A DNA stretch of 64,000 nt from Lutibacter sp. (GTDB taxonomy: Bacteria; Bacteroidota; Bacteroidia; Flavobacteriales; Flavobacteriaceae), in NCBI RefSeq assembly GCF_030692605.1, contig NZ_JAUYUD010000027.1, forward strand, positions 1 through 64,000, in the 5' to 3' direction. Positions 1 to 64,000 of this stretch are shown one piece after another (position 1 is the stretch's first letter; each line of letters begins with the position of its first letter). A program made the position numbers and the translations under genes. The notes below the pieces were generated by a model, which made no database searches, was not told the origin of the DNA, and worked only from the letters and a program-made list of their open reading frames with translations.

Positions 1-68
1 TTAGGGCTATTCCGATGAAGGTATTCCAATACCTCAATCTCTTCATTTTTAAGTGTTATATATCTCAT
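1..68 (-). CDS. IS630-like transposase, N-terminal fragment (cut by window edge)
   Basis: An open frame starts with ATG at 68 and runs off the left edge. It encodes about 22 residues beginning MRYITLKNEEIEVLEYLHRN. The pattern (a short beta strand, then an acidic helix ending in RNSP) resembles the start of the helix-turn-helix domain of IS630/Tc1-type transposases in Bacteroidota, which I know from memory. An 8-bp inverted repeat (61-68 and 70-77) covers the start codon, and the upstream DNA holds three ATACG-containing direct repeats (about 83-117), as expected near a transposon end. Only the fragment is visible, so the family call is tentative. Confidence 0.4.
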   Translation of the reverse strand, partial: MRYITLKNEEIEVLEYLHRNSP

Positions 69-136
69 AATGAGATAAATATACGAAAATTATTATATAT
101 ACGCAATAAAATACGACATTATTTTATTCTTATTAC

Positions 137-325
137 TTAGATACTATCATATCTGATTAAATTTCCATTTTTATCAAATTCTTTGTTGACTTTCCAAGAA
201 CCTTTCGGTTGTTTGGCTATCGTTTTTTGGTTTTCTTCTACTTCTTCTTTCTTTATATCATCTTTTTGACCATTACAATTTAGGGCTAACAAGCCTATTA
301 TTAAAAATAAAATATATTTTTTCAT
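137..325 (-). CDS. small lipoprotein, probably 3'-truncated
   Basis: A 62-residue product with a type II signal peptide: a lysine start, a hydrophobic stretch and a cysteine in LLALNCNGQ. The mature part is a charged linker, then the motif KGSWKVNKEFDKNGNLIRYDSI, which ends abruptly at TAA. In my recollection, flavobacterial proteins with this motif continue for tens of residues beyond YDSI, so I infer truncation. The reading direction runs straight into the IS630-like fragment to the left, which would explain the loss of the 3' part. Function unknown; it would be anchored in an envelope membrane. It lies downstream of hsp20 beyond a terminator hairpin. Confidence 0.55.
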   Translation of the reverse strand: MKKYILFLIIGLLALNCNGQKDDIKKEEVEENQKTIAKQPKGSWKVNKEFDKNGNLIRYDSI

Positions 326-474
326 TGTTTTATGCTTTTAGTTAAACTATATTAAGACTCTACTATTTTGCGTATCAGTCATAATTAATTCAAGCCTTAT
401 GCTTCAATCAATTTTATCTATTTATTTGGTTTTATAATTCCAATTAAAAAAATTATCAATTAAATATTGATTAT

Positions 475-508
475 AAGAGTGGAGGCTGGCTTTGCAGCCT
501 CCACTCTT
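475..508 (-). terminator. strong hairpin terminator after hsp20
   Basis: Perfect 14-bp stem (475-488 with 495-508) and 6-nt loop gctttg, rich in GC inside very AT-rich DNA. It sits between the stop of hsp20 (539) and the start of the lipoprotein (325), so it ends hsp20 transcription. There is no long U-tract on either side. Confidence 0.75.
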
Positions 509-538
509 AATTAAATCATAAAAATTTAAATAAAACAA

Positions 539-1015
539 TTAAGATATCTTAACTATTCTAGCTGGTTTTTGTTTTGCTTCTTCTTTTTTTGGTAAAAGAA
601 TACTCAAAATACCATCTTTATAGGTCGCATTAATCTTATCATCATTTACACTTTCAGGTAATGTGAAGGTTCTTTTGAACGAAGAATAACCGAACTCTCT
701 ACGAGTAAAATTTTCGTCTTTGTGTTCATTTTCTTCCTTCATCTCAGTAGAGATTGATAATAATAGATTGTCAAGGTCAATGTGGAAATCTGATTTTTTA
801 AGACCTGGAACTGCCATTTCTACTAGAAAACCATCTGTAGTTTCTCTAATATTTACTTTTGGTAAAGTAATACCTGTATTAAAATTTGAAGTAAATACTG
901 AAGGTAGGTCTCTGCTAAAAATATCATCTAACCAATTAGACCAAGTTGGGAAGTTTAAGTTCGAACTAGTGTTTGCTAAACCCCCGCTTTTAGGAACATT
1001 AACTAAATTGTTCAT
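539..1015 (-). CDS. small heat-shock protein, Hsp20/alpha-crystallin family
   Basis: A 158-residue ATP-independent holdase that binds unfolding proteins in the cytoplasm. The alpha-crystallin domain spans about residues 48-150: LPKVNIRET opens it, VEMAVPGLKKSDFHID follows, and YKDGILSILLPKK is the conserved last strand pair. A short C-terminal tail (PARIVKIS) resembles the I-x-I/V anchor used in oligomer contacts. The N-terminal arm has a WSNWLDDIF motif typical of the family. The gene stands alone, with a strong terminator behind it and about 470 bp of palindrome-rich upstream DNA, suggesting dedicated stress control. Confidence 0.95.
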   Translation of the reverse strand: MNNLVNVPKSGGLANTSSNLNFPTWSNWLDDIFSRDLPSVFTSNFNTGITLPKVNIRETTDGFLVEMAVPGLKKSDFHIDLDNLLLSISTEMKEENEHKDENFTRREFGYSSFKRTFTLPESVNDDKINATYKDGILSILLPKKEEAKQKPARIVKIS

Positions 1016-1041
1016 AATTACAAATTTTTAAATTAAACATT

Positions 1042-1079
1042 ATTTCAAATTTGAAATCTTGATTGATTTCAAAATCAAT
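1042..1079 (-). promoter_or_regulatory. two adjacent AT-rich hairpins in the hsp20 leader
   Basis: Immediately upstream of the hsp20 start there is a perfect 16-bp palindrome (1042-1057) and a second hairpin (arms 1062-1069 and 1072-1079, 2-nt loop). Both are made almost only of A-U pairs and would lie in the 5' untranslated region. They could act as a melting structure (RNA thermometer) or as an operator; the sequence alone does not decide. Confidence 0.4.
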
Positions 1080-1132
1080 TACACAAATGAAATGCCAAAA
1101 TAAAAAAAACTTTATTTTTAAAAAAATCAATA

Positions 1133-1211
1133 AAAATGTCAGATTTCTTTTTTAATTAACAAACAATTTGACATTTTTCACTCCTATAAAATGTCAAATT
1201 GACATTTTATA
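1133..1211. promoter_or_regulatory. hsp20 upstream operator: four TGTCA half-sites as two inverted pairs
   Basis: A perfect 27-bp palindrome (1185-1211) contains ATGTCAAATTGACAT. Just beside it, 1133-1146 and 1165-1178 form a second inverted pair of nearly the same half-site (AAAAATGTCAAATT, one mismatch). The repeated, dyad arrangement 120-195 bp upstream of hsp20 is what a regulator's operator looks like; the regulator is unknown. Confidence 0.5.
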
Positions 1212-1491
1212 AACTTTAATATTTAATAAAAAAAAGAAGATACGAATAGGTAAAAAGACTAAAAAAATCGAATAATAAATTTAATGAATCCATTTAAGAT
1301 ATTGAAAATCAATGCACACAACAGATTGAATATTTAATTGTTAGTCCTTGCCTACATACTTAAATTGTTACCAGTTCACCCCACCAGCATTTTACGGATT
1401 TTATGTTCGGTTTTTATTTACTAAATTAGTTGTTTAAACAAAAAACAAATCAAACACAAACCGTTAGAAGAATAAATAAATTAACGTTTTA
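1212..1491. other. intergenic stretch with no recognised feature
   Basis: This is the remainder of the 476-bp divergent gap between hsp20 and the XdhC-like gene. It is AT-rich, and I see no ORF, no clear TAnnTTTG box and no strong dyad apart from the operator-like block to its left. Confidence 0.5.
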
Positions 1492-2253
1492 ATGAATAAT
1501 TGGATAGAATTACTTCTAAATTTTAAACTTAAAAAGCAACCCATTGCATTAGTAACTATTACAAAAGTTTTAGGTTCTGCGCCTTGCAAAGTTGCTTCAA
1601 AAATGATTGTTACCAAGCAAAAAGAACTATTTGGCACCATTGGAGGCGGTAAATTAGAATTTCAAGTAATAGAGGAAGCAGTTATTGCAATTAACGAAAA
1701 TAAAATTAAAGCATTTTCATACACTTTAGGTCCTGAATTTGAACAATGTTGCGGAGGTAAAGTGGAATTAATTATTGAACCTATGAATCAAACTCCTGAA
1801 TTATTCCTTTTTGGCGCTGGACATATTGGCGTAGAAATTTGTCATATTTTAAAAGACACACCTTTCACTATTACCTTATTAGATACACGAAAAAACTGGA
1901 GAAATACTATTGAAATTGACAAAAGTATTACATTTAGTGATATTGAATTCGATTTGTACAAAAAATACATAAATTGGGGTTCCAATTGTTATGTGGTAAT
2001 TATGACACACGATCATAAACTCGATTTTGAAATTACTGCTTTAGCTTTGCATTCTGAAACCAAGTATATTGGATTAATTGGCAGTAAAACCAAAAAGAAT
2101 AAATTCAATAATATGCTTAAAAATGAATTGAATTTTGAAGCAGGAATTTCACCTGTGCATTGTCCGGTTGGTATAGATATTGGTGGATTTTCTCCAAAAG
2201 AAATTGCAATAAGTGTTGCTGCAGAATTACTGAAAGAATACTATGGAAAATAA
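1492..2253 (+). CDS. XdhC/CoxI-family molybdenum-hydroxylase accessory protein
   Basis: A 253-residue protein of the family that binds and sulfurates molybdenum cofactor and inserts it into xanthine-dehydrogenase-type enzymes. The N-terminal XdhC_CoxI domain has GTIGGGKLE (about 48-56) and the conserved CCGG (86-89). The C-terminal Rossmann domain has FGAGHIG (about 107-113), MTHDH, IGSKTKK and the family-final CPVGIDIGGFSPKEIAISVAAELL block. It overlaps the next gene by 11 nt, so the two are translationally coupled. No molybdo-hydroxylase subunit gene lies in the window, so the client enzyme must be encoded elsewhere or be lost. Confidence 0.9.
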   Translation: MNNWIELLLNFKLKKQPIALVTITKVLGSAPCKVASKMIVTKQKELFGTIGGGKLEFQVIEEAVIAINENKIKAFSYTLGPEFEQCCGGKVELIIEPMNQTPELFLFGAGHIGVEICHILKDTPFTITLLDTRKNWRNTIEIDKSITFSDIEFDLYKKYINWGSNCYVVIMTHDHKLDFEITALALHSETKYIGLIGSKTKKNKFNNMLKNELNFEAGISPVHCPVGIDIGGFSPKEIAISVAAELLKEYYGK

Positions 2254-2875
2254 TACCGTTTTTGTACTGTTAGCTGGTGGAAAATCGGAACGTATGGGTG
2301 TTGCAAAAGGATTGTTGAAATACAAAAAAACGTATTGGATTTTAGAACAATTAAACAGCATTTCAAAAACAACTATTTCAGAAGTATTTATTGGGTTGGG
2401 TTATAATTACCAACATTATTTTGATGCTATTTCTTGGTTCGAAAAAGCACAATTTGGATTTGTTGATTTTCAAGGATTAAAGATAAAAGTTATTCTAAAT
2501 AAAAATCCAGAATTTGGTTCATTTTCGACACTTCAAACTGTTTTAAAAAAAATAGATTCAACAAAAAATGTGGTTTTAAATCATGTTGATATTCCTCTTT
2601 TAAATACTTCAGAATTTGCTAAACTTATTTCATCTAAAAATGAAGTTATTATTCCAAATTATAAAGGTAAAAAAGGACATCCCATTAAAATGGAATATTC
2701 ATTTTGGGAAAATTTGAAAAGCATTCATTATAAAGACAAAGATGCTCGATTGGATTTTCAATTAAAAAAAATGAATCCTATCAAAATTTCAACTATTGAA
2801 GTTTCTGATAAATCAATTTTGACTAATTTGAATACTAAGAAAGATTGGATTTCTTTTTTAAATGAAGGTGATTAA
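2243..2875 (+). CDS. MobA/MocA-like molybdopterin nucleotidyltransferase
   Basis: A 210-residue NTP-transferase-like protein. The signature loop LAGGKSERMGVAKGLL (about residues 10-25) binds nucleotide and phosphate, and NHVDIPLL (about 114-121) supplies the metal-binding aspartate. KGHPIKM matches the GHP motif of the MocA subgroup, which makes molybdopterin cytosine dinucleotide for xanthine-dehydrogenase-type enzymes. That fits the coupled XdhC-like gene upstream, so cytidylyl transfer is more likely than the guanylyl transfer of MobA. Its 3' end overlaps the opposing SulP gene by 41 bp. Confidence 0.85.
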   Translation: MENNTVFVLLAGGKSERMGVAKGLLKYKKTYWILEQLNSISKTTISEVFIGLGYNYQHYFDAISWFEKAQFGFVDFQGLKIKVILNKNPEFGSFSTLQTVLKKIDSTKNVVLNHVDIPLLNTSEFAKLISSKNEVIIPNYKGKKGHPIKMEYSFWENLKSIHYKDKDARLDFQLKKMNPIKISTIEVSDKSILTNLNTKKDWISFLNEGD

Positions 2876-4472
2876 ATTCTTCCGGATTTTCAGCCACATG
2901 ATATCTTGGGTCATCAATAGCATTTATAATTACTTCCATAAATTTAGGATTACTTTTATGAAGAAGTATCTTACATTCTTCACTTAAATGTTTTAAATGA
3001 ATTATTTTCCCAGCCAATTCATATTTTTCAACAATATTAAAAATAGCTTCTAAAGCGGAATGATCACTAATCCTAGATTCCATAAAATCTATTTCAACCT
3101 TATTTGGATCATTTTTTACATCAAACTTTTCATTAAATGCACTTATTGAACCAAAAAATAAAGGTCCCCAAATTTCATATACTTTAGTTCCATCTTCTCG
3201 TATTGTTTTTCGAGCTCTAATTCTTTTTGCATTTTCCCATGAAAAAACCAAAGCACTCACAATTACTCCTGAAATCACAGCAATTGCTAAATCGAAAATT
3301 ACAGTAAGCGCTGAAACTAATATCAATACAAATAAATCAGTTCTTGGTATTTTATTTGAAATTCTAAAACTACTCCATTCAAAAGTTCCAATAACTACCA
3401 TAAACATTACTCCAACCAATGCGGCTATAGGAACTTGCTCTATATATGTAGAACCAAACAAGATAAAAAATAACAACATAACTGCTGCAACAATACCTGA
3501 TAATCTTCCTCTACCGCCACCTTTAATGTTAATAATAGATTGTCCAATCATTGCGCAACCTCCCATTCCACCGAATAACCCTGTAACAATATTTGCACTT
3601 CCTTGCGCTACACATTCTTTGTTTCCATTACCACGAGTTTCGGTTAAATCATCGATTAAATTTAAAGTCATTAAAGATTCTATCAATCCAATAGCTGCCA
3701 AAATTAATGCATAAGGCAAAATGAATTTTATCGATTCCCAAGTAAACGGAACTTTATAAAACGTTTCCAAATTTAAAGTTGGCAATCCTCCTTTTAGTCC
3801 TTGTCCTCCTCCATCACTAATAAATGAACCAACAGTAGCAACATCAAATTTTGATAAAATAGCAATGGTACTAACAACAAGTATTGCAATTAAAGCTTCT
3901 GGTAATTTTTTTAATTGTTTTATTTTTGGTAGTCCCCACATTATTAGCATTGTTAATCCAACCAAACCAATCATTAAATACAATTGATTGCCTTGTAACC
4001 AATCTTTCTCTCCATCAATAGTTTTTTTAAACATACCTATTTGAGAAAGAAAAATAACAATGGCTAAACCGTTAACAAATCCCATCATTACAGGATGTGG
4101 AATTAAACGAACAAATTTTCCAAGTTTTAAAACACCAGCCAAAACCTGAATAATTCCCATTAAAATTACTGTCGCAAACAAATAGTATAATCCCAAGTTT
4201 TCATCAGGATTTCCCATTGAATTTCCTCTGGCAACTAATGTAACCATTACTACAGCCAAAGCGCCAGTTGCTCCTGAAATCATTCCTGGTCTTCCTCCAA
4301 AAATTGAAGTTATTAAACCAACCATAAAAGCAGCATACAACCCAATTAATGGGTCTACGCCTGCCACAAAAGCAAATGCCACCGCTTCGGGAACCAAAGC
4401 AAGAGCTACTGTAATTCCTGATAATACATCGTTTCTAAAATTTGCCGTTTGCTTTTTAATAAATTCAGTCAT
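2835..4472 (-). CDS. SulP-family anion transporter with STAS domain
   Basis: A 545-residue inner-membrane permease. The first about 410 residues carry 10-14 hydrophobic segments, including the SulP signature region near GLYAAFMVGLITSIFGGRPGMISGATGA and a GNKECVAQGSANIVTGLFGGMGGCAMIGQ block. A STAS domain occupies about 430-530. The family moves sulfate, bicarbonate or other anions with Na+ or H+; the substrate cannot be read from the sequence, though the NECVAQG/GGMGGCAMIGQ type is common in bicarbonate-like marine SulPs. A TACCTTTG promoter box lies just upstream. The last 41 bp overlap the convergent MocA-like gene. Confidence 0.93.
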   Translation of the reverse strand: MTEFIKKQTANFRNDVLSGITVALALVPEAVAFAFVAGVDPLIGLYAAFMVGLITSIFGGRPGMISGATGALAVVMVTLVARGNSMGNPDENLGLYYLFATVILMGIIQVLAGVLKLGKFVRLIPHPVMMGFVNGLAIVIFLSQIGMFKKTIDGEKDWLQGNQLYLMIGLVGLTMLIMWGLPKIKQLKKLPEALIAILVVSTIAILSKFDVATVGSFISDGGGQGLKGGLPTLNLETFYKVPFTWESIKFILPYALILAAIGLIESLMTLNLIDDLTETRGNGNKECVAQGSANIVTGLFGGMGGCAMIGQSIINIKGGGRGRLSGIVAAVMLLFFILFGSTYIEQVPIAALVGVMFMVVIGTFEWSSFRISNKIPRTDLFVLILVSALTVIFDLAIAVISGVIVSALVFSWENAKRIRARKTIREDGTKVYEIWGPLFFGSISAFNEKFDVKNDPNKVEIDFMESRISDHSALEAIFNIVEKYELAGKIIHLKHLSEECKILLHKSNPKFMEVIINAIDDPRYHVAENPEEFNHLHLKKKSNLS

Positions 4473-4495
4473 ACATAGTTAATTTCAAAAAGCGG

Positions 4496-4503
4496 CAAAG
4501 GTA
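4496..4503 (-). promoter_or_regulatory. TAnnTTTG -7 box for the SulP gene
   Basis: TACCTTTG on the minus strand matches the Bacteroidota -7 consensus. It lies 24 bp upstream of the SulP start at 4472, which gives a leader of about 15 nt. No convincing -33 TTG was found. Confidence 0.5.
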
Positions 4504-4646
4504 GGTATTTAAATTTTATGGGGTAGCTGTTGCATTTTGTCTTGTTGTGAAATGCTAGGGAAATAAAAAATTATTTTATAATTTTAGGAATTCGTTTATT
4601 TACTTTGAAACTATTTCCAATTTCACTATAGCCATTTACGTATTTC

Positions 4647-5228
4647 CTAAAACAACAACTTAATATTTCTATAAGTGTTTTTTAGAGCTTCAATAGTTTC
4701 CTCTTCATTTTTAAAAACAACTTCTTTAATTCCTTCGTCAAGTTGTGGAATTAACTTACCCAAAAATGATGTGCTCATTAAAAACCAATGGGTAATTTTT
4801 AAAATTATTGTATCCTTTCTTTTAAAAATATGATAAGTAATTTCCAATTCTCTTTCAATCCATAAATCTGTAACACCACATTCTTCTTCAACTTCTCTTA
4901 AAGCACATTTTTCAATTGATTCACCTTTTTTTAGTTTTCCTTTTGGTAAATCCCATTTATTGAATCGGTAAATAAAAAGCACTTCATTTTTAGCATTAAA
5001 CACTTTTCCGCCTGCAGCTTTTTCAATTTTAAAATTAGATCTAAATTGAGACCAATTAGCTTCTAAAGAGTTGCAAATCAAATGTATTTCGCTTAATTCA
5101 CCGAGAAAAGCATTATTTACTAATTTAATTACATCGTTATTTTCAAAATTCACTCTTGGTAAATCTGTTAATATATTCTGGGTATCTGTCAAATTTATTA
5201 GACAGTCATTCACAAAAACTTTATACAT
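4647..5228 (-). CDS. NUDIX hydrolase
   Basis: A hydrolase of a nucleoside-diphosphate derivative. The Nudix box is complete (GX5EX7REUXEEXGU): G at the start of GKLKKGE, then REVEEECGV, at about residues 97-119. The N-terminal about 75 residues (MYKVFVND...) are a family-specific extension found in flavobacterial homologues. I place the start at the ATG before YKVFVND (5228); upstream ATGs at 5234 and 5249 are possible. The start lies only 1-8 nt from the divergent pyrE start, and a TATCTTTG box is inside the pyrE coding region. Confidence 0.85.
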   Translation of the reverse strand: MYKVFVNDCLINLTDTQNILTDLPRVNFENNDVIKLVNNAFLGELSEIHLICNSLEANWSQFRSNFKIEKAAGGKVFNAKNEVLFIYRFNKWDLPKGKLKKGESIEKCALREVEEECGVTDLWIERELEITYHIFKRKDTIILKITHWFLMSTSFLGKLIPQLDEGIKEVVFKNEEETIEALKNTYRNIKLLF

Positions 5229-5231
5229 TTG
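5224..5231 (+). promoter_or_regulatory. TAnnTTTG -7 box for pyrE (near-leaderless)
   Basis: TACATTTG ends 5 nt before the pyrE ATG (5236) and lies inside the first codons of the opposing NUDIX gene. Transcription would start at or within a few bases of the ATG. Confidence 0.5.
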
Positions 5232-5235
5232 CATA

Positions 5236-5877
5236 ATGATAAAGAACAAAGATACTGCAAAAAAAACGGCGGAGCTTTTAGTACAAATAAAAGCTATAAA
5301 ATTACAACCTAACGATCCTTTTACATGGGCATCAGGCTGGAAATCTCCTATTTATTGTGATAATAGAACCACCCTTTCTTTTCCTGAAATAAGAAATTAT
5401 ATTCGAGAAAATTTAGCAAAACTTATTGAACAAGAATTTGGTAAACCAGATGTTATTGCTGGTGTTGCTACAGGAGCAATTGCAATTGGAGCTTTGGTTG
5501 CACAACATTTAAACGTACCTTTTATTTATGTTAGACCTGAAGCTAAAATACACGGTAGAAAAAATCAGATAGAAGGCTATTTAGAAAAGAATAAAAAAGT
5601 TGTAGTTGTTGAAGATTTAATTAGTACGGGGCGGAGTAGTTTAAATGCTGTTGAAGCTTTAAAAGAAGAAGGCGCTATTGTTAAAGGAATGGTTGCAATT
5701 TTTTCATATGGATTTGATGTTGCTGTCAAAAATTTTGAAGCTGCAGGGGTAGATTTAGTTACTTTAAGTGATTATGATCACCTATTAGAACAATCTATTG
5801 ATACTAATTATATATCAGAAAAAGAATTAGAAACATTAAATCTTTGGCGCTCAAACCCAAGTGAATGGAAAAATTAA
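5236..5877 (+). CDS. pyrE: orotate phosphoribosyltransferase
   Basis: Makes OMP from orotate and PRPP, the fifth step of pyrimidine synthesis. The 213-residue protein has the family's usual length. The PRPP-binding loop VVVVEDLISTGRSS is at about 121-134, and GVATGAIAIGALVA and FIYVRPEAKIHGRKNQIEG form the rest of the site. I chose the ATG of MIKNKDTAKKTAELLVQ; a longer open frame upstream overlaps the divergent NUDIX gene and has no family similarity. A small SRPBCC-like gene follows after 12 bp, and a terminator ends the pair. Confidence 0.95.
   Translation: MIKNKDTAKKTAELLVQIKAIKLQPNDPFTWASGWKSPIYCDNRTTLSFPEIRNYIRENLAKLIEQEFGKPDVIAGVATGAIAIGALVAQHLNVPFIYVRPEAKIHGRKNQIEGYLEKNKKVVVVEDLISTGRSSLNAVEALKEEGAIVKGMVAIFSYGFDVAVKNFEAAGVDLVTLSDYDHLLEQSIDTNYISEKELETLNLWRSNPSEWKN
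5247..5254 (-). promoter_or_regulatory. TAnnTTTG -7 box for the NUDIX gene
   Basis: TATCTTTG on the minus strand, inside the first codons of pyrE and about 19 nt upstream of the chosen NUDIX start. It faces the pyrE box at 5224-5231, so the two promoters overlap each other's genes. Confidence 0.45.
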
Positions 5878-5889
5878 ATTTAAAAAAAT

Positions 5890-6279
5890 ATGAATTTAGA
5901 AAGTAAAAAAACAATTATTAATAAATCTCAAAAAGAGTTTTTTGAATTTTTAAGTAATCTTGAAAATTTTGAACAATTAATGCCTTCAAATATTGATAAA
6001 TTTGAAGTTGATGGCGATTCTTTTAAATTTAGTTTAAAAGGAATGCCTGAAATTAGATTGGTTGTAAAAGGGAAAAATGAATTTAATAAAATAGTTTTGG
6101 GAGCTGCAAGTAGCAAATTAAATTTCACCCTTACTGCAAATATAATTGCCATAAGTGATTCAACTTGTGAATCTCAATTACTTTTTGATGGAGATTTTAA
6201 CCCAATGATGGCTATGATGGTCAAAAGTCCATTACAGAAATTCATAGACAATTTATCTGAAAGTGCAGCACTATTATAA
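5890..6279 (+). CDS. SRPBCC/START-like small protein
   Basis: A 129-residue protein with the fold pattern of the SRPBCC (polyketide cyclase-like) superfamily: an opening strand (LESKKTIINKSQKEFFEFLSNLENFEQLMP), alternating beta strands with GMPEIRLVVKG, and a long C-terminal helix (KSPLQKFIDNLSESAALL). Such proteins form a hydrophobic ligand pocket; the ligand is unknown. It follows pyrE by 12 bp and is presumably co-transcribed. This pairing recurs in flavobacteria as I recall, but no functional link to pyrimidine synthesis is established. Confidence 0.75.
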   Translation: MNLESKKTIINKSQKEFFEFLSNLENFEQLMPSNIDKFEVDGDSFKFSLKGMPEIRLVVKGKNEFNKIVLGAASSKLNFTLTANIIAISDSTCESQLLFDGDFNPMMAMMVKSPLQKFIDNLSESAALL

Positions 6280-6295
6280 TCCAAAAAATTTCAAT

Positions 6296-7033
6296 TTAAA
6301 AACTCGCAAATTTGATTTCTTTTAAATCAAATTTGCGAGTTTTTTCATTTTCAAGAAGCACTTCCAATTTACCTTCTTCGGTTATATCTATAATTTTACC
6401 CATAAAAATAAGCTTGTCCTTATCTTCAAACACCGTAGGAACATTAAATTTGTATAAATTGGATAAATAACTCTCTTTCAATTCAATATATTTCTTATTC
6501 TGAACCAAGTAAGAGTAATTTCTAATAGATTTTAAAATTTGATCTAATAAAAAATCTAAATCATATTCCTTTTTCGACAATAATTTAAGGGAAGTGGCAT
6601 TGTATAAATCGTTCGGAAAAAATTGCTGATTAACATTTAACCCAATTCCTATAATCGACATACTAATTTCTGAACCTTTTATAACATTCTCTATTAATAT
6701 TCCAGCAACTTTGTCTTTCTCTGCCATTATGTCGTTTGGCCATTTAACACTAAACTTGGTAACTAATATATCATTCAATACACTTACAATAGCTAAAGAA
6801 ACAGCCATACTTATGTAAAATTGATCTACAATATTAAATTTTTTAAATTTTATTAAAGTGCTGAATGTTAGATTTTTACCTTCTTCCGATTGCCATGTTG
6901 TTCCCATTTGCCCCCTACCTTTCAATTGGGTTGTAGCAACAACGGTAGTAAAATTGTTACAATTTTCTAATAGTGCTATTTTTTTCAGGTAAACATTTGT
7001 AGAATCAATGGCATTAAGTTTGATTATATTCAT
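6296..7033 (-). CDS. birA: biotin--[acetyl-CoA-carboxylase] ligase
   Basis: Activates biotin as biotinyl-AMP and attaches it to the carboxyl-carrier protein of biotin enzymes. The 245-residue protein holds the adenylate loop GRGQMGTTW (about 39-47) and KWPNDIMAEKDKVAGILIE (about 97-115). It lacks the N-terminal DNA-binding domain of E. coli BirA, so it is a class I ligase without repressor function. Its last about 15 codons lie inside a 21-bp perfect hairpin that serves as terminator of the facing pyrE operon. A TAACTTTG promoter box is about 20 bp upstream. Confidence 0.92.
   Translation of the reverse strand: MNIIKLNAIDSTNVYLKKIALLENCNNFTTVVATTQLKGRGQMGTTWQSEEGKNLTFSTLIKFKKFNIVDQFYISMAVSLAIVSVLNDILVTKFSVKWPNDIMAEKDKVAGILIENVIKGSEISMSIIGIGLNVNQQFFPNDLYNATSLKLLSKKEYDLDFLLDQILKSIRNYSYLVQNKKYIELKESYLSNLYKFNVPTVFEDKDKLIFMGKIIDITEEGKLEVLLENEKTRKFDLKEIKFASF
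6298..6344 (+). terminator. 21-bp perfect hairpin with T-run, inside the birA coding end
   Basis: Arms 6298-6318 and 6324-6344, loop ctttt, followed by Ts on the plus strand. It ends the pyrE-SRPBCC operon, yet the whole structure is also the 3' coding end of the opposing birA gene. Confidence 0.85.
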
Positions 7034-7052
7034 ATAGAAAAAGGAATTTCAA

Positions 7053-7060
7053 CAAAGTTA
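7053..7060 (-). promoter_or_regulatory. TAnnTTTG -7 box for birA
   Basis: TAACTTTG on the minus strand, 20 bp upstream of the birA start. The same octamer occurs on the plus strand at 7091-7098 for rsfS, so the 88-bp divergent gap carries two identical back-to-back boxes. Confidence 0.55.
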
Positions 7061-7090
7061 CTTAAAACTAAATTTATTCTAAAAAAATAA

Positions 7091-7098
7091 TAACTTTG
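7091..7098 (+). promoter_or_regulatory. TAnnTTTG -7 box for the rsfS-ftsH operon
   Basis: TAACTTTG, 23 bp upstream of the rsfS ATG; gives a leader of about 15-18 nt. Confidence 0.55.
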
Positions 7099-7121
7099 TA
7101 GCTTTATTTAAACAAAAATTA

Positions 7122-7493
7122 ATGACAAAAAAAAATGTAGGAGCAGACGAATTAATTGCTACCATAATTAAAGCAATTGATGATGTTAAAGGGGTTAACA
7201 TTCAACTATTAGACTTAAGAGAGATTGAAAATACGGTTTGTGATTATTTTATAATTTGTTCAGGTACTTCTAACACCCATGTTAATGCCATTGCTGGTAT
7301 TATTCAAAAGCAAGTTGGTAAATTATTAAAAGAAAAGCCATGGCATGTTGAAGGTGAAAGCCAAGCCGAATGGGTTTTAATAGATTATGTAAATGTTGTA
7401 GTTCACGTTTTTCAAAAACAAATTCGAACTTATTACGATATTGAGAGTTTATGGGGTGATGCAAAAATTACAGCAATAGAAACAACAAAATAA
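7122..7493 (+). CDS. rsfS: ribosomal silencing factor RsfS
   Basis: A 123-residue Iojap/RsfS protein. It binds L14 on the large ribosomal subunit and blocks subunit joining when nutrients are short. Family marks are DVKGVNIQLLDLREIENTVCDYFIICSGTSNTHVNAI in the first half and WVLIDYVNVVVHVFQKQIRTYYDIESLWGDA in the second. It is the first gene of a run through ftsH, LUD, cdsA, psd and acbP, a gene order I know from many flavobacteria. Length is typical. Confidence 0.93.
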   Translation: MTKKNVGADELIATIIKAIDDVKGVNIQLLDLREIENTVCDYFIICSGTSNTHVNAIAGIIQKQVGKLLKEKPWHVEGESQAEWVLIDYVNVVVHVFQKQIRTYYDIESLWGDAKITAIETTK

Positions 7494-7521
7494 AACAAAT
7501 AAAATCGAAAAAGTTATTTAA

Positions 7522-9576
7522 ATGGCTCCAGATAAAAAAAATACACCCAAACCAAATCTTAACACTCCAAAATTCAATTTTTACTGGATATATGGAATTG
7601 TTATCTTTTTATTTATAGGTTATCAGTTTATTAATAGTGGTAATTTAGCTTCAACAAATTTAAGTCAGAATGAATTTAAAACCATTTTAGCTGAAAATGA
7701 TATTGACAAAATTATTATTGTTAATCGTTCTATGGCTCATATTTATATTAAAACAGAAGCTTTAGAAAAAGAAAAACATAAAAAAAATAAAGGATCTTTA
7801 TACAGTGCCAATTCATATATGTATACTTATTCATTTGGAGATTTACAAAACTTTGAAAAGGAATTAAATGCTGACAAAACAGCTAAAGAATTAGATTTTG
7901 ACGTTAGAAATGAAGAAAAAACAAACTTATTAGAACAATTTTTAGTGTATCTGCCTTTTATATTTTTAATTGGCTTATGGATATATTTTATGAGAAGAAT
8001 GTCTGGTGGTGGTAGCGGAGGCGGACAAATATTTAGCATTGGAAAATCAAAGGCTAAATTATTTGATCAAGATCAAAAAATAAAAACCACTTTTAAAGAT
8101 GTTGCTGGATTAGAAGGAGCAAAAGAAGAAGTTCAAGAAATCGTTGATTTCTTGAAAAGTCCAGATAAATATACGTCATTGGGTGGAAAAATACCAAAAG
8201 GTGCTATTTTAGTTGGCCCTCCTGGAACGGGTAAAACACTGTTGGCTAAAGCGGTAGCCGGTGAAGCAAATGTTCCTTTCTTTTCATTATCGGGTTCAGA
8301 TTTTGTTGAAATGTTTGTTGGTGTAGGAGCTTCACGAGTTAGAGATTTATTTAAACAAGCACAGCAAAAAGCACCATCTATTATTTTTATAGATGAAATT
8401 GATGCAATAGGTAGAGCAAGAGGGAAAAGCAATATTACAGGAGGAAACGACGAAAGAGAAAATACGCTAAATCAGTTACTTACTGAAATGGATGGTTTTG
8501 GAACCGATACCAATGTGATTGTTATTGCTGCAACCAACAGAGCAGATATTCTAGATAAAGCATTAGTGCGAGCTGGACGGTTTGACCGTCAAATTTATGT
8601 TGATTTGCCAGATTTAAAGGAACGTGAACAAATTTTTAGAGTTCATATTAAACCTTTAAAACTGAGTAAAGACGTAAATATTATGTTATTATCACAACAA
8701 ACACCAGGTTTTTCAGGAGCTGATATTGCTAATTTATGCAACGAAGCAGCTTTAATTGCGGCGCGTTTTAGTAAAACTGCTGTACATCATCAAGATTTTT
8801 TAGACGCTGTAGATCGAATTGTTGGAGGTTTAGAAAAAAAGAATAAAATAATTAGTCCTAAAGAGAAAAAAACAATTGCTTTTCATGAAGCTGGCCACGC
8901 AACGGTTAGTTGGATGCTCGAACATGCCGCTCCTTTGGTAAAAGTAACCATTGTCCCTAGAGGTCAATCATTAGGTGCGGCTTGGTACTTACCAGAAGAA
9001 AGACAAATTGTTCAGGCAGAACAAATGCTAGACGAAATATGCGCAACATTAGCTGGTAGAGCTGCTGAAAAACTAATGTTTGATAAAATTTCTACAGGAG
9101 CCTTGAACGATTTAGAAAAAGTAACTAGGCAAGCAAGGGCTATGGTTACCATATACGGATTAAACGAAAAAATTGGAAATTTAACATATTATGATTCTTC
9201 AGGTCAATCTGATTACAATTTTACAAAACCATATAGCGAACAAACAGCTCAAATCATTGATAAAGAGATTTCGTTAATTATAGAAGCTCAATACCAACGT
9301 GCTATTTCAATTCTAGACGAGAATAGGGACAAATTAATATTATTGGCTGAATTATTACTAGAAAAGGAAGTGATTTTCAAAAAAGATTTACGCGTATTAT
9401 TTGGTAAAAGACCATTTGGTAAAGATGAAGAAAATGAAGTTGAAGTATTTGAACCTTCTGCAGAAGAAAAAGAAGAATTAAAAAATGCTGAGGAAGAGAA
9501 AAATGAAACAATAGAAAATGCAAATAAAGAAGAAACAAATGAAAATGTTGATAATTCAACAGAAACTAAGGAATAG
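7522..9576 (+). CDS. ftsH: ATP-dependent zinc metalloprotease FtsH
   Basis: A membrane-anchored AAA+ protease that degrades misassembled membrane proteins and some cytosolic regulators. Two membrane segments (about 20-37 and 140-160) flank a periplasmic domain. The AAA module has Walker A GPPGTGKT (about 233-240), Walker B IIFIDEID and the second region of homology with RAGRFDR. The peptidase site HEAGH is at about 455-459. The 684-residue length is typical, and the acidic glutamate-rich tail is usual in this group. Its start follows rsfS by 28 bp. Confidence 0.97.
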
Positions 9577-9592
9577 TTTGATTTGTTTTTTA

Positions 9593-9600
9593 TAATTTTG
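9593..9600 (+). promoter_or_regulatory. possible TAnnTTTG box before the LUD gene
   Basis: TAATTTTG, 19 bp upstream of the LUD-domain start, could give the LUD-cdsA-psd-acbP part its own promoter inside the larger operon. The -33 element is not convincing. Confidence 0.35.
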
Positions 9601-9619
9601 GAATTATTCAAAAATTAAA

Positions 9620-10207
9620 ATGAATTTTTTCAAAAAGCTTTTTAACCCCGACAAAAAAGAAGAACCGATTGAACCTTTTGATAATACAGAAGACCTTTCG
9701 TTAGATCAACTTTTCGTTCAAAATTTTATTCAAAGAAATGGTAAATTCCTATACTGCACTTCATTAGAGGAAGTCACCATTAATTTGTGTAATATTGTTC
9801 AAGAGAATACTTGGAATCGTGTTGTTTGCTTGGACCACGACTTAATTAAACTCATCAAAACAGTGCCTGTAACAATCTCAGATACATTATCAAATGATAT
9901 TCCTTTTTTTGTTGATTGTGAGCATCTTATTGCAGAAAATGGAAGTATTCTATTTTCTTCAAATCAACTTAAAGATTATAAAATATCAGAACTTTCAGAA
10001 AATTTTATTGTGTACGCCACTACAAGTCAATTAGTAAGAACTAAAGGAGAGAGTCTTACAGGAATCCGAACACATTATCAAGGTAATATCCCAAGTAATA
10101 TAAGTGCTATAAAAAATTACAATCCAAATATAGCAGATAGAGATTCTGTAAGTTTAGGTAATACTAATGCAAAAAACTTATATTTGCTCTTGTTTGAAGA
10201 TCTTTAA
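9620..10207 (+). CDS. LUD (LutC-like) domain protein
   Basis: A 195-residue cytosolic protein of the LUD family, seen in YkgG/LutC subunits of lactate-utilisation complexes. It has no cysteines for iron-sulfur clusters. Visible elements are an N-terminal basic/acidic stretch, the central FLYCTSLEEVTINLCNIVQEN region, LIAENGSILFSS (resembling the LUD AxTGSI loop) and a C-terminal NLYLLLFEDL strand. Lactate oxidation partners are not nearby. It sits between ftsH and cdsA, and its role in that context is unknown. Confidence 0.75.
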   Translation: MNFFKKLFNPDKKEEPIEPFDNTEDLSLDQLFVQNFIQRNGKFLYCTSLEEVTINLCNIVQENTWNRVVCLDHDLIKLIKTVPVTISDTLSNDIPFFVDCEHLIAENGSILFSSNQLKDYKISELSENFIVYATTSQLVRTKGESLTGIRTHYQGNIPSNISAIKNYNPNIADRDSVSLGNTNAKNLYLLLFEDL

Positions 10208-10210
10208 CCT

Positions 10211-11026
10211 ATGAGAAAACTTTCGAAACGTGTAATTTCAGGTGTTATTTTTGCAAGTGTATTAGTATTTTGTATCCTTTTTAGTAAAATAACATTTATT
10301 TCATTATTTTATATTTTAATGATGTTCTGCTTGTACGAATTCAAAAAAATGATTCAATTAAAAAGTACTTTCCCATACACAATTGGATCACTTCTATTTA
10401 TTTATGGAAATATTTTAAATGTTGATGATTTCCCTTCAAGATTAATTTTTGAATATGTTGGGGTAGCGTTATTTTTAAGCATATTTTTTACATTTGTATC
10501 TATTCTATTTGCAAAAAAGGAAGAAGTAATTAGCCATTTAGGTAAAATATTTTTATCAATTATTTATATTGTTGTTCCTTTTACTTTAATGGTTCAAATT
10601 CCATTTCTAGATACTATATTCAATTATGTAAACACTACTATTTTAGGAGTATTTATTTTGATTTGGACCAATGATACTTTTGCTTTTTTTGTTGGAAAAA
10701 ATATTGGAAAACATAAATTATTGGAACGGATATCTCCAAATAAAACAATTGAAGGATTTATTGGAGGTATGATTTTTACATTTATTGCAAGTCTAATTTT
10801 AACACAAATGTTTACAACATTATCCCTAACAAAATGGCTGGTAATTGCCGGAATAGTTAGTGTTTTTGGTGTTTTAGGTGATTTAATAGAATCTATGTTC
10901 AAGAGACAAGCAGGAGTTAAAGATAGTAGTAATTTTATTCCAGGCCACGGTGGTTTTTTAGATCGATTTGACAGTGTTATATTTGCCGCCCCATTTATTT
11001 TTATTTATTTACAATTAGCTCATTAA
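10211..11026 (+). CDS. cdsA: phosphatidate cytidylyltransferase
   Basis: Makes CDP-diacylglycerol from phosphatidate and CTP, the branch point of phospholipid synthesis. The 271-residue integral membrane protein has about seven hydrophobic segments. The CDS signature is complete near the C-terminus: SMFKRQAGVKDSS followed by IPGHGGFLDRFDS, with the metal-binding acidic residues. It begins 3 bp after the LUD gene and is followed 2 bp later by psd, so one membrane-lipid cassette is co-expressed. Confidence 0.96.
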   Translation: MRKLSKRVISGVIFASVLVFCILFSKITFISLFYILMMFCLYEFKKMIQLKSTFPYTIGSLLFIYGNILNVDDFPSRLIFEYVGVALFLSIFFTFVSILFAKKEEVISHLGKIFLSIIYIVVPFTLMVQIPFLDTIFNYVNTTILGVFILIWTNDTFAFFVGKNIGKHKLLERISPNKTIEGFIGGMIFTFIASLILTQMFTTLSLTKWLVIAGIVSVFGVLGDLIESMFKRQAGVKDSSNFIPGHGGFLDRFDSVIFAAPFIFIYLQLAH

Positions 11027-11028
11027 TT

Positions 11029-11679
11029 ATGTTTCATAAAGAAGGTTTTAAAATTATATTAATTGCGACATTAAGTGTTGGATTGGGAATTATTTTAATT
11101 GATAATTTTGTAACAAGTAGTTTATTAAACAAGATAGCATCGCTTACTTTACTTCTTTTTTATGTAATAATTCTACAATTTTTTAGAAACCCCAAAAGGC
11201 ATACTATTTTAAACGAAAATGCTATAATTGCACCAGTAGATGGTAAAGTAGTTGTTCTTGAAGAAGTTTTTGAAAAAGAATATTTCAAAGAAAAACGAAT
11301 ACAAGTTTCAATTTTTATGTCTCCTTTAAATGTTCATGTTACAAGATATCCAATAAGCGGTGAGGTTTTATATAGTAAATATCATCCGGGTAGATATTTA
11401 GTCGCTTGGCATCCAAAGGCATCAGAAGAAAATGAGCGAACTTCTATTGTAGTGAAAAATAATACTGTTGGTGAAATTTTATACAGACAAATAGCTGGAG
11501 CCCTTGCTAAACGAATCATTAATTATGCAAAACCAACACATAAAGTAATTCAAGGTACGGATGCGGGTTTTATAAAGTTTGGTTCAAGAGTAGATCTTTT
11601 TTTACCTTTAAATGCCAATATACAGGTTAAACTAAATGAAAAAGTTAAGGGTGGTGAACAAATAATTGCCCTTTTATAA
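11029..11679 (+). CDS. psd: phosphatidylserine decarboxylase proenzyme
   Basis: Converts phosphatidylserine to phosphatidylethanolamine. The proenzyme cleaves itself before a serine to form the pyruvoyl group: here FGSRVDLF puts the Gly-Ser at about 185-186. MSPLNVHVTRYPISG (about 98-111) holds the conserved histidines, and PVDGKV and WHPKASEENERTS are further family blocks. Two N-terminal hydrophobic segments anchor it. At 216 residues it is the short bacterial form. The gene lies 2 bp behind cdsA. Confidence 0.95.
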   Translation: MFHKEGFKIILIATLSVGLGIILIDNFVTSSLLNKIASLTLLLFYVIILQFFRNPKRHTILNENAIIAPVDGKVVVLEEVFEKEYFKEKRIQVSIFMSPLNVHVTRYPISGEVLYSKYHPGRYLVAWHPKASEENERTSIVVKNNTVGEILYRQIAGALAKRIINYAKPTHKVIQGTDAGFIKFGSRVDLFLPLNANIQVKLNEKVKGGEQIIALL

Positions 11680-11688
11680 AATATTTTT

Positions 11689-11952
11689 GTGTTAAAAGAA
11701 AATTTAAATACAGAATTTGAAAAAGCATATTTGAAAGTTTCAAACACTTTGTTGAAGCTTCCGCCTGATGTTATGCTAAAATTTTATGCATATTACAAAC
11801 AAGCAACCTTAGGAAATAACTACGAAAAATCTTCTGGCGCCATTGAATTACGAAATGCGTTTAAACTAAATGCATGGGTTCAATTAAGTCATATCTCTGA
11901 AGAAGATGCTAAAAAAGAATATATTAATTTAGTTAATAAGTACTTAAAATAG
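11689..11952 (+). CDS. acyl-CoA-binding protein
   Basis: An 87-residue four-helix ACBP that carries long-chain acyl-CoA in the cytosol. The signature LPPDVMLKFYAYYKQATLGN (about 25-44) with the tyrosine/lysine ligands is intact, as are AFKLNAWVQLSHISEEDAKKEYI residues of helices 3-4. The start is GTG at 11689, because no ATG precedes the first helix. It follows psd by 9 bp and completes the lipid cassette. Confidence 0.92.
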   Translation: MLKENLNTEFEKAYLKVSNTLLKLPPDVMLKFYAYYKQATLGNNYEKSSGAIELRNAFKLNAWVQLSHISEEDAKKEYINLVNKYLK

Positions 11953-11963
11953 ACCATTCAATT

Positions 11964-12575
11964 ATAAAAAAATTAATACTACTATCTTTATTTTTTGTAA
12001 CACTAATTTCTTTAACATCTTGTAAAGAATCAAAAAAAGATAAACTTAAAATTGAAAAAGGATATATAGTTGAAGCAAAAAATACAACAATTAATTGGGT
12101 CGCTTATAAAACTACAAGTAAAATACCTGTAAAAGGTCAGTTTACAAAAGTGTCTTTTGAAAATGCACAAAAAGCTACAACTATTTCAGAAGCTTTAAAC
12201 GGATTAAAATTTTCTATTCCAGTAACCAGTCTAATTACCAATGACACTATTAGAGATGCCAAATTAAAGAAATTCTTTTTTGGAACGCTTAAAAATACAG
12301 ATGCTATTATTGGTGAAATAAAGATGACCGATGAAAAATCTGGAACAGTAAATATTATGATGAATGGTATTACCAAAAAACTACCAATAAATTGTATTAT
12401 TAACCAACAAATGGTTACTATAAAAGCTACTATTGATTTAAATAATTGGCAAGCGCAAATAGCCATTGAAGCCTTAAACAATGTATGTTTAGATTTACAC
12501 AAGGGTCCCGATGGTATTTCTAAAACTTGGACTGATGTTAAAATTGAAGTCCAAACTATTCTAAATTATAAATAG
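11964..12575 (+). CDS. YceI-like lipoprotein with a non-standard start codon
   Basis: A frame of about 203 residues with a lipoprotein signal: KKLILLSLFFVTLISLTSC. The mature protein resembles the YceI lipocalin-like domain (TINWVAYKTTSKIPVKGQF, then SFEN..KATTISEAL, and FGTLKNTDAIIGEIK). YceI-like proteins bind isoprenoid-type lipids in the periplasm. Between the in-frame stop at 11937 and the GTG at 12150 there is no ATG, GTG or TTG. The natural start position reads ATA AAA AAA TTA at 11964, preceded by ATT. Starting at the GTG would delete the signal peptide and half the domain. It is either an AUA/AUU start, a start-codon mutation or a base error. Confidence 0.75.
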   Translation: MKKLILLSLFFVTLISLTSCKESKKDKLKIEKGYIVEAKNTTINWVAYKTTSKIPVKGQFTKVSFENAQKATTISEALNGLKFSIPVTSLITNDTIRDAKLKKFFFGTLKNTDAIIGEIKMTDEKSGTVNIMMNGITKKLPINCIINQQMVTIKATIDLNNWQAQIAIEALNNVCLDLHKGPDGISKTWTDVKIEVQTILNYK

Positions 12576-12579
12576 TAAA

Positions 12580-12601
12580 AAAGCCTGCAAATGCAGGCTT
12601 T
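12580..12601. terminator. bidirectional hairpin between convergent genes
   Basis: Stem of 10 bp (12580-12589 with 12592-12601), loop AA, GC-rich core GCCTGCA. It lies between the YceI-like lipoprotein and the DUF349 gene, whose stop codon overlaps its right edge. Confidence 0.75.
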
Positions 12602-14501
12602 AATAATCAATTTTCTTCAAATACTCTAATTTATTTTTCCAAAGTGCAAGTTTGGATTTAAAGGTATTTATTTGATCTCGAACATTTTTAATTAAAGGAT
12701 TATCTTCTTTAACGTTAGAAATAAAACCAATATTATTTTCCAACTGATGAATTTCTCTTGTGGTCTCATCAATTTTCTTTCTTACAAAAAGCTGTTCCGA
12801 ATCTAATTTTCTATAATTTTTTTGCGATAAGTAACTGTTAATCAATGTCTCAAATTTAATCATTTCAACATCTTTTGTATCTATATCACTTTCATCAACA
12901 ATTTTATCAATTAGTTTATTAAATTTAGCCTCTATGTGCTTCATTTCTTTTGGAACATCACCTAATTCTCTCCAATCATTCACATATTCTTTTAAAGAAT
13001 CCAATGAGATATCTTCATTGCTATCCGACACTTTTTTAATTTCTTTTAACAACTCTTTTTTCTCGTTAAAAACCTCCAATTGCTCTTCCTTTCCAGCATC
13101 GAGTTTATTATGTAATCTATCAAAGTAATGGTTACAAGCATCTTTAAAATCTTTCCACAATTTATCGGAATATTTTCTAGGAACATGCCCAATATTCTTC
13201 CAATCAGATTGTATCTTTTTCATCACCTCAGTAGTTGAATCCCATTCTTCACTATCTTTTAATGAATCTGCCTGAGCAATCAATAATTTTTTCTTATTTA
13301 AATTATCTAAATGATCATTTTTAATATTCTTATAAAAGTCATTCTTCCCAGAATTAAATTTATGGCAAGCATTTTTAAATTTTGTCCAAATTAATTCATT
13401 TTTAGATTTAGGAACCTGCCCAATTTTAAAAAATTTATTTCTTAATTCTTCAATTTCGTTCATACTTTTTTGCCAATCAATCCTTGTTTTTTTATTTGAA
13501 TCATTTATTTTTTCAATTTCAGAAATCACAGCCAATTTTAAATCAATATTATCTTCATTTTTAGATTTAAGTTCTTGGTATAAATGATGTTTTTTATCAT
13601 GAATTATTTTTGTAGCTGCGCTAAATCGATTCCAAATTTCTTCTCTATTTTCACGAGAAACGGGTCCAATATCTTCCTTCCAAAGTTTATGCAATATTTG
13701 AAGTTCTTTAAAAGCAACATTAATATCGGATAATTCAGTTAAAGCTTCAGCCTTTATAACAAGGTTAAGTTTCTCTTCATAATTATGTTTAAAATCAAGG
13801 TCTCTTAAGTCATTATTTAAATGCAATAAATCATAAAAACGTTCAACATGATGTTGGTAGGTTCTCCAAGTATCATTATATTTTTCTTTTGGAACAGGAC
13901 CAATAGCTCTCCATTTATCTTGAATAATTTTAAATGCATTAAACTTAATTTCACCCTCGGTTCCATCAACTAAATGCTTTAACTCTTCAATAAGTGCAGT
14001 TTTTAACTTTAAGTTTTCGCTTAATTCATTTTCTTGCTTTGTGAAATATTCACTTTTCTTGATCTTATAATCATATAATAAACCATTATATTTTGCTTTT
14101 ACAGGATTTTCAAAGTGAAAATCTAAGCTATTCCCTCCCGCATCAATAAAGAGTTTTTTTTCATTTCTTAAAAGTTCTCCAAATTTAACATTGAATGCAC
14201 TTTTGATTTTTGCAACATTACTGTGAATACTCTGAACAGAATTTTCATTTAATAATTTATCCAATTCAGCCACTAAATCTTCCAGAGAAAAATTGTTATA
14301 AGTACCTAATTCTAAGGCTTTATGAATTTGTTTTTCAGAATTTTCAGCTAATTTACTTTCAATTTCATTTACAGCTTCGTTTGAAATCTGAACAGGAATC
14401 TCGGAAGTTTCCTCAAGTTTCTCTTGTGATAAATTTTCGACAATTGGTTGAGAATTATCAGAATTCTCTTCTTTGGATGCATTATTGTTTGCGTCTAACA
14501 T
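12600..14501 (-). CDS. DUF349 repeat protein
   Basis: A 633-residue, highly charged and helical protein. After an acidic, low-complexity N-terminus (about 1-60) come four full DUF349 repeats and one degenerate one. They are marked by WRAIGPVPKEKYNDTW, WKEDIGPVSRENREEIW, FFKIGQVPKSKNELIW, WKNIGHVPRKYSDKLW and WRELGDVPKEM. Each repeat is a helical hairpin of about 70-75 residues. The tail is a coiled coil. The function in Bacteroidota is not established. Cytosolic by absence of signal or membrane segments. Confidence 0.93.
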   Translation of the reverse strand: MLDANNNASKEENSDNSQPIVENLSQEKLEETSEIPVQISNEAVNEIESKLAENSEKQIHKALELGTYNNFSLEDLVAELDKLLNENSVQSIHSNVAKIKSAFNVKFGELLRNEKKLFIDAGGNSLDFHFENPVKAKYNGLLYDYKIKKSEYFTKQENELSENLKLKTALIEELKHLVDGTEGEIKFNAFKIIQDKWRAIGPVPKEKYNDTWRTYQHHVERFYDLLHLNNDLRDLDFKHNYEEKLNLVIKAEALTELSDINVAFKELQILHKLWKEDIGPVSRENREEIWNRFSAATKIIHDKKHHLYQELKSKNEDNIDLKLAVISEIEKINDSNKKTRIDWQKSMNEIEELRNKFFKIGQVPKSKNELIWTKFKNACHKFNSGKNDFYKNIKNDHLDNLNKKKLLIAQADSLKDSEEWDSTTEVMKKIQSDWKNIGHVPRKYSDKLWKDFKDACNHYFDRLHNKLDAGKEEQLEVFNEKKELLKEIKKVSDSNEDISLDSLKEYVNDWRELGDVPKEMKHIEAKFNKLIDKIVDESDIDTKDVEMIKFETLINSYLSQKNYRKLDSEQLFVRKKIDETTREIHQLENNIGFISNVKEDNPLIKNVRDQINTFKSKLALWKNKLEYLKKIDY

Positions 14502-14613
14502 ATAAAAATGTTTAAGGTTCGTAATTTATTTGTAAAATGATAAAATCAATTTTACAATCTTACTTAAAGATGATAACTCTAAATAAAAGTTGCGTAAATT
14601 TAGTCAATTCTTT

Positions 14614-15360
14614 TTATGAATTCCATATTTCCCAAGACTTTTCGGCTTGCAAATGCAACATTTGACTTCCATTTTTTATAATAGTCCCTCTTTTTTTACC
14701 TTCGTTCAAGAATTTAGTTTCTTCAGGATTATAAATAAGGTCGTATAATAAATGTTTTTCCGTCAAAAATTTATAAGGAATATTTGGAGCTTCATTAAAT
14801 TTCGGGGAAGTTCCTAAAGGAGTACAATTTATAATAAGTGTATGCTCTAAAATATGTTCTTTCTGCAATACAGAATACAAAAAAGAATCATTCTGCACTT
14901 TTCTTGAAACAAATTTAAATTCGATATTTAATTTATTCAAAACAAATGAAACTGCTTTTGATGCTCCACCAGTACCCAATATTAACGCCTTGGTATGATG
15001 TAGTTTTAATAAAGGCGTTAACGAATGTTCAAAACCATAAACATCAGTATTATAACCTATTAACTCATTTTCATCAGAAAATTTAATGGTATTAACTGCT
15101 CCAATTTTTAAAGCATCTGGATCAATTAAATCCAAATATTTCATCACAGATTCTTTATAGGGAATCGTTACATTTAAACCTTTAAAATCTTCCTTTTTTT
15201 GATACATAATAAATGGGAATTCATCAATTTCAGGAATGTCAAAATTTAAGTATTTGTAATTATCCAAACCCAATTTTACAAATTTTTCGGTAAAATATTT
15301 TTTAGAAAAAGAATAAGAAATATCTTTTCCTATAATACCAAATTTAATACGATTATTCAT
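14614..15360 (-). CDS. aroE: shikimate dehydrogenase (NADP+)
   Basis: Reduces 3-dehydroshikimate to shikimate in aromatic amino-acid synthesis. The catalytic lysine is in NVTIPYKESV (about 63-72), the substrate aspartate in YNTDVYGF, and the Rossmann nucleotide loop is LGTGGASKAV. NCTPLGTSP and the C-terminal GSQMLHLQAEKSWEIW are family blocks. The ATG at MNNRIKFGIIG is the natural start (248 residues); an upstream ATG at 15396 adds unrelated residues. It overlaps the end of the DUF368 gene by 8 bp, suggesting one operon. Confidence 0.94.
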   Translation of the reverse strand: MNNRIKFGIIGKDISYSFSKKYFTEKFVKLGLDNYKYLNFDIPEIDEFPFIMYQKKEDFKGLNVTIPYKESVMKYLDLIDPDALKIGAVNTIKFSDENELIGYNTDVYGFEHSLTPLLKLHHTKALILGTGGASKAVSFVLNKLNIEFKFVSRKVQNDSFLYSVLQKEHILEHTLIINCTPLGTSPKFNEAPNIPYKFLTEKHLLYDLIYNPEETKFLNEGKKRGTIIKNGSQMLHLQAEKSWEIWNS

Positions 15361-16375
15361 TGCTGTATTCTTTACGTTCATATCCAAATTTATCAATTAA
15401 CAAAACCAATCCGGCTCCAATTACAATAAAGAAAATGGCAATCCAGGTTTCCAGTTGTGAAAAATCAGGCATATATCTTTTATAATTTTCAATTACCTTA
15501 TCGCCATTGATATCGAAAACTGTTATACCATCCACAATTTTATGCACTTCCATTTTCCATGGCCAAACAATGCCTAATGAACCCGCTATAAAACCAATAA
15601 TTAAGGAGGTAACTATTTGATGCCATCGTTTTAACACATAACCTAAAATATGGGAAGTGACCACCAAACCAAAACCTGAGCCGAGTGTAAATACCGCAAT
15701 GATTTTAAGATATCTTATACGCACTGCACTGTCCATAAAACTAAAATCACCTGTAAAAACATCAATAATGGTTTTATATAACATGGTCACAGAATCTACC
15801 AGGAGCAATACATAATTACCCATTAAAATTAAAATAAACGATCCCGAAAGACCTGGTAATGTCATTCCTATAACCCCAATTATTCCGCAGAAAAACACAA
15901 ACCATAAGTTATCATTTTCTTTGGCCGGACTCATAAAGCTAATGGCGATCCCAATTACAATTCCTATTACCATAGAAATTATATTGCTTCTCCTCCAGTC
16001 ATTAAAATCTTTTGAAATATAATAGATTGAACCAATAATCATCCCAAAAAAGGAACTCCAAACGTACAGTTCATAATGTCTTAAAAAATAATCCAACAAC
16101 AACGAAACGCTAAAATAACTAAAAACGCTTCCGCCCATAACAAGCAATAAAAAAGTTCCGTTTACATAATAATAAAAGCTTTTAAACCGCCTATTGTAAA
16201 GCAATAAAAACGCTTTATAATTTATTTTTCTAAACGAATAAATTAACTCTTCATAAAAACCGAACACAAATGAAACCATGCCACCGGAAACTCCGGGAAC
16301 TTTATTTGCTAGTCCCATGGAAAGCCCTTTTATAAAAAGAAAAATCTTGTCTAAAAAACTGCGGTTTCTTGCCAT
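15353..16375 (-). CDS. DUF368 (PopT-type) membrane protein, copy 2
   Basis: A 340-residue polytopic membrane protein with about 8-9 hydrophobic segments. The duplicated DUF368 motifs are visible: GLANKVPGVSGGMVSFVFGFYEELI near the N-terminus and GVIGMTLPGLSGSFILILMG in the middle. DUF368 includes PopT, shown in other bacteria to recycle undecaprenyl phosphate across the inner membrane. It is a diverged paralogue of the gene directly upstream: the first motif reads ANKVPGVSGGM instead of ADVVPGVSGGT. The intergenic gap is 3 bp. Confidence 0.9.
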   Translation of the reverse strand: MARNRSFLDKIFLFIKGLSMGLANKVPGVSGGMVSFVFGFYEELIYSFRKINYKAFLLLYNRRFKSFYYYVNGTFLLLVMGGSVFSYFSVSLLLDYFLRHYELYVWSSFFGMIIGSIYYISKDFNDWRRSNIISMVIGIVIGIAISFMSPAKENDNLWFVFFCGIIGVIGMTLPGLSGSFILILMGNYVLLLVDSVTMLYKTIIDVFTGDFSFMDSAVRIRYLKIIAVFTLGSGFGLVVTSHILGYVLKRWHQIVTSLIIGFIAGSLGIVWPWKMEVHKIVDGITVFDINGDKVIENYKRYMPDFSQLETWIAIFFIVIGAGLVLLIDKFGYERKEYSNE

Positions 16376-16378
16376 AAA

Positions 16379-17320
16379 TTAAACCTTATTTGAAATGTTA
16401 GCCAGTTTTTCTAAGAGTATAATCAATAAAAAACCACCTATTAACAAAATGATGGCCATCGTTAATTGTGGGTCTCCCTGATAGGAAAAAGGCGAAACAC
16501 TTTGTTCATTAAATGGAATTTTCACACCGTGAGAATCCACACGCCAAGTAAGCGTTTCTTTCCAAGGCCATATTTTGTTCAATGAACCCAAAATAAAACC
16601 TGTCAATACCGCCAATGTATTATTTTTATGATGGTCAAACAACCAATTCAACAATTTTGAAAAAGACAATATCCCAACAATAGCCCCAAATGCCACAACA
16701 GCAAGTAATTTAATATCTCTATACTGAAGTGCATCTAACGCTTTTAAAATAGGTTTATAAGCACCTAACAGAACCAGTATAAATGAGCCTGAAATACCTG
16801 GCAAAATCATAGCGCATATTGCCAAAGCTCCAGCAAAAAAGTAAAATAAAAGTGAGGAACTTTCTGAAATTGCAGGATGTAAAATGGTGATATAATAGGC
16901 GGCAAAAGCGCCTATTATAAACAAAATTATCGCAGGGGCATTCCATTTTGTAATTTGTTTACTGACAAATAAAATACTGGCCAAGACCAGTCCAAAAAAG
17001 AAAGACCAAACTAAAATTGGTTTGTTTTCCAACAACCAAGTAATAAGTTTGGCCAATGAAAGGATACTAATTAAAATACCGGACAATAAGGCCAGCATAA
17101 AATTGCCGTTGACGGCTTTCCATGCGGCTTTAACGCCTTCATTTTTTAACAATTTTAAATTGGCTATATTTATGGCACTAATTGATGATAGCAACTCTTC
17201 ATAAATACCTGAAATAAACGCTATTGTACCGCCAGAAACTCCTGGCACCACATCGGCGGCGCCCATTGCTATTCCTTTAAATGTTATAATTAGATAGTCT
17301 TTTAATTTTCGAGATTTCAT
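16379..17320 (-). CDS. DUF368 (PopT-type) membrane protein, copy 1
   Basis: A 313-residue paralogue of the next gene, with canonical motifs: GAADVVPGVSGGTIAFISGIYEEL (about 21-44) and AICAMILPGISGSFILVLLGAYKPIL (about 171-196). The two inverted, repeated P-G-(V/I/L)-SG(G/S) motifs are typical of DUF368. The likely role is polyprenyl-phosphate translocation for cell-wall and surface-glycan carriers; this is family-based inference. A TACATTTG box lies about 24 bp upstream, so copy 1, copy 2 and aroE form one transcript. Confidence 0.92.
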   Translation of the reverse strand: MKSRKLKDYLIITFKGIAMGAADVVPGVSGGTIAFISGIYEELLSSISAINIANLKLLKNEGVKAAWKAVNGNFMLALLSGILISILSLAKLITWLLENKPILVWSFFFGLVLASILFVSKQITKWNAPAIILFIIGAFAAYYITILHPAISESSSLLFYFFAGALAICAMILPGISGSFILVLLGAYKPILKALDALQYRDIKLLAVVAFGAIVGILSFSKLLNWLFDHHKNNTLAVLTGFILGSLNKIWPWKETLTWRVDSHGVKIPFNEQSVSPFSYQGDPQLTMAIILLIGGFLLIILLEKLANISNKV

Positions 17321-17343
17321 TTGTCTTTTTAAGTGATTTTTGA

Positions 17344-17351
17344 CAAATGTA
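17344..17351 (-). promoter_or_regulatory. TAnnTTTG -7 box for the DUF368-aroE operon
   Basis: TACATTTG on the minus strand, 23 bp upstream of the first DUF368 start. Confidence 0.5.
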
Positions 17352-17358
17352 ACATTTT

Positions 17359-18753
17359 TTAAGAAGTTCTATTAAAAATATTTATGAGATGGGTTACTTT
17401 TTCAATTTTAAAAATATCTGGGAACAATTCCTTAATTATGAAATGATATTCAAAGTCAATTCTTAAACCATTTAATAAATGCTTTTCAGCTTCTTTACTT
17501 TTCTTAAGAATAAATTTAAGCACGCTTAATCTATATTCTATTTCAGCAAAATTGGAAAAATAAACTTGACTTTTTCTTAAAACCTTAATTGCATTTTTAT
17601 ATTCTCCTAAAAAACATAAAACATCACAAAGTCCAAGCCAAATTTCGAGTGCTACATCTTGATATTTAATGCATTTTTCAAAAGCTACTACAGCTTCTTC
17701 AAAAAAGTCTAATTTAAGATTTACTTCGGCAAATTTTCTCCAATAGAGTGTATTATATTCATCAATATCTATTGCCTTTTTTATAAAAAATAAGGCTTTA
17801 TTGTATTTTTTATCATTTATATAAAGATTAGCAATAGACAACCAACCCTTTTCTAACAATGGATCTTCATTTACAGCTTTTTTATAAAATTGAACAGCTA
17901 ACCCATTTTTTCCTAATAGTTCATAACATGTTCCAATCCGTAAAAAAACAAATGAAGTGGGATCATCTAATTTTATAGTTTTTTTATAATTTTCAATAGC
18001 CTCTTCATACCTTTTAAGCTCTTCTAACGTTTTTGCTTTTTCTAAATAACCCCCAACAAAAAATTCATCAATTAAAACAGCATAATCAAAGGCTCTTAGA
18101 GCCTCTGTGTAATTTTCAATAATAAAGTATTGCCTTCCCAATTGATGCCATGCAACTTCGCTATAAGGATCTTTATCTATATGTTTATTTAAATATTTAA
18201 TGGATTCCATATGTTTACTTTCCATATCAAAACAATAAATAACATTGTAAAGAGAAGAGTAATCTTCAATATCAACTTCCAAACAATTTTCAAAATTTAT
18301 ACGAGCAGCTTCAAAATCTTCCAAATAAAGGTATTCCATCCCAATTAAGGCAAAAACATCTGGTTCATCCTCGCAAAGGGTCAATGCTTTTTTTAATAAT
18401 CTTATTGCACCTATATGATCATCATTTTTAGAACATATATTTGCCTGTTGTATGTATATTTCTTCGTTAGTTGGCTCAATTGCTTGTAATTCCTTCAATA
18501 ATTTAGTGGCAATGTCCATTTCATCATCAAAAATAAAAAGTTCGGCTTGAAGCAATTTAAGCATTACCGAATTTGGATGTTGTTTTAATCCAAGACCAAT
18601 AGCCTTTTTAGCCAATGCATTTTTACCAGAATCTAAATAATAATGAATAATCTCCTCAAACTCTACTGAATCAAAAAAATAAATGCTGTTAGTTTTTAGC
18701 ATTGATTCAAATTTTGATAATGGAATATTATTTTCTTTGGGAGTTAACGGCAT
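17359..18753 (-). CDS. tetratricopeptide-repeat protein
   Basis: A 464-residue protein built of about 10-11 TPR units of 34 residues; good examples are SEVAWHQLGRQYFIIENYTEALRAFDYAV, FVFLRIGTCYELLGKNGLAVQFYKKAV and TLYWRKFAEVNLKLDFFEEAVVAFEKCI. TPR arrays form protein-binding superhelices. There is no signal peptide or membrane segment, so it acts in the cytoplasm; the partner is unknown. I use the ATG at 18753; two codons upstream there is an in-frame TTG. Confidence 0.88.
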   Translation of the reverse strand: MPLTPKENNIPLSKFESMLKTNSIYFFDSVEFEEIIHYYLDSGKNALAKKAIGLGLKQHPNSVMLKLLQAELFIFDDEMDIATKLLKELQAIEPTNEEIYIQQANICSKNDDHIGAIRLLKKALTLCEDEPDVFALIGMEYLYLEDFEAARINFENCLEVDIEDYSSLYNVIYCFDMESKHMESIKYLNKHIDKDPYSEVAWHQLGRQYFIIENYTEALRAFDYAVLIDEFFVGGYLEKAKTLEELKRYEEAIENYKKTIKLDDPTSFVFLRIGTCYELLGKNGLAVQFYKKAVNEDPLLEKGWLSIANLYINDKKYNKALFFIKKAIDIDEYNTLYWRKFAEVNLKLDFFEEAVVAFEKCIKYQDVALEIWLGLCDVLCFLGEYKNAIKVLRKSQVYFSNFAEIEYRLSVLKFILKKSKEAEKHLLNGLRIDFEYHFIIKELFPDIFKIEKVTHLINIFNRTS

Positions 18754-18854
18754 GTGCAAAAGTGCATTTATATTATGGTTAAAAGTAAAAAACTATAAAG
18801 AGCAATTAATTTTAACTTCTAAATCTTTTTAACAAATTAATTAACAAAATGCTT

Positions 18855-18881
18855 TATATTTGTATTCCAAACAAGGTTTGG
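18855..18881 (+). promoter_or_regulatory. pyrR promoter box and short leader hairpin
   Basis: TATATTTG (18855-18862) matches the -7 consensus. Immediately after it, CCAAAC and GTTTGG (18867-18872, 18876-18881) form a 6-bp hairpin with loop aag just before the pyrR start at 18889. The hairpin would be at the very 5' end of the mRNA; control by PyrR is only a guess. Confidence 0.45.
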
Positions 18882-18888
18882 TAAGGAA

Positions 18889-19428
18889 ATGAGTAAAAAA
18901 TCGCTCCTTAATTCTAAGGAAATTCATATAATATTACATCGATTAGCGTGTCAGCTAATCGAAAAACACAATTCTTTCGAAAATACAGTTCTTATTGGTA
19001 TTCAACCAAGAGGCGTTCATTTAGCCAATAGATTAGTTTCTATTTTACAGGACGAATATAACATTCCAACTATAAAATATGGTTTGTTAGACATCACTTT
19101 TTTTAGAGACGATTTTAGAATTAGACAAGAACCAATAGAAGCTAATAAAACTCACATTGATTTTATTGTTGAGAACAAAAATGTTGTTTTTATAGACGAT
19201 GTATTATTTTCAGGTAGAAGCATTAGAGCTGCTCTTACTGCAATTCAATCTTTTGGTAGACCCGAAGAAATTGAATTGTTAGTTTTAATAGATCGAAGAT
19301 TTAGCAGGCATTTACCTATTCAACCGAATTACAGAGGCAGACAAGTTGACGTTATTAACAAAGAAAAGGTAATTGTTCAGTGGAAAGAAAATGAAGGAAA
19401 AGATGCCGTTTATATAATAAATAAATAA
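18889..19428 (+). CDS. pyrR: PyrR-type uracil phosphoribosyltransferase/regulator
   Basis: A 179-residue phosphoribosyltransferase of the PyrR family, which in Firmicutes binds pyr mRNA and also has UPRTase activity. The PRPP loop FIDDVLFSGRSIRAAL is at about 101-116; IGIQPRGVHLANRL is the family's N-terminal block, and RQVDVINKEKVIV lies near the C-terminus. It is directly upstream of pyrB (4-bp gap), as in classical pyr operons. Whether it controls transcription here is not shown by the sequence. Confidence 0.9.
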   Translation: MSKKSLLNSKEIHIILHRLACQLIEKHNSFENTVLIGIQPRGVHLANRLVSILQDEYNIPTIKYGLLDITFFRDDFRIRQEPIEANKTHIDFIVENKNVVFIDDVLFSGRSIRAALTAIQSFGRPEEIELLVLIDRRFSRHLPIQPNYRGRQVDVINKEKVIVQWKENEGKDAVYIINK

Positions 19429-19432
19429 TTTC

Positions 19433-20365
19433 ATGAATCAGTTAAGCGTTCAACATCTCTTAGGAATTAAGCATTTAAACAAAAACGATATTGAATTAAT
19501 ATTTAAAACTGCTGATCATTTTAAAGAGGTTATTAACAGACCCATTAAAAAGGTTCCTTCTTTGAGAGATATAACTATTGCCAATCTATTTTTTGAAAAT
19601 AGTACAAGGACAAAACTTTCATTTGAATTAGCTGAAAAAAGGTTATCTGCCGATGTCATAAATTTTTCTTCAAGTCAATCATCCGTTAAAAAAGGTGAAA
19701 CTTTAATTGATACTGCTAACAACATATTATCTATGAAAGTAGATATAATTGTAATGCGACACCCAAACGTTGGAGCTTGTGATTTTTTAGCAAAACACGT
19801 GACTGCCAAAATAGTAAATGCTGGTGATGGAACACATGAGCACCCAACACAAGCACTTTTAGATTCTTATTCTATTCGTGAAAAATTAGGAAGCGTTGCC
19901 GGTAAAAAAGTTGTAATTGTTGGAGATGTAATGCATTCTAGAGTTGCATTGTCAAATATTTATGCCTTAAAACTACAAGGCGCCGAAATAAAAGTTTGTG
20001 GTCCAAAAACATTAATTCCAAAATATATTACGAGTTTAGGAGTTGAAGTTTGTCCTAATTTAAACGAAGCTTTGCATTGGTGCGATGTTGCCAATGTGTT
20101 GAGAGTTCAAAATGAGCGAATGGATGTTAATTATTTTCCTTCCACTAGAGAATATTCTCAATTATTTGGAATTACAAAAAAAATCTTAGACTCTCTTAAA
20201 AAAGAAATTGTAATCATGCACCCTGGACCAATAAATAGAGGTGTCGAAATAACGAGTGATGTTGCAGATTCTAGTCAATCCATCATTTTAAACCAGGTTG
20301 AAAATGGAGTAGCTATTAGAATGGCAGTTATATATTTATTAGCACAACAAATAGAACGAAATTAA
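19433..20365 (+). CDS. pyrB: aspartate carbamoyltransferase catalytic subunit
   Basis: Joins carbamoyl phosphate and aspartate to carbamoyl-aspartate, the second step of pyrimidine synthesis. The 310-residue chain carries FFENSTRTKLSFE (carbamoyl-phosphate site, about 53-65), DGTHEHPTQALLD, and HPGPINRGVEI near the C-terminus. No regulatory subunit (pyrI) follows, so the enzyme is probably an unregulated trimer. It is sandwiched between pyrR and a small STAS-like gene with gaps of 2-4 bp. Confidence 0.96.
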   Translation: MNQLSVQHLLGIKHLNKNDIELIFKTADHFKEVINRPIKKVPSLRDITIANLFFENSTRTKLSFELAEKRLSADVINFSSSQSSVKKGETLIDTANNILSMKVDIIVMRHPNVGACDFLAKHVTAKIVNAGDGTHEHPTQALLDSYSIREKLGSVAGKKVVIVGDVMHSRVALSNIYALKLQGAEIKVCGPKTLIPKYITSLGVEVCPNLNEALHWCDVANVLRVQNERMDVNYFPSTREYSQLFGITKKILDSLKKEIVIMHPGPINRGVEITSDVADSSQSIILNQVENGVAIRMAVIYLLAQQIERN

Positions 20366-20367
20366 GA

Positions 20368-20700
20368 ATGGATATTACAAAAACAAGGGTCTTTACCCAC
20401 CTTAAAATTAATCACAAGTCTGTTTCTCAATTCTTTGAAGAATTCGAAATTCTTTATCCTGAATTTGTTAATCAACATTTAATTATTGATTTTTCTGAAA
20501 AAATTAACATAGAAATCCAAGAAATTGTATTATTTTTGAGTTTAAGTGTTAAGCACCGTAAAAGTGGCAAGAGTTTTGTTATAATATGTGAAAACATTAA
20601 TTTAGATAAAATTCCTGATGAAATTAATATCGTCCCTTCGTTTACAGAAGCCATTGATATATTGGAAATGGATGCTATTGAAAGAGATTTAGGATTTTAA
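20368..20700 (+). CDS. small STAS-like protein upstream of rnz
   Basis: A 110-residue cytosolic protein. The order of strands and helices (LIIDFSEKINIEIQEIVLFLSLSVKHRKSGKSFVIIC, then IVPSFTEAIDILEMDAIERDLGF) resembles STAS/anti-sigma-antagonist folds, with the tail similar to SpoIIAA-like TLQEAIDYIEME. Flavobacterial homologues are often named after the neighbouring ribonuclease Z, but this chain has no metallo-beta-lactamase motif. It follows pyrB by 2 bp. Its function is unknown. Confidence 0.7.
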   Translation: MDITKTRVFTHLKINHKSVSQFFEEFEILYPEFVNQHLIIDFSEKINIEIQEIVLFLSLSVKHRKSGKSFVIICENINLDKIPDEINIVPSFTEAIDILEMDAIERDLGF

Positions 20701-20716
20701 AAATATTTGCTTATTG

Positions 20717-21076
20717 ATGAAAAAATTACTTTTAATAACTTTTATTTTTTGTATTCATCTTTCGTTTGCACAACAAATTGAAAGAAGTAATGATATAATT
20801 AATAGTAACGATTCTAGAACTACTATTTCAGAAATATCAGCATCTCCAAATCCATGTACTGTTCAATCTAGAATTAATTTTACCTCTGTAAAATCGCAAC
20901 TAATTGAATTTTCAGTAAAAAATTTATTGGGTAAAACCGTTTATTCTGAAAGAATAAATTCAAAATCAGGTACAAATTCAATTATTTTTCAACGAAACAA
21001 CTTACCTAATGGGATGTATATTTATTCATTACAAACTGAAAACGAGATTATTTCAAAGAGGTTAGTGATTAAATGA
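20717..21076 (+). CDS. mini T9SS type A sorting-domain protein
   Basis: A 119-residue secreted protein with a Sec signal (KKLLLITFIFCIHLSFA, then QQ). Nearly all of the mature part is a type IX secretion C-terminal domain: SASPNPCTVQSRINFT (the PNP motif), a middle strand block, GTNSIIFQRNNLPNGMYIYSL and the final KRLVIK. Normally this domain is the tail of a large cargo protein; here there are only about 25 residues of other sequence. The start is the ATG at 20717, with an in-frame TTG just before it. Its stop overlaps rnz by 4 bp (ATGA). Confidence 0.85.
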   Translation: MKKLLLITFIFCIHLSFAQQIERSNDIINSNDSRTTISEISASPNPCTVQSRINFTSVKSQLIEFSVKNLLGKTVYSERINSKSGTNSIIFQRNNLPNGMYIYSLQTENEIISKRLVIK

Positions 21077-21990
21077 GTTTAAAACTCACAATTTTAGGCT
21101 GCCATTCTGCCACTCCAAGAGTAAACGCACACCCAACTTCTCAATTATTAGAAATTAAAAATCATTATTTTTTAATTGATTGTGGTGAAGGTACTCAAGT
21201 TCAATTACGAAAATACAAAGTAAAATTTGCTGCAATAAAACGTATTTTTATTTCACACTTACATGGAGATCATATTTTTGGTTTAATTGGTTTAATTTCA
21301 ACTTTTCGTATATTAAATCGTGAAAGTGAATTACATATTTATGGTCCAAAAGGAATAAAAGAAATTATTACAATTCAATTAAAATTATCAAATTCTTGGA
21401 CACATTATCCACTACTTTTCCACGAATTAACATCATCAGAAAGTGAACTTCTTTATGAAGATGATAACGTTGAAGTATATACTATTCCGCTAGATCATAG
21501 AATTTATACCAACGGGTTTTTATTTAGAGAAAAAAAGGGTGAACGCAAATTAAACATGAATGCCATTTTAAATTGTGAAGAAATTGAACGCTGCGATTAT
21601 CAAAATTTGAAAAACGGAAAAGACTTCATTTTAAAAAATGGAAAAGTAATTAAAAATGAAGATCTTACAAGCAATCCTCCAAATCCATTAAGCTACGCTT
21701 TTTGCAGCGATACTTGTTTTTATCCCAAAATTGTTCCACAAATAAAAAATGTTTCTTGCCTTTACCATGAAACAACTTTTTTAAACGATAAAGAAGCGCT
21801 TGCCGCAACAACAAAACACTCAACTGCACAACAAGCTGCAACAATTGCACTTCAAGCAAACGTAAAACAATTAATAATTGGCCATTATAGTGGTCGCTAT
21901 AAAAATATTGAAGCATTTAAAACTGAAGCACTAGAAGTTTTTGAAAATATCCATTTGGCTTTGGAGGGAACTGTTTTTGAGATATCTTAA
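21073..21990 (+). CDS. rnz: ribonuclease Z
   Basis: Endonuclease that trims the 3' end of tRNA precursors. It is a metallo-beta-lactamase fold of 305 residues with the zinc motif SHLHGDHIFG (histidines about 62, 64, 67; aspartate 66), DCGEGTQVQLRKY upstream of it, YAFCSDTCFYPK and GHYSGRYK for the remaining metal ligands. It starts inside the stop of the T9SS mini-gene, so the pair is translationally coupled. A terminator hairpin follows. Confidence 0.95.
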   Translation: MSLKLTILGCHSATPRVNAHPTSQLLEIKNHYFLIDCGEGTQVQLRKYKVKFAAIKRIFISHLHGDHIFGLIGLISTFRILNRESELHIYGPKGIKEIITIQLKLSNSWTHYPLLFHELTSSESELLYEDDNVEVYTIPLDHRIYTNGFLFREKKGERKLNMNAILNCEEIERCDYQNLKNGKDFILKNGKVIKNEDLTSNPPNPLSYAFCSDTCFYPKIVPQIKNVSCLYHETTFLNDKEALAATTKHSTAQQAATIALQANVKQLIIGHYSGRYKNIEAFKTEALEVFENIHLALEGTVFEIS

Positions 21991-22060
21991 TTAATCATAA
22001 GAGCACTTTCTATAAATAGCCATCTTATTTTCACCAAAAATCAGAAACATTATCGCATAA

Positions 22061-22090
22061 AAAAACCTCCCTTTTACAAGGGAGGCTTTT
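22061..22090. terminator. terminator between rnz and the surface-protein locus
   Basis: CCTCCCTT (22066-22073) pairs with AAGGGAGG (22078-22085) around loop ttac, flanked by A and T runs with one mismatch. It serves rnz and the convergent secreted-protein gene ending at 22111. Confidence 0.8.
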
Positions 22091-22110
22091 AATATTTTGT
22101 TATTTACCGA

Positions 22111-22689
22111 TTAAATATCTGTAAGTGTGTAAGTAATTGTTAATGGCGCAGCTGTGTCAACAAATCTTAAAGCTCCATAATTAGCTGCTGCATCAACTGC
22201 ATAACCAAGTTGGTAAGTTAAGTTACGGCCTTTGTTTGCTCCGTCTTCGGTGTAAGCACTTCCAATTGCTGTAACAATATTTTGTGCAGTACCTGTTAAA
22301 ATAAGCTCAGTTGAAGCCGCTCCCAAAGTACCAGCACCACCTGCTGCTGCAGAAGCAAGGACTGTTAATTTTAATCCGGTTGGAACAGTACCATTAGTAA
22401 TGGCAACAGTTACATTTCTTAACAATGCACCTTTAACAATAGAAGAATAGTTCATCCAAATGGCTGAGTTAGTTGCTGCAGCTCCAAAAGTCATTGGCAA
22501 ACCAGCTTCTGATGGCGCTGTACCGGCTAAAGTAACATCTGTTGTACCTGATGCAACTTCAAGATCCAATAAGGCTACTTGAGGAATAGTAATGGTTACT
22601 AAATGATTGGCTGTTTTAGTGTCTTGTGCGAAAGCAGCATTGGCAGATAAAACGATTACAGCGGCGAAAAATAATTTTGTTAAATTCAT
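22111..22689 (-). CDS. small secreted surface-subunit-like protein D
   Basis: A 192-residue protein with a Sec signal (KLFFAAVIVLSANAAFAQ). The mature part, about 170 residues, is predicted all-beta and shares motifs with two genes upstream: ITIPQVALLDLE, SEAG, IWMNYSSIV, GTVPTGLKL, IGSAYTEDGANKGRNLTYQL, and a last strand TITYTLTDI. No known domain is recognised. Alanine- and glycine-rich, unlike the lysine-rich neighbours. I choose the ATG before NLTKLFF; the longer frame upstream is an asparagine/lysine run from the leader. A TACATTTG box is at 22752-22759. I infer a structural subunit secreted by the usher-like protein of this locus. Confidence 0.85.
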   Translation of the reverse strand: MNLTKLFFAAVIVLSANAAFAQDTKTANHLVTITIPQVALLDLEVASGTTDVTLAGTAPSEAGLPMTFGAAATNSAIWMNYSSIVKGALLRNVTVAITNGTVPTGLKLTVLASAAAGGAGTLGAASTELILTGTAQNIVTAIGSAYTEDGANKGRNLTYQLGYAVDAAANYGALRFVDTAAPLTITYTLTDI

Positions 22690-22751
22690 GAGGTTTGTTT
22701 TTTTGTTGTTATTGTTATTTATTTTTTTGTTATTATTTCTTTTTGATGGTA

Positions 22752-22759
22752 CAAATGTA
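22752..22759 (-). promoter_or_regulatory. TAnnTTTG -7 box for subunit D
   Basis: TACATTTG on the minus strand. It would give a leader of about 55 nt made almost entirely of A and AAC/AAT repeats, unusually long for this genome. It implies separate, perhaps strong, expression of subunit D. Confidence 0.5.
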
Positions 22760-22954
22760 AGTCGGCTATTAAGCATAAAAGTCGAAAAACAGGCAGATAA
22801 ACGTTAAGTGTCGATGAATGGTAGGTTTCTTAAGATGAATAAACTTACAGGAAGAAAATAAAGGTGAAATGTGGGAAGTTATATGTTGAATCATTGTTGT
22901 TTGATAAAAATTCATAAAAAATGATTAATCTCAGTGTAAATGGGACATCATAAA

Positions 22955-23100
22955 CAGGTCGCCCCGATGGGGCTTGTTTTCAATGAAAATCTATTTACTA
23001 GAAACAGGACGTCCCGATGGGACTAAAACAGCTCCGTAGGAGCGAAATGTTTGTAGAATATTTTGAAAAGTCAGGTTTAAAGCCCCATCGGGGCGACCTG
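22955..23100. mobile_element. palindromic mobile-type element with 21-bp terminal inverted repeats
   Basis: Perfect 21-bp inverted repeats at 22955-22975 and 23080-23100 enclose about 104 bp. Inside is a diverged direct copy of the left end (about 23003-23024, core GTCCCGATGGGAC) and the palindrome GCTCCGTAGGAGC (23031-23043). There is no coding capacity. It resembles the GC-rich interspersed repeats of Bacteroidota genomes (REP/MITE-like) and lies between two subunit genes. Confidence 0.6.
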
Positions 23101-23145
23101 CTTGTTTTGTGAAATTTAACCGAACAACAATGATGTTGAATATGA

Positions 23146-23222
23146 TAGTAGATATTAGTAGTTAGATATTAGCTATTAGCTATTAGAAGTTAGCTATTGA
23201 ATATTGGACATTGGAAGTTAGC
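23146..23222. repeat. degenerate 7-bp TTAGCTA/TTAGATA array
   Basis: About ten imperfect copies of a TTAG(C/A)TA heptamer. AT-rich, non-coding, typical of flavobacterial intergenic filler; no function evident. Confidence 0.5.
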
Positions 23223-23311
23223 TCAAGTGATGAATTGTCAATTTTTAATTAATTATTCATTCTTCATTATTAATTCAAGATGGTTAAGGATAGAGTGGCC
23301 TGTTTGAGCTC

Positions 23312-23363
23312 TCCCGTTTTTACGGGAAGCGAGTAGCGATAGCCTGACCCGCCAGCTGGCGGG
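23312..23363. repeat. pair of GC-rich palindromes (REP-like)
   Basis: TCCCGT-ACGGGA hairpin (23312-23317/23322-23327) followed by the perfect 16-bp palindrome CCCGCCAGCTGGCGGG (23348-23363), then ggcaggcagg (about 23381-23390). GC content is far above the surroundings. A related CCTGCC/GGCAGG palindrome is inserted in the leader repeat at about 26424-26439. Confidence 0.55.
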
Positions 23364-23441
23364 GAACGCCCACCGAAAAGGCAGGCAGGCCCAAAACATA
23401 TTAAACATAAAATTTTAGCCAATTGCCCAAAAAATGAATTC

Positions 23442-23487
23442 AAAAAAGCACCATCCTGAAAAATGGCTTTGGGAAAGGTGTTTTTTT
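23442..23487 (-). terminator. terminator of subunit C gene
   Basis: On the minus strand AAAAAACACC and GGTGCTTTTTT form the stem, with one bulge and a long loop, and end in a T-run about 20 bp after the stop at 23505. Confidence 0.65.
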
Positions 23488-23504
23488 ATTGGGAAAAAAA
23501 TAAA

Positions 23505-24074
23505 TTAGTTGTCGGATAATGTGTAGTTAATCACCAAGGTATTGCTTTGGTTGAAATCTAACTTTGCATAAGCGTTTGGCTCATCGCTAAGTTTTAAGGT
23601 AAAATGTACATTGTTTCCTTTATGTGTGCCTACGCCTGTATAAGCGCTTCCTATATCGGTAATAATGGTAAGCGGATTAGCCGTAAGCTCCTGTGATGTG
23701 CTGATAGGTCTCCCCATTTTACCGGCTCCGGCGCCCATATCTTTCTCTACTTTAACATAAAGCTTCACGCCATTAGGAATGGTGCCTTCAGCTATACGAA
23801 TGCTAATATCGCGGCTTGGTTGTGTTTGTGAGCCAACAATGGAAGAGTAGTTGATCCAAACGCTGTTGTTTGTTTCTTCCATATTTAAGGCATTTCCGGC
23901 TTCAACAACAGAATTGTTTCCCAATGAAATGGCTGAGTTTGAATAAACATTGATTAAGGCAACTTCCGGTATTGTTATGTTTATTTTATGGCTGCCATGA
24001 CGCTCTTGGGCGCCTAAATTGCCAAACACTAATAAAAATAAGAACATGGCTATATTTTTGTAGGTTGTGGTCAT
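23505..24074 (-). CDS. small secreted surface-subunit-like protein C
   Basis: A 189-residue Sec-secreted protein (signal KNIAMFLFLLVFGNLGAQ). The mature part is a paralogue of subunits A and D: ITIPEVALINV, VEAG, VWINYSSIVGS, GTIPNGVKL, IGSAYTGVGTHKGNNVHFTLKL, and the last strand LVINYTLSDN. The hydrophobic-alternating final strand and conserved glycine loops suggest an all-beta subunit. It lies downstream of the Hpt-type regulator after a 508-bp gap and ends at its own terminator, so it may have its own promoter; a near-consensus TATCTTTA is at about 24155-24162. Confidence 0.85.
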   Translation of the reverse strand: MTTTYKNIAMFLFLLVFGNLGAQERHGSHKINITIPEVALINVYSNSAISLGNNSVVEAGNALNMEETNNSVWINYSSIVGSQTQPSRDISIRIAEGTIPNGVKLYVKVEKDMGAGAGKMGRPISTSQELTANPLTIITDIGSAYTGVGTHKGNNVHFTLKLSDEPNAYAKLDFNQSNTLVINYTLSDN

Positions 24075-24582
24075 TTTTTTGGCTTAAGAAATAATAAGTT
24101 TATCGGTTTTTATGTTTGTTTAACTAAAAAAATCAATTGCTCTATTTAGATTTATTCTAAAGATACAAACAAAAAGTCATTAAGCAATTAAATAAATGAA
24201 TTATTTTACCATTTGTTGTAAAAAATATGCTATTCATTATAATTTATATGCCATTTATATTTTTAAACATCATTTTTGAGGCGTTGAAAAATAGCAAAAA
24301 GGGCATATAACCGCCTCTTTTCATTTAAAGTTACCGTTTTATTTTGAAAAATTTACGAGAGATTGAAAAAAAACAAGTTTGTATTCGGAACTTTTAATTT
24401 TAATGGAAAAATGGTGCAGAAATCTATTCAAAATATATTTCTATACACTTGCAGAAACTTTGCAACAGTAAAAGGAGGGGAATTTTCTAAAAAAATGTAA
24501 TTAATTTCAAAAGACCCAACGTTTTGATAAAAAGCGCGGTGAAAAATTTAGCAATACAAAAAAATGAAATAAAATTTTCGGT
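24075..24582. other. 508-bp gap between subunit C and the Hpt gene
   Basis: AT-rich, no ORF. It must hold the subunit C promoter if C is transcribed separately. I see only a near-consensus -7 box (TATCTTTA on the minus strand near 24160) and no strong dyad. Confidence 0.4.
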
Positions 24583-25221
24583 TTACTTTAGATGCGTCAA
24601 AACAATTTCCACATCCACTAATATACATTTCATATTCTCTTTTTGCTTTTCGGCATCATTTAAAATATGGACATAAACTTCTTTGCACAAGCGTGCGGAA
24701 AGCGGCAAATCCAGCATCGTAAATTTGCTGCTCATTTGGTGCGCCCTGCTTTTTAACTCCAATAAATTGTTGGATTCAATCAATGCCGGAATTTCTTCCA
24801 AATTAAGTTTGAACTCGGTAATCATTAATGATTTTATTTGCTCAAAAAATTCTTCATCATCCATTGCATATTCTTCAATGGCCGTGTAAGAAATGGGTGT
24901 GCTTCGCCATAAAAAATCAAATAATGCCGAATAACTTAAAGGTGATTTTACGCTTGGATAAGAAGTTTCCGACAAATCCAATTCGGCATCATTCACAATC
25001 AACAAAGGAAGTTGAATTAAATTGCCAAATGCCAAAACCGATTCATTTTTAATAACGGATTGAGATACCAAATGTGTGTAAGTGTTCGCATTTAAAGCAG
25101 CATCCAGCCCATTAAAATCGGCCATTATTTCATACTGAATTCCTGTATTATGGTTTAGGCACAATTTTAAGGCTTCTTGCTTTATTTCAGTTTCTTCAAT
25201 AAAAAGTATTTTTACGGGCAT
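24583..25221 (-). CDS. pseudo-receiver plus Hpt-domain protein
   Basis: A 212-residue cytosolic protein. Residues 3-110 have the layout of a receiver domain (VKILFIEETEIKQEALKLCL start, SPLSYSALFDFLW end), but the phosphoacceptor strand reads THLVSQSV, with no aspartate at the usual place. Residues about 120-212 look like a histidine phosphotransfer domain: LLELKSRAHQMSSKFTMLDL gives the H-x-x-(S)-S/K-F pattern with His161. It would relay phosphate between a kinase and a regulator. It lies in the middle of the secreted-subunit genes, 66 bp after subunit B, and the kinase and regulators are at the head of the same locus. Confidence 0.7.
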   Translation of the reverse strand: MPVKILFIEETEIKQEALKLCLNHNTGIQYEIMADFNGLDAALNANTYTHLVSQSVIKNESVLAFGNLIQLPLLIVNDAELDLSETSYPSVKSPLSYSALFDFLWRSTPISYTAIEEYAMDDEEFFEQIKSLMITEFKLNLEEIPALIESNNLLELKSRAHQMSSKFTMLDLPLSARLCKEVYVHILNDAEKQKENMKCILVDVEIVLTHLK

Positions 25222-25286
25222 TGCGCTTGAGTTTAATTATTTTGTTTTTTTAAGTTCTATCTCTTTTACCAATTATAACCTCATTA

Positions 25287-25754
25287 TTAGTGAATCACTG
25301 TGTATGTAATTGTAGTTGAATAATTTTGCACCGGCAACACAACGCTAATACCCGAAATTTCATATTGTAAAGGTACAAAATTATGGGTACCTGTGCAGGT
25401 GAAAAAGTTAGCATCAACGCTTGTAATTGTCTGAAAAATTAAACCGCCACTTATGTTGGTATTCCCATTGGTGCCGTTTGCGGTGCGCTTAACTTTAAGA
25501 TTCAAATTATTGTGCCAAGCAATATTATCTCTGCTGACTAAAACGTTAATCAATTTATTATTATTATTTGGGCTTATTGTCATTAAAGTTTGATTGAGGT
25601 TGCTGACATAAGCGGCTGGGTAATCATTCCCTGCTTCACTGATGTCTGATGCAGCAATGGTTCTTGTCCAATTGCCGGTGACAGAAATATTAATATTTTG
25701 ACTAAACAGCATGTTGCCTATAGCCAAAAAAGCGATGAAGATTAATCTTTTCAT
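25287..25754 (-). CDS. small secreted protein B of the surface locus
   Basis: A 155-residue Sec-secreted protein (signal KRLIFIAFLAIGNMLFSQ). It is shorter and diverged from subunits A, C and D: it keeps an SEAGNDYPAAY segment and the final strand pair VQNYSTTITYTVIH, but lacks the N-terminal PxVALLDLE and the GSAYT loop. Two cysteine-free strands and a single CTGTHN motif are seen; predicted all-beta. Its start overlaps the stop of subunit A by one base (25754), so the two are translationally coupled. It may be a tip or adaptor subunit; that is inference. Confidence 0.75.
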   Translation of the reverse strand: MKRLIFIAFLAIGNMLFSQNINISVTGNWTRTIAASDISEAGNDYPAAYVSNLNQTLMTISPNNNNKLINVLVSRDNIAWHNNLNLKVKRTANGTNGNTNISGGLIFQTITSVDANFFTCTGTHNFVPLQYEISGISVVLPVQNYSTTITYTVIH

Positions 25755-26293
25755 TATAAATCGGTTAAGGTTAAACTAATGGACAATGCTGCTGCCTGGT
25801 TGAAATCCAATAATTTGTAATCGTAAATTTCCAAATAATAGGTAAGTTCATATCCGTTATTGATGCCGTCACCTGTAAATGCGCCCCTTATGTTAGAGAT
25901 AATTGTTTGTGGCGTGCTATTTAAAGTTAAAATTCCTGAAGGTGAACCTAACACGCCTTTACCAATACCCATATAATTTGACGTGCTCAGTTTTAAGTAA
26001 ATTCCCGGAGGCACTTGCCCGTCATCAATTTTAATTAAAATGCTTCTGGGGGCCGCCGTGCTTGTAACAGCTGAAGAAAAATTAATCCATTTTTTGTTAT
26101 TCGCCATCACAACTACAGCCTTTTCACCAGCTTCAGTAGATGCCGCTAAATTTAGCGTTACCGTTGTGTAGTTTGGTTCTAAATCCAACATTGCCACTTG
26201 AGACAGGTTAAATGTTGCGTTAATACTCCCTGTATTTTGGGCGTAATTTGAAATTACGCAGAAACCGCAAATGATGTAAATTAGTTGTTTCAT
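25754..26293 (-). CDS. small secreted surface-subunit-like protein A
   Basis: A 179-residue Sec-secreted protein (signal KQLIYIICGFCVISNYAQ). It is a paralogue of C and D: NLSQVAMLDLE, STEAGEKAV, KWINFSSAV, GQVPPGIYLKL, IRGAFTGDGINNGYELTYYLEI and the last strand LSISLTLTDL. It is the first subunit gene after the usher-like protein. Its start codon lies in a leader sequence that is repeated three times upstream, each copy with its own ATG, and a hairpin (arms 26291-26298, 26320-26327) includes the ATG. Confidence 0.85.
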   Translation of the reverse strand: MKQLIYIICGFCVISNYAQNTGSINATFNLSQVAMLDLEPNYTTVTLNLAASTEAGEKAVVVMANNKKWINFSSAVTSTAAPRSILIKIDDGQVPPGIYLKLSTSNYMGIGKGVLGSPSGILTLNSTPQTIISNIRGAFTGDGINNGYELTYYLEIYDYKLLDFNQAAALSISLTLTDL

Positions 26294-26297
26294 CTGT

Positions 26298-26381
26298 TTA
26301 ATTTTTATTTTTTAGCGGTAACAGATGCTGTTCGCCATTAATCATTCCTTTGTGTGTCAAAATTTGTCTTGCTCGTTTCAT
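26298..26381 (-). CDS. leader mini-ORF 1 (27 aa)
   Basis: ATG at 26381, stop 4 nt before the subunit A start. Product begins MKRARQILTHKGMINGEQ. It shares its start context with subunit A because of the leader duplication. It may be translated and coupled to subunit A or may be a by-product of the repeat; no homology recognised. Confidence 0.35.
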   Translation of the reverse strand: MKRARQILTHKGMINGEQHLLPLKNKN

Positions 26382-26385
26382 CTGT

Positions 26386-26490
26386 TTAAATTTTATTTTT
26401 TAGCGGTAACAGATTGCTGCCTGCCTGCCGGCTGGCAGGTTCGCCATTAATCATTCCTTTGTGTGTCAAAATTTGTCTTGCTCGTTTCAT
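26386..26490 (-). CDS. leader mini-ORF 2 (34 aa)
   Basis: ATG at 26490, stop 4 nt before the ATG of mini-ORF 1. Same sequence as mini-ORF 1 apart from seven extra codons (PASRQAG region) from the 21-bp palindromic insertion, which keeps the frame. Product otherwise MKRARQILTHKGMING. Confidence 0.35.
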   Translation of the reverse strand: MKRARQILTHKGMINGEPASRQAGSNLLPLKNKI

Positions 26491-26509
26491 CTGTTTAATT
26501 TTTATTTTA

Positions 26510-26590
26510 TTAGCGGTAACAGATGCTGCCAGCCTGCCGATACGGATTAACCATTCCTGTGTGCGTCAAAATTTGTTGTGTTTGTATCAT
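26510..26590 (-). CDS. leader mini-ORF 3 (26 aa)
   Basis: The ATG (26590-26588) overlaps the stop of the usher-like gene as ATGA, the classic coupling arrangement. Product begins MIQTQQILTHTGMVN, clearly related to mini-ORFs 1 and 2 for the first half, then diverges by frame. It ends 19 nt before the ATG of mini-ORF 2. Confidence 0.3.
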   Translation of the reverse strand: MIQTQQILTHTGMVNPYRQAGSICYR

Positions 26591-29313
26591 AACTTAAATA
26601 TTTTATCGCTTTTTTTAATCTCTCTATTTTTATTGCTGGCTTTAAAAACGGCCTTAAATTCTTCATTAGATATAATAACCGCTGTTTTTTGCGTTTCGCT
26701 AAAGGTAAAGTCGTTCAATAAATTCTTAACAATCAGTTCAACGTTCCATTCTCCGGGTGAAAGCTCTTTAAACCAAAACTTGCCGTCCTTGTCGGTTTTC
26801 GTGTAATAGGTTTTATCTCCCTTGGTTATTTTCACGATTAAGTTAGGCATTTTTTTTATATATTGTGAAGATTGCATCAATGTTGTTTCTTCAAAAATAA
26901 TTTGCCCAAATAAAGCGCCTGTGTTTCCCATTTCAAGAAACACTTCCGTTTCTTTATTAGGCAAAATGTCTATATCAATAGGCTGTTGCATAATAATAAT
27001 TTTATTTTTTGGCAAACTCGATTGTTTGACGTACAAACGATAGGTTTTGGGCTTTAAATTATAAAAGTGGAACACTCCTTTTTCATTGGTTATTGCAATA
27101 TGGTCGTCCAACAAAACAAGGATGCCTTCTAAATTTGTTTTTTCGGCAGAAATTATTTTGCCAATTAAAGAGCCCACCGTTTTATTTTTTGAAACTGGCA
27201 CGTTCATTACCAAACTATAAGATGCCGTAATTAAAAGTTCCTTTTTTATGGGAAAAACCGGCAAACTCGTTTGCGAAACGGCAACACTTAACAAGTGTTT
27301 TTTCTGATAGTTGTAATTTAATTGCGCCTGTAAATAATTTTGGGCATCATCCAATTCATCAAAATCGTAATTTTTTTTATAAAATACATTCAGATTTAGG
27401 TACGATTTTAAATTGTAAATTAAATTTCCGCCATAATAAAATGTTTTAACAATTTCATTTTCTGCGGATTGCTTGTTGCTTTGCTGGTAATCACCATTTA
27501 AGCCCAAAATTAAATCTTTAAAAACATTTCCCGAAATACTTAAAGAACTGAAAAACGTGTTTTGGGGAACGGTGCTTTCCGCCAAGAAATTGGTGGTTTT
27601 TCCAACCCGGTTTTGCCAACTTAAATTGTATTTAAAAGGCATTCTGCTATAAAATGAAAGCGTTGCCAATTTTTCTTCAAAATTGTAAGACTGTAAACTT
27701 AACTGATCTTCCTTGTTTCTGAAATAACCACCTACTCTAATAGTATTGTTTCTGTTCACATTATAATTGAAATACGCCTCATATTTGGTGATTATTGGCG
27801 AAGCGCTGTAATTAATGGTGTCTTTAACTGGATTTATAGCGCGATAATCCACGCCAATCTGCATATCGATTTTATGGTTAAACCGGTAATTTGCCAATGA
27901 CAACAATTGTTTGCTGTTTCTTATATAACCTTTATAGTCTTTATCTGAATATTGAACAGAATTAATCAAATCCAGTTTCTTCAAATTTAAATATGCGGCT
28001 AAAGAATAGGCAAGTCCGTTTGTTTTATAATTGCTTTCATACGCCACTTCCCCGTTAATTTTAAATCGGTCAATGGCATAAAAAGAAGCGATATTAAAAA
28101 TTTGGGAATTAAATTCTTCGTTGTCTTCAAAAAGGGTTCTGTTTATAAATCCCGCTTCAACATACGCTTTATCGGATAAATCTTGCGAAATTTTACCGCC
28201 ATAGGAATCGGATATTTGTTTTGTGAATTTTGGTTGCACATAAAATAACGAAGCCGTTGTTTTCCCAAAATCATAGCTTACAATACCGCCTGTTCCATAA
28301 CGCGATGTTTCCGTAATATTTGAAAGTGAAAAATTTACATGCCCTAAAAGCGCTTCCATTTTTTTATTTTTGTAAAGCACGCTGTACCTTTCAAATTCCC
28401 CAAACCTCACAATATCACTTTGACTTGGACCAGAATATTCAAAATTTAAATAATGCTCATTTCCCCTATCCAAAAAACCTTGACCGCTCACTTTAAATTT
28501 AAAAACATTTAAGGTATCTAATCCTTTTAAAGAATTAAAAATGGTTGAAAAAGTGATTGGAAACCGATGGTACAAATCGGGTTTTTTTGTGTTATTTGGA
28601 TAAAGCGTTACCGCCACCCTATTGGAAAACGCCAAGTCTTTTGAAACAATATAGGCTTTTAAGTTATTTAAAACCATTGTTTTGCTGCTAACGTTTCCCT
28701 GTACTTGCTGAAAAACGGCGACAACCATGGAAGAATCCGGTTTCAACAAAGCATTTGCGGGCACAATTTTAAGCGCGTTGCTCGATTCAAAAGTGATTTT
28801 TTCTTCGCTGTTTCCGTTATTTGTCACCAAATATTCACAATAAAATTCTTTTTCAAGCCTCAAATATTCAGGTGCCATTATAACTTCAACAGCCAAATTG
28901 TATAATTTAGGCACGTTAAGGAATACTTCCTGGGTAGCCACTGGCCTATTGTTTATATTATCGGTAATTTTTAGCAACGATTTATAATTGCCGGCTGGGT
29001 TATGGTTGTTAACGCCAAAGGTAAATAGCACAATTTTTTTATTATTTGCCTCAACAACCACCTTTTTATTGTTATTTGTCAAATAAAACTGATTGGAAAC
29101 CTCAAATTCACAATTTAAATTTAGTGGATTGTCGGTTTTATTTGAAATTTCGAATACAATGGTGTAATTTTTTCCGGGAACTAAATTTTCAGGAATATTT
29201 TTTGTTGAAATTTCAACAGCATTAGTTTGCGCTTTTACTTCAGACATTGACATAACTATCAATAAAAAAAGAAAAAAAGAAGTTATTGGTGCTATTTTTG
29301 GGATATTTCTCAA
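26587..29313 (-). CDS. usher-like outer-membrane beta-barrel protein
   Basis: A 908-residue protein with a signal peptide (PITSFFLFLLIVMSMSEVKAQ). Residues about 30-250 are two Ig-like/NEW3-type domains (YTIVFEISNKTDNPLNLNCEFEVS; EYLVTNNGNSEEKITFES). About 260-705 is a long run of alternating amphipathic strands with aromatic girdles (DIVRFGEFERYSVLYKN, AYFNYNVNRNNTIRVGGYFRN), as in an outer-membrane barrel. The C-terminus has two carboxypeptidase-regulatory-like domains (about 713-790 GSLIGKIISAEKTNLEGILVLLD; about 800-880). The plan resembles fimbrial ushers, but no PapC-type usher motif is recognisable. It lies directly behind a chaperone-like gene and ahead of the secreted subunits. Translocation of the subunits is inference. 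Confidence 0.75.
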   Translation of the reverse strand: MRNIPKIAPITSFFLFLLIVMSMSEVKAQTNAVEISTKNIPENLVPGKNYTIVFEISNKTDNPLNLNCEFEVSNQFYLTNNNKKVVVEANNKKIVLFTFGVNNHNPAGNYKSLLKITDNINNRPVATQEVFLNVPKLYNLAVEVIMAPEYLRLEKEFYCEYLVTNNGNSEEKITFESSNALKIVPANALLKPDSSMVVAVFQQVQGNVSSKTMVLNNLKAYIVSKDLAFSNRVAVTLYPNNTKKPDLYHRFPITFSTIFNSLKGLDTLNVFKFKVSGQGFLDRGNEHYLNFEYSGPSQSDIVRFGEFERYSVLYKNKKMEALLGHVNFSLSNITETSRYGTGGIVSYDFGKTTASLFYVQPKFTKQISDSYGGKISQDLSDKAYVEAGFINRTLFEDNEEFNSQIFNIASFYAIDRFKINGEVAYESNYKTNGLAYSLAAYLNLKKLDLINSVQYSDKDYKGYIRNSKQLLSLANYRFNHKIDMQIGVDYRAINPVKDTINYSASPIITKYEAYFNYNVNRNNTIRVGGYFRNKEDQLSLQSYNFEEKLATLSFYSRMPFKYNLSWQNRVGKTTNFLAESTVPQNTFFSSLSISGNVFKDLILGLNGDYQQSNKQSAENEIVKTFYYGGNLIYNLKSYLNLNVFYKKNYDFDELDDAQNYLQAQLNYNYQKKHLLSVAVSQTSLPVFPIKKELLITASYSLVMNVPVSKNKTVGSLIGKIISAEKTNLEGILVLLDDHIAITNEKGVFHFYNLKPKTYRLYVKQSSLPKNKIIIMQQPIDIDILPNKETEVFLEMGNTGALFGQIIFEETTLMQSSQYIKKMPNLIVKITKGDKTYYTKTDKDGKFWFKELSPGEWNVELIVKNLLNDFTFSETQKTAVIISNEEFKAVFKASNKNREIKKSDKIFKL

Positions 29314-29365
29314 ATTAAAACTGAAAAAAAACAGTGATTTTTAGTGTCATTTTATATTTATACCA

Positions 29366-30148
29366 TTATTTATTTTCAAACTCTAAATCGATGGAATAAA
29401 TGTTTTTGCCGTAATCGGCAACCAATACAGCCGTGTAAGCGCCTTTTGGCAAGCCAGAAATATCAAGCGCAAATGCTTTACAGGAATTAGGATACACCTT
29501 TTTAAATTTAACTTCCACCTTTTTTTGTTGTTCACCGTTGACATTAAAAACTTCAAGTATTAAAGTAGGTTCCACATAAAATGTCCCTAAATTTTTAATG
29601 TCAACATTAATGAGTTTATTCCCGTCTTTTTCCTCAATTTTGATGTCATAAAATTCGAGTTCAGAAGGCGTTCTTTCATTAATGTCGGCAATAATTTGAA
29701 TTCCGTATCTAACTTTTGATTCCAGCTTTACGCCAAATTCAAGTTCATCTTCTTTAATTGGTTTTTCAATCTCAACCATTAAAACGCCCCAATAGGAACC
29801 GTCAAACTCAACATCATTGGGCACATTGATGGTGTAAATAAGTTCATATTCTTCATTTGCCTGAAAAACGTGCTCATTTACATTAGTTGACAACCAATTT
29901 TTGATTGAATTTTTGTGGGTGACATCAGCCGTTAAAACAGTTTCTTTGCCGCATTCTTGTGTTAAATCGTTAAAATAAATAATGACACGCTCCTCCGTTT
30001 TACCGTTATTTTTTATACTGATAACCCCGGTAATTAATTGTCCGGAAGCTGTTTGGTGCACATGCGTTAAGCCATTTAAAATAACGATGTTGGCATTTGA
30101 GAACTGAAAACTTAAAAATAAGAAAAGAAATAGTAGGGATTTTTTCAT
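29366..30148 (-). CDS. periplasmic chaperone-like protein
   Basis: A 260-residue Sec-secreted protein (signal KKSLLFLFLFLSFQFSNA). Two all-beta domains are apparent. The first starts GLTHVHQTASGQLITGVISIKNNGKTEERVIIYFNDL and ends near DGSYWGVLMVEIEKP, a pattern seen in pilus chaperones and in WxL-interacting DUF916-like proteins. The second is ELEFYDIKIEEKDGNKLINVDIKNLGTFYVEPTLILEVFN to the end, ending in a barrel-closing strand. No membrane anchor. Position directly before the usher-like gene fits a subunit chaperone, but no family match is certain. Confidence 0.65.
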   Translation of the reverse strand: MKKSLLFLFLFLSFQFSNANIVILNGLTHVHQTASGQLITGVISIKNNGKTEERVIIYFNDLTQECGKETVLTADVTHKNSIKNWLSTNVNEHVFQANEEYELIYTINVPNDVEFDGSYWGVLMVEIEKPIKEDELEFGVKLESKVRYGIQIIADINERTPSELEFYDIKIEEKDGNKLINVDIKNLGTFYVEPTLILEVFNVNGEQQKKVEVKFKKVYPNSCKAFALDISGLPKGAYTAVLVADYGKNIYSIDLEFENK

Positions 30149-30198
30149 TTTTTAAAAATTTATTTTATGAGTAAAACAAGGTTTATAAGCTATATAAT

Positions 30199-30915
30199 TT
30201 ACAGCAAATTAAGACGTTTCATTAATTCGGGTTTGCTGGACCTGCTGACGGGAACAACATTTTTTCCAATTAACACGCTGCTGTCTTCTATATCAACAAT
30301 CTTTTTTATGTTGATGATAAAAGACCTGTGCACTTTCAAAAACACGGCATCCGGTAATTTGTCTTCTATTTTTTTTAGGGTTGAATGCACCGTGTAATTT
30401 TCCTTGTCGGTTTTAATCAAAATATAATCGCCTTTTGCTTCAATTAAATTGATGCTGTCATAACTAATTTTCACCAGACGTTTATAAATATTGACATACA
30501 AATCACTTTTAGAATCTTCGTTGGCCGGAATTACCGGCAAATCTTTAATCTCTATTTTTGAATTGAAAAACAACTTAGCCTTGTCAACGGCCTTGTCAAA
30601 GCGAATTTGGTTGATTGGTTTTTCCAAAAAATCCACCACACTATTGTATTCAAAAGCCTCTAAGGCAAAATTTGCGTGAGAACTGATTAAAATAACTTTA
30701 GGCGGATTTTTTAAAGTTTGCAATAAATCAAAACCAGTAAAAGCTGGCATGTGAATATCTAAAAAAAGGAGATCAACACTGTTTTGGTTTAAATATTTAA
30801 GCGCTTCAATAGGGTTGTTAAAACTGTTAACCAGATCTAGGTTTTTATTGTTTGAAATTAATTTTTCAAGTATTACTCTTGCAATCTCTTCATCATCAAT
30901 AATAATACACTTCAT
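30199..30915 (-). CDS. LytTR-family response regulator
   Basis: A 238-residue two-domain regulator. The receiver domain (1-120) has IIIDDEE and the phosphoacceptor Asp53 in DLLFLDIHMP, with SSHANF and the lysine in FLEKPI. The C-terminal LytTR DNA-binding domain (about 145-238) has YKRLVKISYDSINLIEAKGDYILIKT and FLKVHRSFIINIKKI. I choose the ATG of MKCIIIDDEE; a longer frame upstream overlaps the kinase gene. It is probably the transcription regulator of the surface locus: it lies between the kinase and the chaperone-like gene. Confidence 0.9.
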   Translation of the reverse strand: MKCIIIDDEEIARVILEKLISNNKNLDLVNSFNNPIEALKYLNQNSVDLLFLDIHMPAFTGFDLLQTLKNPPKVILISSHANFALEAFEYNSVVDFLEKPINQIRFDKAVDKAKLFFNSKIEIKDLPVIPANEDSKSDLYVNIYKRLVKISYDSINLIEAKGDYILIKTDKENYTVHSTLKKIEDKLPDAVFLKVHRSFIINIKKIVDIEDSSVLIGKNVVPVSRSSKPELMKRLNLL

Positions 30916-30982
30916 GGGAGTATGTTTTAGGTGATTTACAACTGTAAAGATACCCTTTTTTGATTCATTAAAGTACAATCTT

Positions 30983-31696
30983 TTAGGCTTCATTCGCCTT
31001 ATTTTTCGGCAACGTAAAATAAAATGTGGTTCCTTTTAAAACTTCACTTTCCAGCCAAATTTTCCCTCCGTAGAGTTCAATAATTCTTTTTGCCATGGGA
31101 AGACCTATACCCGTAGATTTTTCATGATACCCAAGCGTTGTAAATATTTCAAATATTTTTTCATGGTATTCTAGTGGAATTCCACTACCATTGTCTTTAA
31201 TTGAAAAAACGTAAAAATCTTCAACTTCATTAACAGCAACCTCAACCAAGCCTTCTTCTTTATCATTGAAGTTAACAGCATTGCTTATTAAATTCTGAAA
31301 AACTTGTCTCAATCTTCTTGCATCAGCCTTTAAAACAGGCAATTTATCCTTTACAACCACTTTAATATTTTTGGGGATATCAATGCTGTCTAAAATTTTA
31401 TCCACCTTTTTATTCAGATCTATGGTACTGGTTTTTAGGCCAGTTACCCCAATCTCCGAGTAATTTATAATGTCTTCTAAAAATTTATCCATCTTTTCAA
31501 TTTTCTCCTCCATAAGGTTTAAATTGCCAACACTTTCTTCACCAATTTTTTCACTGCAATCCTCCTTCACCCAAGTTAACAATGCCGAAAGGCTTCTTAA
31601 AGATGATTTTAAGTCGTGCGAAACCAAATGCGCATAGTCATTTAACTGCTCATTTTGGTTTTTCAATTTTTGAAGCAACTGTTTTTTTTGATACAT
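30983..31696 (-). CDS. soluble sensor histidine kinase
   Basis: A 237-residue kinase without membrane or sensor domains. A short coiled coil (about 1-20) leads to the H-box LVSHDLKSSLRSL with His27, then the DHp helices and an HATPase domain: N-box NLISNAVNFND, G1 DNGSGIP, and GIGLPMAKRIIELYGG. It is coupled to the preceding receiver protein (10-bp gap), which may be its input. It probably phosphorylates that protein, the LytTR regulator or the Hpt protein of this locus. Confidence 0.9.
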   Translation of the reverse strand: MYQKKQLLQKLKNQNEQLNDYAHLVSHDLKSSLRSLSALLTWVKEDCSEKIGEESVGNLNLMEEKIEKMDKFLEDIINYSEIGVTGLKTSTIDLNKKVDKILDSIDIPKNIKVVVKDKLPVLKADARRLRQVFQNLISNAVNFNDKEEGLVEVAVNEVEDFYVFSIKDNGSGIPLEYHEKIFEIFTTLGYHEKSTGIGLPMAKRIIELYGGKIWLESEVLKGTTFYFTLPKNKANEA

Positions 31697-31706
31697 TACA
31701 CTATTA

Positions 31707-32120
31707 TTAAGCTGTTACAAACTCATTATAACACCAGTAATCCAATACTCTTTTTATTGATTCAGAATAATCGGTGAATTTTAAAGGTTTTACCAAATAA
31801 CCCGCAATACCAAGTTGGTGACAATCTGATACATCTTTATGGTCATTTGATGAAGTTAAAATAATGGTTGGAATATATTTTAAATCGTTATTCTTTCTTA
31901 TGATGGTTAAAAATTCGAGGCCATTTATTTTTGGCATATTTAAGTCCAACAAAATAATATCTGGCAATGACTCATTTTTATATAAAATATTCAAAGCTTC
32001 TTCCCCGTTTTTAGCTTCAACAATGTTGTGGGGACACGCCAATTTTGAAATTGTTCTGTTAAATTTCATGATTTCTATCATGTCATCTTCAACAAGCAAA
32101 ATGTTTAGGCTTTTTTTCAT
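31707..32120 (-). CDS. single-domain (CheY-like) response regulator
   Basis: A 137-residue receiver domain only. LLVEDD holds the acidic pocket (D12-D13), Asp59 in DIILLDLNMPKING is the phosphoacceptor, LTSS and YLVKPLKF supply the conserved Ser/Thr and Lys. There is no output domain. It heads the minus-strand locus and is followed at 10 bp by the kinase. It likely acts as input or intermediate of the phosphorelay. Confidence 0.9.
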   Translation of the reverse strand: MKKSLNILLVEDDMIEIMKFNRTISKLACPHNIVEAKNGEEALNILYKNESLPDIILLDLNMPKINGLEFLTIIRKNNDLKYIPTIILTSSNDHKDVSDCHQLGIAGYLVKPLKFTDYSESIKRVLDYWCYNEFVTA

Positions 32121-32338
32121 TAGTAGTTTTTTTAAAATTATTTCATATATTTTTAATGTTAGTGATTAAAAATAATCATCAAAGATCATAAGAATGCATT
32201 ATTTTTATGAAATTATTCGATAAGTCTTAATTAAGTGTCGATGAGCTGTAACTTATTGTCGATGAATGAAAAAGGAAAACAAACTAAATACTTAGCAACA
32301 AATTAAAATTAATTCGTTCTTTTGCCTAAATTGGTTAA

Positions 32339-32821
32339 ATGAAAGCGGTCACCGTAAAAGAAATAAAAACAGAATTGTCGCATTATTCCCAAAAAGAATT
32401 GGTGGAACTTTGTTTACGTTTGTCGAAATTTAAAAAGGAAAATAAGGAATTACTTACCTATCTTTTGTTTGAATCCTCCAATGAAGAAGGCTATATCAGC
32501 AGCATAAAATTAGAAATTGATACACAGTTTGAACTTATAAATACAAAAACGTATTATTTTATTAAAAAGAGTGTTCGTAAAATTTTACGAATGGTTAAAA
32601 CGACTATTCGTTATTCAAAAAACAAAGAAACTGAAGTAGAACTCCTCCTCTATTTTTGTATAAAATTAAAAGATTTTAAACCTTCCATAAATAATAATAA
32701 TGTGCTTAAAAATCTATTTATCAGAGAAATAGAATCCATCAAAAAAAAGATATTGCTTTTACATGAAGATTTACAATATGATTATGAGTTGGAGATAGAA
32801 AAGATAAAGGGTAAAGAGTAA
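32339..32821 (+). CDS. conserved hypothetical helical protein
   Basis: A 160-residue, lysine- and leucine-rich, all-helical protein with no signal or membrane segment. The start motif VTVKEIKTELSHYSQKELVELCLRLSKFKKENKELLTYLLFE recurs in many flavobacterial proteins I have seen, but I know no function. It is divergent from the two-component locus (218-bp gap). Its last codons and stop are part of a GTAAAGA tandem array. Confidence 0.75.
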   Translation: MKAVTVKEIKTELSHYSQKELVELCLRLSKFKKENKELLTYLLFESSNEEGYISSIKLEIDTQFELINTKTYYFIKKSVRKILRMVKTTIRYSKNKETEVELLLYFCIKLKDFKPSINNNNVLKNLFIREIESIKKKILLLHEDLQYDYELEIEKIKGKE

Positions 32822-32866
32822 AGAGTAAAGAGTAAAGGGTAAAGAGTAAAGAGTAAAGAGTAAAAT
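32804..32866. repeat. 7-bp tandem repeat (GTAAAGA)n
   Basis: Seven consecutive units from 32811 to 32859 (one with a terminal G), plus partial flanking units. The stop codon of the hypothetical gene (32819-32821) falls in the second unit. A repeat of this kind can slip; because the stop is so early in the array, slips downstream do not change the protein. Confidence 0.85.
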
Positions 32867-32936
32867 TAAAAAATCTGAAAACGTAATTCAAATTTCGTAA
32901 ACCGAAAGTATTATCTTAGTGCACAACTTTACTCAT

Positions 32937-33893
32937 ATGACTTACAAATTACTTTCTTCACCACTTCAAGGATTTACCGACTTTCGGTTTCGGAATGCTT
33001 TTAATGAACAATTTGGGGGGATTGATACTTTTTATGCACCTTATATTAGATTAAACGGAAAACTGGAAATTAAACCATCATATAACCGAGATCTTATTCC
33101 AAAAAATAATGTTGACTTAGAATTGATTCCACAAATTATTACCAATGATGCTGACGAGTTTTTATTTGTTTCTAAATATGTTCAACAACTTGGGTATAAT
33201 GAATTAAATTGGAATTTAGGCTGCCCATACCCAATGGTTACAAAATGTGGTATGGGATCAGGACTCATAAATCACCCCGATAAAATAGATAACATTCTTA
33301 ATAAAGTACATTCAGAATCTGATATAATTGTTTCTATAAAAATGCGTTTGGGTTATGAAAATAGTAATGAAATTATTTGTGCTTTACCAATTTTAAATAA
33401 ATATCCACTAAAAAATATAGCAATACATGCGCGATTAGGAAAACAACTTTATAAAGGAAATGTAGATTTAGATGCTTTTCAATGCTGTATAGAAAATACA
33501 AATCATAAATTATATTACAATGGTGATATTACTTCTGTCGCAAAATTTAATGAAATGCAAGAACGTTTTCCAACAATAGACCATTGGATGATTGGTCGAG
33601 GTATAATTGCCGATCCTTTTTTACCAAGTATGATAAAAAATAATACATTAGAGTATCCATCCAATAAAATTGAATTATTTCAAAAATTTCACGATACGCT
33701 TTATCAACAATATAGCGAATCACTTTCAGGATCAACTCATATACTATTGAAAATGTATCATTTATGGGAGTACTTTTCTATACTTTTTTCAAATTCTCAA
33801 AAAGCATTAAAGAAAATTAAAAAGGCCAAAAACATTAGAAATTACGACCTTGCAGTTAAAGAAATTCTTCAAACAGAGCGTAACTTCATATAA
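32937..33893 (+). CDS. tRNA-dihydrouridine synthase family protein
   Basis: An FMN enzyme that reduces uridine to dihydrouridine in tRNA. At 318 residues it resembles DusC-like members: SPLQGFTDFRFRNAF at the N-terminus, NLGCPYPMVTKCGMGSGLINHP (with the catalytic cysteine), IKMRLGYE, IAIHARLGKQLYKG, YNGDITS and WMIGRGIIADPFL for FMN. I use the ATG at 32937 (MTYKLLSSPLQG); the frame could also begin at GTG 32919. Confidence 0.92.
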   Translation: MTYKLLSSPLQGFTDFRFRNAFNEQFGGIDTFYAPYIRLNGKLEIKPSYNRDLIPKNNVDLELIPQIITNDADEFLFVSKYVQQLGYNELNWNLGCPYPMVTKCGMGSGLINHPDKIDNILNKVHSESDIIVSIKMRLGYENSNEIICALPILNKYPLKNIAIHARLGKQLYKGNVDLDAFQCCIENTNHKLYYNGDITSVAKFNEMQERFPTIDHWMIGRGIIADPFLPSMIKNNTLEYPSNKIELFQKFHDTLYQQYSESLSGSTHILLKMYHLWEYFSILFSNSQKALKKIKKAKNIRNYDLAVKEILQTERNFI

Positions 33894-33895
33894 TA

Positions 33896-34609
33896 TTAAA
33901 CTGCTTTTCTAGTGCGTTTTTTCAGTTTAACAATTCGATCGTTATAGAATTCTTTTAACTCGTCAATAAAACTTAAAGGATTTGGATATTCTAATAAAAC
34001 TTTATAAGTGTGTCTTATTTTGGCTAATTCTATATTTTTATTAAGTAGTTCAATTTCCTTTTGTAAAAAAGTGTCCTTTACTTTATTTTCAATAGAATCA
34101 ATTGATTGCATTAATGCGTTTCCGCTAAATATATGAGTATGAAACAATTGAAGTTCTTCTAAATTTCCAGTTTGATAAATTTCAATGAGTTTCGTTGTAA
34201 CTTCTGTAGCCAAATCGACTTTCAGGTCATTCATCAAAAATTTATCAGGATGTACTTGAAGCATTGCTTCTCTGTATAGTTGTTTTAATTTTTTTTGATT
34301 GTCAATAGAATTTAAGCTACCTCTTTTAGTAGGAATCACTTTTAAACCAACCGTTTCCTTATAATTTTTCCCTTTCTGTTTTTGGGATAATCGTTTTTCT
34401 TTTTTTGCTAGTTTTAGTTTTTTGTACAGTACTGTAAGTTCCTGTACTTCAATGATTTCATTTGTTAGGTGATAACGCAATGTATTTTCAAAATCTTTGG
34501 TTTTTTGCTCAATTTCCTCCAATTCATGTTGCAGTAATTTAATTTTAGCCTTCAACAATAACTGTTCTTCGTTATTATTAGTTAAACTAATTTGGTTTCC
34601 ATCTTTCAT
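33896..34609 (-). CDS. J-domain (DnaJ-like) protein
   Basis: A 237-residue protein with a J domain in its middle (about 100-165): LKQLYREAMLQVHPDKF holds the HPD tripeptide (120-122) that triggers the ATPase of DnaK. Coiled coils flank it (about 10-75 and 170-235). There is no G/F region, zinc domain or membrane segment, so it is a specialised co-chaperone with an unknown client. It converges on the dus gene with a 2-bp gap. Confidence 0.85.
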   Translation of the reverse strand: MKDGNQISLTNNNEEQLLLKAKIKLLQHELEEIEQKTKDFENTLRYHLTNEIIEVQELTVLYKKLKLAKKEKRLSQKQKGKNYKETVGLKVIPTKRGSLNSIDNQKKLKQLYREAMLQVHPDKFLMNDLKVDLATEVTTKLIEIYQTGNLEELQLFHTHIFSGNALMQSIDSIENKVKDTFLQKEIELLNKNIELAKIRHTYKVLLEYPNPLSFIDELKEFYNDRIVKLKKRTRKAV

Positions 34610-34739
34610 TAAAAATTAATTAATTTTCAAAGTTGCAAAAAAATATATAAAGATTAAATTTATGAAATTGAAAATCACTTTTTTTGATAAGATCTTTAAA
34701 ATAATTATCTTTAATGTTTGTTACCTAAAAACATTTACC

Positions 34740-36443
34740 ATGAACATTCACCATAAATCAATTCAACTTTTAAGCATCGTTTTAGTTTTTTATTCTTCTT
34801 TTTTATATTCACAAGATAGAATTAACGGTCGAAATTTTGCAACTCGTTCTGAGGTTATTGCTCAAAATGGAATGGTTGCAACTAGCCATCCTTTGGCAAC
34901 ACAAATTGGAATTGATATTTTAAAAAATGGCGGTAATGCCATTGATGCTGCAATTGCTGCAAATGCTGCTTTGGGATTAATGGAGCCAACAGGTTCTGGT
35001 ATTGGAGGCGATTTATTTGCTATAATTTGGAGTGCAAAAGACAAAAAATTATACGGACTTAATGCTAGCGGAAGAAGCCCTGAAAATTTGACATTACAGT
35101 ATTTTAAGGATAAAAAAATGACAAGTATTCCAGCTTATGGACCATTGCCTGTTTCGGTTCCTGGTTGTGTAGATGGTTGGTTTGAAATGCATTCCAAGTT
35201 TGGAACAAAAAAAATGGATGAAATTTTAGCTCCAGCTATTAAATATGCCAAAGAAGGATTTCCAGTAACCGAATTAATTGGGTATTATTTGTCTGGAACC
35301 TCTCGAAGATTTAAAGAATTTCCAAATTTTGCAGATACTTATATGCCAAATAATCAGCCTTTAGAAAAAGGAATGGTATTTAAAAACCCTTACCTAGCTT
35401 CTACCTATGAAAAAATTGCAAAAAATGGAAGAAATGCATTTTATAAAGGAGAAGTTGCAAAAACAATAGCCAATTTTATACAATCTCAAGGTGGTTTTTT
35501 ATCTGAAAAAGATTTAGCCAACCATACCTCAGAATGGATTGACCCAATTACAACCAATTACAGAGGGTATGATATTTGGCAATTACCTCCAAACGGACAA
35601 GGAACTGCTGTGCTACAAATTTTAAATATTATGGAAGGTTATAATGTAAAAGAAATGGGATTTGGTAGTGCAGATTATATTCATTTTTTCACTGAAGCTA
35701 AAAAATTGGCATTTGAAGATAGAGCAAAATACTATGCTGATCCTGTTTTTAATAAATTACCAGTTAAGCAGCTTATTTCAAAGGAATATGCAAATAAACG
35801 AAGAGAACTTATAAATCCGAATAGAGCGGCACGTACTTATGATGCTGGAGAATTAGAACAAGGAAATACTATTTATATGACCGTTGCAGATAAATTTGGA
35901 AATATGGTTTCATTAATACAAAGTAATTATAGAGGTATGGGTTCTGGTATGGTTCCTCCAAAATTAGGATTTATGCTACAAGATAGAGGTGAAATGTTTT
36001 CATTAAAAGAAGGTCATTTTAATGTTTATGAACCAAAAAAGCGTCCATTTCATACCATCATTCCAGGATTTATCACAAAAGATGGTAACCCATATATTAG
36101 TTTCGGGCTAATGGGTGGTGCCATGCAACCACAAGGTCACGCCCAAATTGTAATAAACTTGGTCGATTTTGGAATGAATTTACAAGAAGCGGGCGATGCC
36201 CCACGTATGCAACACAACGGCTCCTCAGAACCAACTGATGAAAAAATGACCGATGGTGGTGAAATTGTACTTGAATCTGGTTTTGATTATGAAACCATTA
36301 GGGCTTTATTACAAAAAGGACATAAAGTTGGCTATGAATTAGGTAGCTATGGTGGATATCAAGCCATTATGTGGGATGCTATAAATAAAGTATATTATGG
36401 TGCTTCCGAATCTCGAAAAGACGGACAAGCAGCTGGATATTAA
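34740..36443 (+). CDS. ggt: gamma-glutamyltranspeptidase family protein
   Basis: A 567-residue secreted proenzyme that hydrolyses gamma-glutamyl bonds of glutathione in the periplasm. Signal peptide about 1-25. The N-terminal subunit begins with ATSHPLATQIGIDILKNGGNAIDAA and carries GSGIGGDLFA. Autocleavage before the nucleophile threonine is expected at about Thr377 in QGNTIYMTVADKFGNMVSLIQSN. The usual T-T-H is replaced by N-T-I, as in YwrD/acylase-like members. GSGMVPPKLGFMLQDRG and GLMGGAMQPQGHAQ follow. I choose the ATG of MNIHHKSIQLL. Confidence 0.93.
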   Translation: MNIHHKSIQLLSIVLVFYSSFLYSQDRINGRNFATRSEVIAQNGMVATSHPLATQIGIDILKNGGNAIDAAIAANAALGLMEPTGSGIGGDLFAIIWSAKDKKLYGLNASGRSPENLTLQYFKDKKMTSIPAYGPLPVSVPGCVDGWFEMHSKFGTKKMDEILAPAIKYAKEGFPVTELIGYYLSGTSRRFKEFPNFADTYMPNNQPLEKGMVFKNPYLASTYEKIAKNGRNAFYKGEVAKTIANFIQSQGGFLSEKDLANHTSEWIDPITTNYRGYDIWQLPPNGQGTAVLQILNIMEGYNVKEMGFGSADYIHFFTEAKKLAFEDRAKYYADPVFNKLPVKQLISKEYANKRRELINPNRAARTYDAGELEQGNTIYMTVADKFGNMVSLIQSNYRGMGSGMVPPKLGFMLQDRGEMFSLKEGHFNVYEPKKRPFHTIIPGFITKDGNPYISFGLMGGAMQPQGHAQIVINLVDFGMNLQEAGDAPRMQHNGSSEPTDEKMTDGGEIVLESGFDYETIRALLQKGHKVGYELGSYGGYQAIMWDAINKVYYGASESRKDGQAAGY

Positions 36444-36921
36444 ATAAGTTGAATTAATAAAGATAAATATTTTAACATTTTCAAGCACATATACAAAGTC
36501 AAATTAATTTGTGGGTTCACAAATTTTAAATTGTAAGGTAAATTTGCTGATACGATGATGCTATCGTTAATTCCCCCCTATTCTCATCAAATAAATAAAA
36601 AGTAAGATACAGTATAAAAAGGCACTTTTTAAACCTTTTAACTGGATTCTATCTTGTGCGAGTTTGTTCGCAGATATCGCAAGTAAAATGTTGTATTCTG
36701 TGATACTAATTTATTTAAAATCGAAGATAAAAATCCCTATACGTGTGAATGATGTAACTTTTTTTAATAGTTATGTAACACCTTCATATATTTAAGTTAC
36801 GAAATTTACACTTTTAAAATTTATAAATTAAGTAACCTTAAATTTATCTAAAACAATAGAAATTGGTAGTTAAATAAATTTTAGAAACATTCATTACTTT
36901 TTGAATAAATTAAAAAAACTT
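36444..36921. other. 478-bp gap with no recognised feature
   Basis: AT-rich DNA between the ggt and DUF3667 genes. No ORF of note, no clear hairpin terminator and no good -7 box were seen. Confidence 0.45.
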
Positions 36922-37982
36922 ATGTCAAAAGAAAAATTACGATCGGAAACCAACTGCCTAAACTGCAATCATATGGTTGAAAAACGCTATTGCCCTAATT
37001 GTGGGCAGGAAAACAGCGTGATTCATAAAAGTTTTTATCATTTATTTATTCATTTCTTTGAAGACTTAACCCATTATGACAATTCTTTTTGGAGAACTAT
37101 TACTTATTTGCTCTTCAAGCCTGCCGCAGTATCCAAAGCCTACACATCGGGACAGCGATTGTCTTTTTTACCACCTATGCGACTGTATATTTTTACAAGT
37201 TTTATTACCTTTTTTCTCATATCACTATTCCCTTCTGAAAATAACAAAACCAGCACTACACCTATTAAAAAAAAGATAGAAAATGTAGCCCCAACATTAG
37301 ACTCATTGCATATTGAAGAGAAAAGTGTTGATGGCCTTGCCAAAATGGGCTTAATTTCTCAAAAAAACAACGATACCCTAAAAAAATATTGAAGAAAACA
37401 AACATTGATCCAGATAAAATCACAGATTTTGGCTATAATGGCACCAAACAATTGGATTGGGTACAAAAAAATAGTAATAAAAAAGAAAAATTAGGCAAAA
37501 CGGAATACTGGTTTCTTAAAAAATGGCTTTCCGTAAAAGAAGAAAATACCAACGAAGAAATTATCGAAAAATTCAGCCAGTCATTTGAACGTAATCTACC
37601 TAAAGTATTATTCATATATATGCCCATTTTTGCTCTACTTTTATGGGTTTTTCACAATAAAAAAAGATGGCATTTTTATGATCATGGTATATTTACATTG
37701 CATTTCTTTTCATTCCTGTTGATGGTGATTTTGCTACTCTTTTTCATCGACAAACTTTTTGCATTATCTGACTGGGCAGTTTTAGGCTGGGTGCATCTTA
37801 TTATTAGAGCCACTGGTATTCTTTGGATGTTGTTTTATTTTTTTCCCGCACACCGTCGTTTTTATGGTGAATCTCATATGGTTTCCGCTTTCAAAAGTAG
37901 TTTAGTGTACGTCATCAATATAATCATTATCACTATATTGATTGTGATGTACGGATTATACACCTATATTAATTTGCATTAA
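36922..37982 (+). pseudogene. DUF3667 membrane protein, frameshifted at an A7 run
   Basis: Two frames together make the usual about 350-residue DUF3667 protein. The first (36922-37392) has the zinc ribbon NCLNCNHMVEKRYCPNCGQEN and SFWRTITYLLFKPAAVSKAYTSGQRLSFLPPMRLYIFTS. The second (from 37389) has four membrane segments and EKFSQSFERNLPKVLFIYMP. The break lies in codons CTA AAA AAA TAT TGA (37378-37392). One more A restores one continuous frame. The A_AAA_AAA run is also a textbook -1 slippery site in exactly the right phase. So it may be a real mutation, a base error or programmed frameshifting. Function unknown. Confidence 0.8.
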
Positions 37983-38174
37983 AACTATTATTCGAAAAAT
38001 TTCTTTATAATTTATACATGTCAACTCTGGCAAATGACCAAAAATGCATGAATGATATAAATTATTACTCAATTCGTGCGATGGTGGGTTAACAGAATTG
38101 GTCGGTGGAAATTATCCCAATTTTAATGGGCTAATTGAAAAAATATTTCTTTGGAAAGATAACAGAAAGTAAAA

Positions 38175-38537
38175 TTAATATTGCCCAATACTCAACAATA
38201 CCAACGTACAAGATCTTTCAAAAGCAATATTGTTTGAAGAGAGAATTTTTTCGAATTCTTCATTTTCAGTACCAGGATTAAAAATAACCCTCCTTGGTTT
38301 TAGTTTTAAAATATAATCATAAAACTCCTCTTGGTTGGTTTTATTTAAGTACAAATTAACCGTATCTACATTTTTAAACATTCTTTTTTCGGTGTGAATT
38401 TTCACACCTTTAACAATTCCTTCTTTTTTCCCAATAGCTCTAATATCTTCTTTTTTTTCAACAAGACGTTGAAGTGCAACATATGCGTATCTGTTGGGTT
38501 TTGTTGAGGCTCCTATAACTAACGTTTTCTTAATCAT
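38175..38537 (-). CDS. CoA-binding domain protein
   Basis: A 120-residue Rossmann-type protein of the CoA-binding (YccU-like) family: TLVIGASTKPNRYAYVALQRL at the N-terminus binds the nucleotide, RRVIFNPGTENEEFEKIL and FERSCTLVLLSIGQY are at the C-terminus. It has the family's usual length. Biological role unclear. It is alone, without a clear promoter. Confidence 0.88.
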   Translation of the reverse strand: MIKKTLVIGASTKPNRYAYVALQRLVEKKEDIRAIGKKEGIVKGVKIHTEKRMFKNVDTVNLYLNKTNQEEFYDYILKLKPRRVIFNPGTENEEFEKILSSNNIAFERSCTLVLLSIGQY

Positions 38538-38658
38538 TTGTTAAAATTAAATAAAAAAAGTTAAATATGGTAACATAATTATAAATGTAAAGTCTATTAT
38601 TAGTGATAAGAAATTTTTTTCTGTATTTTAATATATTTTCCAAATACGTGTTAAATTA

Positions 38659-38666
38659 TAAGTTTG
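38659..38666 (+). promoter_or_regulatory. TAnnTTTG -7 box for a small ORF
   Basis: TAAGTTTG, 28 bp before an ATG at 38694 that opens a 42-residue frame in otherwise empty DNA. Confidence 0.4.
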
Positions 38667-38693
38667 CCATATCAAAATATAAAACAACAAATT

Positions 38694-38822
38694 ATGAAAT
38701 CAATAAACACTACAAAAATTAAAACTATTCAATCTACATATGAATTATTAAACGCAACAAAACGGATAGGTTGGAATGAAAAAAGACGGTATTCAAATTC
38801 ACTTCAAATAAGATTTATTTAA
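38694..38822 (+). CDS. possible small protein (42 aa)
   Basis: Begins MKSINTTKIKTIQSTYELLN and ends basic (RRYSNSLQIRFI). It lies in a 593-bp gap downstream of a consensus -7 box with a plausible 20-nt leader. Lysine/arginine-rich, no signal peptide. No homology recognised, so coding is uncertain. A further 20-residue frame (MKLKNLVDLYKKIMKSFTFN) starts at 38888, with less support. Confidence 0.35.
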   Translation: MKSINTTKIKTIQSTYELLNATKRIGWNEKRRYSNSLQIRFI

Positions 38823-39076
38823 CTTAAAAAATAGTATTACTAGCTTAAACTAAAATAAAACAAAAAGAAGAAAAAATAGAGACAATAATGAAATTGAAGA
38901 ACCTAGTGGATTTATATAAAAAAATTATGAAATCTTTTACATTTAATTAACCAATTATTAACAAGTTAAAAAACTTAAAATAATAATTTTACAACGTAAA
39001 TTAATAACAAAAAAAACCTTAAATAATAAAAGAATATTATAATTATTTGAATTAGTTACTTAATAATCTTTTTAAT

Positions 39077-39107
39077 AAAGCCTCTAAACTTGCATTTTAG
39101 AGGCTTT
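39077..39107. terminator. hairpin terminator downstream of the FabH-like gene
   Basis: 12-bp perfect stem AAAGCCTCTAAA with 39096-39107, 7-nt loop, A-rich on one side and T-rich on the other. It ends the minus-strand FabH-like gene (stop 39131). Confidence 0.8.
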
Positions 39108-39130
39108 CGATTTTATGTTTTTAACTTAAT

Positions 39131-40138
39131 TTACCATCTAATAATAACACTTCCCCAAGTAAATCCACTACCAAATGCTGCCAAAACAACAATATCATTA
39201 TCTTTTATTTTTCCCTTTTCCCATGCTTCAGAAAGGGCAATAATTATAGAAGCGGCTGTGGTATTTCCATATTTCATAATGTTGTTATAAACCTGATCAT
39301 CGCGTAAACCAAATTTTTTCTGCACAAATTGCGAAATTCTTAAATTTGCTTGATGTGGAATTAGCATATTAATATCTGATGCTTGCAAACTATTTGCTTG
39401 CAATCCTGCAACAATAGCTTCAGAAAAACGAACAACCGCATGTTTAAAAACAAACGTTCCATTCATATATGGAAAATAAGATTCATCACTTTCATCATTT
39501 GCAGCTAATATAGCAGGAACCCAATGTTTAATACTTGGTGAAATTACTGTTAATTCTTGGGCATGTTTTCCTTCTGAAAAAAGGTGAGACGATAATATTC
39601 CTTTGTTATTATCTTCACATCTCGATAAAATAGCTGCACCTGCTCCATCACCAAAAATCACGGTAACACCTCTACCTCTATCTGTTTTATCTAAACCTCC
39701 TGAATGAAATTCAGCCCCAACTACCAATATGTTTTTATACATTCCTGTTTTAATAAATTGGTCCGCTACAGAAAGTGAATAAACAAACCCTGAGCATTGA
39801 TTTCTAACATCTAATGCACCAACAGTTTTTAAATCTAACATTTCTTGCAATTGCACCCCACCACCAGGAAAATAATAATCAGGACTAAGTGTTGCAAAAA
39901 TTATAAAATCAATATCATCTTTTGTTAATCCAGCTCTTTCAATTGCAATTCGAGAAGCTTTAGCACCCATAACAGAAGAAGTGTCTTCACTTCCTTCAAC
40001 AATCCATCTTCTCTCTTGAATACCAGTTCTTTCTTGAATCCACTCATCAGAGGTATCCATCATTTTAGTCAAATCAGCATTTGTTACTATATTGTCTGGC
40101 ACATAGTAACCCAAACCTGTAATTTTAGAATTATACAT
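39131..40138 (-). CDS. 3-oxoacyl-ACP synthase III (FabH-like)
   Basis: A condensing enzyme of 335 residues that starts or elongates fatty-acyl chains. Cys115 in NQCSGFVYSL is the acyl-accepting residue; LIPHQANLRI gives the histidine and YGNTTAASI the asparagine of the triad. DEWIQERTGIQERRW at the N-terminus is typical. Stand-alone genes of this sort in flavobacteria often act in special lipids such as flexirubin or flexible tails rather than bulk initiation; not decidable here. A TATGTTTG box lies upstream. Confidence 0.9.
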   Translation of the reverse strand: MYNSKITGLGYYVPDNIVTNADLTKMMDTSDEWIQERTGIQERRWIVEGSEDTSSVMGAKASRIAIERAGLTKDDIDFIIFATLSPDYYFPGGGVQLQEMLDLKTVGALDVRNQCSGFVYSLSVADQFIKTGMYKNILVVGAEFHSGGLDKTDRGRGVTVIFGDGAGAAILSRCEDNNKGILSSHLFSEGKHAQELTVISPSIKHWVPAILAANDESDESYFPYMNGTFVFKHAVVRFSEAIVAGLQANSLQASDINMLIPHQANLRISQFVQKKFGLRDDQVYNNIMKYGNTTAASIIIALSEAWEKGKIKDNDIVVLAAFGSGFTWGSVIIRW

Positions 40139-40164
40139 ATTTATTTATTTTTACCATTTAAAAT

Positions 40165-40172
40165 CAAACATA
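40165..40172 (-). promoter_or_regulatory. TAnnTTTG -7 box for the FabH-like gene
   Basis: TATGTTTG on the minus strand, 26 bp upstream of the start at 40138. Confidence 0.5.
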
Positions 40173-40319
40173 CTAAAAACTTCATATTTTTACAACTATA
40201 TTTTTATTGATTCCATAATTCGAACATAAATTGTAACTTTTATTACATAGATTGTAAAATATTGATTATCAGTTTAAAATGCACCAAAAGTTACTATTTT
40301 TTTTCTTAATATTAAAAAA

Positions 40320-40847
40320 ATGCCAAAAACATTGAATTTTAACCCTTTCCCATTTTTAAAAAGTGACAGATTATTGTTAAAAAATTTAAGCAACAATTAT
40401 TTAAACGAATTATATTTGCTTAGATCTCATCCTGAAATTGTACAATTTGTAGATAAAGAATGTGATAAATCCGAGGAAGAAACCACTGCATTTATAAAAA
40501 AAATAAGTGATGGAATTTCTAATAATGAATTTATTTATTGGGCACTTATTTTAAAAGAAACCAATAAATTAATTGGAACTATATGTTTATGGTGTTTTAA
40601 TCCCGATTTAACCTCTGCTGAAATTGGCTTTGAATTACACCCCAATTATCAAAAAAATGGATATATGACTGAAGCCTTAGAACAAGTTTTAAATTATGGG
40701 TTAGAAGAATTAAAATTGAAAAGCATTACAGGATTTACACATACTAAAAACGAACCTTCCATAAAATTAATGCAGAAGTTAAATTTTCAATTTTCTAAAT
40801 CAATGGATAAAAACGTGATTTACAAATTAACTAGTTCAAATTATTAA
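40320..40847 (+). CDS. GNAT acetyltransferase, RimJ/RimL type
   Basis: A 175-residue N-acetyltransferase. Strand LKSDRLLLKNLS opens it, then LILKETNKLIGTICLWCF, the CoA-binding segment AEIGFELHPNYQKNGYMTEALEQVLNYGLEEL (with Q/R-x-x-G-x-G/A replaced by QKNGYM), and ITGFTHTKNEPSIKLMQKLNF. The acceptor (protein N-terminus or small molecule) is not identifiable. It is isolated, with no close partner. Confidence 0.88.
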   Translation: MPKTLNFNPFPFLKSDRLLLKNLSNNYLNELYLLRSHPEIVQFVDKECDKSEEETTAFIKKISDGISNNEFIYWALILKETNKLIGTICLWCFNPDLTSAEIGFELHPNYQKNGYMTEALEQVLNYGLEELKLKSITGFTHTKNEPSIKLMQKLNFQFSKSMDKNVIYKLTSSNY

Positions 40848-41061
40848 TTTTAACCCAGCTTTGCATCAAATTTTTAGTTTTTTTTCTTTGAAAAACATTG
40901 TTGAGAATAAAAAAATTAATAGTAAAAACTATTTTTACGTTTCAATTAGTTAAACAAATAATTATTCTTCCTTATAAAATTATTTTAACCCTATTTTGGT
41001 TAAAAAAACATTTTTGTTTCTTATTTTAGTACCTTAATTCTATTCACTTAATTCGTTGTAA

Positions 41062-43516
41062 ATGAAAAATATTCTATTTCTAATCGTTATTTTTTTGGTT
41101 CGTTTATACACTCTCAAGAAAACTTAACCTATCAAAAACCTCCAAAAGAAATTCTCGAACTAGTTAACGCTCCTTTGGCTCCATTAATGAGAATGGACAA
41201 TAAAGGTGAGAACTTTGTGTTTTTGTACCGTTCTAATTTTAAAAGTATTGAAGAACTTTCTGAAACAGAAATGCGTTTAGGTGGCCTTCGCATTAATCCA
41301 ATAACCAATATTAGCAGTAGAGAACGTTATTACACTTCCATAAAAGTTCGTGTTGGTAGAAATAATAAGGACGAAGCTCCAATAGGATTGCCATTAAACG
41401 GTCGATTTTCAAACTTCTCATGGTCTCCCAATCAAAAAATGATGGCTTTTACCAATACAATAAGTACTGGAGTTGAATTATGGATTATAGATATTGAACA
41501 TAAATCGGTAAAAAAAATAACAGAAGCAAATGTTAACGCAAATACTGGACAACCTTTTTCTTGGTTTAAAGACAATAATGCTTTATTAGTTAAACTAATT
41601 TCAAAGGATAAAAAATTACTTATCAACACTAAAACAGCTGTTCCTACTGGACCCACAATTTCTGTAAGTGAAAAAGGGGTAAAAGCTCAAAACAGAACCT
41701 ATCAAGATTTATTAAAAAACGTATCCGATAAGCATAATTTTGAACAATTAACGCTTTCTGAAATATATAAAATTACACTCGAAGGTCAAAAAACCATTTG
41801 GAAAGGAAATGCAATGTACGATGAGTTATCGTTTTCACCAGATGGAAATTACATAATGATTACAACTGTTGAAAAACCATTTTCATATTTAGTACCTTAT
41901 GATAGATTTCCTTCAAAAACAACCATTTTTGACACTAATGGAAAACTTATAAGTACCATTCTTGAAGTACCTTTAATTGAAGATTTACCACAAGGTTTTA
42001 TGGCTGTAAGAAAAGGAATGAGAAACCTATCGTGGAGAGATGATAAACCTGCTACGATAATTTGGTGTGAGGCATTGGATGAGGGTAATCCTGAAAACGA
42101 CGTTACACATAGAGATGAAATATTTGAACTAAACGCTCCTTTTAATGGAAATGCAACGTCTTTATTAAAAACAATAGGTCGTTTTGCTGGAATTGAATGG
42201 GGTACTAATGAAATAGCAATAGCCAATGATCGTTGGTGGAATACAAGAAACACTAAATCCTATATTTTTAATCCTTCAAATAATAACATAAAACCAATTA
42301 TTATTTCAGACAGAAATTATCAAGATACTTACAGTGATCCTGGCAGGTTTGTAACTAAAAGAAATGAATATGGACGTTACACGCTAGACTTAGTTAATGA
42401 AAATGCTTATTTAATTGGTGACGGGTTTAGTGAAAAGGGGAAATTCCCTTTTGTTGACGAAATAAACCTTAAAACTTTAAAAACTACCCGGCTTTACCAA
42501 TCTAACTTAACCAATAAAATTGAAGATCTTTCCTCAGCTTTAGACATGAAAAAGGGAGAATTAATTGTAAGAATTGAATCTAAAAATGAATACCCAAATT
42601 ATTACATTCGAAATATTAAAAAACAAACTGGTTTAGTTCCTTTAACAAAATTTGAAAATCCTTATAAAAGTATTCAAAATGTTTACAAAGAAGTTATCAA
42701 GTACAACAGAGAGGATGGTTTAGAATTATCTGGAACCTTGTACCTACCAACAAATTATATAAAAGGAAAAAAATATCCAATGATAATGTGGGCATATCCA
42801 CGTGAATTTAAAGATAAAAGTAGCGCCGGTCAAAGCACTTCAAATTCTAATGAATTTACCTATCCAAATTATGGATCGCCTATCTATTGGGTAACTCGTG
42901 GCTACGTAGTACTAGATGATGCCTCTTTCCCAATTGTAGGTGAAGGTAATGATCAACCTAATGATACTTTTATTAAACAATTAGTCTCAAATGCAAAGGC
43001 AGCAATTGACGTCGTTGATAATTTAGGGTACATAGACCGAACTAAAGTTGCTGTTGGCGGACATTCATATGGTGCATTTATGACCGCTAATTTATTGCAC
43101 ACTCTAATTTATTTGCTGCAGGTATTGCAAGAAGCGGTGCTTATAATAGAACACTGACACCTTTTGGATTTCAAAGTGAAGAACGTAATTATTGGGAAGC
43201 TCCAGAAGTTTATAATACTATGTCGCCGTTTATGCACGCACATACTATGAAAACTCCATTATTGCTCGTACATGGTGAGGCAGATAATAATTCAGGTACT
43301 TATCCTTTGCAAAGCGAAAGATATTTCAATGCATTAAAAGGACTTGGAGCACCAGTTCGTTTAGTAATGCTTCCAAAAGAAAGTCATGGGTATAGCGCTG
43401 AAGAATCTGTGTTACATATGCTTTGGGAACAAGATCAGTGGTTAGAAACCTATGTGAAAAATAAAGAAACAGTTGAAAAACCAATTCTAAAAAAAGAAGT
43501 CGAAATAAAACATTAG
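41062..43516 (+). pseudogene. S9-family prolyl oligopeptidase-like gene with two frameshifts
   Basis: The restored product is an about 815-residue secreted serine peptidase. Its signal (MKNILFLIVIFFGSFIHSQ) is out of frame because a T-run (41090-41096) has seven Ts where eight are needed. The main frame holds the beta-propeller and GGHSYGAF with the nucleophile serine. At about 43096 a G is missing (TTGCAC for TTGGCAC), which replaces the continuation with a short false tail. The remaining sequence resumes in another frame to 43516, with HGEADNNSGT and ESHGYSAEE giving Asp and His of the triad. All other codons look intact, so decay is recent or the base calls are wrong. Confidence 0.85.
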
Positions 43517-43522
43517 TTTATT

Positions 43523-43551
43523 AAAAAAGGCAGTTTTAAGCTGCCTTTTTT
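43523..43551. terminator. bidirectional terminator after the S9 peptidase gene
   Basis: AAAAAAGGCAG and CTGCCTTTTTT around a 7-nt loop, 6 bp after the last S9 stop. It also serves the convergent nitroreductase gene (stop 43550). Confidence 0.85.
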
Positions 43552-44239
43552 AATATAATTCCATAACGTCATTTAGAGCTTTTCGCTCAATATCAGGCAC
43601 ATACGTTTTTTCTGCCTCATACCCAACAGGTAACACTAAAAAAGCACGTTCATTTGATGGTCTGTTTAATATTTTTTCTAAAAAACGCATTGGACTTGGA
43701 GTATGTGTTAATGTAACTAAACCTGCATTATGAATGGCAGAAATCAAGAAACCGCAAGCTAAACCAACCGATTCATTTACATAATAATTTTGACATTTTT
43801 CACCATTACCATCAACTTCATAAGGTCTTTTAAAAACAATAATTAAATAAGGAGCCTTTTCCAAAAAAGGTTTATTGGCATCTGTGCCCAAATGTTTTAA
43901 ATCGTCTAACCATTCATCACTCATTCTTTCTTCATAACTTTTTTGTTCTTCTACTTCAGCAGCTATTCTGATTTTCTTTTTAATTTCTGGGCTTTTTACA
44001 ACACAAAACGTCCAAGGTTGCTTATTAGCACCTGAAGGTGCTGTAGATGCTGTTTTAATGATATTTTCAATAATTTCAAAAGGAACAGGTTTATCAGAAA
44101 AATCGCGAATAGATCTTCTTTGGTTATTATAATTGAAAAAATCAGATGCTCTTTTAATCATTTCATTTTCATCAAATTTTTTTTGAATATATCTTATATG
44201 TTTATAGCCTTCTATTAATATAAAGTCTTGTTTTTCCAT
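43550..44239 (-). CDS. nitroreductase-fold enzyme, iodotyrosine-deiodinase-like
   Basis: A 229-residue FMN protein. RRSIRDFSDKPVP and TAPSGANKQPWTFCVVKSPE are the flavin-binding blocks. Inside is the active-site lid of iodotyrosine deiodinase: Glu98, Tyr102 and Lys123 have the spacing of the E-x3-Y-x20-K triad that binds the amino acid substrate in that family (E157, Y161, K182 in the human enzyme). LGTDANKPFLEKAPYLIIVFKR is characteristic. It probably dehalogenates halotyrosines. It follows a GMC oxidoreductase by 10 bp; the pair may form one operon. Confidence 0.85.
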   Translation of the reverse strand: MEKQDFILIEGYKHIRYIQKKFDENEMIKRASDFFNYNNQRRSIRDFSDKPVPFEIIENIIKTASTAPSGANKQPWTFCVVKSPEIKKKIRIAAEVEEQKSYEERMSDEWLDDLKHLGTDANKPFLEKAPYLIIVFKRPYEVDGNGEKCQNYYVNESVGLACGFLISAIHNAGLVTLTHTPSPMRFLEKILNRPSNERAFLVLPVGYEAEKTYVPDIERKALNDVMELY

Positions 44240-44249
44240 TAAGTAAACG

Positions 44250-45818
44250 TTAAATTTTAGTGTTTTTTATTGGGATGTTACTCATTGCATATTCAGTAAT
44301 TGCTGTTATTGTCAATGACGGATTTACTCCAGGATTAGCAGAAATAATACTTCCATCACAAACCATCATATTTTTATAGCCAAAAACGTTACAATTTTTG
44401 TCAATTACCCCTTTTGAATTATCTTCTGCCATTACTGCGCCTCCTAAAATATGCGCGGTTGTTGGTATTCCAAACAAAACATCGGTAAAATTAGCGTATG
44501 GAATTCCATTCACTTGTTTTGCGAATTTTTTAGCCAATTCTTGAGCTTCCTTAATAAAAGCAGTCGGTGCTTTACCCTGTTCTTTTACCGATTTAAGCTT
44601 GGTTATTGTCCCTAATTTAAGTCGTAATGTGCTATCTAAAGTCTGCATAAACAATAATATCGTAGATCGTTTAGCATAATTTTTAGCAAAAATAGTTTTG
44701 AAAAGCATAATAGGTTTCACAAAAAATAATCCAAAAATTCCAAAAAATCTGAATAATGCATATTTTGAATACACAAATGGCACCGTTAATAATCTAAAAA
44801 AATGTGAATCATCTCCGTAACGTACCACCTCTAAATGGCTATTTTTATCGGCGTGTAAAATAGAACCAATGGCAATTCCTTTATTGTAGTTTGTAGCATT
44901 TTTATTAATAGAAGTAACACCTAATAACGATTCGTTATTTGTTCGAACATTACAACCAACCATTTCTGATAGCTTTGGAAGAGATTTTTGTTTTAGTTTT
45001 AATAATAAAGGAACTGTTCCTAAAACACCACCAGCAAAAATAATAGCTTTTGTTGTTACTGTATACTTCTCCCTTTTATTAAAACTAGATTTATAATGAA
45101 TTGTATAACCATCCTCACCATTTAAATTATCAATAGGAATAACATCAAAAACTTCTTTTTCTGCGCTAATTTGTGCTCCAAGTTGCTGGGCTAAATGTAA
45201 ATAGTTTTTATCTAAGGTGTTTTTTGAGTTAAATCTGCAACCTGTCATACAAGCACCACAAAAAGTACAACCCGATCTGTCTGGTCCTTTTCCACTAAAA
45301 TAAGGATCTTTTACCTTAACTCCTGGCTCACCAAAATATACCGCTACTTTGGTTGCTTCGAACTGATTTTCTATACCAATTTCTTTTGCTATATTTTGCA
45401 ATGCTTTATCAGCTTCAAATAAAATTGGATTGACAGACGCTCCTAACATTGAATATGCTGAGGCGTAAAAAGGTGCTAAAATCTGTTCCCAATTATTCAA
45501 TTTTCCCCAACTTCCACTATTAAAAAACTCCTTCTTTGGTACCGGTAACGTATTGGCGTAGGTTAGGCTACCTCCACCTACACCCACTCCGGACAAAGCC
45601 GTCACATGATTTAAAAAGGTCATTTTAAAAAACCCTTTCATTTTAAGTTTTGGTTCCCAAATCCATTTTTTTACTTCAGTATTATTTTTTGGAAAATCTT
45701 CTGCCTTAAACCATTTCCCTTTTTCAATAACCAATACTTTATATCCTTTTTCAGACAATCGCAATGCGCCAACTGAGCCTCCAAAACCACTACCTATAAT
45801 AACATAATCAAATTCCAT
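44250..45818 (-). CDS. GMC-type FAD-dependent oxidoreductase
   Basis: A 522-residue flavoprotein. GSGFGGSVGALRLSEKGYKVLVIEKG (about 7-32) is the FAD-binding fold; GVGVGGGSLTYANTL and CTFCGACMTGCRFNSKNTLDKNYL are typical of the cholesterol-oxidase-like branch. The C-terminal block GGAVMAEDNSKGVIDKNCNVFGYKNMMVCDGSIISANPGVNPSLTI completes it. The substrate is probably a sterol or long-chain alcohol, which I cannot define. The start is the ATG of MEFDYVIIGSG; a longer frame upstream is unlikely. Confidence 0.9.
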   Translation of the reverse strand: MEFDYVIIGSGFGGSVGALRLSEKGYKVLVIEKGKWFKAEDFPKNNTEVKKWIWEPKLKMKGFFKMTFLNHVTALSGVGVGGGSLTYANTLPVPKKEFFNSGSWGKLNNWEQILAPFYASAYSMLGASVNPILFEADKALQNIAKEIGIENQFEATKVAVYFGEPGVKVKDPYFSGKGPDRSGCTFCGACMTGCRFNSKNTLDKNYLHLAQQLGAQISAEKEVFDVIPIDNLNGEDGYTIHYKSSFNKREKYTVTTKAIIFAGGVLGTVPLLLKLKQKSLPKLSEMVGCNVRTNNESLLGVTSINKNATNYNKGIAIGSILHADKNSHLEVVRYGDDSHFFRLLTVPFVYSKYALFRFFGIFGLFFVKPIMLFKTIFAKNYAKRSTILLFMQTLDSTLRLKLGTITKLKSVKEQGKAPTAFIKEAQELAKKFAKQVNGIPYANFTDVLFGIPTTAHILGGAVMAEDNSKGVIDKNCNVFGYKNMMVCDGSIISANPGVNPSLTITAITEYAMSNIPIKNTKI

Positions 45819-45960
45819 TGAAAAAAAATTAGCCAAAATCAAATTTTAAGATTGAAAATTAATGTTTTTATTTTAAAAGAAGTGTCAGTTTGTCATAATT
45901 TAGTTTTTGGTATTTTTTTTGACAAGTAATCATGTAAATAAAACTTAAAAACTAAAATAT

Positions 45961-47850
45961 ATGACTACTGGAAGTATTAAAGTAACTGCTGAAAATATTT
46001 TTCCCATCATTAAAAAATTCTTGTATTCTGATCACGAAATATTTTTACGTGAGCTTATTTCGAATGCAACAGACGCAACCTTAAAGTTAAAACATTTATC
46101 AACCTTAGGTGAAATTAAAGGAGATATTGGAACTCCTATGATTGAAGTGAAAATTGATAAAGACAAAAAAGAAATACGAATTATTGACCAAGGTATTGGT
46201 ATGACTGGTGATGAAGTTGAAAAATACATTAATCAAATGGCCTTCTCAGGCGCTGAAGAATTTGTAGAAAAATACAAAGATAAAGTTGAAGACACAGGAA
46301 TTATTGGCCATTTCGGTTTAGGATTTTACTCTTCTTTTATGGTGGCTAGTAAAGTTGAAATTTTTACAAAATCATTCACAAAAGGTTCAAAAGCAGTTCG
46401 TTGGGAATGTGATGGAAGTCCGGAATATACGTTAGAAGAAACAAAAAAAAAAGATAGAGGAACTGAAATTGTATTACATATTGACGATGATTCTTTGGAG
46501 TTTTTAGAAAAAAGCCGAATTGAGCAACTTTTAAATAAGTACAATAAATTTATGCCTATTCCAATTAAATTTGGAACTCGTGAAGAAACATTACCATTGC
46601 CAGAAGGAGCTGAAAAAGATGCAAAGCGAGAAAAAATTACGGTTGATAATATTGTAAATAATCCTACACCAGCTTGGACTAAAAACCCAACCGATTTAAA
46701 AGACGAAGATTATAAAGATTTTTACAGAGAACTGTATCCAATGCAATTTGAAGATCCTTTATTTAATATTCATTTAAATGTAGATTATCCATTTCATTTA
46801 ACGGGTATTTTGTATTTTCCAAAATTGCATAAAAACTTAGATCCAACCAAAGACAAAATACAATTATATCAAAATCAAGTGTTTGTAACTGATAATGTAG
46901 AAGGAATTGTACCAGATTTTTTACAAATGCTTCGTGGAGTTATAGATTCACCAGATATTCCTTTAAATGTTTCCAGATCTTATTTACAAGCTGATGGAGC
47001 TGTTAAAAAAATAGCAAGTTACATTACCAGAAAAGTAGCAGACAAATTAATAAGTTTATTCAACAATGATAGAAAATCGTTTGAGGAAAAATGGAACGAT
47101 ATTAAAATCATTATTGAATACGGAATGCTTTCAGAAGATAAATTCTATGAAAAAGCAGATAAATTTGCATTGTATCCAACGGTAGATGGAAATTATTTTA
47201 CGTTTGCCGAATTGGAAGAAAAAATTAAACCACTTCAAACAGACAAGGATAATAAATTGGTAATTCTATATGCATCTAATGAGAAAAATCAACATAGTTA
47301 TATAGAAACTGCAAAAGAAAAAGGATACGAAGTTTTATTACTTGATTCGCCAATCATTTCTCATTTAATGCAAAAAATTGAAGGTTCTAAAGAAAACATT
47401 CACTTTGCACGTGTTGATGCAGACCATATTGATAATTTGATTAATAAAGATGAAACAAAAATAAGCAAGTTGTCTGATGAACAACTAGATGTTTTAAAAC
47501 CGTTAATTGAAGAAATTGTGCCTAAAGAAAATTACAGCGTTCAATTAGAGGCATTAGATTCTTCAGCAAGTCCGTTTATTATTACCCAACCAGAATTTAT
47601 GCGTAGAATGAAAGAAATGCAAGCTTCTGGTGGTGGAGGATTTATGGGAATGGGTAATTTTCCAGATATGTACAATTTAGTAGTAAATACCAACAATGAA
47701 TTAGTGGTTGAAATTTTAAATACTAAAACCAAAAAGAAACAAGAAAAATTAATTAATCAAGCGTTTGATTTAGCAAAACTTTCACAAGGTTTATTGCAGG
47801 GTGAAGCGTTGACTCAGTTTATAAAACGAAGTTTTGAAATGATTAAATAG
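45961..47850 (+). CDS. htpG: molecular chaperone HtpG (Hsp90)
   Basis: A 629-residue cytosolic Hsp90. The N-terminal ATPase has LFLRELISNATDATLKLK, the IDQGIGMTGDEV acidic loop and IGHFGLGFYSSFMVA. The middle domain has FNIHLNVDYPFHLTGILYFP and VFVTDNVEGIVPDFL, plus LNVSRSYLQ. The C-terminal domain carries the dimer helix and ends without the eukaryotic MEEVD. Length is typical. A strong terminator follows. No heat-shock operator like that of hsp20 is seen upstream. Confidence 0.96.
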   Translation: MTTGSIKVTAENIFPIIKKFLYSDHEIFLRELISNATDATLKLKHLSTLGEIKGDIGTPMIEVKIDKDKKEIRIIDQGIGMTGDEVEKYINQMAFSGAEEFVEKYKDKVEDTGIIGHFGLGFYSSFMVASKVEIFTKSFTKGSKAVRWECDGSPEYTLEETKKKDRGTEIVLHIDDDSLEFLEKSRIEQLLNKYNKFMPIPIKFGTREETLPLPEGAEKDAKREKITVDNIVNNPTPAWTKNPTDLKDEDYKDFYRELYPMQFEDPLFNIHLNVDYPFHLTGILYFPKLHKNLDPTKDKIQLYQNQVFVTDNVEGIVPDFLQMLRGVIDSPDIPLNVSRSYLQADGAVKKIASYITRKVADKLISLFNNDRKSFEEKWNDIKIIIEYGMLSEDKFYEKADKFALYPTVDGNYFTFAELEEKIKPLQTDKDNKLVILYASNEKNQHSYIETAKEKGYEVLLLDSPIISHLMQKIEGSKENIHFARVDADHIDNLINKDETKISKLSDEQLDVLKPLIEEIVPKENYSVQLEALDSSASPFIITQPEFMRRMKEMQASGGGGFMGMGNFPDMYNLVVNTNNELVVEILNTKTKKKQEKLINQAFDLAKLSQGLLQGEALTQFIKRSFEMIK

Positions 47851-47893
47851 TCATTATTAAAAAGTTAATTAGATAGTTTAACAAACAATTAAT

Positions 47894-47923
47894 AAAATGC
47901 CTCAATAGTAATTGAGGCATTTT
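47894..47923 (+). terminator. terminator of htpG
   Basis: 13-bp stem AAAATGCCTCAAT/ATTGAGGCATTTT, 4-nt loop AGTA, followed by Ts, 44 bp after the stop. Confidence 0.88.
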
Positions 47924-47981
47924 TTATTACTTTTACCCAAGAATATTAGCATTTGGCATTTTTATTGTGATATTTTTCAAA

Positions 47982-48677
47982 ATGAATTATATGAAACTTT
48001 TTAATTTTAAAAATTTACTATTTACACTTATCCTTTTTGGTACTTTTTCTGTGTACAGCCAAGTAGATACCTCCAAAATTAAAATACTAGATGGAGAAAA
48101 AAATATCAAAAAAGGAAATATTCAAATACCAGCGTCTTCTGCAAAAATGAAAATTACTCCTCCTATAGATTTCGATTTAAATATTGACAATAAGATAAAT
48201 CCAGAAGCTATTTCAAAGTCGTTAAAAAGTACAAATCCAACTATTAAAAATCATAATTTTTTAATGGAAACATTACCAGAAAATAAAGATATTATTGTTA
48301 AAAAATATTGGGAAGGAAAAGATGTTACCAACAAAAAATTAGAAAGTAATATGAGTTTAGGAACCATCTCTAGTACTTCTAAAACTGTTCGAATTGAATG
48401 TAGAGATCATAGCTATGTTGATGGAGATCGCATTCGTATTTTTCAAAATGAACAAATAGTTAGCACAAATATTGGATTAAAAGGAAACTATTACGTGCTC
48501 TATTTAACTTTGGTTCCTGGTTATAATAGAATAGACTTTCAAGCTTTAAATCAGGGACTATCAGGTCCAAATACAGCTGAATTAACAGTTTATGATGAAA
48601 ACGGAACTGTAATTTCTTCCAAAGAATGGAATTTACCAACTGGCTATACTGCAACACTCGGAATAATTAAAAAATAG
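47982..48677 (+). CDS. conserved secreted protein of unknown function
   Basis: A protein of about 231 residues with a signal peptide (FKNLLFTLILFGTFSVYSQ) and a mature part that looks beta-rich: VRIECRDHSYVDGDRIRIFQNEQIVSTNIGLKGNYYVLYLTLVPGYNRIDFQALNQGLSGPNTAELTVYDENG. The latter half resembles a small Ig-like or adhesin domain. Family name unknown to me. The ATG at 47982 is chosen, 47991 is also possible, and the frame starts with GTG at 47967. It precedes a NUDIX gene by 6 bp. Confidence 0.7.
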   Translation: MNYMKLFNFKNLLFTLILFGTFSVYSQVDTSKIKILDGEKNIKKGNIQIPASSAKMKITPPIDFDLNIDNKINPEAISKSLKSTNPTIKNHNFLMETLPENKDIIVKKYWEGKDVTNKKLESNMSLGTISSTSKTVRIECRDHSYVDGDRIRIFQNEQIVSTNIGLKGNYYVLYLTLVPGYNRIDFQALNQGLSGPNTAELTVYDENGTVISSKEWNLPTGYTATLGIIKK

Positions 48678-48683
48678 TTTAAC

Positions 48684-49067
48684 ATGATTCTTGCTGCATC
48701 GGGTATTATTTTACAAGATAAAAAGATTTTACTATTACAACGTTCCACATACACACAAAATTACCCTAGTTTTTGGGGTTGCCCTGGCGGAAGAGCAGAA
48801 AAAGGGGAAACAGCTGAGCAAAATGTTATTAGAGAAGTTAAAGAAGAATGTAATCTTGAATTTCTACCAACCGAAATTATTAAAACAGGTGTGTGGCAAG
48901 ATAGAAATTATTACCGTTTTTTAGGCAATTGGTCTGGTACCATTAAAATTCAAGTGGAAGAAGTAACCGATTTTAATTGGTTTACTTATAGTGAAGCTAT
49001 AAAATTAAATTTTTCTTTTGACTATAAAGAAATTGTGGAACTATTGAAATTTAAAAACCTTCTTTAA
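48684..49067 (+). CDS. NUDIX-domain protein
   Basis: A 127-residue Nudix protein. The box (about 36-58) reads GGRAEKGE then NVIREVKEECNL: all catalytic glutamates and the arginine are present, but the usual glycine before the last hydrophobic residue is asparagine (EECN instead of EExG). The size fits an MutT/NTP-pyrophosphatase-like enzyme, but the substrate is unknown. It is followed by a pseudouridine synthase gene about 120 bp away. Confidence 0.88.
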   Translation: MILAASGIILQDKKILLLQRSTYTQNYPSFWGCPGGRAEKGETAEQNVIREVKEECNLEFLPTEIIKTGVWQDRNYYRFLGNWSGTIKIQVEEVTDFNWFTYSEAIKLNFSFDYKEIVELLKFKNLL

Positions 49068-49188
49068 TCTTCGATTTTAAAACATACCTTTTCATTTTTA
49101 ACGTTAAAGAAATAAATAAAAAAATTACCTTGTAACTTTATGGTACTTTAAAAGTCTCTTAAATAGACCCTAACCAAAAAATAAAACT

Positions 49189-50082
49189 ATCAAAACTATA
49201 TCGTCACATACAGCCTCAAATATTGAAAGTTACATTCGATTACAAGATTATGCGACTATTATCTTTAAAGATTTTATTCCTTCAAATAGCGGTATCAAAA
49301 AAGCAATTAAAAGAGGGCAAATTCTTGCAAATGGAAATGTGGCACAAATGGGCACGTGGGTTCAAAATGGTTTTGTTTTAGAACTTTTAGAAAGTCCGCA
49401 AAAACAACCAAAAATATTTGAGTGCATACTTCCAATTATTTTGGAAGATAACCATATTGCAATAATTAACAAACCTGCCGGATTAATTGTGAGCGGCAAT
49501 TATTTTAAAACAGTTTACAATGCTTTGCCATTTAACCTTGAAAAAAGCAACTGCATTGACGCGCTCCCCTGGCCAACTCCATTGCATAGATTAGATAGTC
49601 AAACATCTGGTTTACTATTAATTGCAAAAACAAAAACAGCCCAAGTTGAGTTACAAAATCAATTTAAAAATAACAGTATTCAAAAAAAATATTGCACTAT
49701 TGTGGTTGGAAAAGTTCTTACAAATCAAAAAATAACTACCCCAATTGAAGAAAAGGAAGCTGAGACTACATTTGAAATAATAAAAATTATAAAATCTTTA
49801 AAATACAACGATTTATCGTGCTTAAAAGTGAGTCCAAAAACAGGAAGAACGCATCAAATAAGAATTCATCTATCATCTATTAATTATCCCATTTTTGGTG
49901 ATAAACTATACGGAAATTTAGAAAATGTACATGTTGGAAAAGGACTTTTTTTAGCAGCCACCGAACTGACTTTTTTACACCCAAAATCGTTTGAAAAAGT
50001 TCATATTAAAATTGATACTCCTCCGAAATTTTTATCCCTTTTAAAAAGAGAAGAAAGACGTTGGAATACGTATAATAAATAG
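49189..50082 (+). CDS. RluA-family RNA pseudouridine synthase, no standard start codon
   Basis: Catalytic domain with HRLDSQTSGLLLIAKT (the catalytic aspartate) and GRTHQIRIHLSSINYPIFGDKLYG. An S4-like RNA-binding domain precedes it: RLQDYATIIFKDFIPSNSGIKKAIKRGQILANG. This part is in frame with the rest, but between the stop at 49171 and the GTG at 49339 there is no ATG, GTG or TTG. The probable natural start is ATC (49189) in ATC AAA ACT ATA TCG. Starting at the GTG loses most of the S4 domain but leaves the catalytic part. Either an Ile-codon start, a mutation or a base error. Confidence 0.8.
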   Translation: MKTISSHTASNIESYIRLQDYATIIFKDFIPSNSGIKKAIKRGQILANGNVAQMGTWVQNGFVLELLESPQKQPKIFECILPIILEDNHIAIINKPAGLIVSGNYFKTVYNALPFNLEKSNCIDALPWPTPLHRLDSQTSGLLLIAKTKTAQVELQNQFKNNSIQKKYCTIVVGKVLTNQKITTPIEEKEAETTFEIIKIIKSLKYNDLSCLKVSPKTGRTHQIRIHLSSINYPIFGDKLYGNLENVHVGKGLFLAATELTFLHPKSFEKVHIKIDTPPKFLSLLKREERRWNTYNK

Positions 50083-50146
50083 CAAGGTAAAAGGTAAATA
50101 ATCTTAAAACTACCTTTACATTATATTTTGTTTGAATAACAAGATG

Positions 50147-50935
50147 TTAAGAAAACAAATCATTCAAAACTTTTGCTAATCTAATACCACTAATTTGTAA
50201 TTGTGTTCTAGCTAATTCGAAGTTTTCGTACATATAATTATAACCCAATTTTTCGCCAACCTCTACCGAACCATATACTTTTATAGTTTTCAATTGCATT
50301 TCGTTCACCCAATCTACAACGGTTCCTTGTTGCAAAAATTTGACTTGAGTTTTGCTTATTTTATTTGTGTTATTTGCTAATTCTGTATATGTCATTTTAT
50401 AATGGTCAATCATTTGGCTATCCCATAACCTGTGTAAATTTGTACCATCGCCAAACCATTGTAATTGAATGGTATTACCTCCTTTATCTTCTGCTCTACC
50501 AATATGCATAGGTTGGTGTAAATCTCCAATTAAATGCGTGAGTATTTTTAAATGAAAAGCTTTATCTTCCTTAGTCGCATTTTTATCCAATAATACTTGT
50601 TTACATTTTTCTATTCCAGTAACTAAATCTCCTTTTTCGTTTTTCTCAGAGTCTTCATATTTTACATTAAAAGGCATATTTATATAATGCCAAGTGTCTA
50701 TATAATTATACTGTTTATCCGATTTTATATCATCACCAAAAGTTGCTATTATCGCCAAGCTTTGTCCGTCTAATAGTTCAGCAATTTTGCGTTTTGTTTT
50801 ACTATTAATGTAATTTTCAGCAATTTCTCCAACGGTTCTATGTCCTGTTGAACCCCAATCTGGCGAAGCTGAATTTATATTTATTTGAACACTAAAAAAA
50901 GCAATAATGATACAAACAAAGCGAATAGTTTTCAT
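50147..50935 (-). CDS. S1/P1 nuclease
   Basis: A 262-residue secreted zinc nuclease (signal RFVCIIIAFFSVQININSASP) cutting single-stranded nucleic acids. After cleavage the chain would start near the tryptophan zinc ligand: DWGSTGHRTVGEIAENYI. The zinc cluster continues in DDIKSDKQYNYIDTWHYINMPF and LKILTHLIGDLHQPMHIGRAEDKGGN. NLHRLWDSQMID completes the family pattern. It probably acts in the periplasm or outside the cell, perhaps for phosphate and nucleotide scavenging. Monocistronic. Confidence 0.93.
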   Translation of the reverse strand: MKTIRFVCIIIAFFSVQININSASPDWGSTGHRTVGEIAENYINSKTKRKIAELLDGQSLAIIATFGDDIKSDKQYNYIDTWHYINMPFNVKYEDSEKNEKGDLVTGIEKCKQVLLDKNATKEDKAFHLKILTHLIGDLHQPMHIGRAEDKGGNTIQLQWFGDGTNLHRLWDSQMIDHYKMTYTELANNTNKISKTQVKFLQQGTVVDWVNEMQLKTIKVYGSVEVGEKLGYNYMYENFELARTQLQISGIRLAKVLNDLFS

Positions 50936-51047
50936 GTTTTAAATTTTTGCTAAGATAAAAAATATTGTTTGAGAAAAATTAGGAAATATCAAAATTTTAT
51001 ATATATCTTTATGATATCAATTTAATATCATTTTTAAAAATAAAATC

Positions 51048-51908
51048 ATGACACAAGAAAAATTAATTAAAGTAACAAATGGCTTTATTATGTTATTTGT
51101 TTTAGCATTATTTGTAGCTGGGGGTATATTTGCAATAGTAACTTCTACTATTTTTTTATTTTTTATTTTACTATTTTTAACAATTCTAACAATGCCCGGA
51201 TTCTTTTTAGTAAACCCAAACACTTCAAAGGTGATTCTCCTTTTTGGTAAATACATTGGTACCGTTAAAGAAAATGGTTTTTTTTGGGCAAATCCATTTT
51301 ATACTAAAAAAAGCATTTCATTAAGAGCTAGTAATTTCGACAGTGAACGGGTTAAGGTAAATGATAAATTAGGAAACCCAATTATGATAAGCACTATTGC
51401 TGTGTGGAAAGTAAAAGACACTTATAAAGCAGCTTTTGATGTTGATAATTACGAGAATTTTGTTCGCGTTCAATCTGATGCTGCCGTAAGAAAATTAGCA
51501 AGTTTATATCCATATGATAATTTTGAGGATGATGGGCAAGCTGAAGAAATAACTTTAAGAGCTAGTGTAAATGAAGTAAGTGAAGCTTTAGAAAAAGAAC
51601 TTTCTGAGCGTTTAGATATGGCTGGTATTGAGGTTTTAGAAGCACGAATAGGTTATTTGGCTTATGCACAAGAAATTGCAAGCGCCATGTTAAAACGTCA
51701 ACAAGCTACCGCTATTATTGCTGCACGGCATAAAATTGTGGAAGGTGCTGTTAGCATGGTAGAAATGGCGTTGGATAAATTGAGTAAAAATAATGTAGTT
51801 GATTTAGATGAAGAACGAAAAGCTGCAATGGTAAGTAATTTAATGGTTGTATTATGTTCTGATAAAGATGCAACACCAATTGTGAATACAGGAACTTTAA
51901 ACCACTAG
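51048..51908 (+). CDS. SPFH/band-7 domain protein
   Basis: A 286-residue stomatin-like membrane protein. Two hydrophobic segments (about 8-30, 33-52) precede the SPFH domain: TSKVILLFGKYIGTVKENGFFWANPFYTKKSISLRASNFDSERVKVNDKLGNPI and AVWKVKDTYKAAFDVDNYENFVRVQSDAAVRKLASLYPYDN. AEEITLRASVNEVSEALEKELSERLDMAGIEVLEARIGYLAYAQEIASAMLKRQQA follows. It heads a cassette of small genes that ends with a ribbon-helix-helix protein. SPFH oligomers form membrane cages; the client is unknown. Confidence 0.92.
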   Translation: MTQEKLIKVTNGFIMLFVLALFVAGGIFAIVTSTIFLFFILLFLTILTMPGFFLVNPNTSKVILLFGKYIGTVKENGFFWANPFYTKKSISLRASNFDSERVKVNDKLGNPIMISTIAVWKVKDTYKAAFDVDNYENFVRVQSDAAVRKLASLYPYDNFEDDGQAEEITLRASVNEVSEALEKELSERLDMAGIEVLEARIGYLAYAQEIASAMLKRQQATAIIAARHKIVEGAVSMVEMALDKLSKNNVVDLDEERKAAMVSNLMVVLCSDKDATPIVNTGTLNH

Positions 51909-51911
51909 AAA

Positions 51912-51977
51912 ATGAGCTTATACATTTTGCATTTAGTAATAACGTTAATAGAATCATTGATATCAATACTTTTTTAA
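51912..51977 (+). CDS. possible 21-aa hydrophobic peptide
   Basis: Begins 3 bp after the SPFH stop: MSLYILHLVITLIESLISILF. A single hydrophobic helix with no charge, in the right strand and spacing for a coupled small membrane protein. Support is only position and composition. Confidence 0.35.
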   Translation: MSLYILHLVITLIESLISILF

Positions 51978-51986
51978 TACTCTAAA

Positions 51987-52154
51987 ATGAAAGAATATAA
52001 ATTCATCAATCAAAAATTCAGCTGGACAGATAGTCAAGAAAAATTTGAAAAAGAATTAAACACATTTGGTAGTCAAGGATGGCGTGTAGTAAACATTTAT
52101 GGAAGCCAGACTACTCAAGTAACTGCATTATTGGAAAGAGATAAAAACAGGTAA
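51987..52154 (+). CDS. DUF4177-like small protein
   Basis: A 55-residue protein. The core EKFEKELNTFGSQGWRVVNIYG with the pattern LN.FG.QGW is that of DUF4177 proteins, usually found with partners of unknown role. There is no signal peptide. It ends 1 bp before the next start, so it belongs to the SPFH cassette. Confidence 0.75.
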   Translation: MKEYKFINQKFSWTDSQEKFEKELNTFGSQGWRVVNIYGSQTTQVTALLERDKNR

Positions 52155-52155
52155 A

Positions 52156-52668
52156 ATGAAAGTATTTATTGAAGAGCAAAAAATGAATCAACCTTTAGTA
52201 ATTATAGGTTTATCCATTGGGTTTATTGTAGTTGTTGGCTCTCTATATAAAGAATTGGAGCAACTCAAAAGTGCTAACTCTGGAGAGCAAATTGGTGCAT
52301 TTAGTGGTATAATTGTTTTATCACTGGTGATTTTCTTGTTTGTTTTATTAAAATTAAAAACTAGAATTGACGAAAAAGGAATTTACTATAAATATTTTCC
52401 TTTTCATCTTAAATATCAATTTATAGCCTGGAACAATATTTCTAAAATTTCTATTAGAAATTATGATGCTATTTCAGAATTTGGAGGTTGGGGAATAAAA
52501 TTTAGTTTCAGAAAAAAAAGAGGAAAATCATTTACAACAAAAGGAGATGTTGGATTACAATTAGAGCTAAAAAACGGTAAAAAAATTTTAATTGGGACCC
52601 AAAAAAAGGAAGAAATTCAAAGAACAATTGATACTTATAAAGACAAAGTCGCAGTAAATGAATATTAA
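52156..52668 (+). CDS. membrane protein with a PH-like domain
   Basis: A 170-residue protein with two N-terminal membrane segments (about 13-31 and 48-66) and a C-terminal beta-rich domain (about 70-165): TRIDEKGIYYKYFPFHLKYQFIAWNNISKISIRNYDAISEFGGWGIKF and VGLQLELKNGKKILIGTQKKEEI. It resembles bacterial PH-like (bPH/DUF6141-like) domains. It starts 1 bp after the DUF4177 gene and overlaps the next gene by 11 bp. Confidence 0.78.
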   Translation: MKVFIEEQKMNQPLVIIGLSIGFIVVVGSLYKELEQLKSANSGEQIGAFSGIIVLSLVIFLFVLLKLKTRIDEKGIYYKYFPFHLKYQFIAWNNISKISIRNYDAISEFGGWGIKFSFRKKRGKSFTTKGDVGLQLELKNGKKILIGTQKKEEIQRTIDTYKDKVAVNEY

Positions 52669-53605
52669 ATTAACATTAATACTAACATTTATTTCAACTT
52701 TTGCTGTTGCGCAAGAGAAGTATTATTCTGAAACAGAATTAAGTATTCCCACTAATTCAGTTACTATAAACGGCACCCTTTTAACACCCAATTTTGTAAA
52801 AAAAAGTGTATTGTTAATTTTAATCCCTGGGTCGGGCCCAACAGATAGAAATGGAAACTCATCTTTAACAAAAAACAATTCGTTAAAGTTTTTAGCAGAA
52901 GGCTTGGCTGAAAATAATATTGCGACGTATCGTTTCGATAAAAGCGTGCTTTCTTACACAAAAGACAATAAAGAAAAAATAGATTATTTAACTTTTGATA
53001 TTTTTATTGAAGAGATCAAAACTGTAATTCAGCACTTTAAAATGGCTACTACGTATTCAAAAATAATTGTGGCTGGCCATAGTCAAGGAAGTTTAGTTGG
53101 AATGATTGCTAGTACAACTGATGTAGATGGTTTTATATCTATTGCTGGAGCTGGAAGAACAATTGATGAAATATTAGTAGAACAAATTTCAAAACAAGCT
53201 CCCTTTTTAAAAGATGAAACTGTTAGAATTATAACTGAACTTAAAAAAGGAAATACGGTTGATGAATTTAATCCAATGTTAATTTCCATTTTTAACAAAT
53301 CTGTTCAACCATTTTTAATATCTTGGATGAAATACAATCCACAAGAGGAACTAAAAAAATTAAGGATTCCTATTTTGATTATAAACGGAACAAACGATAT
53401 CCAAGTAAGTGTTACAGATGCTGAATTATTGCATGCAGCAAAATCAACTTCTCAACTTCAATTAATCGAAAATATGAATCATATTTTTAAGGAAATTAAG
53501 GGTGACTTAAATGAAAATATGCAGTCTTATTACAATCCGGATTTACCAATTATGGATGAATTAACTTCAACTATTTTAAAATTTATAAGTGAAATTAGAA
53601 TTTAA
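52658..53605 (+). CDS. secreted alpha/beta hydrolase
   Basis: A 315-residue protein with a signal peptide (NIKLTLILTFISTFAVAQ). LILIPGSGPTDRNGNSSL holds the oxyanion region, VAGHSQGSLVGMIA (about residues 144-157) the nucleophile serine, NGTNDIQVSVTDAELL the aspartate and MNHIFKEIKGD the histidine. It resembles EstA-type esterases with the GxSxG elbow. Its substrate is not known. It overlaps the PH-like gene by 11 bp and precedes the RHH gene by 2 bp. Confidence 0.9.
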   Translation: MNIKLTLILTFISTFAVAQEKYYSETELSIPTNSVTINGTLLTPNFVKKSVLLILIPGSGPTDRNGNSSLTKNNSLKFLAEGLAENNIATYRFDKSVLSYTKDNKEKIDYLTFDIFIEEIKTVIQHFKMATTYSKIIVAGHSQGSLVGMIASTTDVDGFISIAGAGRTIDEILVEQISKQAPFLKDETVRIITELKKGNTVDEFNPMLISIFNKSVQPFLISWMKYNPQEELKKLRIPILIINGTNDIQVSVTDAELLHAAKSTSQLQLIENMNHIFKEIKGDLNENMQSYYNPDLPIMDELTSTILKFISEIRI

Positions 53606-53607
53606 TT

Positions 53608-53775
53608 ATGAGTAAAAAAAAGGCATTTGCCCTACGCATCAATGAAGATATGCTTAAAACTATAGAAAAATGGGCTGCTGATGAATTTCGTTCCACTAAC
53701 GGTCAGTTAGAATGGATGTTAAACCAATACCTAAAAGATGCTAAAAGATTACCCAAAGATAAAACGCCTGAATAA
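53608..53775 (+). CDS. Arc-family ribbon-helix-helix protein
   Basis: A 55-residue DNA-binding protein: KKKAFALRINEDMLKTIEKWAADEFRSTNGQLEWMLNQYLKD. The strand AFALRIN and helix pattern are those of Arc/MetJ-type regulators. It closes the SPFH cassette and is followed by a strong terminator, so it may regulate it. Too short for automatic calling, but the family pattern is clear. Confidence 0.8.
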   Translation: MSKKKAFALRINEDMLKTIEKWAADEFRSTNGQLEWMLNQYLKDAKRLPKDKTPE

Positions 53776-53786
53776 TAGTGTGATAA

Positions 53787-53820
53787 CAAAAAACTCCAAA
53801 TGAAAATTTGGAGTTTTTTG
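53787..53820. terminator. bidirectional terminator between the RHH gene and the S46 peptidase
   Basis: Perfect 15-bp stem (53787-53801 with 53806-53820) with a GAAA tetraloop, A and T runs on both sides. Confidence 0.9.
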
Positions 53821-53842
53821 TTAAAAGATTGTGAACTCTAAT

Positions 53843-56023
53843 TTATTTCTTTTTTGGATGAACCAAAGTCATTTCATCAATTAAGTTTTTAGCACCCGCA
53901 TATTTATCAATAATAAATAAAACGTATCTAATATCAACTGAAATACTTCTAACTATATCAGCATCAAAATGCAAATCACTCATAGTTCCTTCCCAAGTAG
54001 TATCAAAAGCTAAACCAGTTAAATTTCCATGTGCATCTATAACAGGACTTCCAGAATTACCACCAGTCATGTGGTTGGTAGATAAATAATTCACAGGCAT
54101 TTTTCCGTTTTCGCCGTATGGTCCGTAGTCTTTTGCATGGTATAAATCTTGTAATTTTTGAGGAACATCAAACTCATAATCACCAGGAATATATTTTTCC
54201 ATCACACCATTTAAATATGTTTTTTCAACATATGTAATTCCATCTTTTGGACTGTAACCTTGCACCAAACCATAATTTACTCTTAATGTACTGTTAGCAT
54301 CAGGATAAAATCGTTTACTTGGAAAGACTTCCATCAAGGCTTTCATATATTCTTTTTGTACCGCTTCAATTTGAAGATTTAACTCCTGAAACTTTGGCTC
54401 AATATTATTGTAAAAAGAAGCATGTAACTCTTTTCCAAAAACATATCCTTTATCTTTATTTATTTTTTTAATAACTTCTTCAGGCGTTCCTGACAATAAT
54501 TCACTAGCTCCTTGGAAAGTAGTAAGTTTTGAATTTGAATAAATGTCATTTGTTAAGGTTGCAAAATTTACCCCAATAATGTTTTTAGGCAAATAAGCTT
54601 TTGGCGATTTATCTGCATATAATTTTACTAATTTTTCAAAAACAGGCTTATCAACCACTGCACTATAATCTTTATAAGTTCCTTCAAAACGACTTATGGT
54701 TGATTTTCTAGCATTTTCAAATGCGCTTGCACCACCTTTTATAAAGGCTTGTTCCAATTGATAAACTCTAAAAGTGATACCTAATAATTCAACATTTCGC
54801 ATAGCTACTTCAGACCAATAGTCACGAGCCAATGAAACGTTTTCAATTTCTTTGTAAAGTCTTTCAAAATCTGATAACAAGGTTTTATAACCTACTAAAT
54901 CTTTCTCATTAACAATTTTTGTAAAATCTTTTTCAGCATCTCTTTTTAAAGAAACTGCTTTTGTTTGATGAATTCCTTGATTTTCACCAATCCACTTTTT
55001 CCAATAATTTGCTATTGAAGCATATTTTGAAGCATATTTAATTTTTATATCGGCATCTTTACGCATATAAGAATCAACTATTTTAAGTGCGTTTTCTCTA
55101 ATTTCAATTTTCGCAGGATTCAATACATTTACTATTTGTTCAACTCCAACAGCAGGTAAATATTCATTTGTTCTCCCTGGAAAACCAAAAACTAAAGAAA
55201 AATCATCCTTTTCAACTCCATCTAATGAAATTGGGAAATAATGATCTGGTTTGTACGGCACATTATCTTTTGAATAATCTGCAGGCTTATTAGCTGCATT
55301 GGCATAAATTCTAAATATAGAAAAATCACCAGTATGGCGTGGCCACATCCAGTTATCCGTATCAGCTCCAAATTTTCCAATTGCCGTGGGTGGTGCACCA
55401 ACCAAACGAACATCCGTAAATGTTTCTGTAACAAATAACATGTATTGATTTCCTTTAAAAAAAGATCTTACAAATGAGTTTTGCCATTCTTCCTTTTGAG
55501 CAGCTTTCGCAACTTTTAAAATATTTTGATTGATCAATTTCATTTTATCAGCCTCACTCATTTCCAGAGTAACTCCTACAAAAATATCAACAGTTACATC
55601 GTCAATTCTTTTAATAAAAGTGGCACTTAAACCTTCATTGGGTAATTCTTCGCTGTAATTTTTCGCCCAAAAACCATTTTTTAAATAATCATTTTCAACA
55701 GATGAATGTGCCTGAATTTCACCAAAACCACAGTGGTGGTTGGTTAATAACAAGCCGTTTGGAGAAATCATTTCTGAAGTACAACCTCCTCCAAAATGAG
55801 CAATTGCATCTTTTAAACTTGAATTGTTTACATCATAAATATCTTTTACAGACATTTTCATTCCTAGCTGCATCATCTCATTTTCATTCATTCCTTCTAA
55901 TAATGAAGGAACCCACATACCGCCTTGAATTGATTTTGTATCGACTTTAGTTGATACTTGTGCTTGCATTTGAAGCGTTAAAAACGCTATGGCTATTATT
56001 ATATAAAATTTTATTATTTTCAT
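53843..56023 (-). CDS. S46 dipeptidyl-peptidase, copy with an altered S1 residue
   Basis: A 726-residue periplasmic serine exopeptidase (signal KIIKFYIIIAIAFLTLQMQAQ) that removes dipeptides. TNHHCGFG has the catalytic histidine (about 96-97), DTDNWMWPRHTGDF the aspartate region, and GGNSGSPVIDAHGNLTGLAFD the serine. The residue after FD, which is Gly in DPP7 and Arg in DPP11, is Thr (FDTTWEGT). It should not prefer acidic P1 residues like DPP11. It is the downstream gene of a tandem pair (26-bp gap). Length is typical. Confidence 0.93.
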   Translation of the reverse strand: MKIIKFYIIIAIAFLTLQMQAQVSTKVDTKSIQGGMWVPSLLEGMNENEMMQLGMKMSVKDIYDVNNSSLKDAIAHFGGGCTSEMISPNGLLLTNHHCGFGEIQAHSSVENDYLKNGFWAKNYSEELPNEGLSATFIKRIDDVTVDIFVGVTLEMSEADKMKLINQNILKVAKAAQKEEWQNSFVRSFFKGNQYMLFVTETFTDVRLVGAPPTAIGKFGADTDNWMWPRHTGDFSIFRIYANAANKPADYSKDNVPYKPDHYFPISLDGVEKDDFSLVFGFPGRTNEYLPAVGVEQIVNVLNPAKIEIRENALKIVDSYMRKDADIKIKYASKYASIANYWKKWIGENQGIHQTKAVSLKRDAEKDFTKIVNEKDLVGYKTLLSDFERLYKEIENVSLARDYWSEVAMRNVELLGITFRVYQLEQAFIKGGASAFENARKSTISRFEGTYKDYSAVVDKPVFEKLVKLYADKSPKAYLPKNIIGVNFATLTNDIYSNSKLTTFQGASELLSGTPEEVIKKINKDKGYVFGKELHASFYNNIEPKFQELNLQIEAVQKEYMKALMEVFPSKRFYPDANSTLRVNYGLVQGYSPKDGITYVEKTYLNGVMEKYIPGDYEFDVPQKLQDLYHAKDYGPYGENGKMPVNYLSTNHMTGGNSGSPVIDAHGNLTGLAFDTTWEGTMSDLHFDADIVRSISVDIRYVLFIIDKYAGAKNLIDEMTLVHPKKK

Positions 56024-56049
56024 TGGTTTAAAATATATTTAGATTCGGA

Positions 56050-58254
56050 TTATTTTTTTGGGTGAACTAGTTTCATTTCATTAATTAAATTGGTTGCTCC
56101 TGCATATTTATCAACAATAAATAAAACATATCGGATGTCTACCATAATATTTCTACAAATATCAGGGTCGTAATTCATATCACTCATCGTTCCTTCCCAC
56201 ACTCTATCAAAATTTAATCCTATTAAATTTCCATGAGCATCAATTGCTGGACTGCCAGAATTACCACCTGTGGTATGGTTTGTACCAATAAAATTAACAG
56301 GCATTTTACCATTTTCTGCATATGGCCCAAAATCTTTAGCATTATATAAATCAATTAATTTTTGAGGAATACTAAACTCATAATCCCCTGGAATATATTT
56401 CTCCAATACACCATCTAAGTATGTTGTTGAATTGTAATATATACCATCTGCAGGCTCATACCCTTTTACTTGCCCGTAAGTAACTCTCAAAGTGCTATTT
56501 GCATCTGGAAAAAATCTTTTGGTTGGAAATACTTCCATTAATCCCTTCATATATTTTTTCTGAATGGCCTCTATTTCCAAATTTAGCAATTGAAATTTAG
56601 GTTCAACGGTAGTATAAAACATAGTGTGCAATTCCTTTCCAAAGGCATATCCTTTATCTGCATTTATTTTTTTAATTACTTCCTCTGGCGAACCTGTTAG
56701 TAATTCCTGAACACCTTTTAATGACGTTAATTTAGATTTTGTGTAAATGTCATTTGTAATAGTAGAAAAATTCGATTTCAACATAGTTGCCGGCAAATAT
56801 TCTTTTGGAGATTTTTGAGCGTAAATAGTAACCAATTTTTCAAAAACAGGTTTATCAACTGTTGGACTATAGTCTCCATACATAGCTTCAAATCTCGATA
56901 AGGTTGCTACTTTAGATTTTTCGAATGCTGCTGCTCCGCTCTTCTCAAATACTTGTTCAAGCTGATAAAGTCTAAATGAAAAACCTAATAATTCAACATT
57001 TCTTAGGGCAACTTCCGACCAATAATCACGTGCTAAGGAAACATTTTCAATGTCTTTGTAAAGTTGTTCAAAATCAGACAACAATGTTTTATAACCTGCT
57101 AAATCCTTTTCCTCAACAATTTTTAAAAATTCTTTCTCCAATGCTCTTTTTTGTTCCACAGCTTTGGACTTTTTAATACCTTGATTTTCTCCAATCCATT
57201 TTTTCCAATAATTTGCTGTAGATGCGTATTTAGAAGCATATTTAATTTTAATTTCTTTATTAGTTCTCATGAAAGAATCTGCAATACCAAGTGCATTAGC
57301 TCTTAGTTCAATTTTTGCTGGATTCAATAAATCTACAATTTGAGCAACACCAACAGCAGGTAAATATTCGTTTGTTCTTCCTGGGAAACCAAAAACTAAT
57401 GTAAAATCACCTTCCGAAACACCATCTAAAGAAATAGGTAAAAAATGATTTGGTTTATAAGGAATATTCTCCTTAGAATAAGCTGCTGGTTTATTATTTA
57501 TATCGGCATAAATTCTAAACATCGAAAAATCCCCAGTATGTCTTGGCCACATCCAGTTATCTGTATCAGACCCAAATTTACCAATTGACGACGGTGGCGC
57601 ACCAACCAACCTAAGATCATTAAATGTTTCCGTAATAAATAATATGTATTGGTTTCCTTTATAAAATTCTTTCACATTTGCATCTTGCCAAGCTTCTTTT
57701 TGCGCCAGTTTTACAGCGTTCTCCATATTTTTATTTATGATGCTCATTTTAGCAGTTTCAGTCATTTCATCAGAAACTCCAGCAAGAATTAACGAAGTAA
57801 CATCTTCAATTCTTTTAATAAATGTAACATTCATTGAAGGATTAGGAAGTTCTTCGGCATAATTCATTGCCCAGAATCCATTTTCTAAATAATCGTGTTC
57901 TACTGAAGAATGTGATTGAATTGCTCCATAACCACAATGGTGGTTTGTTAATAATAAACCGTTTGGCGAAATAATTTCTGAAGTACAACCGCCATTAAAA
58001 TGAACAATAGCATCCTTTAAACTAGAATTGTTTACATCATAAATATCTTTAGCAGTCATTTTACTGCCTAAAGCAAACATTTCTTGTTCATTTATACCTT
58101 CTAATAAAGATGGTATCCACATACCTCCTTGAATTGCTCTTGTATCAATTTGAGGACTGGTAATTTCTTGTGAAATTTGTATTGTAGCCTCTTGAGCAGT
58201 TTTACAAGAAACTATTAAGAGAGCAATTATTAAATAAAGTTTTATAATTCGCAT
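56050..58254 (-). CDS. S46 dipeptidyl-peptidase 11 (acidic P1), lipoprotein
   Basis: A 734-residue S46 peptidase with TNHHCGYG and GGNSGSPAIDAHGNLIGLNFDRVWEGTMSD. The Arg after FD matches the residue that sets Asp/Glu preference in DPP11. The N-terminus is a lipoprotein signal: MRIIKLYLIIALLIVSC, so the protein is membrane-anchored, unlike its neighbour. The ATG at 58254 is chosen: a 35-residue upstream extension is unrelated. A TACATTTG box is about 20 bp upstream, which makes this gene first in the pair. Confidence 0.93.
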   Translation of the reverse strand: MRIIKLYLIIALLIVSCKTAQEATIQISQEITSPQIDTRAIQGGMWIPSLLEGINEQEMFALGSKMTAKDIYDVNNSSLKDAIVHFNGGCTSEIISPNGLLLTNHHCGYGAIQSHSSVEHDYLENGFWAMNYAEELPNPSMNVTFIKRIEDVTSLILAGVSDEMTETAKMSIINKNMENAVKLAQKEAWQDANVKEFYKGNQYILFITETFNDLRLVGAPPSSIGKFGSDTDNWMWPRHTGDFSMFRIYADINNKPAAYSKENIPYKPNHFLPISLDGVSEGDFTLVFGFPGRTNEYLPAVGVAQIVDLLNPAKIELRANALGIADSFMRTNKEIKIKYASKYASTANYWKKWIGENQGIKKSKAVEQKRALEKEFLKIVEEKDLAGYKTLLSDFEQLYKDIENVSLARDYWSEVALRNVELLGFSFRLYQLEQVFEKSGAAAFEKSKVATLSRFEAMYGDYSPTVDKPVFEKLVTIYAQKSPKEYLPATMLKSNFSTITNDIYTKSKLTSLKGVQELLTGSPEEVIKKINADKGYAFGKELHTMFYTTVEPKFQLLNLEIEAIQKKYMKGLMEVFPTKRFFPDANSTLRVTYGQVKGYEPADGIYYNSTTYLDGVLEKYIPGDYEFSIPQKLIDLYNAKDFGPYAENGKMPVNFIGTNHTTGGNSGSPAIDAHGNLIGLNFDRVWEGTMSDMNYDPDICRNIMVDIRYVLFIVDKYAGATNLINEMKLVHPKK

Positions 58255-58273
58255 TTTTTTAAATTTTATCGTG

Positions 58274-58281
58274 CAAATGTA
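58274..58281 (-). promoter_or_regulatory. TAnnTTTG -7 box for the S46 pair
   Basis: TACATTTG on the minus strand, 19 bp upstream of the DPP11 start; leader about 12 nt. Confidence 0.5.
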
Positions 58282-58351
58282 TGCAACCCAAAATTCTTTT
58301 TTTATGAATAAAGTCATAAAAACGTTATTTTTACCCAAATTCAAAAAAATT

Positions 58352-59653
58352 ATGGACACATCACCATTAATTACACAAGACAGTATTGCATTTGGTATTT
58401 TAATGTTTACACTGGGCTTTGTTTTTTATACTTCAACTAGTAAAATTTCTGCTTGGGAAAAATTTTATAAAGTTATTCCTGCTTTATTAATGGCGTACTT
58501 ATTACCCGCAATTTTTACTTCAGCAAAAATAATAGCGCCAGAATGGGAAACACAAAATGAAGCAGGTGAAATAATTAAACATGAATCTAGCTTGTACTAC
58601 ATTTCCAGTAGATTTTTATTACCCGCAGCTTTAGTTTTAATGACATTAAGTATAGATTTAAAAGGAATTTTTAACTTGGGACCTAAAGCATTAATAATGT
58701 TTTTAACAGGGACTTTAGGTATTATTATTGGCGGACCAATTGCTATTTTAATTATTTCAGCATTTTCGCCAGAAACAGTTGGTGGTGTTGGGCCTGATGC
58801 CGTTTGGAGAGGTTTAGCTACTTTGGCTGGTAGTTGGATTGGTGGAGGAGCAAACCAAGCCGCAATGTTAGAAATTTACGAATACAATCCTAAAAATTAT
58901 GGAGGAATGGTTTTGGTTGATATAGTTGTTGCAAATATTTTAATGGCAGCCATTTTAATGGGAATTGGTAAATCGGAAAAAATTGATAAATGGTTAAACG
59001 CAGATAATTCGGCAATTGAAGAATTAAAAGAAAAAGTATCTACGTATGCCTCCAAAATTACCATTAACCCAACATTATCCGATTTAATAATTATTTTGTC
59101 AATTGCATTTACTGTAGTTAGTATTTCTCATTTTGGTGCAGATATAATATCATCCTTTTTATTGACAAATTTTGAATCGGTTAGCGATAAATCTTCGGCA
59201 TTGTCTTCATTTGGATCTCAGTTTTTTTGGATGATTAGTATTGCAACAATTGTTGGAATTATGCTTTCATTCACAAAACTAAAAAAATATGAAGGTGCTG
59301 GAGCAAGTAAAATTGGAAGTGTATTTATTTACATTTTAGTTGCCACTATTGGTATGAAAATGGATTTGAGTAAAATATTAGATAATCCAGGTTTAATTCT
59401 TATAGGTTTAGTTTGGATTTCTACTCATATTATTTTGCTTGTTATTGTTGCTAAAATAATTAAAGCACCTTTCTTTTTCTTGGCTGTTGGTAGTCAAGCA
59501 AATGTTGGTGGTGTAGCTTCTGCTCCTATTGTAGCTTCTGCATTTCATCCATCATTAGCATCAGTCGGTGTTTTACTTGCTGTTTTTGGTTACGTAATTG
59601 GAACTTATGGGGCAATGTTAACCGCAGAATTAATGCGAATTGTATCGCCCTAA
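58352..59653 (+). CDS. DUF819 family membrane protein
   Basis: A 433-residue protein with about ten membrane segments. Visible blocks: DSIAFGILMFTLGFVFYTS, TLGIIIGGPIAILIISAF, GSWIGGGANQAAMLEIYE (repeat motif), and the C-terminal GSQANVGGVASAPIVASAFHPSLASVGVLLAVFGYVIGTYGAM. DUF819 (YjcL-like) is a putative carboxylate or amino-acid carrier; the substrate is unproved. The ATG of MDTSPLITQ is the natural start. It is divergent from the S46 pair. Confidence 0.9.
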   Translation: MDTSPLITQDSIAFGILMFTLGFVFYTSTSKISAWEKFYKVIPALLMAYLLPAIFTSAKIIAPEWETQNEAGEIIKHESSLYYISSRFLLPAALVLMTLSIDLKGIFNLGPKALIMFLTGTLGIIIGGPIAILIISAFSPETVGGVGPDAVWRGLATLAGSWIGGGANQAAMLEIYEYNPKNYGGMVLVDIVVANILMAAILMGIGKSEKIDKWLNADNSAIEELKEKVSTYASKITINPTLSDLIIILSIAFTVVSISHFGADIISSFLLTNFESVSDKSSALSSFGSQFFWMISIATIVGIMLSFTKLKKYEGAGASKIGSVFIYILVATIGMKMDLSKILDNPGLILIGLVWISTHIILLVIVAKIIKAPFFFLAVGSQANVGGVASAPIVASAFHPSLASVGVLLAVFGYVIGTYGAMLTAELMRIVSP

Positions 59654-59706
59654 ACGTTATGTTTATTTGAATAAATATTCGATATTAGCTGACTTAAACT
59701 TTTAAA

Positions 59707-60402
59707 ATGAAAAAATTAATTAGCCTTTTAACTTTCGTTGTATTCATTATATCTTGCCAGTCAGATTCTATAGGAAATATGATTGTTACTGGAAAAATTG
59801 AAGGTCTAAAAAAAGGAACTTTATACTTACAAAAACAACAAGATACTGTTGTTATTTCAGTTGATTCTATGCAGATGGATGGATCTGAATCATTTAAACT
59901 TTCTGATCAGCTTGAAAATCCTGAAATGTATTATTTAACATTAAATAATAATGAAGTTGAACAAATTTTATTTTTTGGTGAAGCTGGAGAAATTACAATA
60001 ACTTCAAAATTATCTAAATTTGCAACCGCTGCTAAAATAACTGGTTCTAAAAATCAACTTCTTTTTGAAGAACATAAAGCAATGATTCAAAAATTTAATG
60101 GGAAACAATTAGATTTATTTAAAGAAAAATTTGATGCCCAAAAAAGTAATAATACTGAATTGGCACTTCAACTTGCAGAACAAGAAACAAACCTCATTAA
60201 AAAAAAATATCTATACTCAACTAATTTTGCAGTAAATAATGCGGATTATGAAGTAGCAGCTTTTGTAGCTTTATCTGAATTATACAATGCAAATGTGAAA
60301 TTATTAGATACCATTAATAATTCTTTATCTGCTAAAGTTAAAAAATCTAAATATGGTGTTGAATTGAACAAGTTTATAAAAACAATTAAAGCATCTGAAT
60401 AA
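59707..60402 (+). CDS. DUF4369 lipoprotein
   Basis: A 231-residue lipoprotein (signal KKLISLLTFVVFIISC). The DUF4369 domain spans about 25-130: MIVTGKIEGLKKGTLYLQKQQDTVVISVDSMQMDG and LENPEMYYLTLNNNEVEQILFFGEAGEITITSKL. DUF4369 usually precedes a thioredoxin-like domain in Bacteroidota; here it is followed only by helices, so no redox domain is present. The likely position is an envelope membrane. Function unknown. Confidence 0.88.
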   Translation: MKKLISLLTFVVFIISCQSDSIGNMIVTGKIEGLKKGTLYLQKQQDTVVISVDSMQMDGSESFKLSDQLENPEMYYLTLNNNEVEQILFFGEAGEITITSKLSKFATAAKITGSKNQLLFEEHKAMIQKFNGKQLDLFKEKFDAQKSNNTELALQLAEQETNLIKKKYLYSTNFAVNNADYEVAAFVALSELYNANVKLLDTINNSLSAKVKKSKYGVELNKFIKTIKASE

Positions 60403-60513
60403 CTAATTATTTTATAAATATAAAATAAATGACCTTAGTTGCATTTTTATTTTGACAGCTTTGTAACTTTCTCGAAATACTAAAGACTAATAACTCGATC
60501 TTTAACTAGAACT

Positions 60514-61008
60514 GTGACCAAAGAACTAGAGAAACAATTTATATCTGAATTTCACGACCATCAGAATATCATACATAAAGTGTGCAGTATTTACACATCT
60601 GATAAAGAATCACATAACGATTTATTTCAAGAAATTACCATCCAATTATGGAAAGCATATCCGACATTCAGAGGCGATTCAAAATTAAGTACCTGGATGT
60701 ATCGTGTTGGACTAAATACAGCTATAACCCTATTCAGAAAATCTAAAAGACAAGTTCAAACACAAGATTTTGATGCCGTTTTATATAGAATAAAATCAAC
60801 CGAATATGACCCTACACAAGAGGAACAATTAAGTGTTATGTACAAAGCAATTCAGCAATTATCTGATATTGATAAAGCACTTATATTTTTGTATTTAGAA
60901 GATAAAAATTACAAAGAAATATCTGAAACAATGGGTATTTCAGAAGTAAATGCACGCGTAAAAATGAATAGAATTAAAACGCGACTTAAAACCATTTTAA
61001 ATCCGTAA
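60514..61008 (+). CDS. ECF RNA polymerase sigma factor
   Basis: A 164-residue sigma-70 family factor. Region 2 has NDLFQEITIQLWKAYPTFRGDSKLSTWMYRVGLNTAI, and region 4 has LSDIDKALIFLYLEDKNYKEISETMGISEVNARVKMNRIKTRLK. The start is GTG at 60514. The upstream DNA has TTTGTAAC (60460-60467), similar to -35 elements of auto-regulated ECF genes; the -10 part is unclear. It is followed after 2 bp by a membrane protein which may control it. Confidence 0.92.
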   Translation: MTKELEKQFISEFHDHQNIIHKVCSIYTSDKESHNDLFQEITIQLWKAYPTFRGDSKLSTWMYRVGLNTAITLFRKSKRQVQTQDFDAVLYRIKSTEYDPTQEEQLSVMYKAIQQLSDIDKALIFLYLEDKNYKEISETMGISEVNARVKMNRIKTRLKTILNP

Positions 61009-61010
61009 TT

Positions 61011-61646
61011 ATGGATGAATTAGAATTATTAAAAAAAGATTGGCAGCAGCGTAAACAAGTTTACCCAAATTTGTCACATACTGATATTTACAATCTATTA
61101 CACAAAAAATCTTCTTCAATTGTTAAATGGATTTTTATTATTGGAATTGCTGAATTTATTTTTTGGGGAGTTTTAAATTTATTTATTCCTGATAGAATTT
61201 TTGATATTTATGATCAACTTCATTTAAAAAAGATATTGAGCTATTCTTACATATTCCATTATACCGTGAGCATTGTTTTTTTATATTTATTTTATAATAA
61301 TCATAAAGCCATAAGAGTAACTGACTCTACCAATAATCTAATGAAAAATATTATTAAAACACGTAAAACAGTTAATTTTTATGTGTACTATAACATTGGG
61401 TTGTATGTAATTTTATCAGTAGTTTTTAACATAGTACTGTTTTCAGATGTTGATTTGCTTTTACAAGTAATGACTCCAGAAAAATTAAATATCGATCAAT
61501 CTAAATTTTTTAATATGTTTTTAATTACACAAATAATAGTTTTGGTAGTAATGTGCGGATTATTATATCTTTATTACAGAATTATTTACGGAATCCTATT
61601 GAGAAAATTAAACAAAAATTATAACGAATTGGAATCTCTGGAATAA
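61011..61646 (+). CDS. membrane protein coupled to the ECF sigma gene
   Basis: A 211-residue protein. A cytosolic N-terminus of about 38 residues (DELELLKKDWQQRKQVYPNLS, reminiscent of small anti-sigma-like starts) is followed by four membrane segments (about 41-60, 78-97, 125-145, 165-190) and a short basic/acidic tail. It is coupled to the sigma gene at 2 bp. The layout resembles an anti-sigma partner, but no zinc ZAS or FecR domain is visible. Confidence 0.78.
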   Translation: MDELELLKKDWQQRKQVYPNLSHTDIYNLLHKKSSSIVKWIFIIGIAEFIFWGVLNLFIPDRIFDIYDQLHLKKILSYSYIFHYTVSIVFLYLFYNNHKAIRVTDSTNNLMKNIIKTRKTVNFYVYYNIGLYVILSVVFNIVLFSDVDLLLQVMTPEKLNIDQSKFFNMFLITQIIVLVVMCGLLYLYYRIIYGILLRKLNKNYNELESLE

Positions 61647-61661
61647 GAAATCTAAAAAAAA

Positions 61662-62120
61662 TTAATTGGATTTCAGTTTTACACTCCATTCAAACTCATA
61701 ACTTGAAACAAGTTCACCCATTTCATTGGTTCCAACAGATTTCATTGTAATTGTTTGGCCTTCGCCTGTTTCAATAGTTCTTTTTAAAGCTAGGTCAATT
61801 AAAGGTCCATCATTACAAGTAAATGAAATTAAGCCAACTGCTTTTTTAGAAAATGAACCATTATGGTTGGTTACTAGCATAGATATTTTTTTTCCACTTT
61901 CTTTAATTTTTTTTATTACAATAGCACCTGTAGAAAGTTCCGCAGCCATAGATTGAACAGCAAAATACATAGAATTAAACGGATTTTGATTTATCCATTT
62001 ATACCTCACTGTAACAACGGATTTTGAGCCATTTAATTCACGTAATTTTACACCACATAAATATGCCGACGGTAATTTGAACATTAAAAATTTGTTCATT
62101 TTAGTAACTGTAACCTCCAT
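61662..62120 (-). CDS. DUF4442 (hotdog-fold) protein
   Basis: A 152-residue single-domain protein of the DUF4442 family, related to hotdog thioesterases: MLKFKLPSAYLCGVKL-type start (here MFKLPSAYLCGVKLRELNG), VTVRYKWINQNPFNSMYFAVQSMAAELSTGAIVI with the family's NPF-S-Y-A motif, and GLISFTCNDGPLIDLALKRTIETGEGQ. It probably acts on acyl-CoA or acyl-ACP, but activity is not proved. It converges on the ECF gene pair. Confidence 0.88.
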   Translation of the reverse strand: MEVTVTKMNKFLMFKLPSAYLCGVKLRELNGSKSVVTVRYKWINQNPFNSMYFAVQSMAAELSTGAIVIKKIKESGKKISMLVTNHNGSFSKKAVGLISFTCNDGPLIDLALKRTIETGEGQTITMKSVGTNEMGELVSSYEFEWSVKLKSN

Positions 62121-62188
62121 ATAAAATATTTTGGGACAAGTTAAAAAAAATCAGTTGAAGTAATCTATTTAATATTAAAAAATCATTA

Positions 62189-63292
62189 TTAATTTGCCAT
62201 ATCTAAAGTAAAAACAAAATCACTTCCAACATTTGGTTCACTTTCCACACGAATAGTTCCATTATTCTGATTTATAAATTCCTTACAAAGAATTAATCCT
62301 AAACCAGTACCTTTTTCATTATTAGTGCCTTGTGAGGAATAATTATTTTCAATTCTGAAAAGTTTTGAAATATCTTCTTCACTTATTCCAATACCTGAAT
62401 CCTTTATGGATGTTTCAATAACAGTTTTATCATCAATTACTTTAATACCTGAAGAAATTGAAATAACACCTCCTTTGTCTGTGAATTTAATAGCATTTGA
62501 AATTAAATTTCTAACTACTGTTGAGATCATTTTTTCATCAGCAAAAACTTTTAAGTTATCACCTAAACTCATTTCAAAATTAATACCTTTTGCTATCGCC
62601 TGAGAATAATGACCCTTCATAGTATCGTCCAATAATGTATTTAAGTTTACATTATTTTTAACTGAGGTTAAACTTCCTTGTTGCATTCTAGCCCACTCCA
62701 ATAAGTTTTGAAGAATTTCAAGAGAGAAATTTGCTGCTTCATAAATATGTTTAAGATAGATTCGCATTTTTTCTTGATCTAAATCGTCTATATCTTCTAA
62801 AAATAGTTCTGATAACCCAGAAATACTGCTAATCGGATTTATTAAATCGTGAGAAATTATTGAGAAAAACTTATCTTTCGTAGCATTTTGACGAAATAAT
62901 TCTTCAGTTTGGCATTTTAGTTTAATGTGAGTTTTTATACGAGCTAAGAGCTCGTCAGTATTAAAAGGTTTTGTAATAAAGTCAACTCCTCCAGCTTTAA
63001 ACGCTTTTTTAATACTTTCAGAATCTGTATTTGCAGTTAAAAAAATTACTGGAATCTTTGCATTTATGGTATTCTCTTTAATTTTAATACATGTTTCAAA
63101 ACCATCCATTTCAGGCATCTGAATATCTAGTAATATTAAATCCGGAGTAATTTTTTCTAAAATGCCTAAAGCAGCCATTCCACTTTTTGCCATTCTAAAT
63201 TCGTACCCTTTTTCAGATAAAACACCACCTAAAACTTTTAAATTATTAGCATTATCATCTACAATTAGAATTGTATATATTTGATTTTCCAT
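62189..63292 (-). CDS. receiver-histidine kinase hybrid protein
   Basis: A 367-residue cytosolic protein. The N-terminal receiver (about 6-122) has ILIVDDNANN and the phosphoacceptor Asp56 in DLILLDIQMP with TKPF for the lysine. It is followed by a DHp domain with His148 in SIISHDLINPISS, then an HATPase domain: NLISNAIKFTD, DSGIGISEEDISKLF and GTGLGLILCKEFI. There is no membrane segment or sensor domain. It lies 10 bp behind the larger hybrid kinase, so it is likely its downstream partner. Confidence 0.92.
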   Translation of the reverse strand: MENQIYTILIVDDNANNLKVLGGVLSEKGYEFRMAKSGMAALGILEKITPDLILLDIQMPEMDGFETCIKIKENTINAKIPVIFLTANTDSESIKKAFKAGGVDFITKPFNTDELLARIKTHIKLKCQTEELFRQNATKDKFFSIISHDLINPISSISGLSELFLEDIDDLDQEKMRIYLKHIYEAANFSLEILQNLLEWARMQQGSLTSVKNNVNLNTLLDDTMKGHYSQAIAKGINFEMSLGDNLKVFADEKMISTVVRNLISNAIKFTDKGGVISISSGIKVIDDKTVIETSIKDSGIGISEEDISKLFRIENNYSSQGTNNEKGTGLGLILCKEFINQNNGTIRVESEPNVGSDFVFTLDMAN

Positions 63293-63302
63293 AACTTATA
63301 AA

Positions 63303-64000
63303 TTATGTGTTTAACCAACTACTTATTTGCTCAAATTCCATTTCATTTACACAATCTTCAATGAATTTAAACGACATGTTCGTTTCTTTCTCAAGTACAA
63401 CTAACATTTCATTCAAAACTAAAAAATCACCTTCGTCAGCAGCTGCTAACATTTTAGTTTTAAAATTTTCTGGAATGTCAGAAGGGGTTGCACAAAGAAT
63501 TTGAGCTTCCTTGTTAATCGGTTCTTTAATTTCAAATTTAATTCCTGCCTTATCCTGCATTTCAGCCAAAAGCGAATTAAATATTATTGGTTTTTTAATA
63601 AATATAGTGGCACCAATATCCATTATTTCTTTTTGTTCAGATTCTAATGCACTAGCACTTACCACAAATATTTTTACCTCATGGTTTCCTGCTAAACGTA
63701 ATATTTCTCGAGTAGCCTCAACACCATTCATTACAGGCATTACTACATCCATTAAAATTAAATCAGGTTTCCATAATTTATATAAGTCAATAGCTTCTTG
63801 GCCATTTTCCGCCATTCGTAAATCAAATCCAAGGGGATGTAATTTTTTAAATAAAATATCTCTGTTTTCAAACCTATCATCAACAATTGCAACTTTATAC
63901 CCCTTCATTTCTTCGCACAGAGAGGTAACTTGAACCTCCGTAATCTTTTTTGTCACTTCAGTTTTTCCTATTTCATATTTAAACTTAAATGAGAACTCCG
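63303..64000 (-). CDS. hybrid sensor kinase, C-terminal part (cut by window edge)
   Basis: The frame is open to the right edge. The start at a GTG (63956) suggested by a simple search is misleading: upstream codons read GAG TTC TCA TTT AAG TTT AAA TAT, i.e. EFSFKFKYEIGKTE, the last strand of an HATPase domain. A receiver domain follows (VAIVDDRFENRD, Asp in DLILMDVVMPVMNG, SASA, FIKKPI). It ends with the C-terminal extension KMLAAADEGDFLVLNEMLVVLEKE usually found behind hybrid kinases. So it is the tail of a large hybrid kinase. Confidence 0.85.
   Translation of the reverse strand, partial: EFSFKFKYEIGKTEVTKKITEVQVTSLCEEMKGYKVAIVDDRFENRDILFKKLHPLGFDLRMAENGQEAIDLYKLWKPDLILMDVVMPVMNGVEATREILRLAGNHEVKIFVVSASALESEQKEIMDIGATIFIKKPIIFNSLLAEMQDKAGIKFEIKEPINKEAQILCATPSDIPENFKTKMLAAADEGDFLVLNEMLVVLEKETNMSFKFIEDCVNEMEFEQISSWLNT

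Follow-up and report, generated by a model that had tools for sequence, protein, structure and literature searches.

Chaperone-usher pili (e.g., fim, pap, csu) are a textbook system built on a single family of ushers and a single family of chaperones. The Type V pili (FimA/Mfa) of Bacteroidia are surface fibres that are thought to use donor-strand exchange. For the Gram-positive WxL/WxLIP (DUF916-DUF3324) clusters, PMC10599100 predicts that the WxL-interacting protein (WxLIP) inserts a hairpin strand into WxL beside its N-terminus. Here, we relate these systems to a gene cluster in a Lutibacter window, i.e., the whole analysed stretch of 64,000 nucleotides. We consider it very probable that its products assemble fibres by a chaperone-usher-like pathway, and no such variant of chaperone-usher assembly was described in the literature searched. 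This reading is supported since the operon order is conserved, the barrel is ranked with ushers, the subunits are pilin-like, subunit B is without the N-terminal extension and the chaperone is homologous to WxLIP. An earlier note had proposed an analogous, unnamed pathway with the barrel as exporter of the small beta subunits; this main inference is supported, while mobility and a phosphorelay as part of the core are not.

All ten ORFs claimed for one strand are present at 22111-32120, in the place and order first noted (Table 1). Pfam confirms the receiver, HATPase_c, LytTR and CarboxypepD_reg (two stretches) domains; signal peptides were assigned by eye. The core set consists of the chaperone (260 aa), the barrel (908 aa) and the subunits A and B, plus the A-like C and D. 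Read from its TTG start, the barrel has the length of its close relatives (906-908 aa). For lyt, a true start at about 30915 (238 aa) is more likely by comparison with relatives (237-246 aa). The gene sD is in its proposed place, while its 221-aa ORF start, which lies upstream of a TAnnTTTG element common to 11/11 compared sD upstream regions, had to be corrected to the ATG at 22689 (192 aa). The latter agrees with the signal peptide and the relatives.

Table 1. Genes and proposed regulatory elements of the cluster (window positions).
Feature	Position	Strand	Description
rec	31707..32120	-	single-domain CheY-like receiver, 137 aa; Response_reg E=7.3e-23
kin	30983..31696	-	soluble histidine kinase, 237 aa, H-box His27; HATPase_c 1.6e-27, HisKA 0.0033
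lyt	30199..30993	-	LytTR response regulator; LytTR 5.4e-20, Response_reg 1e-17
chap	29366..30148	-	Sec-secreted WxLIP-family protein, 260 aa, proposed periplasmic chaperone; WxLIP_HBD 7.7e-5
ush	26587..29313	-	usher-like outer-membrane protein, 908 aa, TTG start; CarboxypepD_reg 3e-9, 2 stretches
sA	25754..26293	-	minor pilin-like subunit, 179 aa, with N-terminal extension
sB	25287..25754	-	proposed tip/initiator subunit, 155 aa, without N-terminal extension
hpt	24583..25221	-	phosphotransfer protein, 212 aa; Hpt E=0.088
sC	23505..24074	-	major-type pilin-like subunit, 189 aa, own upstream region
sD	22111..22689	-	major-type pilin-like subunit, 192 aa
proposed LytTR box CATCGACACTTAA	32231..32243	-	upstream of rec; core in 9/9 rec upstream regions
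half-site	about 32258-32266	-	21 bp further upstream of the rec LytTR box
proposed LytTR box CATCGACACTTAA	22804..22816	-	upstream of sD; core in 10/11 sD upstream regions
TACATTTG	22752..22759	-	candidate Bacteroidota -7 promoter element for sD; TAnnTTTG in 11/11 sD upstream regions

With regard to other genomes, we recruited 44 loci by the chaperone alone, i.e., without using barrel or subunits. The barrel is next to the chaperone in all 40 loci whose contig continues (in one, L068, with an extra subunit gene in between), and A-type then B-type subunit genes follow the barrel in 39/39 loci. A major-subunit gene precedes the full order by at most 300 bp in 26 of the 44 named loci, which are not independent, since many are from Lutibacter and Chryseobacterium. 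The resulting order (pilin, chaperone, barrel, minor pilin, tip) is that of the chaperone-usher pathway and matches fimA-C-D-F/G-H of E. coli K-12; the window itself, unlike the loci with an upstream major subunit, carries C and D downstream. The earlier note had staked its idea on the cluster occurring as a unit in other genomes, and it is found there. The cluster is not a chance grouping, because entire gene orders recur in relatives. Across the phylum, 46 of 392 sampled Bacteroidota genomes (28/179 genera, own genome counted) have the chaperone; 6/37 chaperone loci in this sample are without an adjacent large protein, and in 11/37 the large protein beside the chaperone has no HMM match. The proposed mobility between genomes is not supported by the flanks: of the 12 loci whose barrel shows an identity of at least 76%, 10 have a flanking gene in common with the window (on the pyrR-pyrB-rnz or the 160-aa gene/dus side), and the remaining two lie on contig fragments. 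The accessory repeats do not support mobility either; they are dispersed through the genome.

The suspicion of a DUF916/WxL-type partner proved right. The window chaperone itself matches the second WxLIP domain only (WxLIP_HBD, E=7.7e-5, under the curated cut-off). Within its family, 15/28 members match WxLIP_HBD (best 1.4e-10) and 9/28 match WxLIP_PGBD (best 1.2e-6; Pfam, E<=1 for both), i.e., both WxLIP domains, DUF916 and DUF3324, are represented by homology at the family level. Profile comparison of the family with eight actinobacterial WxLIP-type proteins gives an hhalign probability of 97.4% (E=1.3e-11, about 206 columns), while kinase, LytTR and Hpt control profiles reach 0.1-0.2%. Judged by these profiles, the 260-aa chaperone is homologous to Gram-positive WxLIP. 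In contrast to the chaperone-usher pathway, it is not recognised as PapD: there is no match to PF00345 at E<=1 in Pfam and no sequence signal to FimC (hhalign 0.1%, single E. coli sequence).

The subunits A, C and D are clear paralogs as claimed (35-39% identity), with sB related to them at the profile level only. Major and B-type subunits align with 96.3% (hhalign, E=1.8e-9), the N-terminal extension being gapped. Counting from the presumed mature start, i.e., from signal-peptide cleavage placed by eye, the EAG column is reached after a median of 38 residues in major subunits (range 35-51, n=34), 35 in A-type (30-54, n=28) and 19 in B-type subunits (16-28, n=28). Thus sB is without the extension of about 17 residues present in the others, which would fit a tip subunit. 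Sec-secreted pilin-like subunits of which one misses the extension are shared with the chaperone-usher pathway. The sD model (AlphaFold, pLDDT 89.8, pTM 0.79) resembles donor-strand pilins with modest scores. Its first Foldseek rank is CfaB in a chaperone complex (E=0.015, prob 0.98), and the first 12 include an archaeal filament, Tafi pilus, TasA, SafA and CS20; no match is at E<=0.001, and dUTPase, esterase and RNA polymerase are among the weak ones. Chaperone-usher pilins make up 33 of the 50 VIA matches shown, 22/33 aligned from model residue 36-40 on, with Z at most 7.0 and integrin and cannula proteins also present.

Compared to Type V pili, which are likewise Bacteroidota surface fibres (the Lutibacter fibre being predicted from genes), the cluster has a dedicated barrel and chaperone. 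Its subunit signal peptides have no lipobox (by eye), and FimA/Mfa families are not among the Pfam families listed for 22 A/C/D-type and 28 B-type members. No T9SS C-terminal secretion domain is among the Pfam families listed for the subunits either. The subunit C-termini resemble, by eye, the second WxL motif.

An alternative reading is a Gram-negative WxL-type surface complex. Here, the WxLIP-like protein would form an adhesion platform by stably holding the small proteins on the surface of the cell or on peptidoglycan; the barrel would anchor or display this complex, and no polymer would be formed. Such a complex could draw on the WxLIP homology, on the C-terminal resemblance just described and on actinobacterial plasmids, where a WxL-type small protein gene is followed by a WxLIP-type gene (WxL or WxLIP_PGBD over cut-off in one protein each). 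We nevertheless regard it as improbable. WxL (PF13731) has no match in the genome at E<=10, and the window-type subunit profiles reach 0.1-4.6% (hhalign) against the actinobacterial WxL alignment (15.9% for one distant small-protein group). Furthermore, the chaperone has no counterpart of the transmembrane helix at the C-terminus of WxLIP (by eye, its translation has no hydrophobic segment there), and the operon order, the barrel and the missing extension of B agree better with the assembly of a polymer. Compared to the Gram-positive clusters, the order of small protein, then WxLIP gene is shared, and an outer-membrane barrel is added.

The AlphaFold model of ush (pLDDT 82.3, pTM 0.53) shows N-terminal beta domains (about 33-237), a barrel of roughly 24-27 strands (about 248-722) and two C-terminal CarboxypepD_reg/transthyretin-like domains. 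With regard to the folds on which the earlier note had made its idea depend, the model is thus a large barrel, and the chaperone fold is taken from the WxLIP homology only. FimD (eight chains) and PapC (one chain) fill the Foldseek ranks 1-9 (E 3.8e-16 to 1.5e-11), with TM-scores by query of just 0.27-0.30. At this level of similarity, the model shares with ushers a large barrel that is preceded by N-terminal and followed by two C-terminal beta domains. VIA gives Z values of 16.5 for FimD and 16.1 for PapC, which lie below the 19.9 of the Mtr-complex barrel and close to the 13.7-15.8 of porins and TonB receptors; therefore, the barrel alone is not usher-specific. Such close scores of large barrels with other functions would suit a passive porin, transporter or adhesin whose operon is merely shared by independently secreted small proteins. 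Since chaperone, barrel, A and B keep a strict order in the 39 loci that have full flanks, and since similar gene sets occur in other phyla, we rate this as very improbable.

The barrel also differs from ushers. PF00577 has no match in the genome at E<=10 (the E. coli control is detected) and is not among the 13 Pfam families listed for ush, and hhalign gives no sequence signal to FimD (1.5%, single E. coli sequence). No plug domain was found among the 27 modelled strands of 248-722 (longest inter-strand gap 13 residues), and the first N-terminal domain matches a complement C4 domain (VIA Z 14.2, rmsd 2.1). The lack of a PF00577 match, of a FimD signal and of a plug, together with the higher Z of the Mtr-complex barrel, makes it rather unlikely that the system is a classical chaperone-usher member by descent, diverged past sequence recognition, instead of having a separate usher family. 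In favour of descent are the same operon logic as fim, the ushers heading the Foldseek ranking and a PapD_N chaperone in a Polaromonas cousin. The data are compatible with an origin from classical ushers without demonstrating it, and descent overlaps with our best explanation in mechanism.

Sequence comparison places cousins in Deinococcota and, by an indirect link, in Pseudomonadota with a PapD-type chaperone. In D. deserti, the chaperone (138.9 bits) and barrel (69.3 bits) have subunits on both sides. This chaperone is named FimB/Mfa2 family (Mfa2 21.7 bits vs. a cut-off of 21.2, over 58 residues), which is a weak link to Type V pili, as is a FimA-like_C match of one distant-group subunit (E=0.005, under cut-off). 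The DUF4402/PapD_N/CarboxypepD_reg operon on plasmid 2 of Polaromonas sp. JS666 likewise encodes small subunits, a chaperone and then a large protein, and differs in its DUF4402 subunits and in a chaperone over the PapD_N cut-off. Its large protein is related to those adjoining WxLIP-like chaperones in one Bacteroidota group (99.8%, E=1.2e-27), while links to the window families are weak for the chaperone (hhalign 44.8%) and only local, in the C-terminal domains, for the barrel (73.9%).

The cluster suggests that fibre assembly of the chaperone-usher kind is also carried out, across Bacteroidota and beyond, by a second large-barrel family and another family of chaperones. A wider reading, to which we give slightly less than even credence, is a separate pathway for assembling outer-membrane fibres that spans Bacteroidota, Deinococcota and Pseudomonadota and uses an usher family of its own together with a chaperone from the WxLIP family. 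Gram-positive WxL/WxLIP pairs would then be usher-less chaperone-pilin pairs of the same ancient system, and PapD and WxLIP branches of one chaperone superfamily. The Lutibacter cluster links Gram-positive WxL clusters to Gram-negative pilus chaperones and offers testable functions for many proteins that are at present labelled hypothetical, DUF4402, DUF916 or carboxypeptidase-regulatory-like.

In the proposed chaperone-usher-like mechanism, subunits A-D would be exported by Sec and each incomplete beta-sandwich bound in the periplasm by the WxLIP-family protein, a strand of which may complete the fold. As judged from its architecture, the barrel would act as usher: its N-terminal Ig-like domains may recruit chaperone-subunit complexes, its large barrel would form the exit pore and the two transthyretin-like domains may hold the growing fibre. 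Subunits would be joined by donor-strand exchange, the N-terminal extension of each being given to the previous one. Lacking an extension, B would begin the fibre as tip, followed by A as adaptor and by C and D as alternative or combined shaft subunits.

The system had also been credited with its own phosphorelay. The genes are present; however, rec-kin-lyt lies upstream of the chaperone in 11/44 loci, all Lutibacter-like, i.e., by locus comparison the phosphorelay is a Lutibacter-clade addition outside the core. In this clade, rec is the first gene of the cluster, and receiver, soluble kinase, Hpt protein and LytTR regulator may form a phosphorelay whose output would bind the boxes that precede rec and sD. 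His27 of kin (6/6) and Asp53 of the lyt receiver (8/8) are invariant. The Hpt Pfam match is weak, yet His161 of hpt is invariant in 8/8 homologues; its N-terminal half is receiver-like (by eye), without the Asp. CATCGACACTTAA is likely a LytTR box, and the 3.1-Mb genome has exact CAYCGACACTTAA at just two sites, one upstream of rec and the other upstream of sD. TAnnTTTG is the consensus of the Bacteroidota -7 promoter element, for which the sD site is a candidate. The sC upstream region is conserved in relatives as well.

Gene calling confirmed the positions of all ten genes proposed in the earlier note, in a Lutibacter genome of 3.1 Mb that is 99.99% complete. Concerning the claim of an analogous, chaperone-usher-like pathway, the mode of working very probably stands, i.e., the cluster functions like a chaperone-usher system, while membership by the two defining sequence families does not. 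A single-sequence comparison with FimC, FimD and FimA gave no direct homology signal. For subunit D (sD), the start listed in the table appears better placed than that of the longer ORF, since the latter begins 5' of a TAnnTTTG element common to all 11 compared regions. Next to the cluster, a 160-aa protein without assigned function adjoins in 6/12 close loci (83-89% identity) and may be part of the system.

Coordinates of the cluster and of the features discussed in the text
Feature	Position	Strand	Remark
Gene cluster	22111-32120	minus	
sD start, preferred	22689		
Proposed LytTR box of sD	22804-22816		CAYCGACACTTAA
sC-sD gap	22918-23420		REP-like palindromes of the CAGGTCGCCCCGATGGGGC and GCCTGCCTGCC types
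Region 5' of sC	24190-24265		degenerate repeats resembling AAATGGTA, spaced by about 21 bp, by eye; clearer in relatives
Barrel stop to sA start	26294-26587		filled by three direct repeats of about 90-109 bp
Proposed LytTR box of rec	32231-32243		CAYCGACACTTAA
160-aa protein	32339-32821		divergent from rec

A scan of named genomes with one chaperone alignment as sole query resulted in 44 loci (from Lutibacter, Chryseobacterium, Leeuwenhoekiella, Runella, Dyadobacter, Sphingobacterium, Saprospiraceae and others). Because only the chaperone served as query, its neighbours are separate evidence; the loci themselves are not independent, since many are from Lutibacter and Chryseobacterium. The contig stops at the chaperone in four of them and inside the barrel in one. 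Wherever it continues (40/40), the chaperone is followed by the barrel, with one extra subunit gene between the two in L068, and the barrel by A-type and B-type genes in 39/39 loci. The core of the cluster is conserved as a unit in other Bacteroidota; the order chaperone-barrel-A-B is found in every locus with full flanks. A major-subunit gene is located less than 300 bp 5' of the chaperone in 26/44 loci and farther off in two more. The order of these loci is that of the fim operon, i.e., major pilin, chaperone, usher, minor pilins and tip. The barrel was matched in 18 of the 60 genomes searched (own genome counted). The five-gene core is carried by Lutibacter oricola DSM 24956, a culturable strain, with Runella zeae as a further candidate of this kind.

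In a phylum-wide sample, the chaperone is present in 46/392 genomes and 28/179 genera (own genome counted). Of the 54 chaperone places listed for other genomes, we fetched 37, one per genome. These neighbourhoods show near the chaperone either an usher HMM match (20), an ORF of 930-1240 aa without HMM match (11) or neither (6, namely the loci L146, L148, L153, L158, L170 and L171). All of the latter except L158 belong to one Bacteroidota genus (g85), with strong chaperone homologues and no barrel detected alongside. The usher profile matched two divergent groups of large proteins (hhalign: 99.9%, E=2e-34; 100%, E=8.4e-86). For a third group, grpS, it reached 90.8% with the match confined to 78 C-terminal columns; both scanned members carry SPOR domains, and we infer that these large proteins are barrels as well. 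In two relatives (L038, L039), the system is divergent, its barrels being longer (1032 and 1150 aa) and LytTR regulators being present; one of these genomes additionally carries a cluster that closely copies that of the window.

The 260-aa chaperone of the window matches WxLIP_HBD under the Pfam cut-off, and a search of its genome with PF06030 did not pick it out; the WxLIP link needed the chaperone family rather than the single protein. Given 28 diverse family members, 15 match WxLIP_HBD (best 1.4e-10) and 9 match WxLIP_PGBD (best 1.2e-6) at E<=1. Compared by hhalign to eight actinobacterial WxLIP-type proteins, the family reached 97.4% (E=1.3e-11, 206 columns), while control profiles of kinase, LytTR and phosphotransfer protein (Hpt) reached only 0.1-0.2%. 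The barrel profile, too, gave a value of 38.3% (E=3.3e-4) against WxLIP, via its N-terminal Ig-like region, so the WxLIP signal among such Ig proteins may be partly general. The actinobacterial reference sets comprise 8 proteins each and are based on NCBI naming, gene order and few Pfam matches. Among four scanned small proteins, one shows a WxL match over and one under the cut-off; among four scanned large proteins, WxLIP_PGBD is matched over the cut-off by one and under it by three. L182 was excluded since no annotated gene lies under its match, and an Arthrobacter DUF916 protein gave no WxLIP match at E<=0.05. The loci L177, L179-L181 and L183-L186 are on actinobacterial plasmids, where a small WxL-like protein is followed by a WxLIP-type gene; several are annotated as hypothetical only.

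As described in PMC10599100, WxLIP consists of a pair of Ig-like domains whose predicted arrangement is mostly perpendicular, and a WxLIP strand is predicted to insert into WxL next to the WxL N-terminus. Such an insertion is what a donor-strand chaperone would do. A rearrangement of the WxL N-terminal strand has been proposed in PMC9772566.

The AlphaFold model of the 908-aa barrel (pLDDT 82.3, pTM 0.53) shows N-terminal beta domains, 27 strands within residues 248-722 and two C-terminal domains; a plug domain is absent from the model. When compared by Foldseek to 350,542 chains, ranks 1 to 9 are taken by eight FimD chains and one PapC chain, with TM-scores by query of 0.27-0.30 for usher chains. 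VIA places the barrel of the Mtr complex first (Z 19.9), followed by FimD (16.5), PapC (16.1) and FimD (16.0); the Z values of other barrels lie at 13.7-15.8. Given the low TM-scores and the VIA order, the model favours a large barrel whose overall architecture is usher-like, but it does not amount to a close match in structure. Against PDB sequences, the barrel profile matched the transthyretin-like domain of NOMO2 (E=1.4e-12), along with weaker beta-domain matches, and the chaperone and subunit profiles each gave one chance hit.

Subunits A, C and D are paralogous, with B as a remote relative. The AlphaFold model of sD is confident (pLDDT 89.8). Foldseek ranks CfaB with its chaperone first (E=0.015, prob 0.98) and gave no match at E<=0.001; the first 12 include an archaeal filament, the Tafi pilus, TasA, SafA and CS20, mixed with unrelated proteins. 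In the VIA list, chaperone-usher pilins account for 33/50 rows (Z up to 7.0), and integrins and cannula proteins are also present. For 22 of these 33 pilin rows, the alignment starts from model residue 36-40 onward, i.e., past the N-terminal extension. We also counted the residues that separate the EAG column from the glutamine presumed to start the mature protein. Their median number is 38 for major subunits (range 35-51, n=34), 35 for A-type (range 30-54, n=28) and 19 for B-type (range 16-28, n=28). Judged from these sequences, the shorter N-terminus of B-type compared to major and A-type subunits would be the difference expected between a tip and a chain subunit. Reading the subunits as WxL domains, appealing by eye due to a second-motif-like C-terminus and in view of the proposed rearrangement of the WxL N-terminal strand, was dropped for want of profile signal.

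Related arrangements are found in other phyla. A Deinococcus deserti plasmid shows the order subunit, chaperone, 839-aa large protein, subunit, where the chaperone scores 138.9 bits (E=9.4e-43) and the large protein 69.3 bits (E=1.1e-21), with E-values that refer to the ORFs of two loci only. On a Polaromonas plasmid, the order is DUF4402, 206-aa protein, DUF4402, PapD_N chaperone, 896-aa large protein. Its chaperone matches PapD_N over the cut-off (E=1.6e-5) and reaches only 44.8% with the window's chaperone family, while the 896-aa protein reaches 99.8% over 771 columns with large proteins beside WxLIP-like chaperones of one Bacteroidota group. What connects WxLIP-type systems with a recognised pilus chaperone is therefore the large protein together with the gene order. 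One superfamily spanning PapD, WxLIP and the chaperone family of the window is a plausible, wider hypothesis. In the open-access library searched, we found no paper on DUF4402, nor a description of the system when screening titles and abstract starts.

The putative phosphorelay residues are invariant in the compared homologues (kinase His27 in 6/6, LytTR Asp53 in 8/8, Hpt His161 in 8/8). The receiver, kinase and LytTR genes (rec-kin-lyt) lie 5' of the chaperone in 11/44 named loci, all Lutibacter-like; most others are without such genes beside the core. An exact CAYCGACACTTAA occurs twice in the genome, 5' of rec and 5' of sD. In the genus (14 genomes), exact copies stand at 16 places, spread over 11 genomes, compared to 1 for the reversed control; judged by position, 13 of the 16 sit 5' of cluster genes (one before a C-type gene) and the other three on contigs outside those examined. 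Allowing one mismatch results in 7 places in the own genome vs. 4 for the control, thus only exact matches are telling. A slightly relaxed box core is found 5' of rec in 9/9 and 5' of sD in 10/11 regions, with a half-site exactly 21 bp farther 5' in 8 of these 20 regions. This is a known spacing of LytTR direct repeats. We infer that the LytTR regulator binds these boxes. No exact AAATGGTA pair was matched in the own genome; the degenerate repeats 5' of sC may serve a different LytTR regulator as its box, e.g., the regulator that L033 and L035 carry next to sC-type genes.

The earlier suggestion that the cluster moves between genomes was rejected for the close clade, where the cluster's gene order is repeated and 10/12 loci keep the window's flanking genes, which argues against recent movement. 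Among 72,556 plasmid records, neither the window's barrel nor sC found a match, and the chaperone matched only on 3 Deinococcus plasmids. The repeats between barrel and sA were also discarded as a sign of mobility, since copies are dispersed through the genome. Each of these repeats spells a short ORF ending just 5' of the next ATG, and one copy is present in a relative (L023). Five further copies were checked in the genome: four end at a gene's start codon, two of these between head-to-tail genes.
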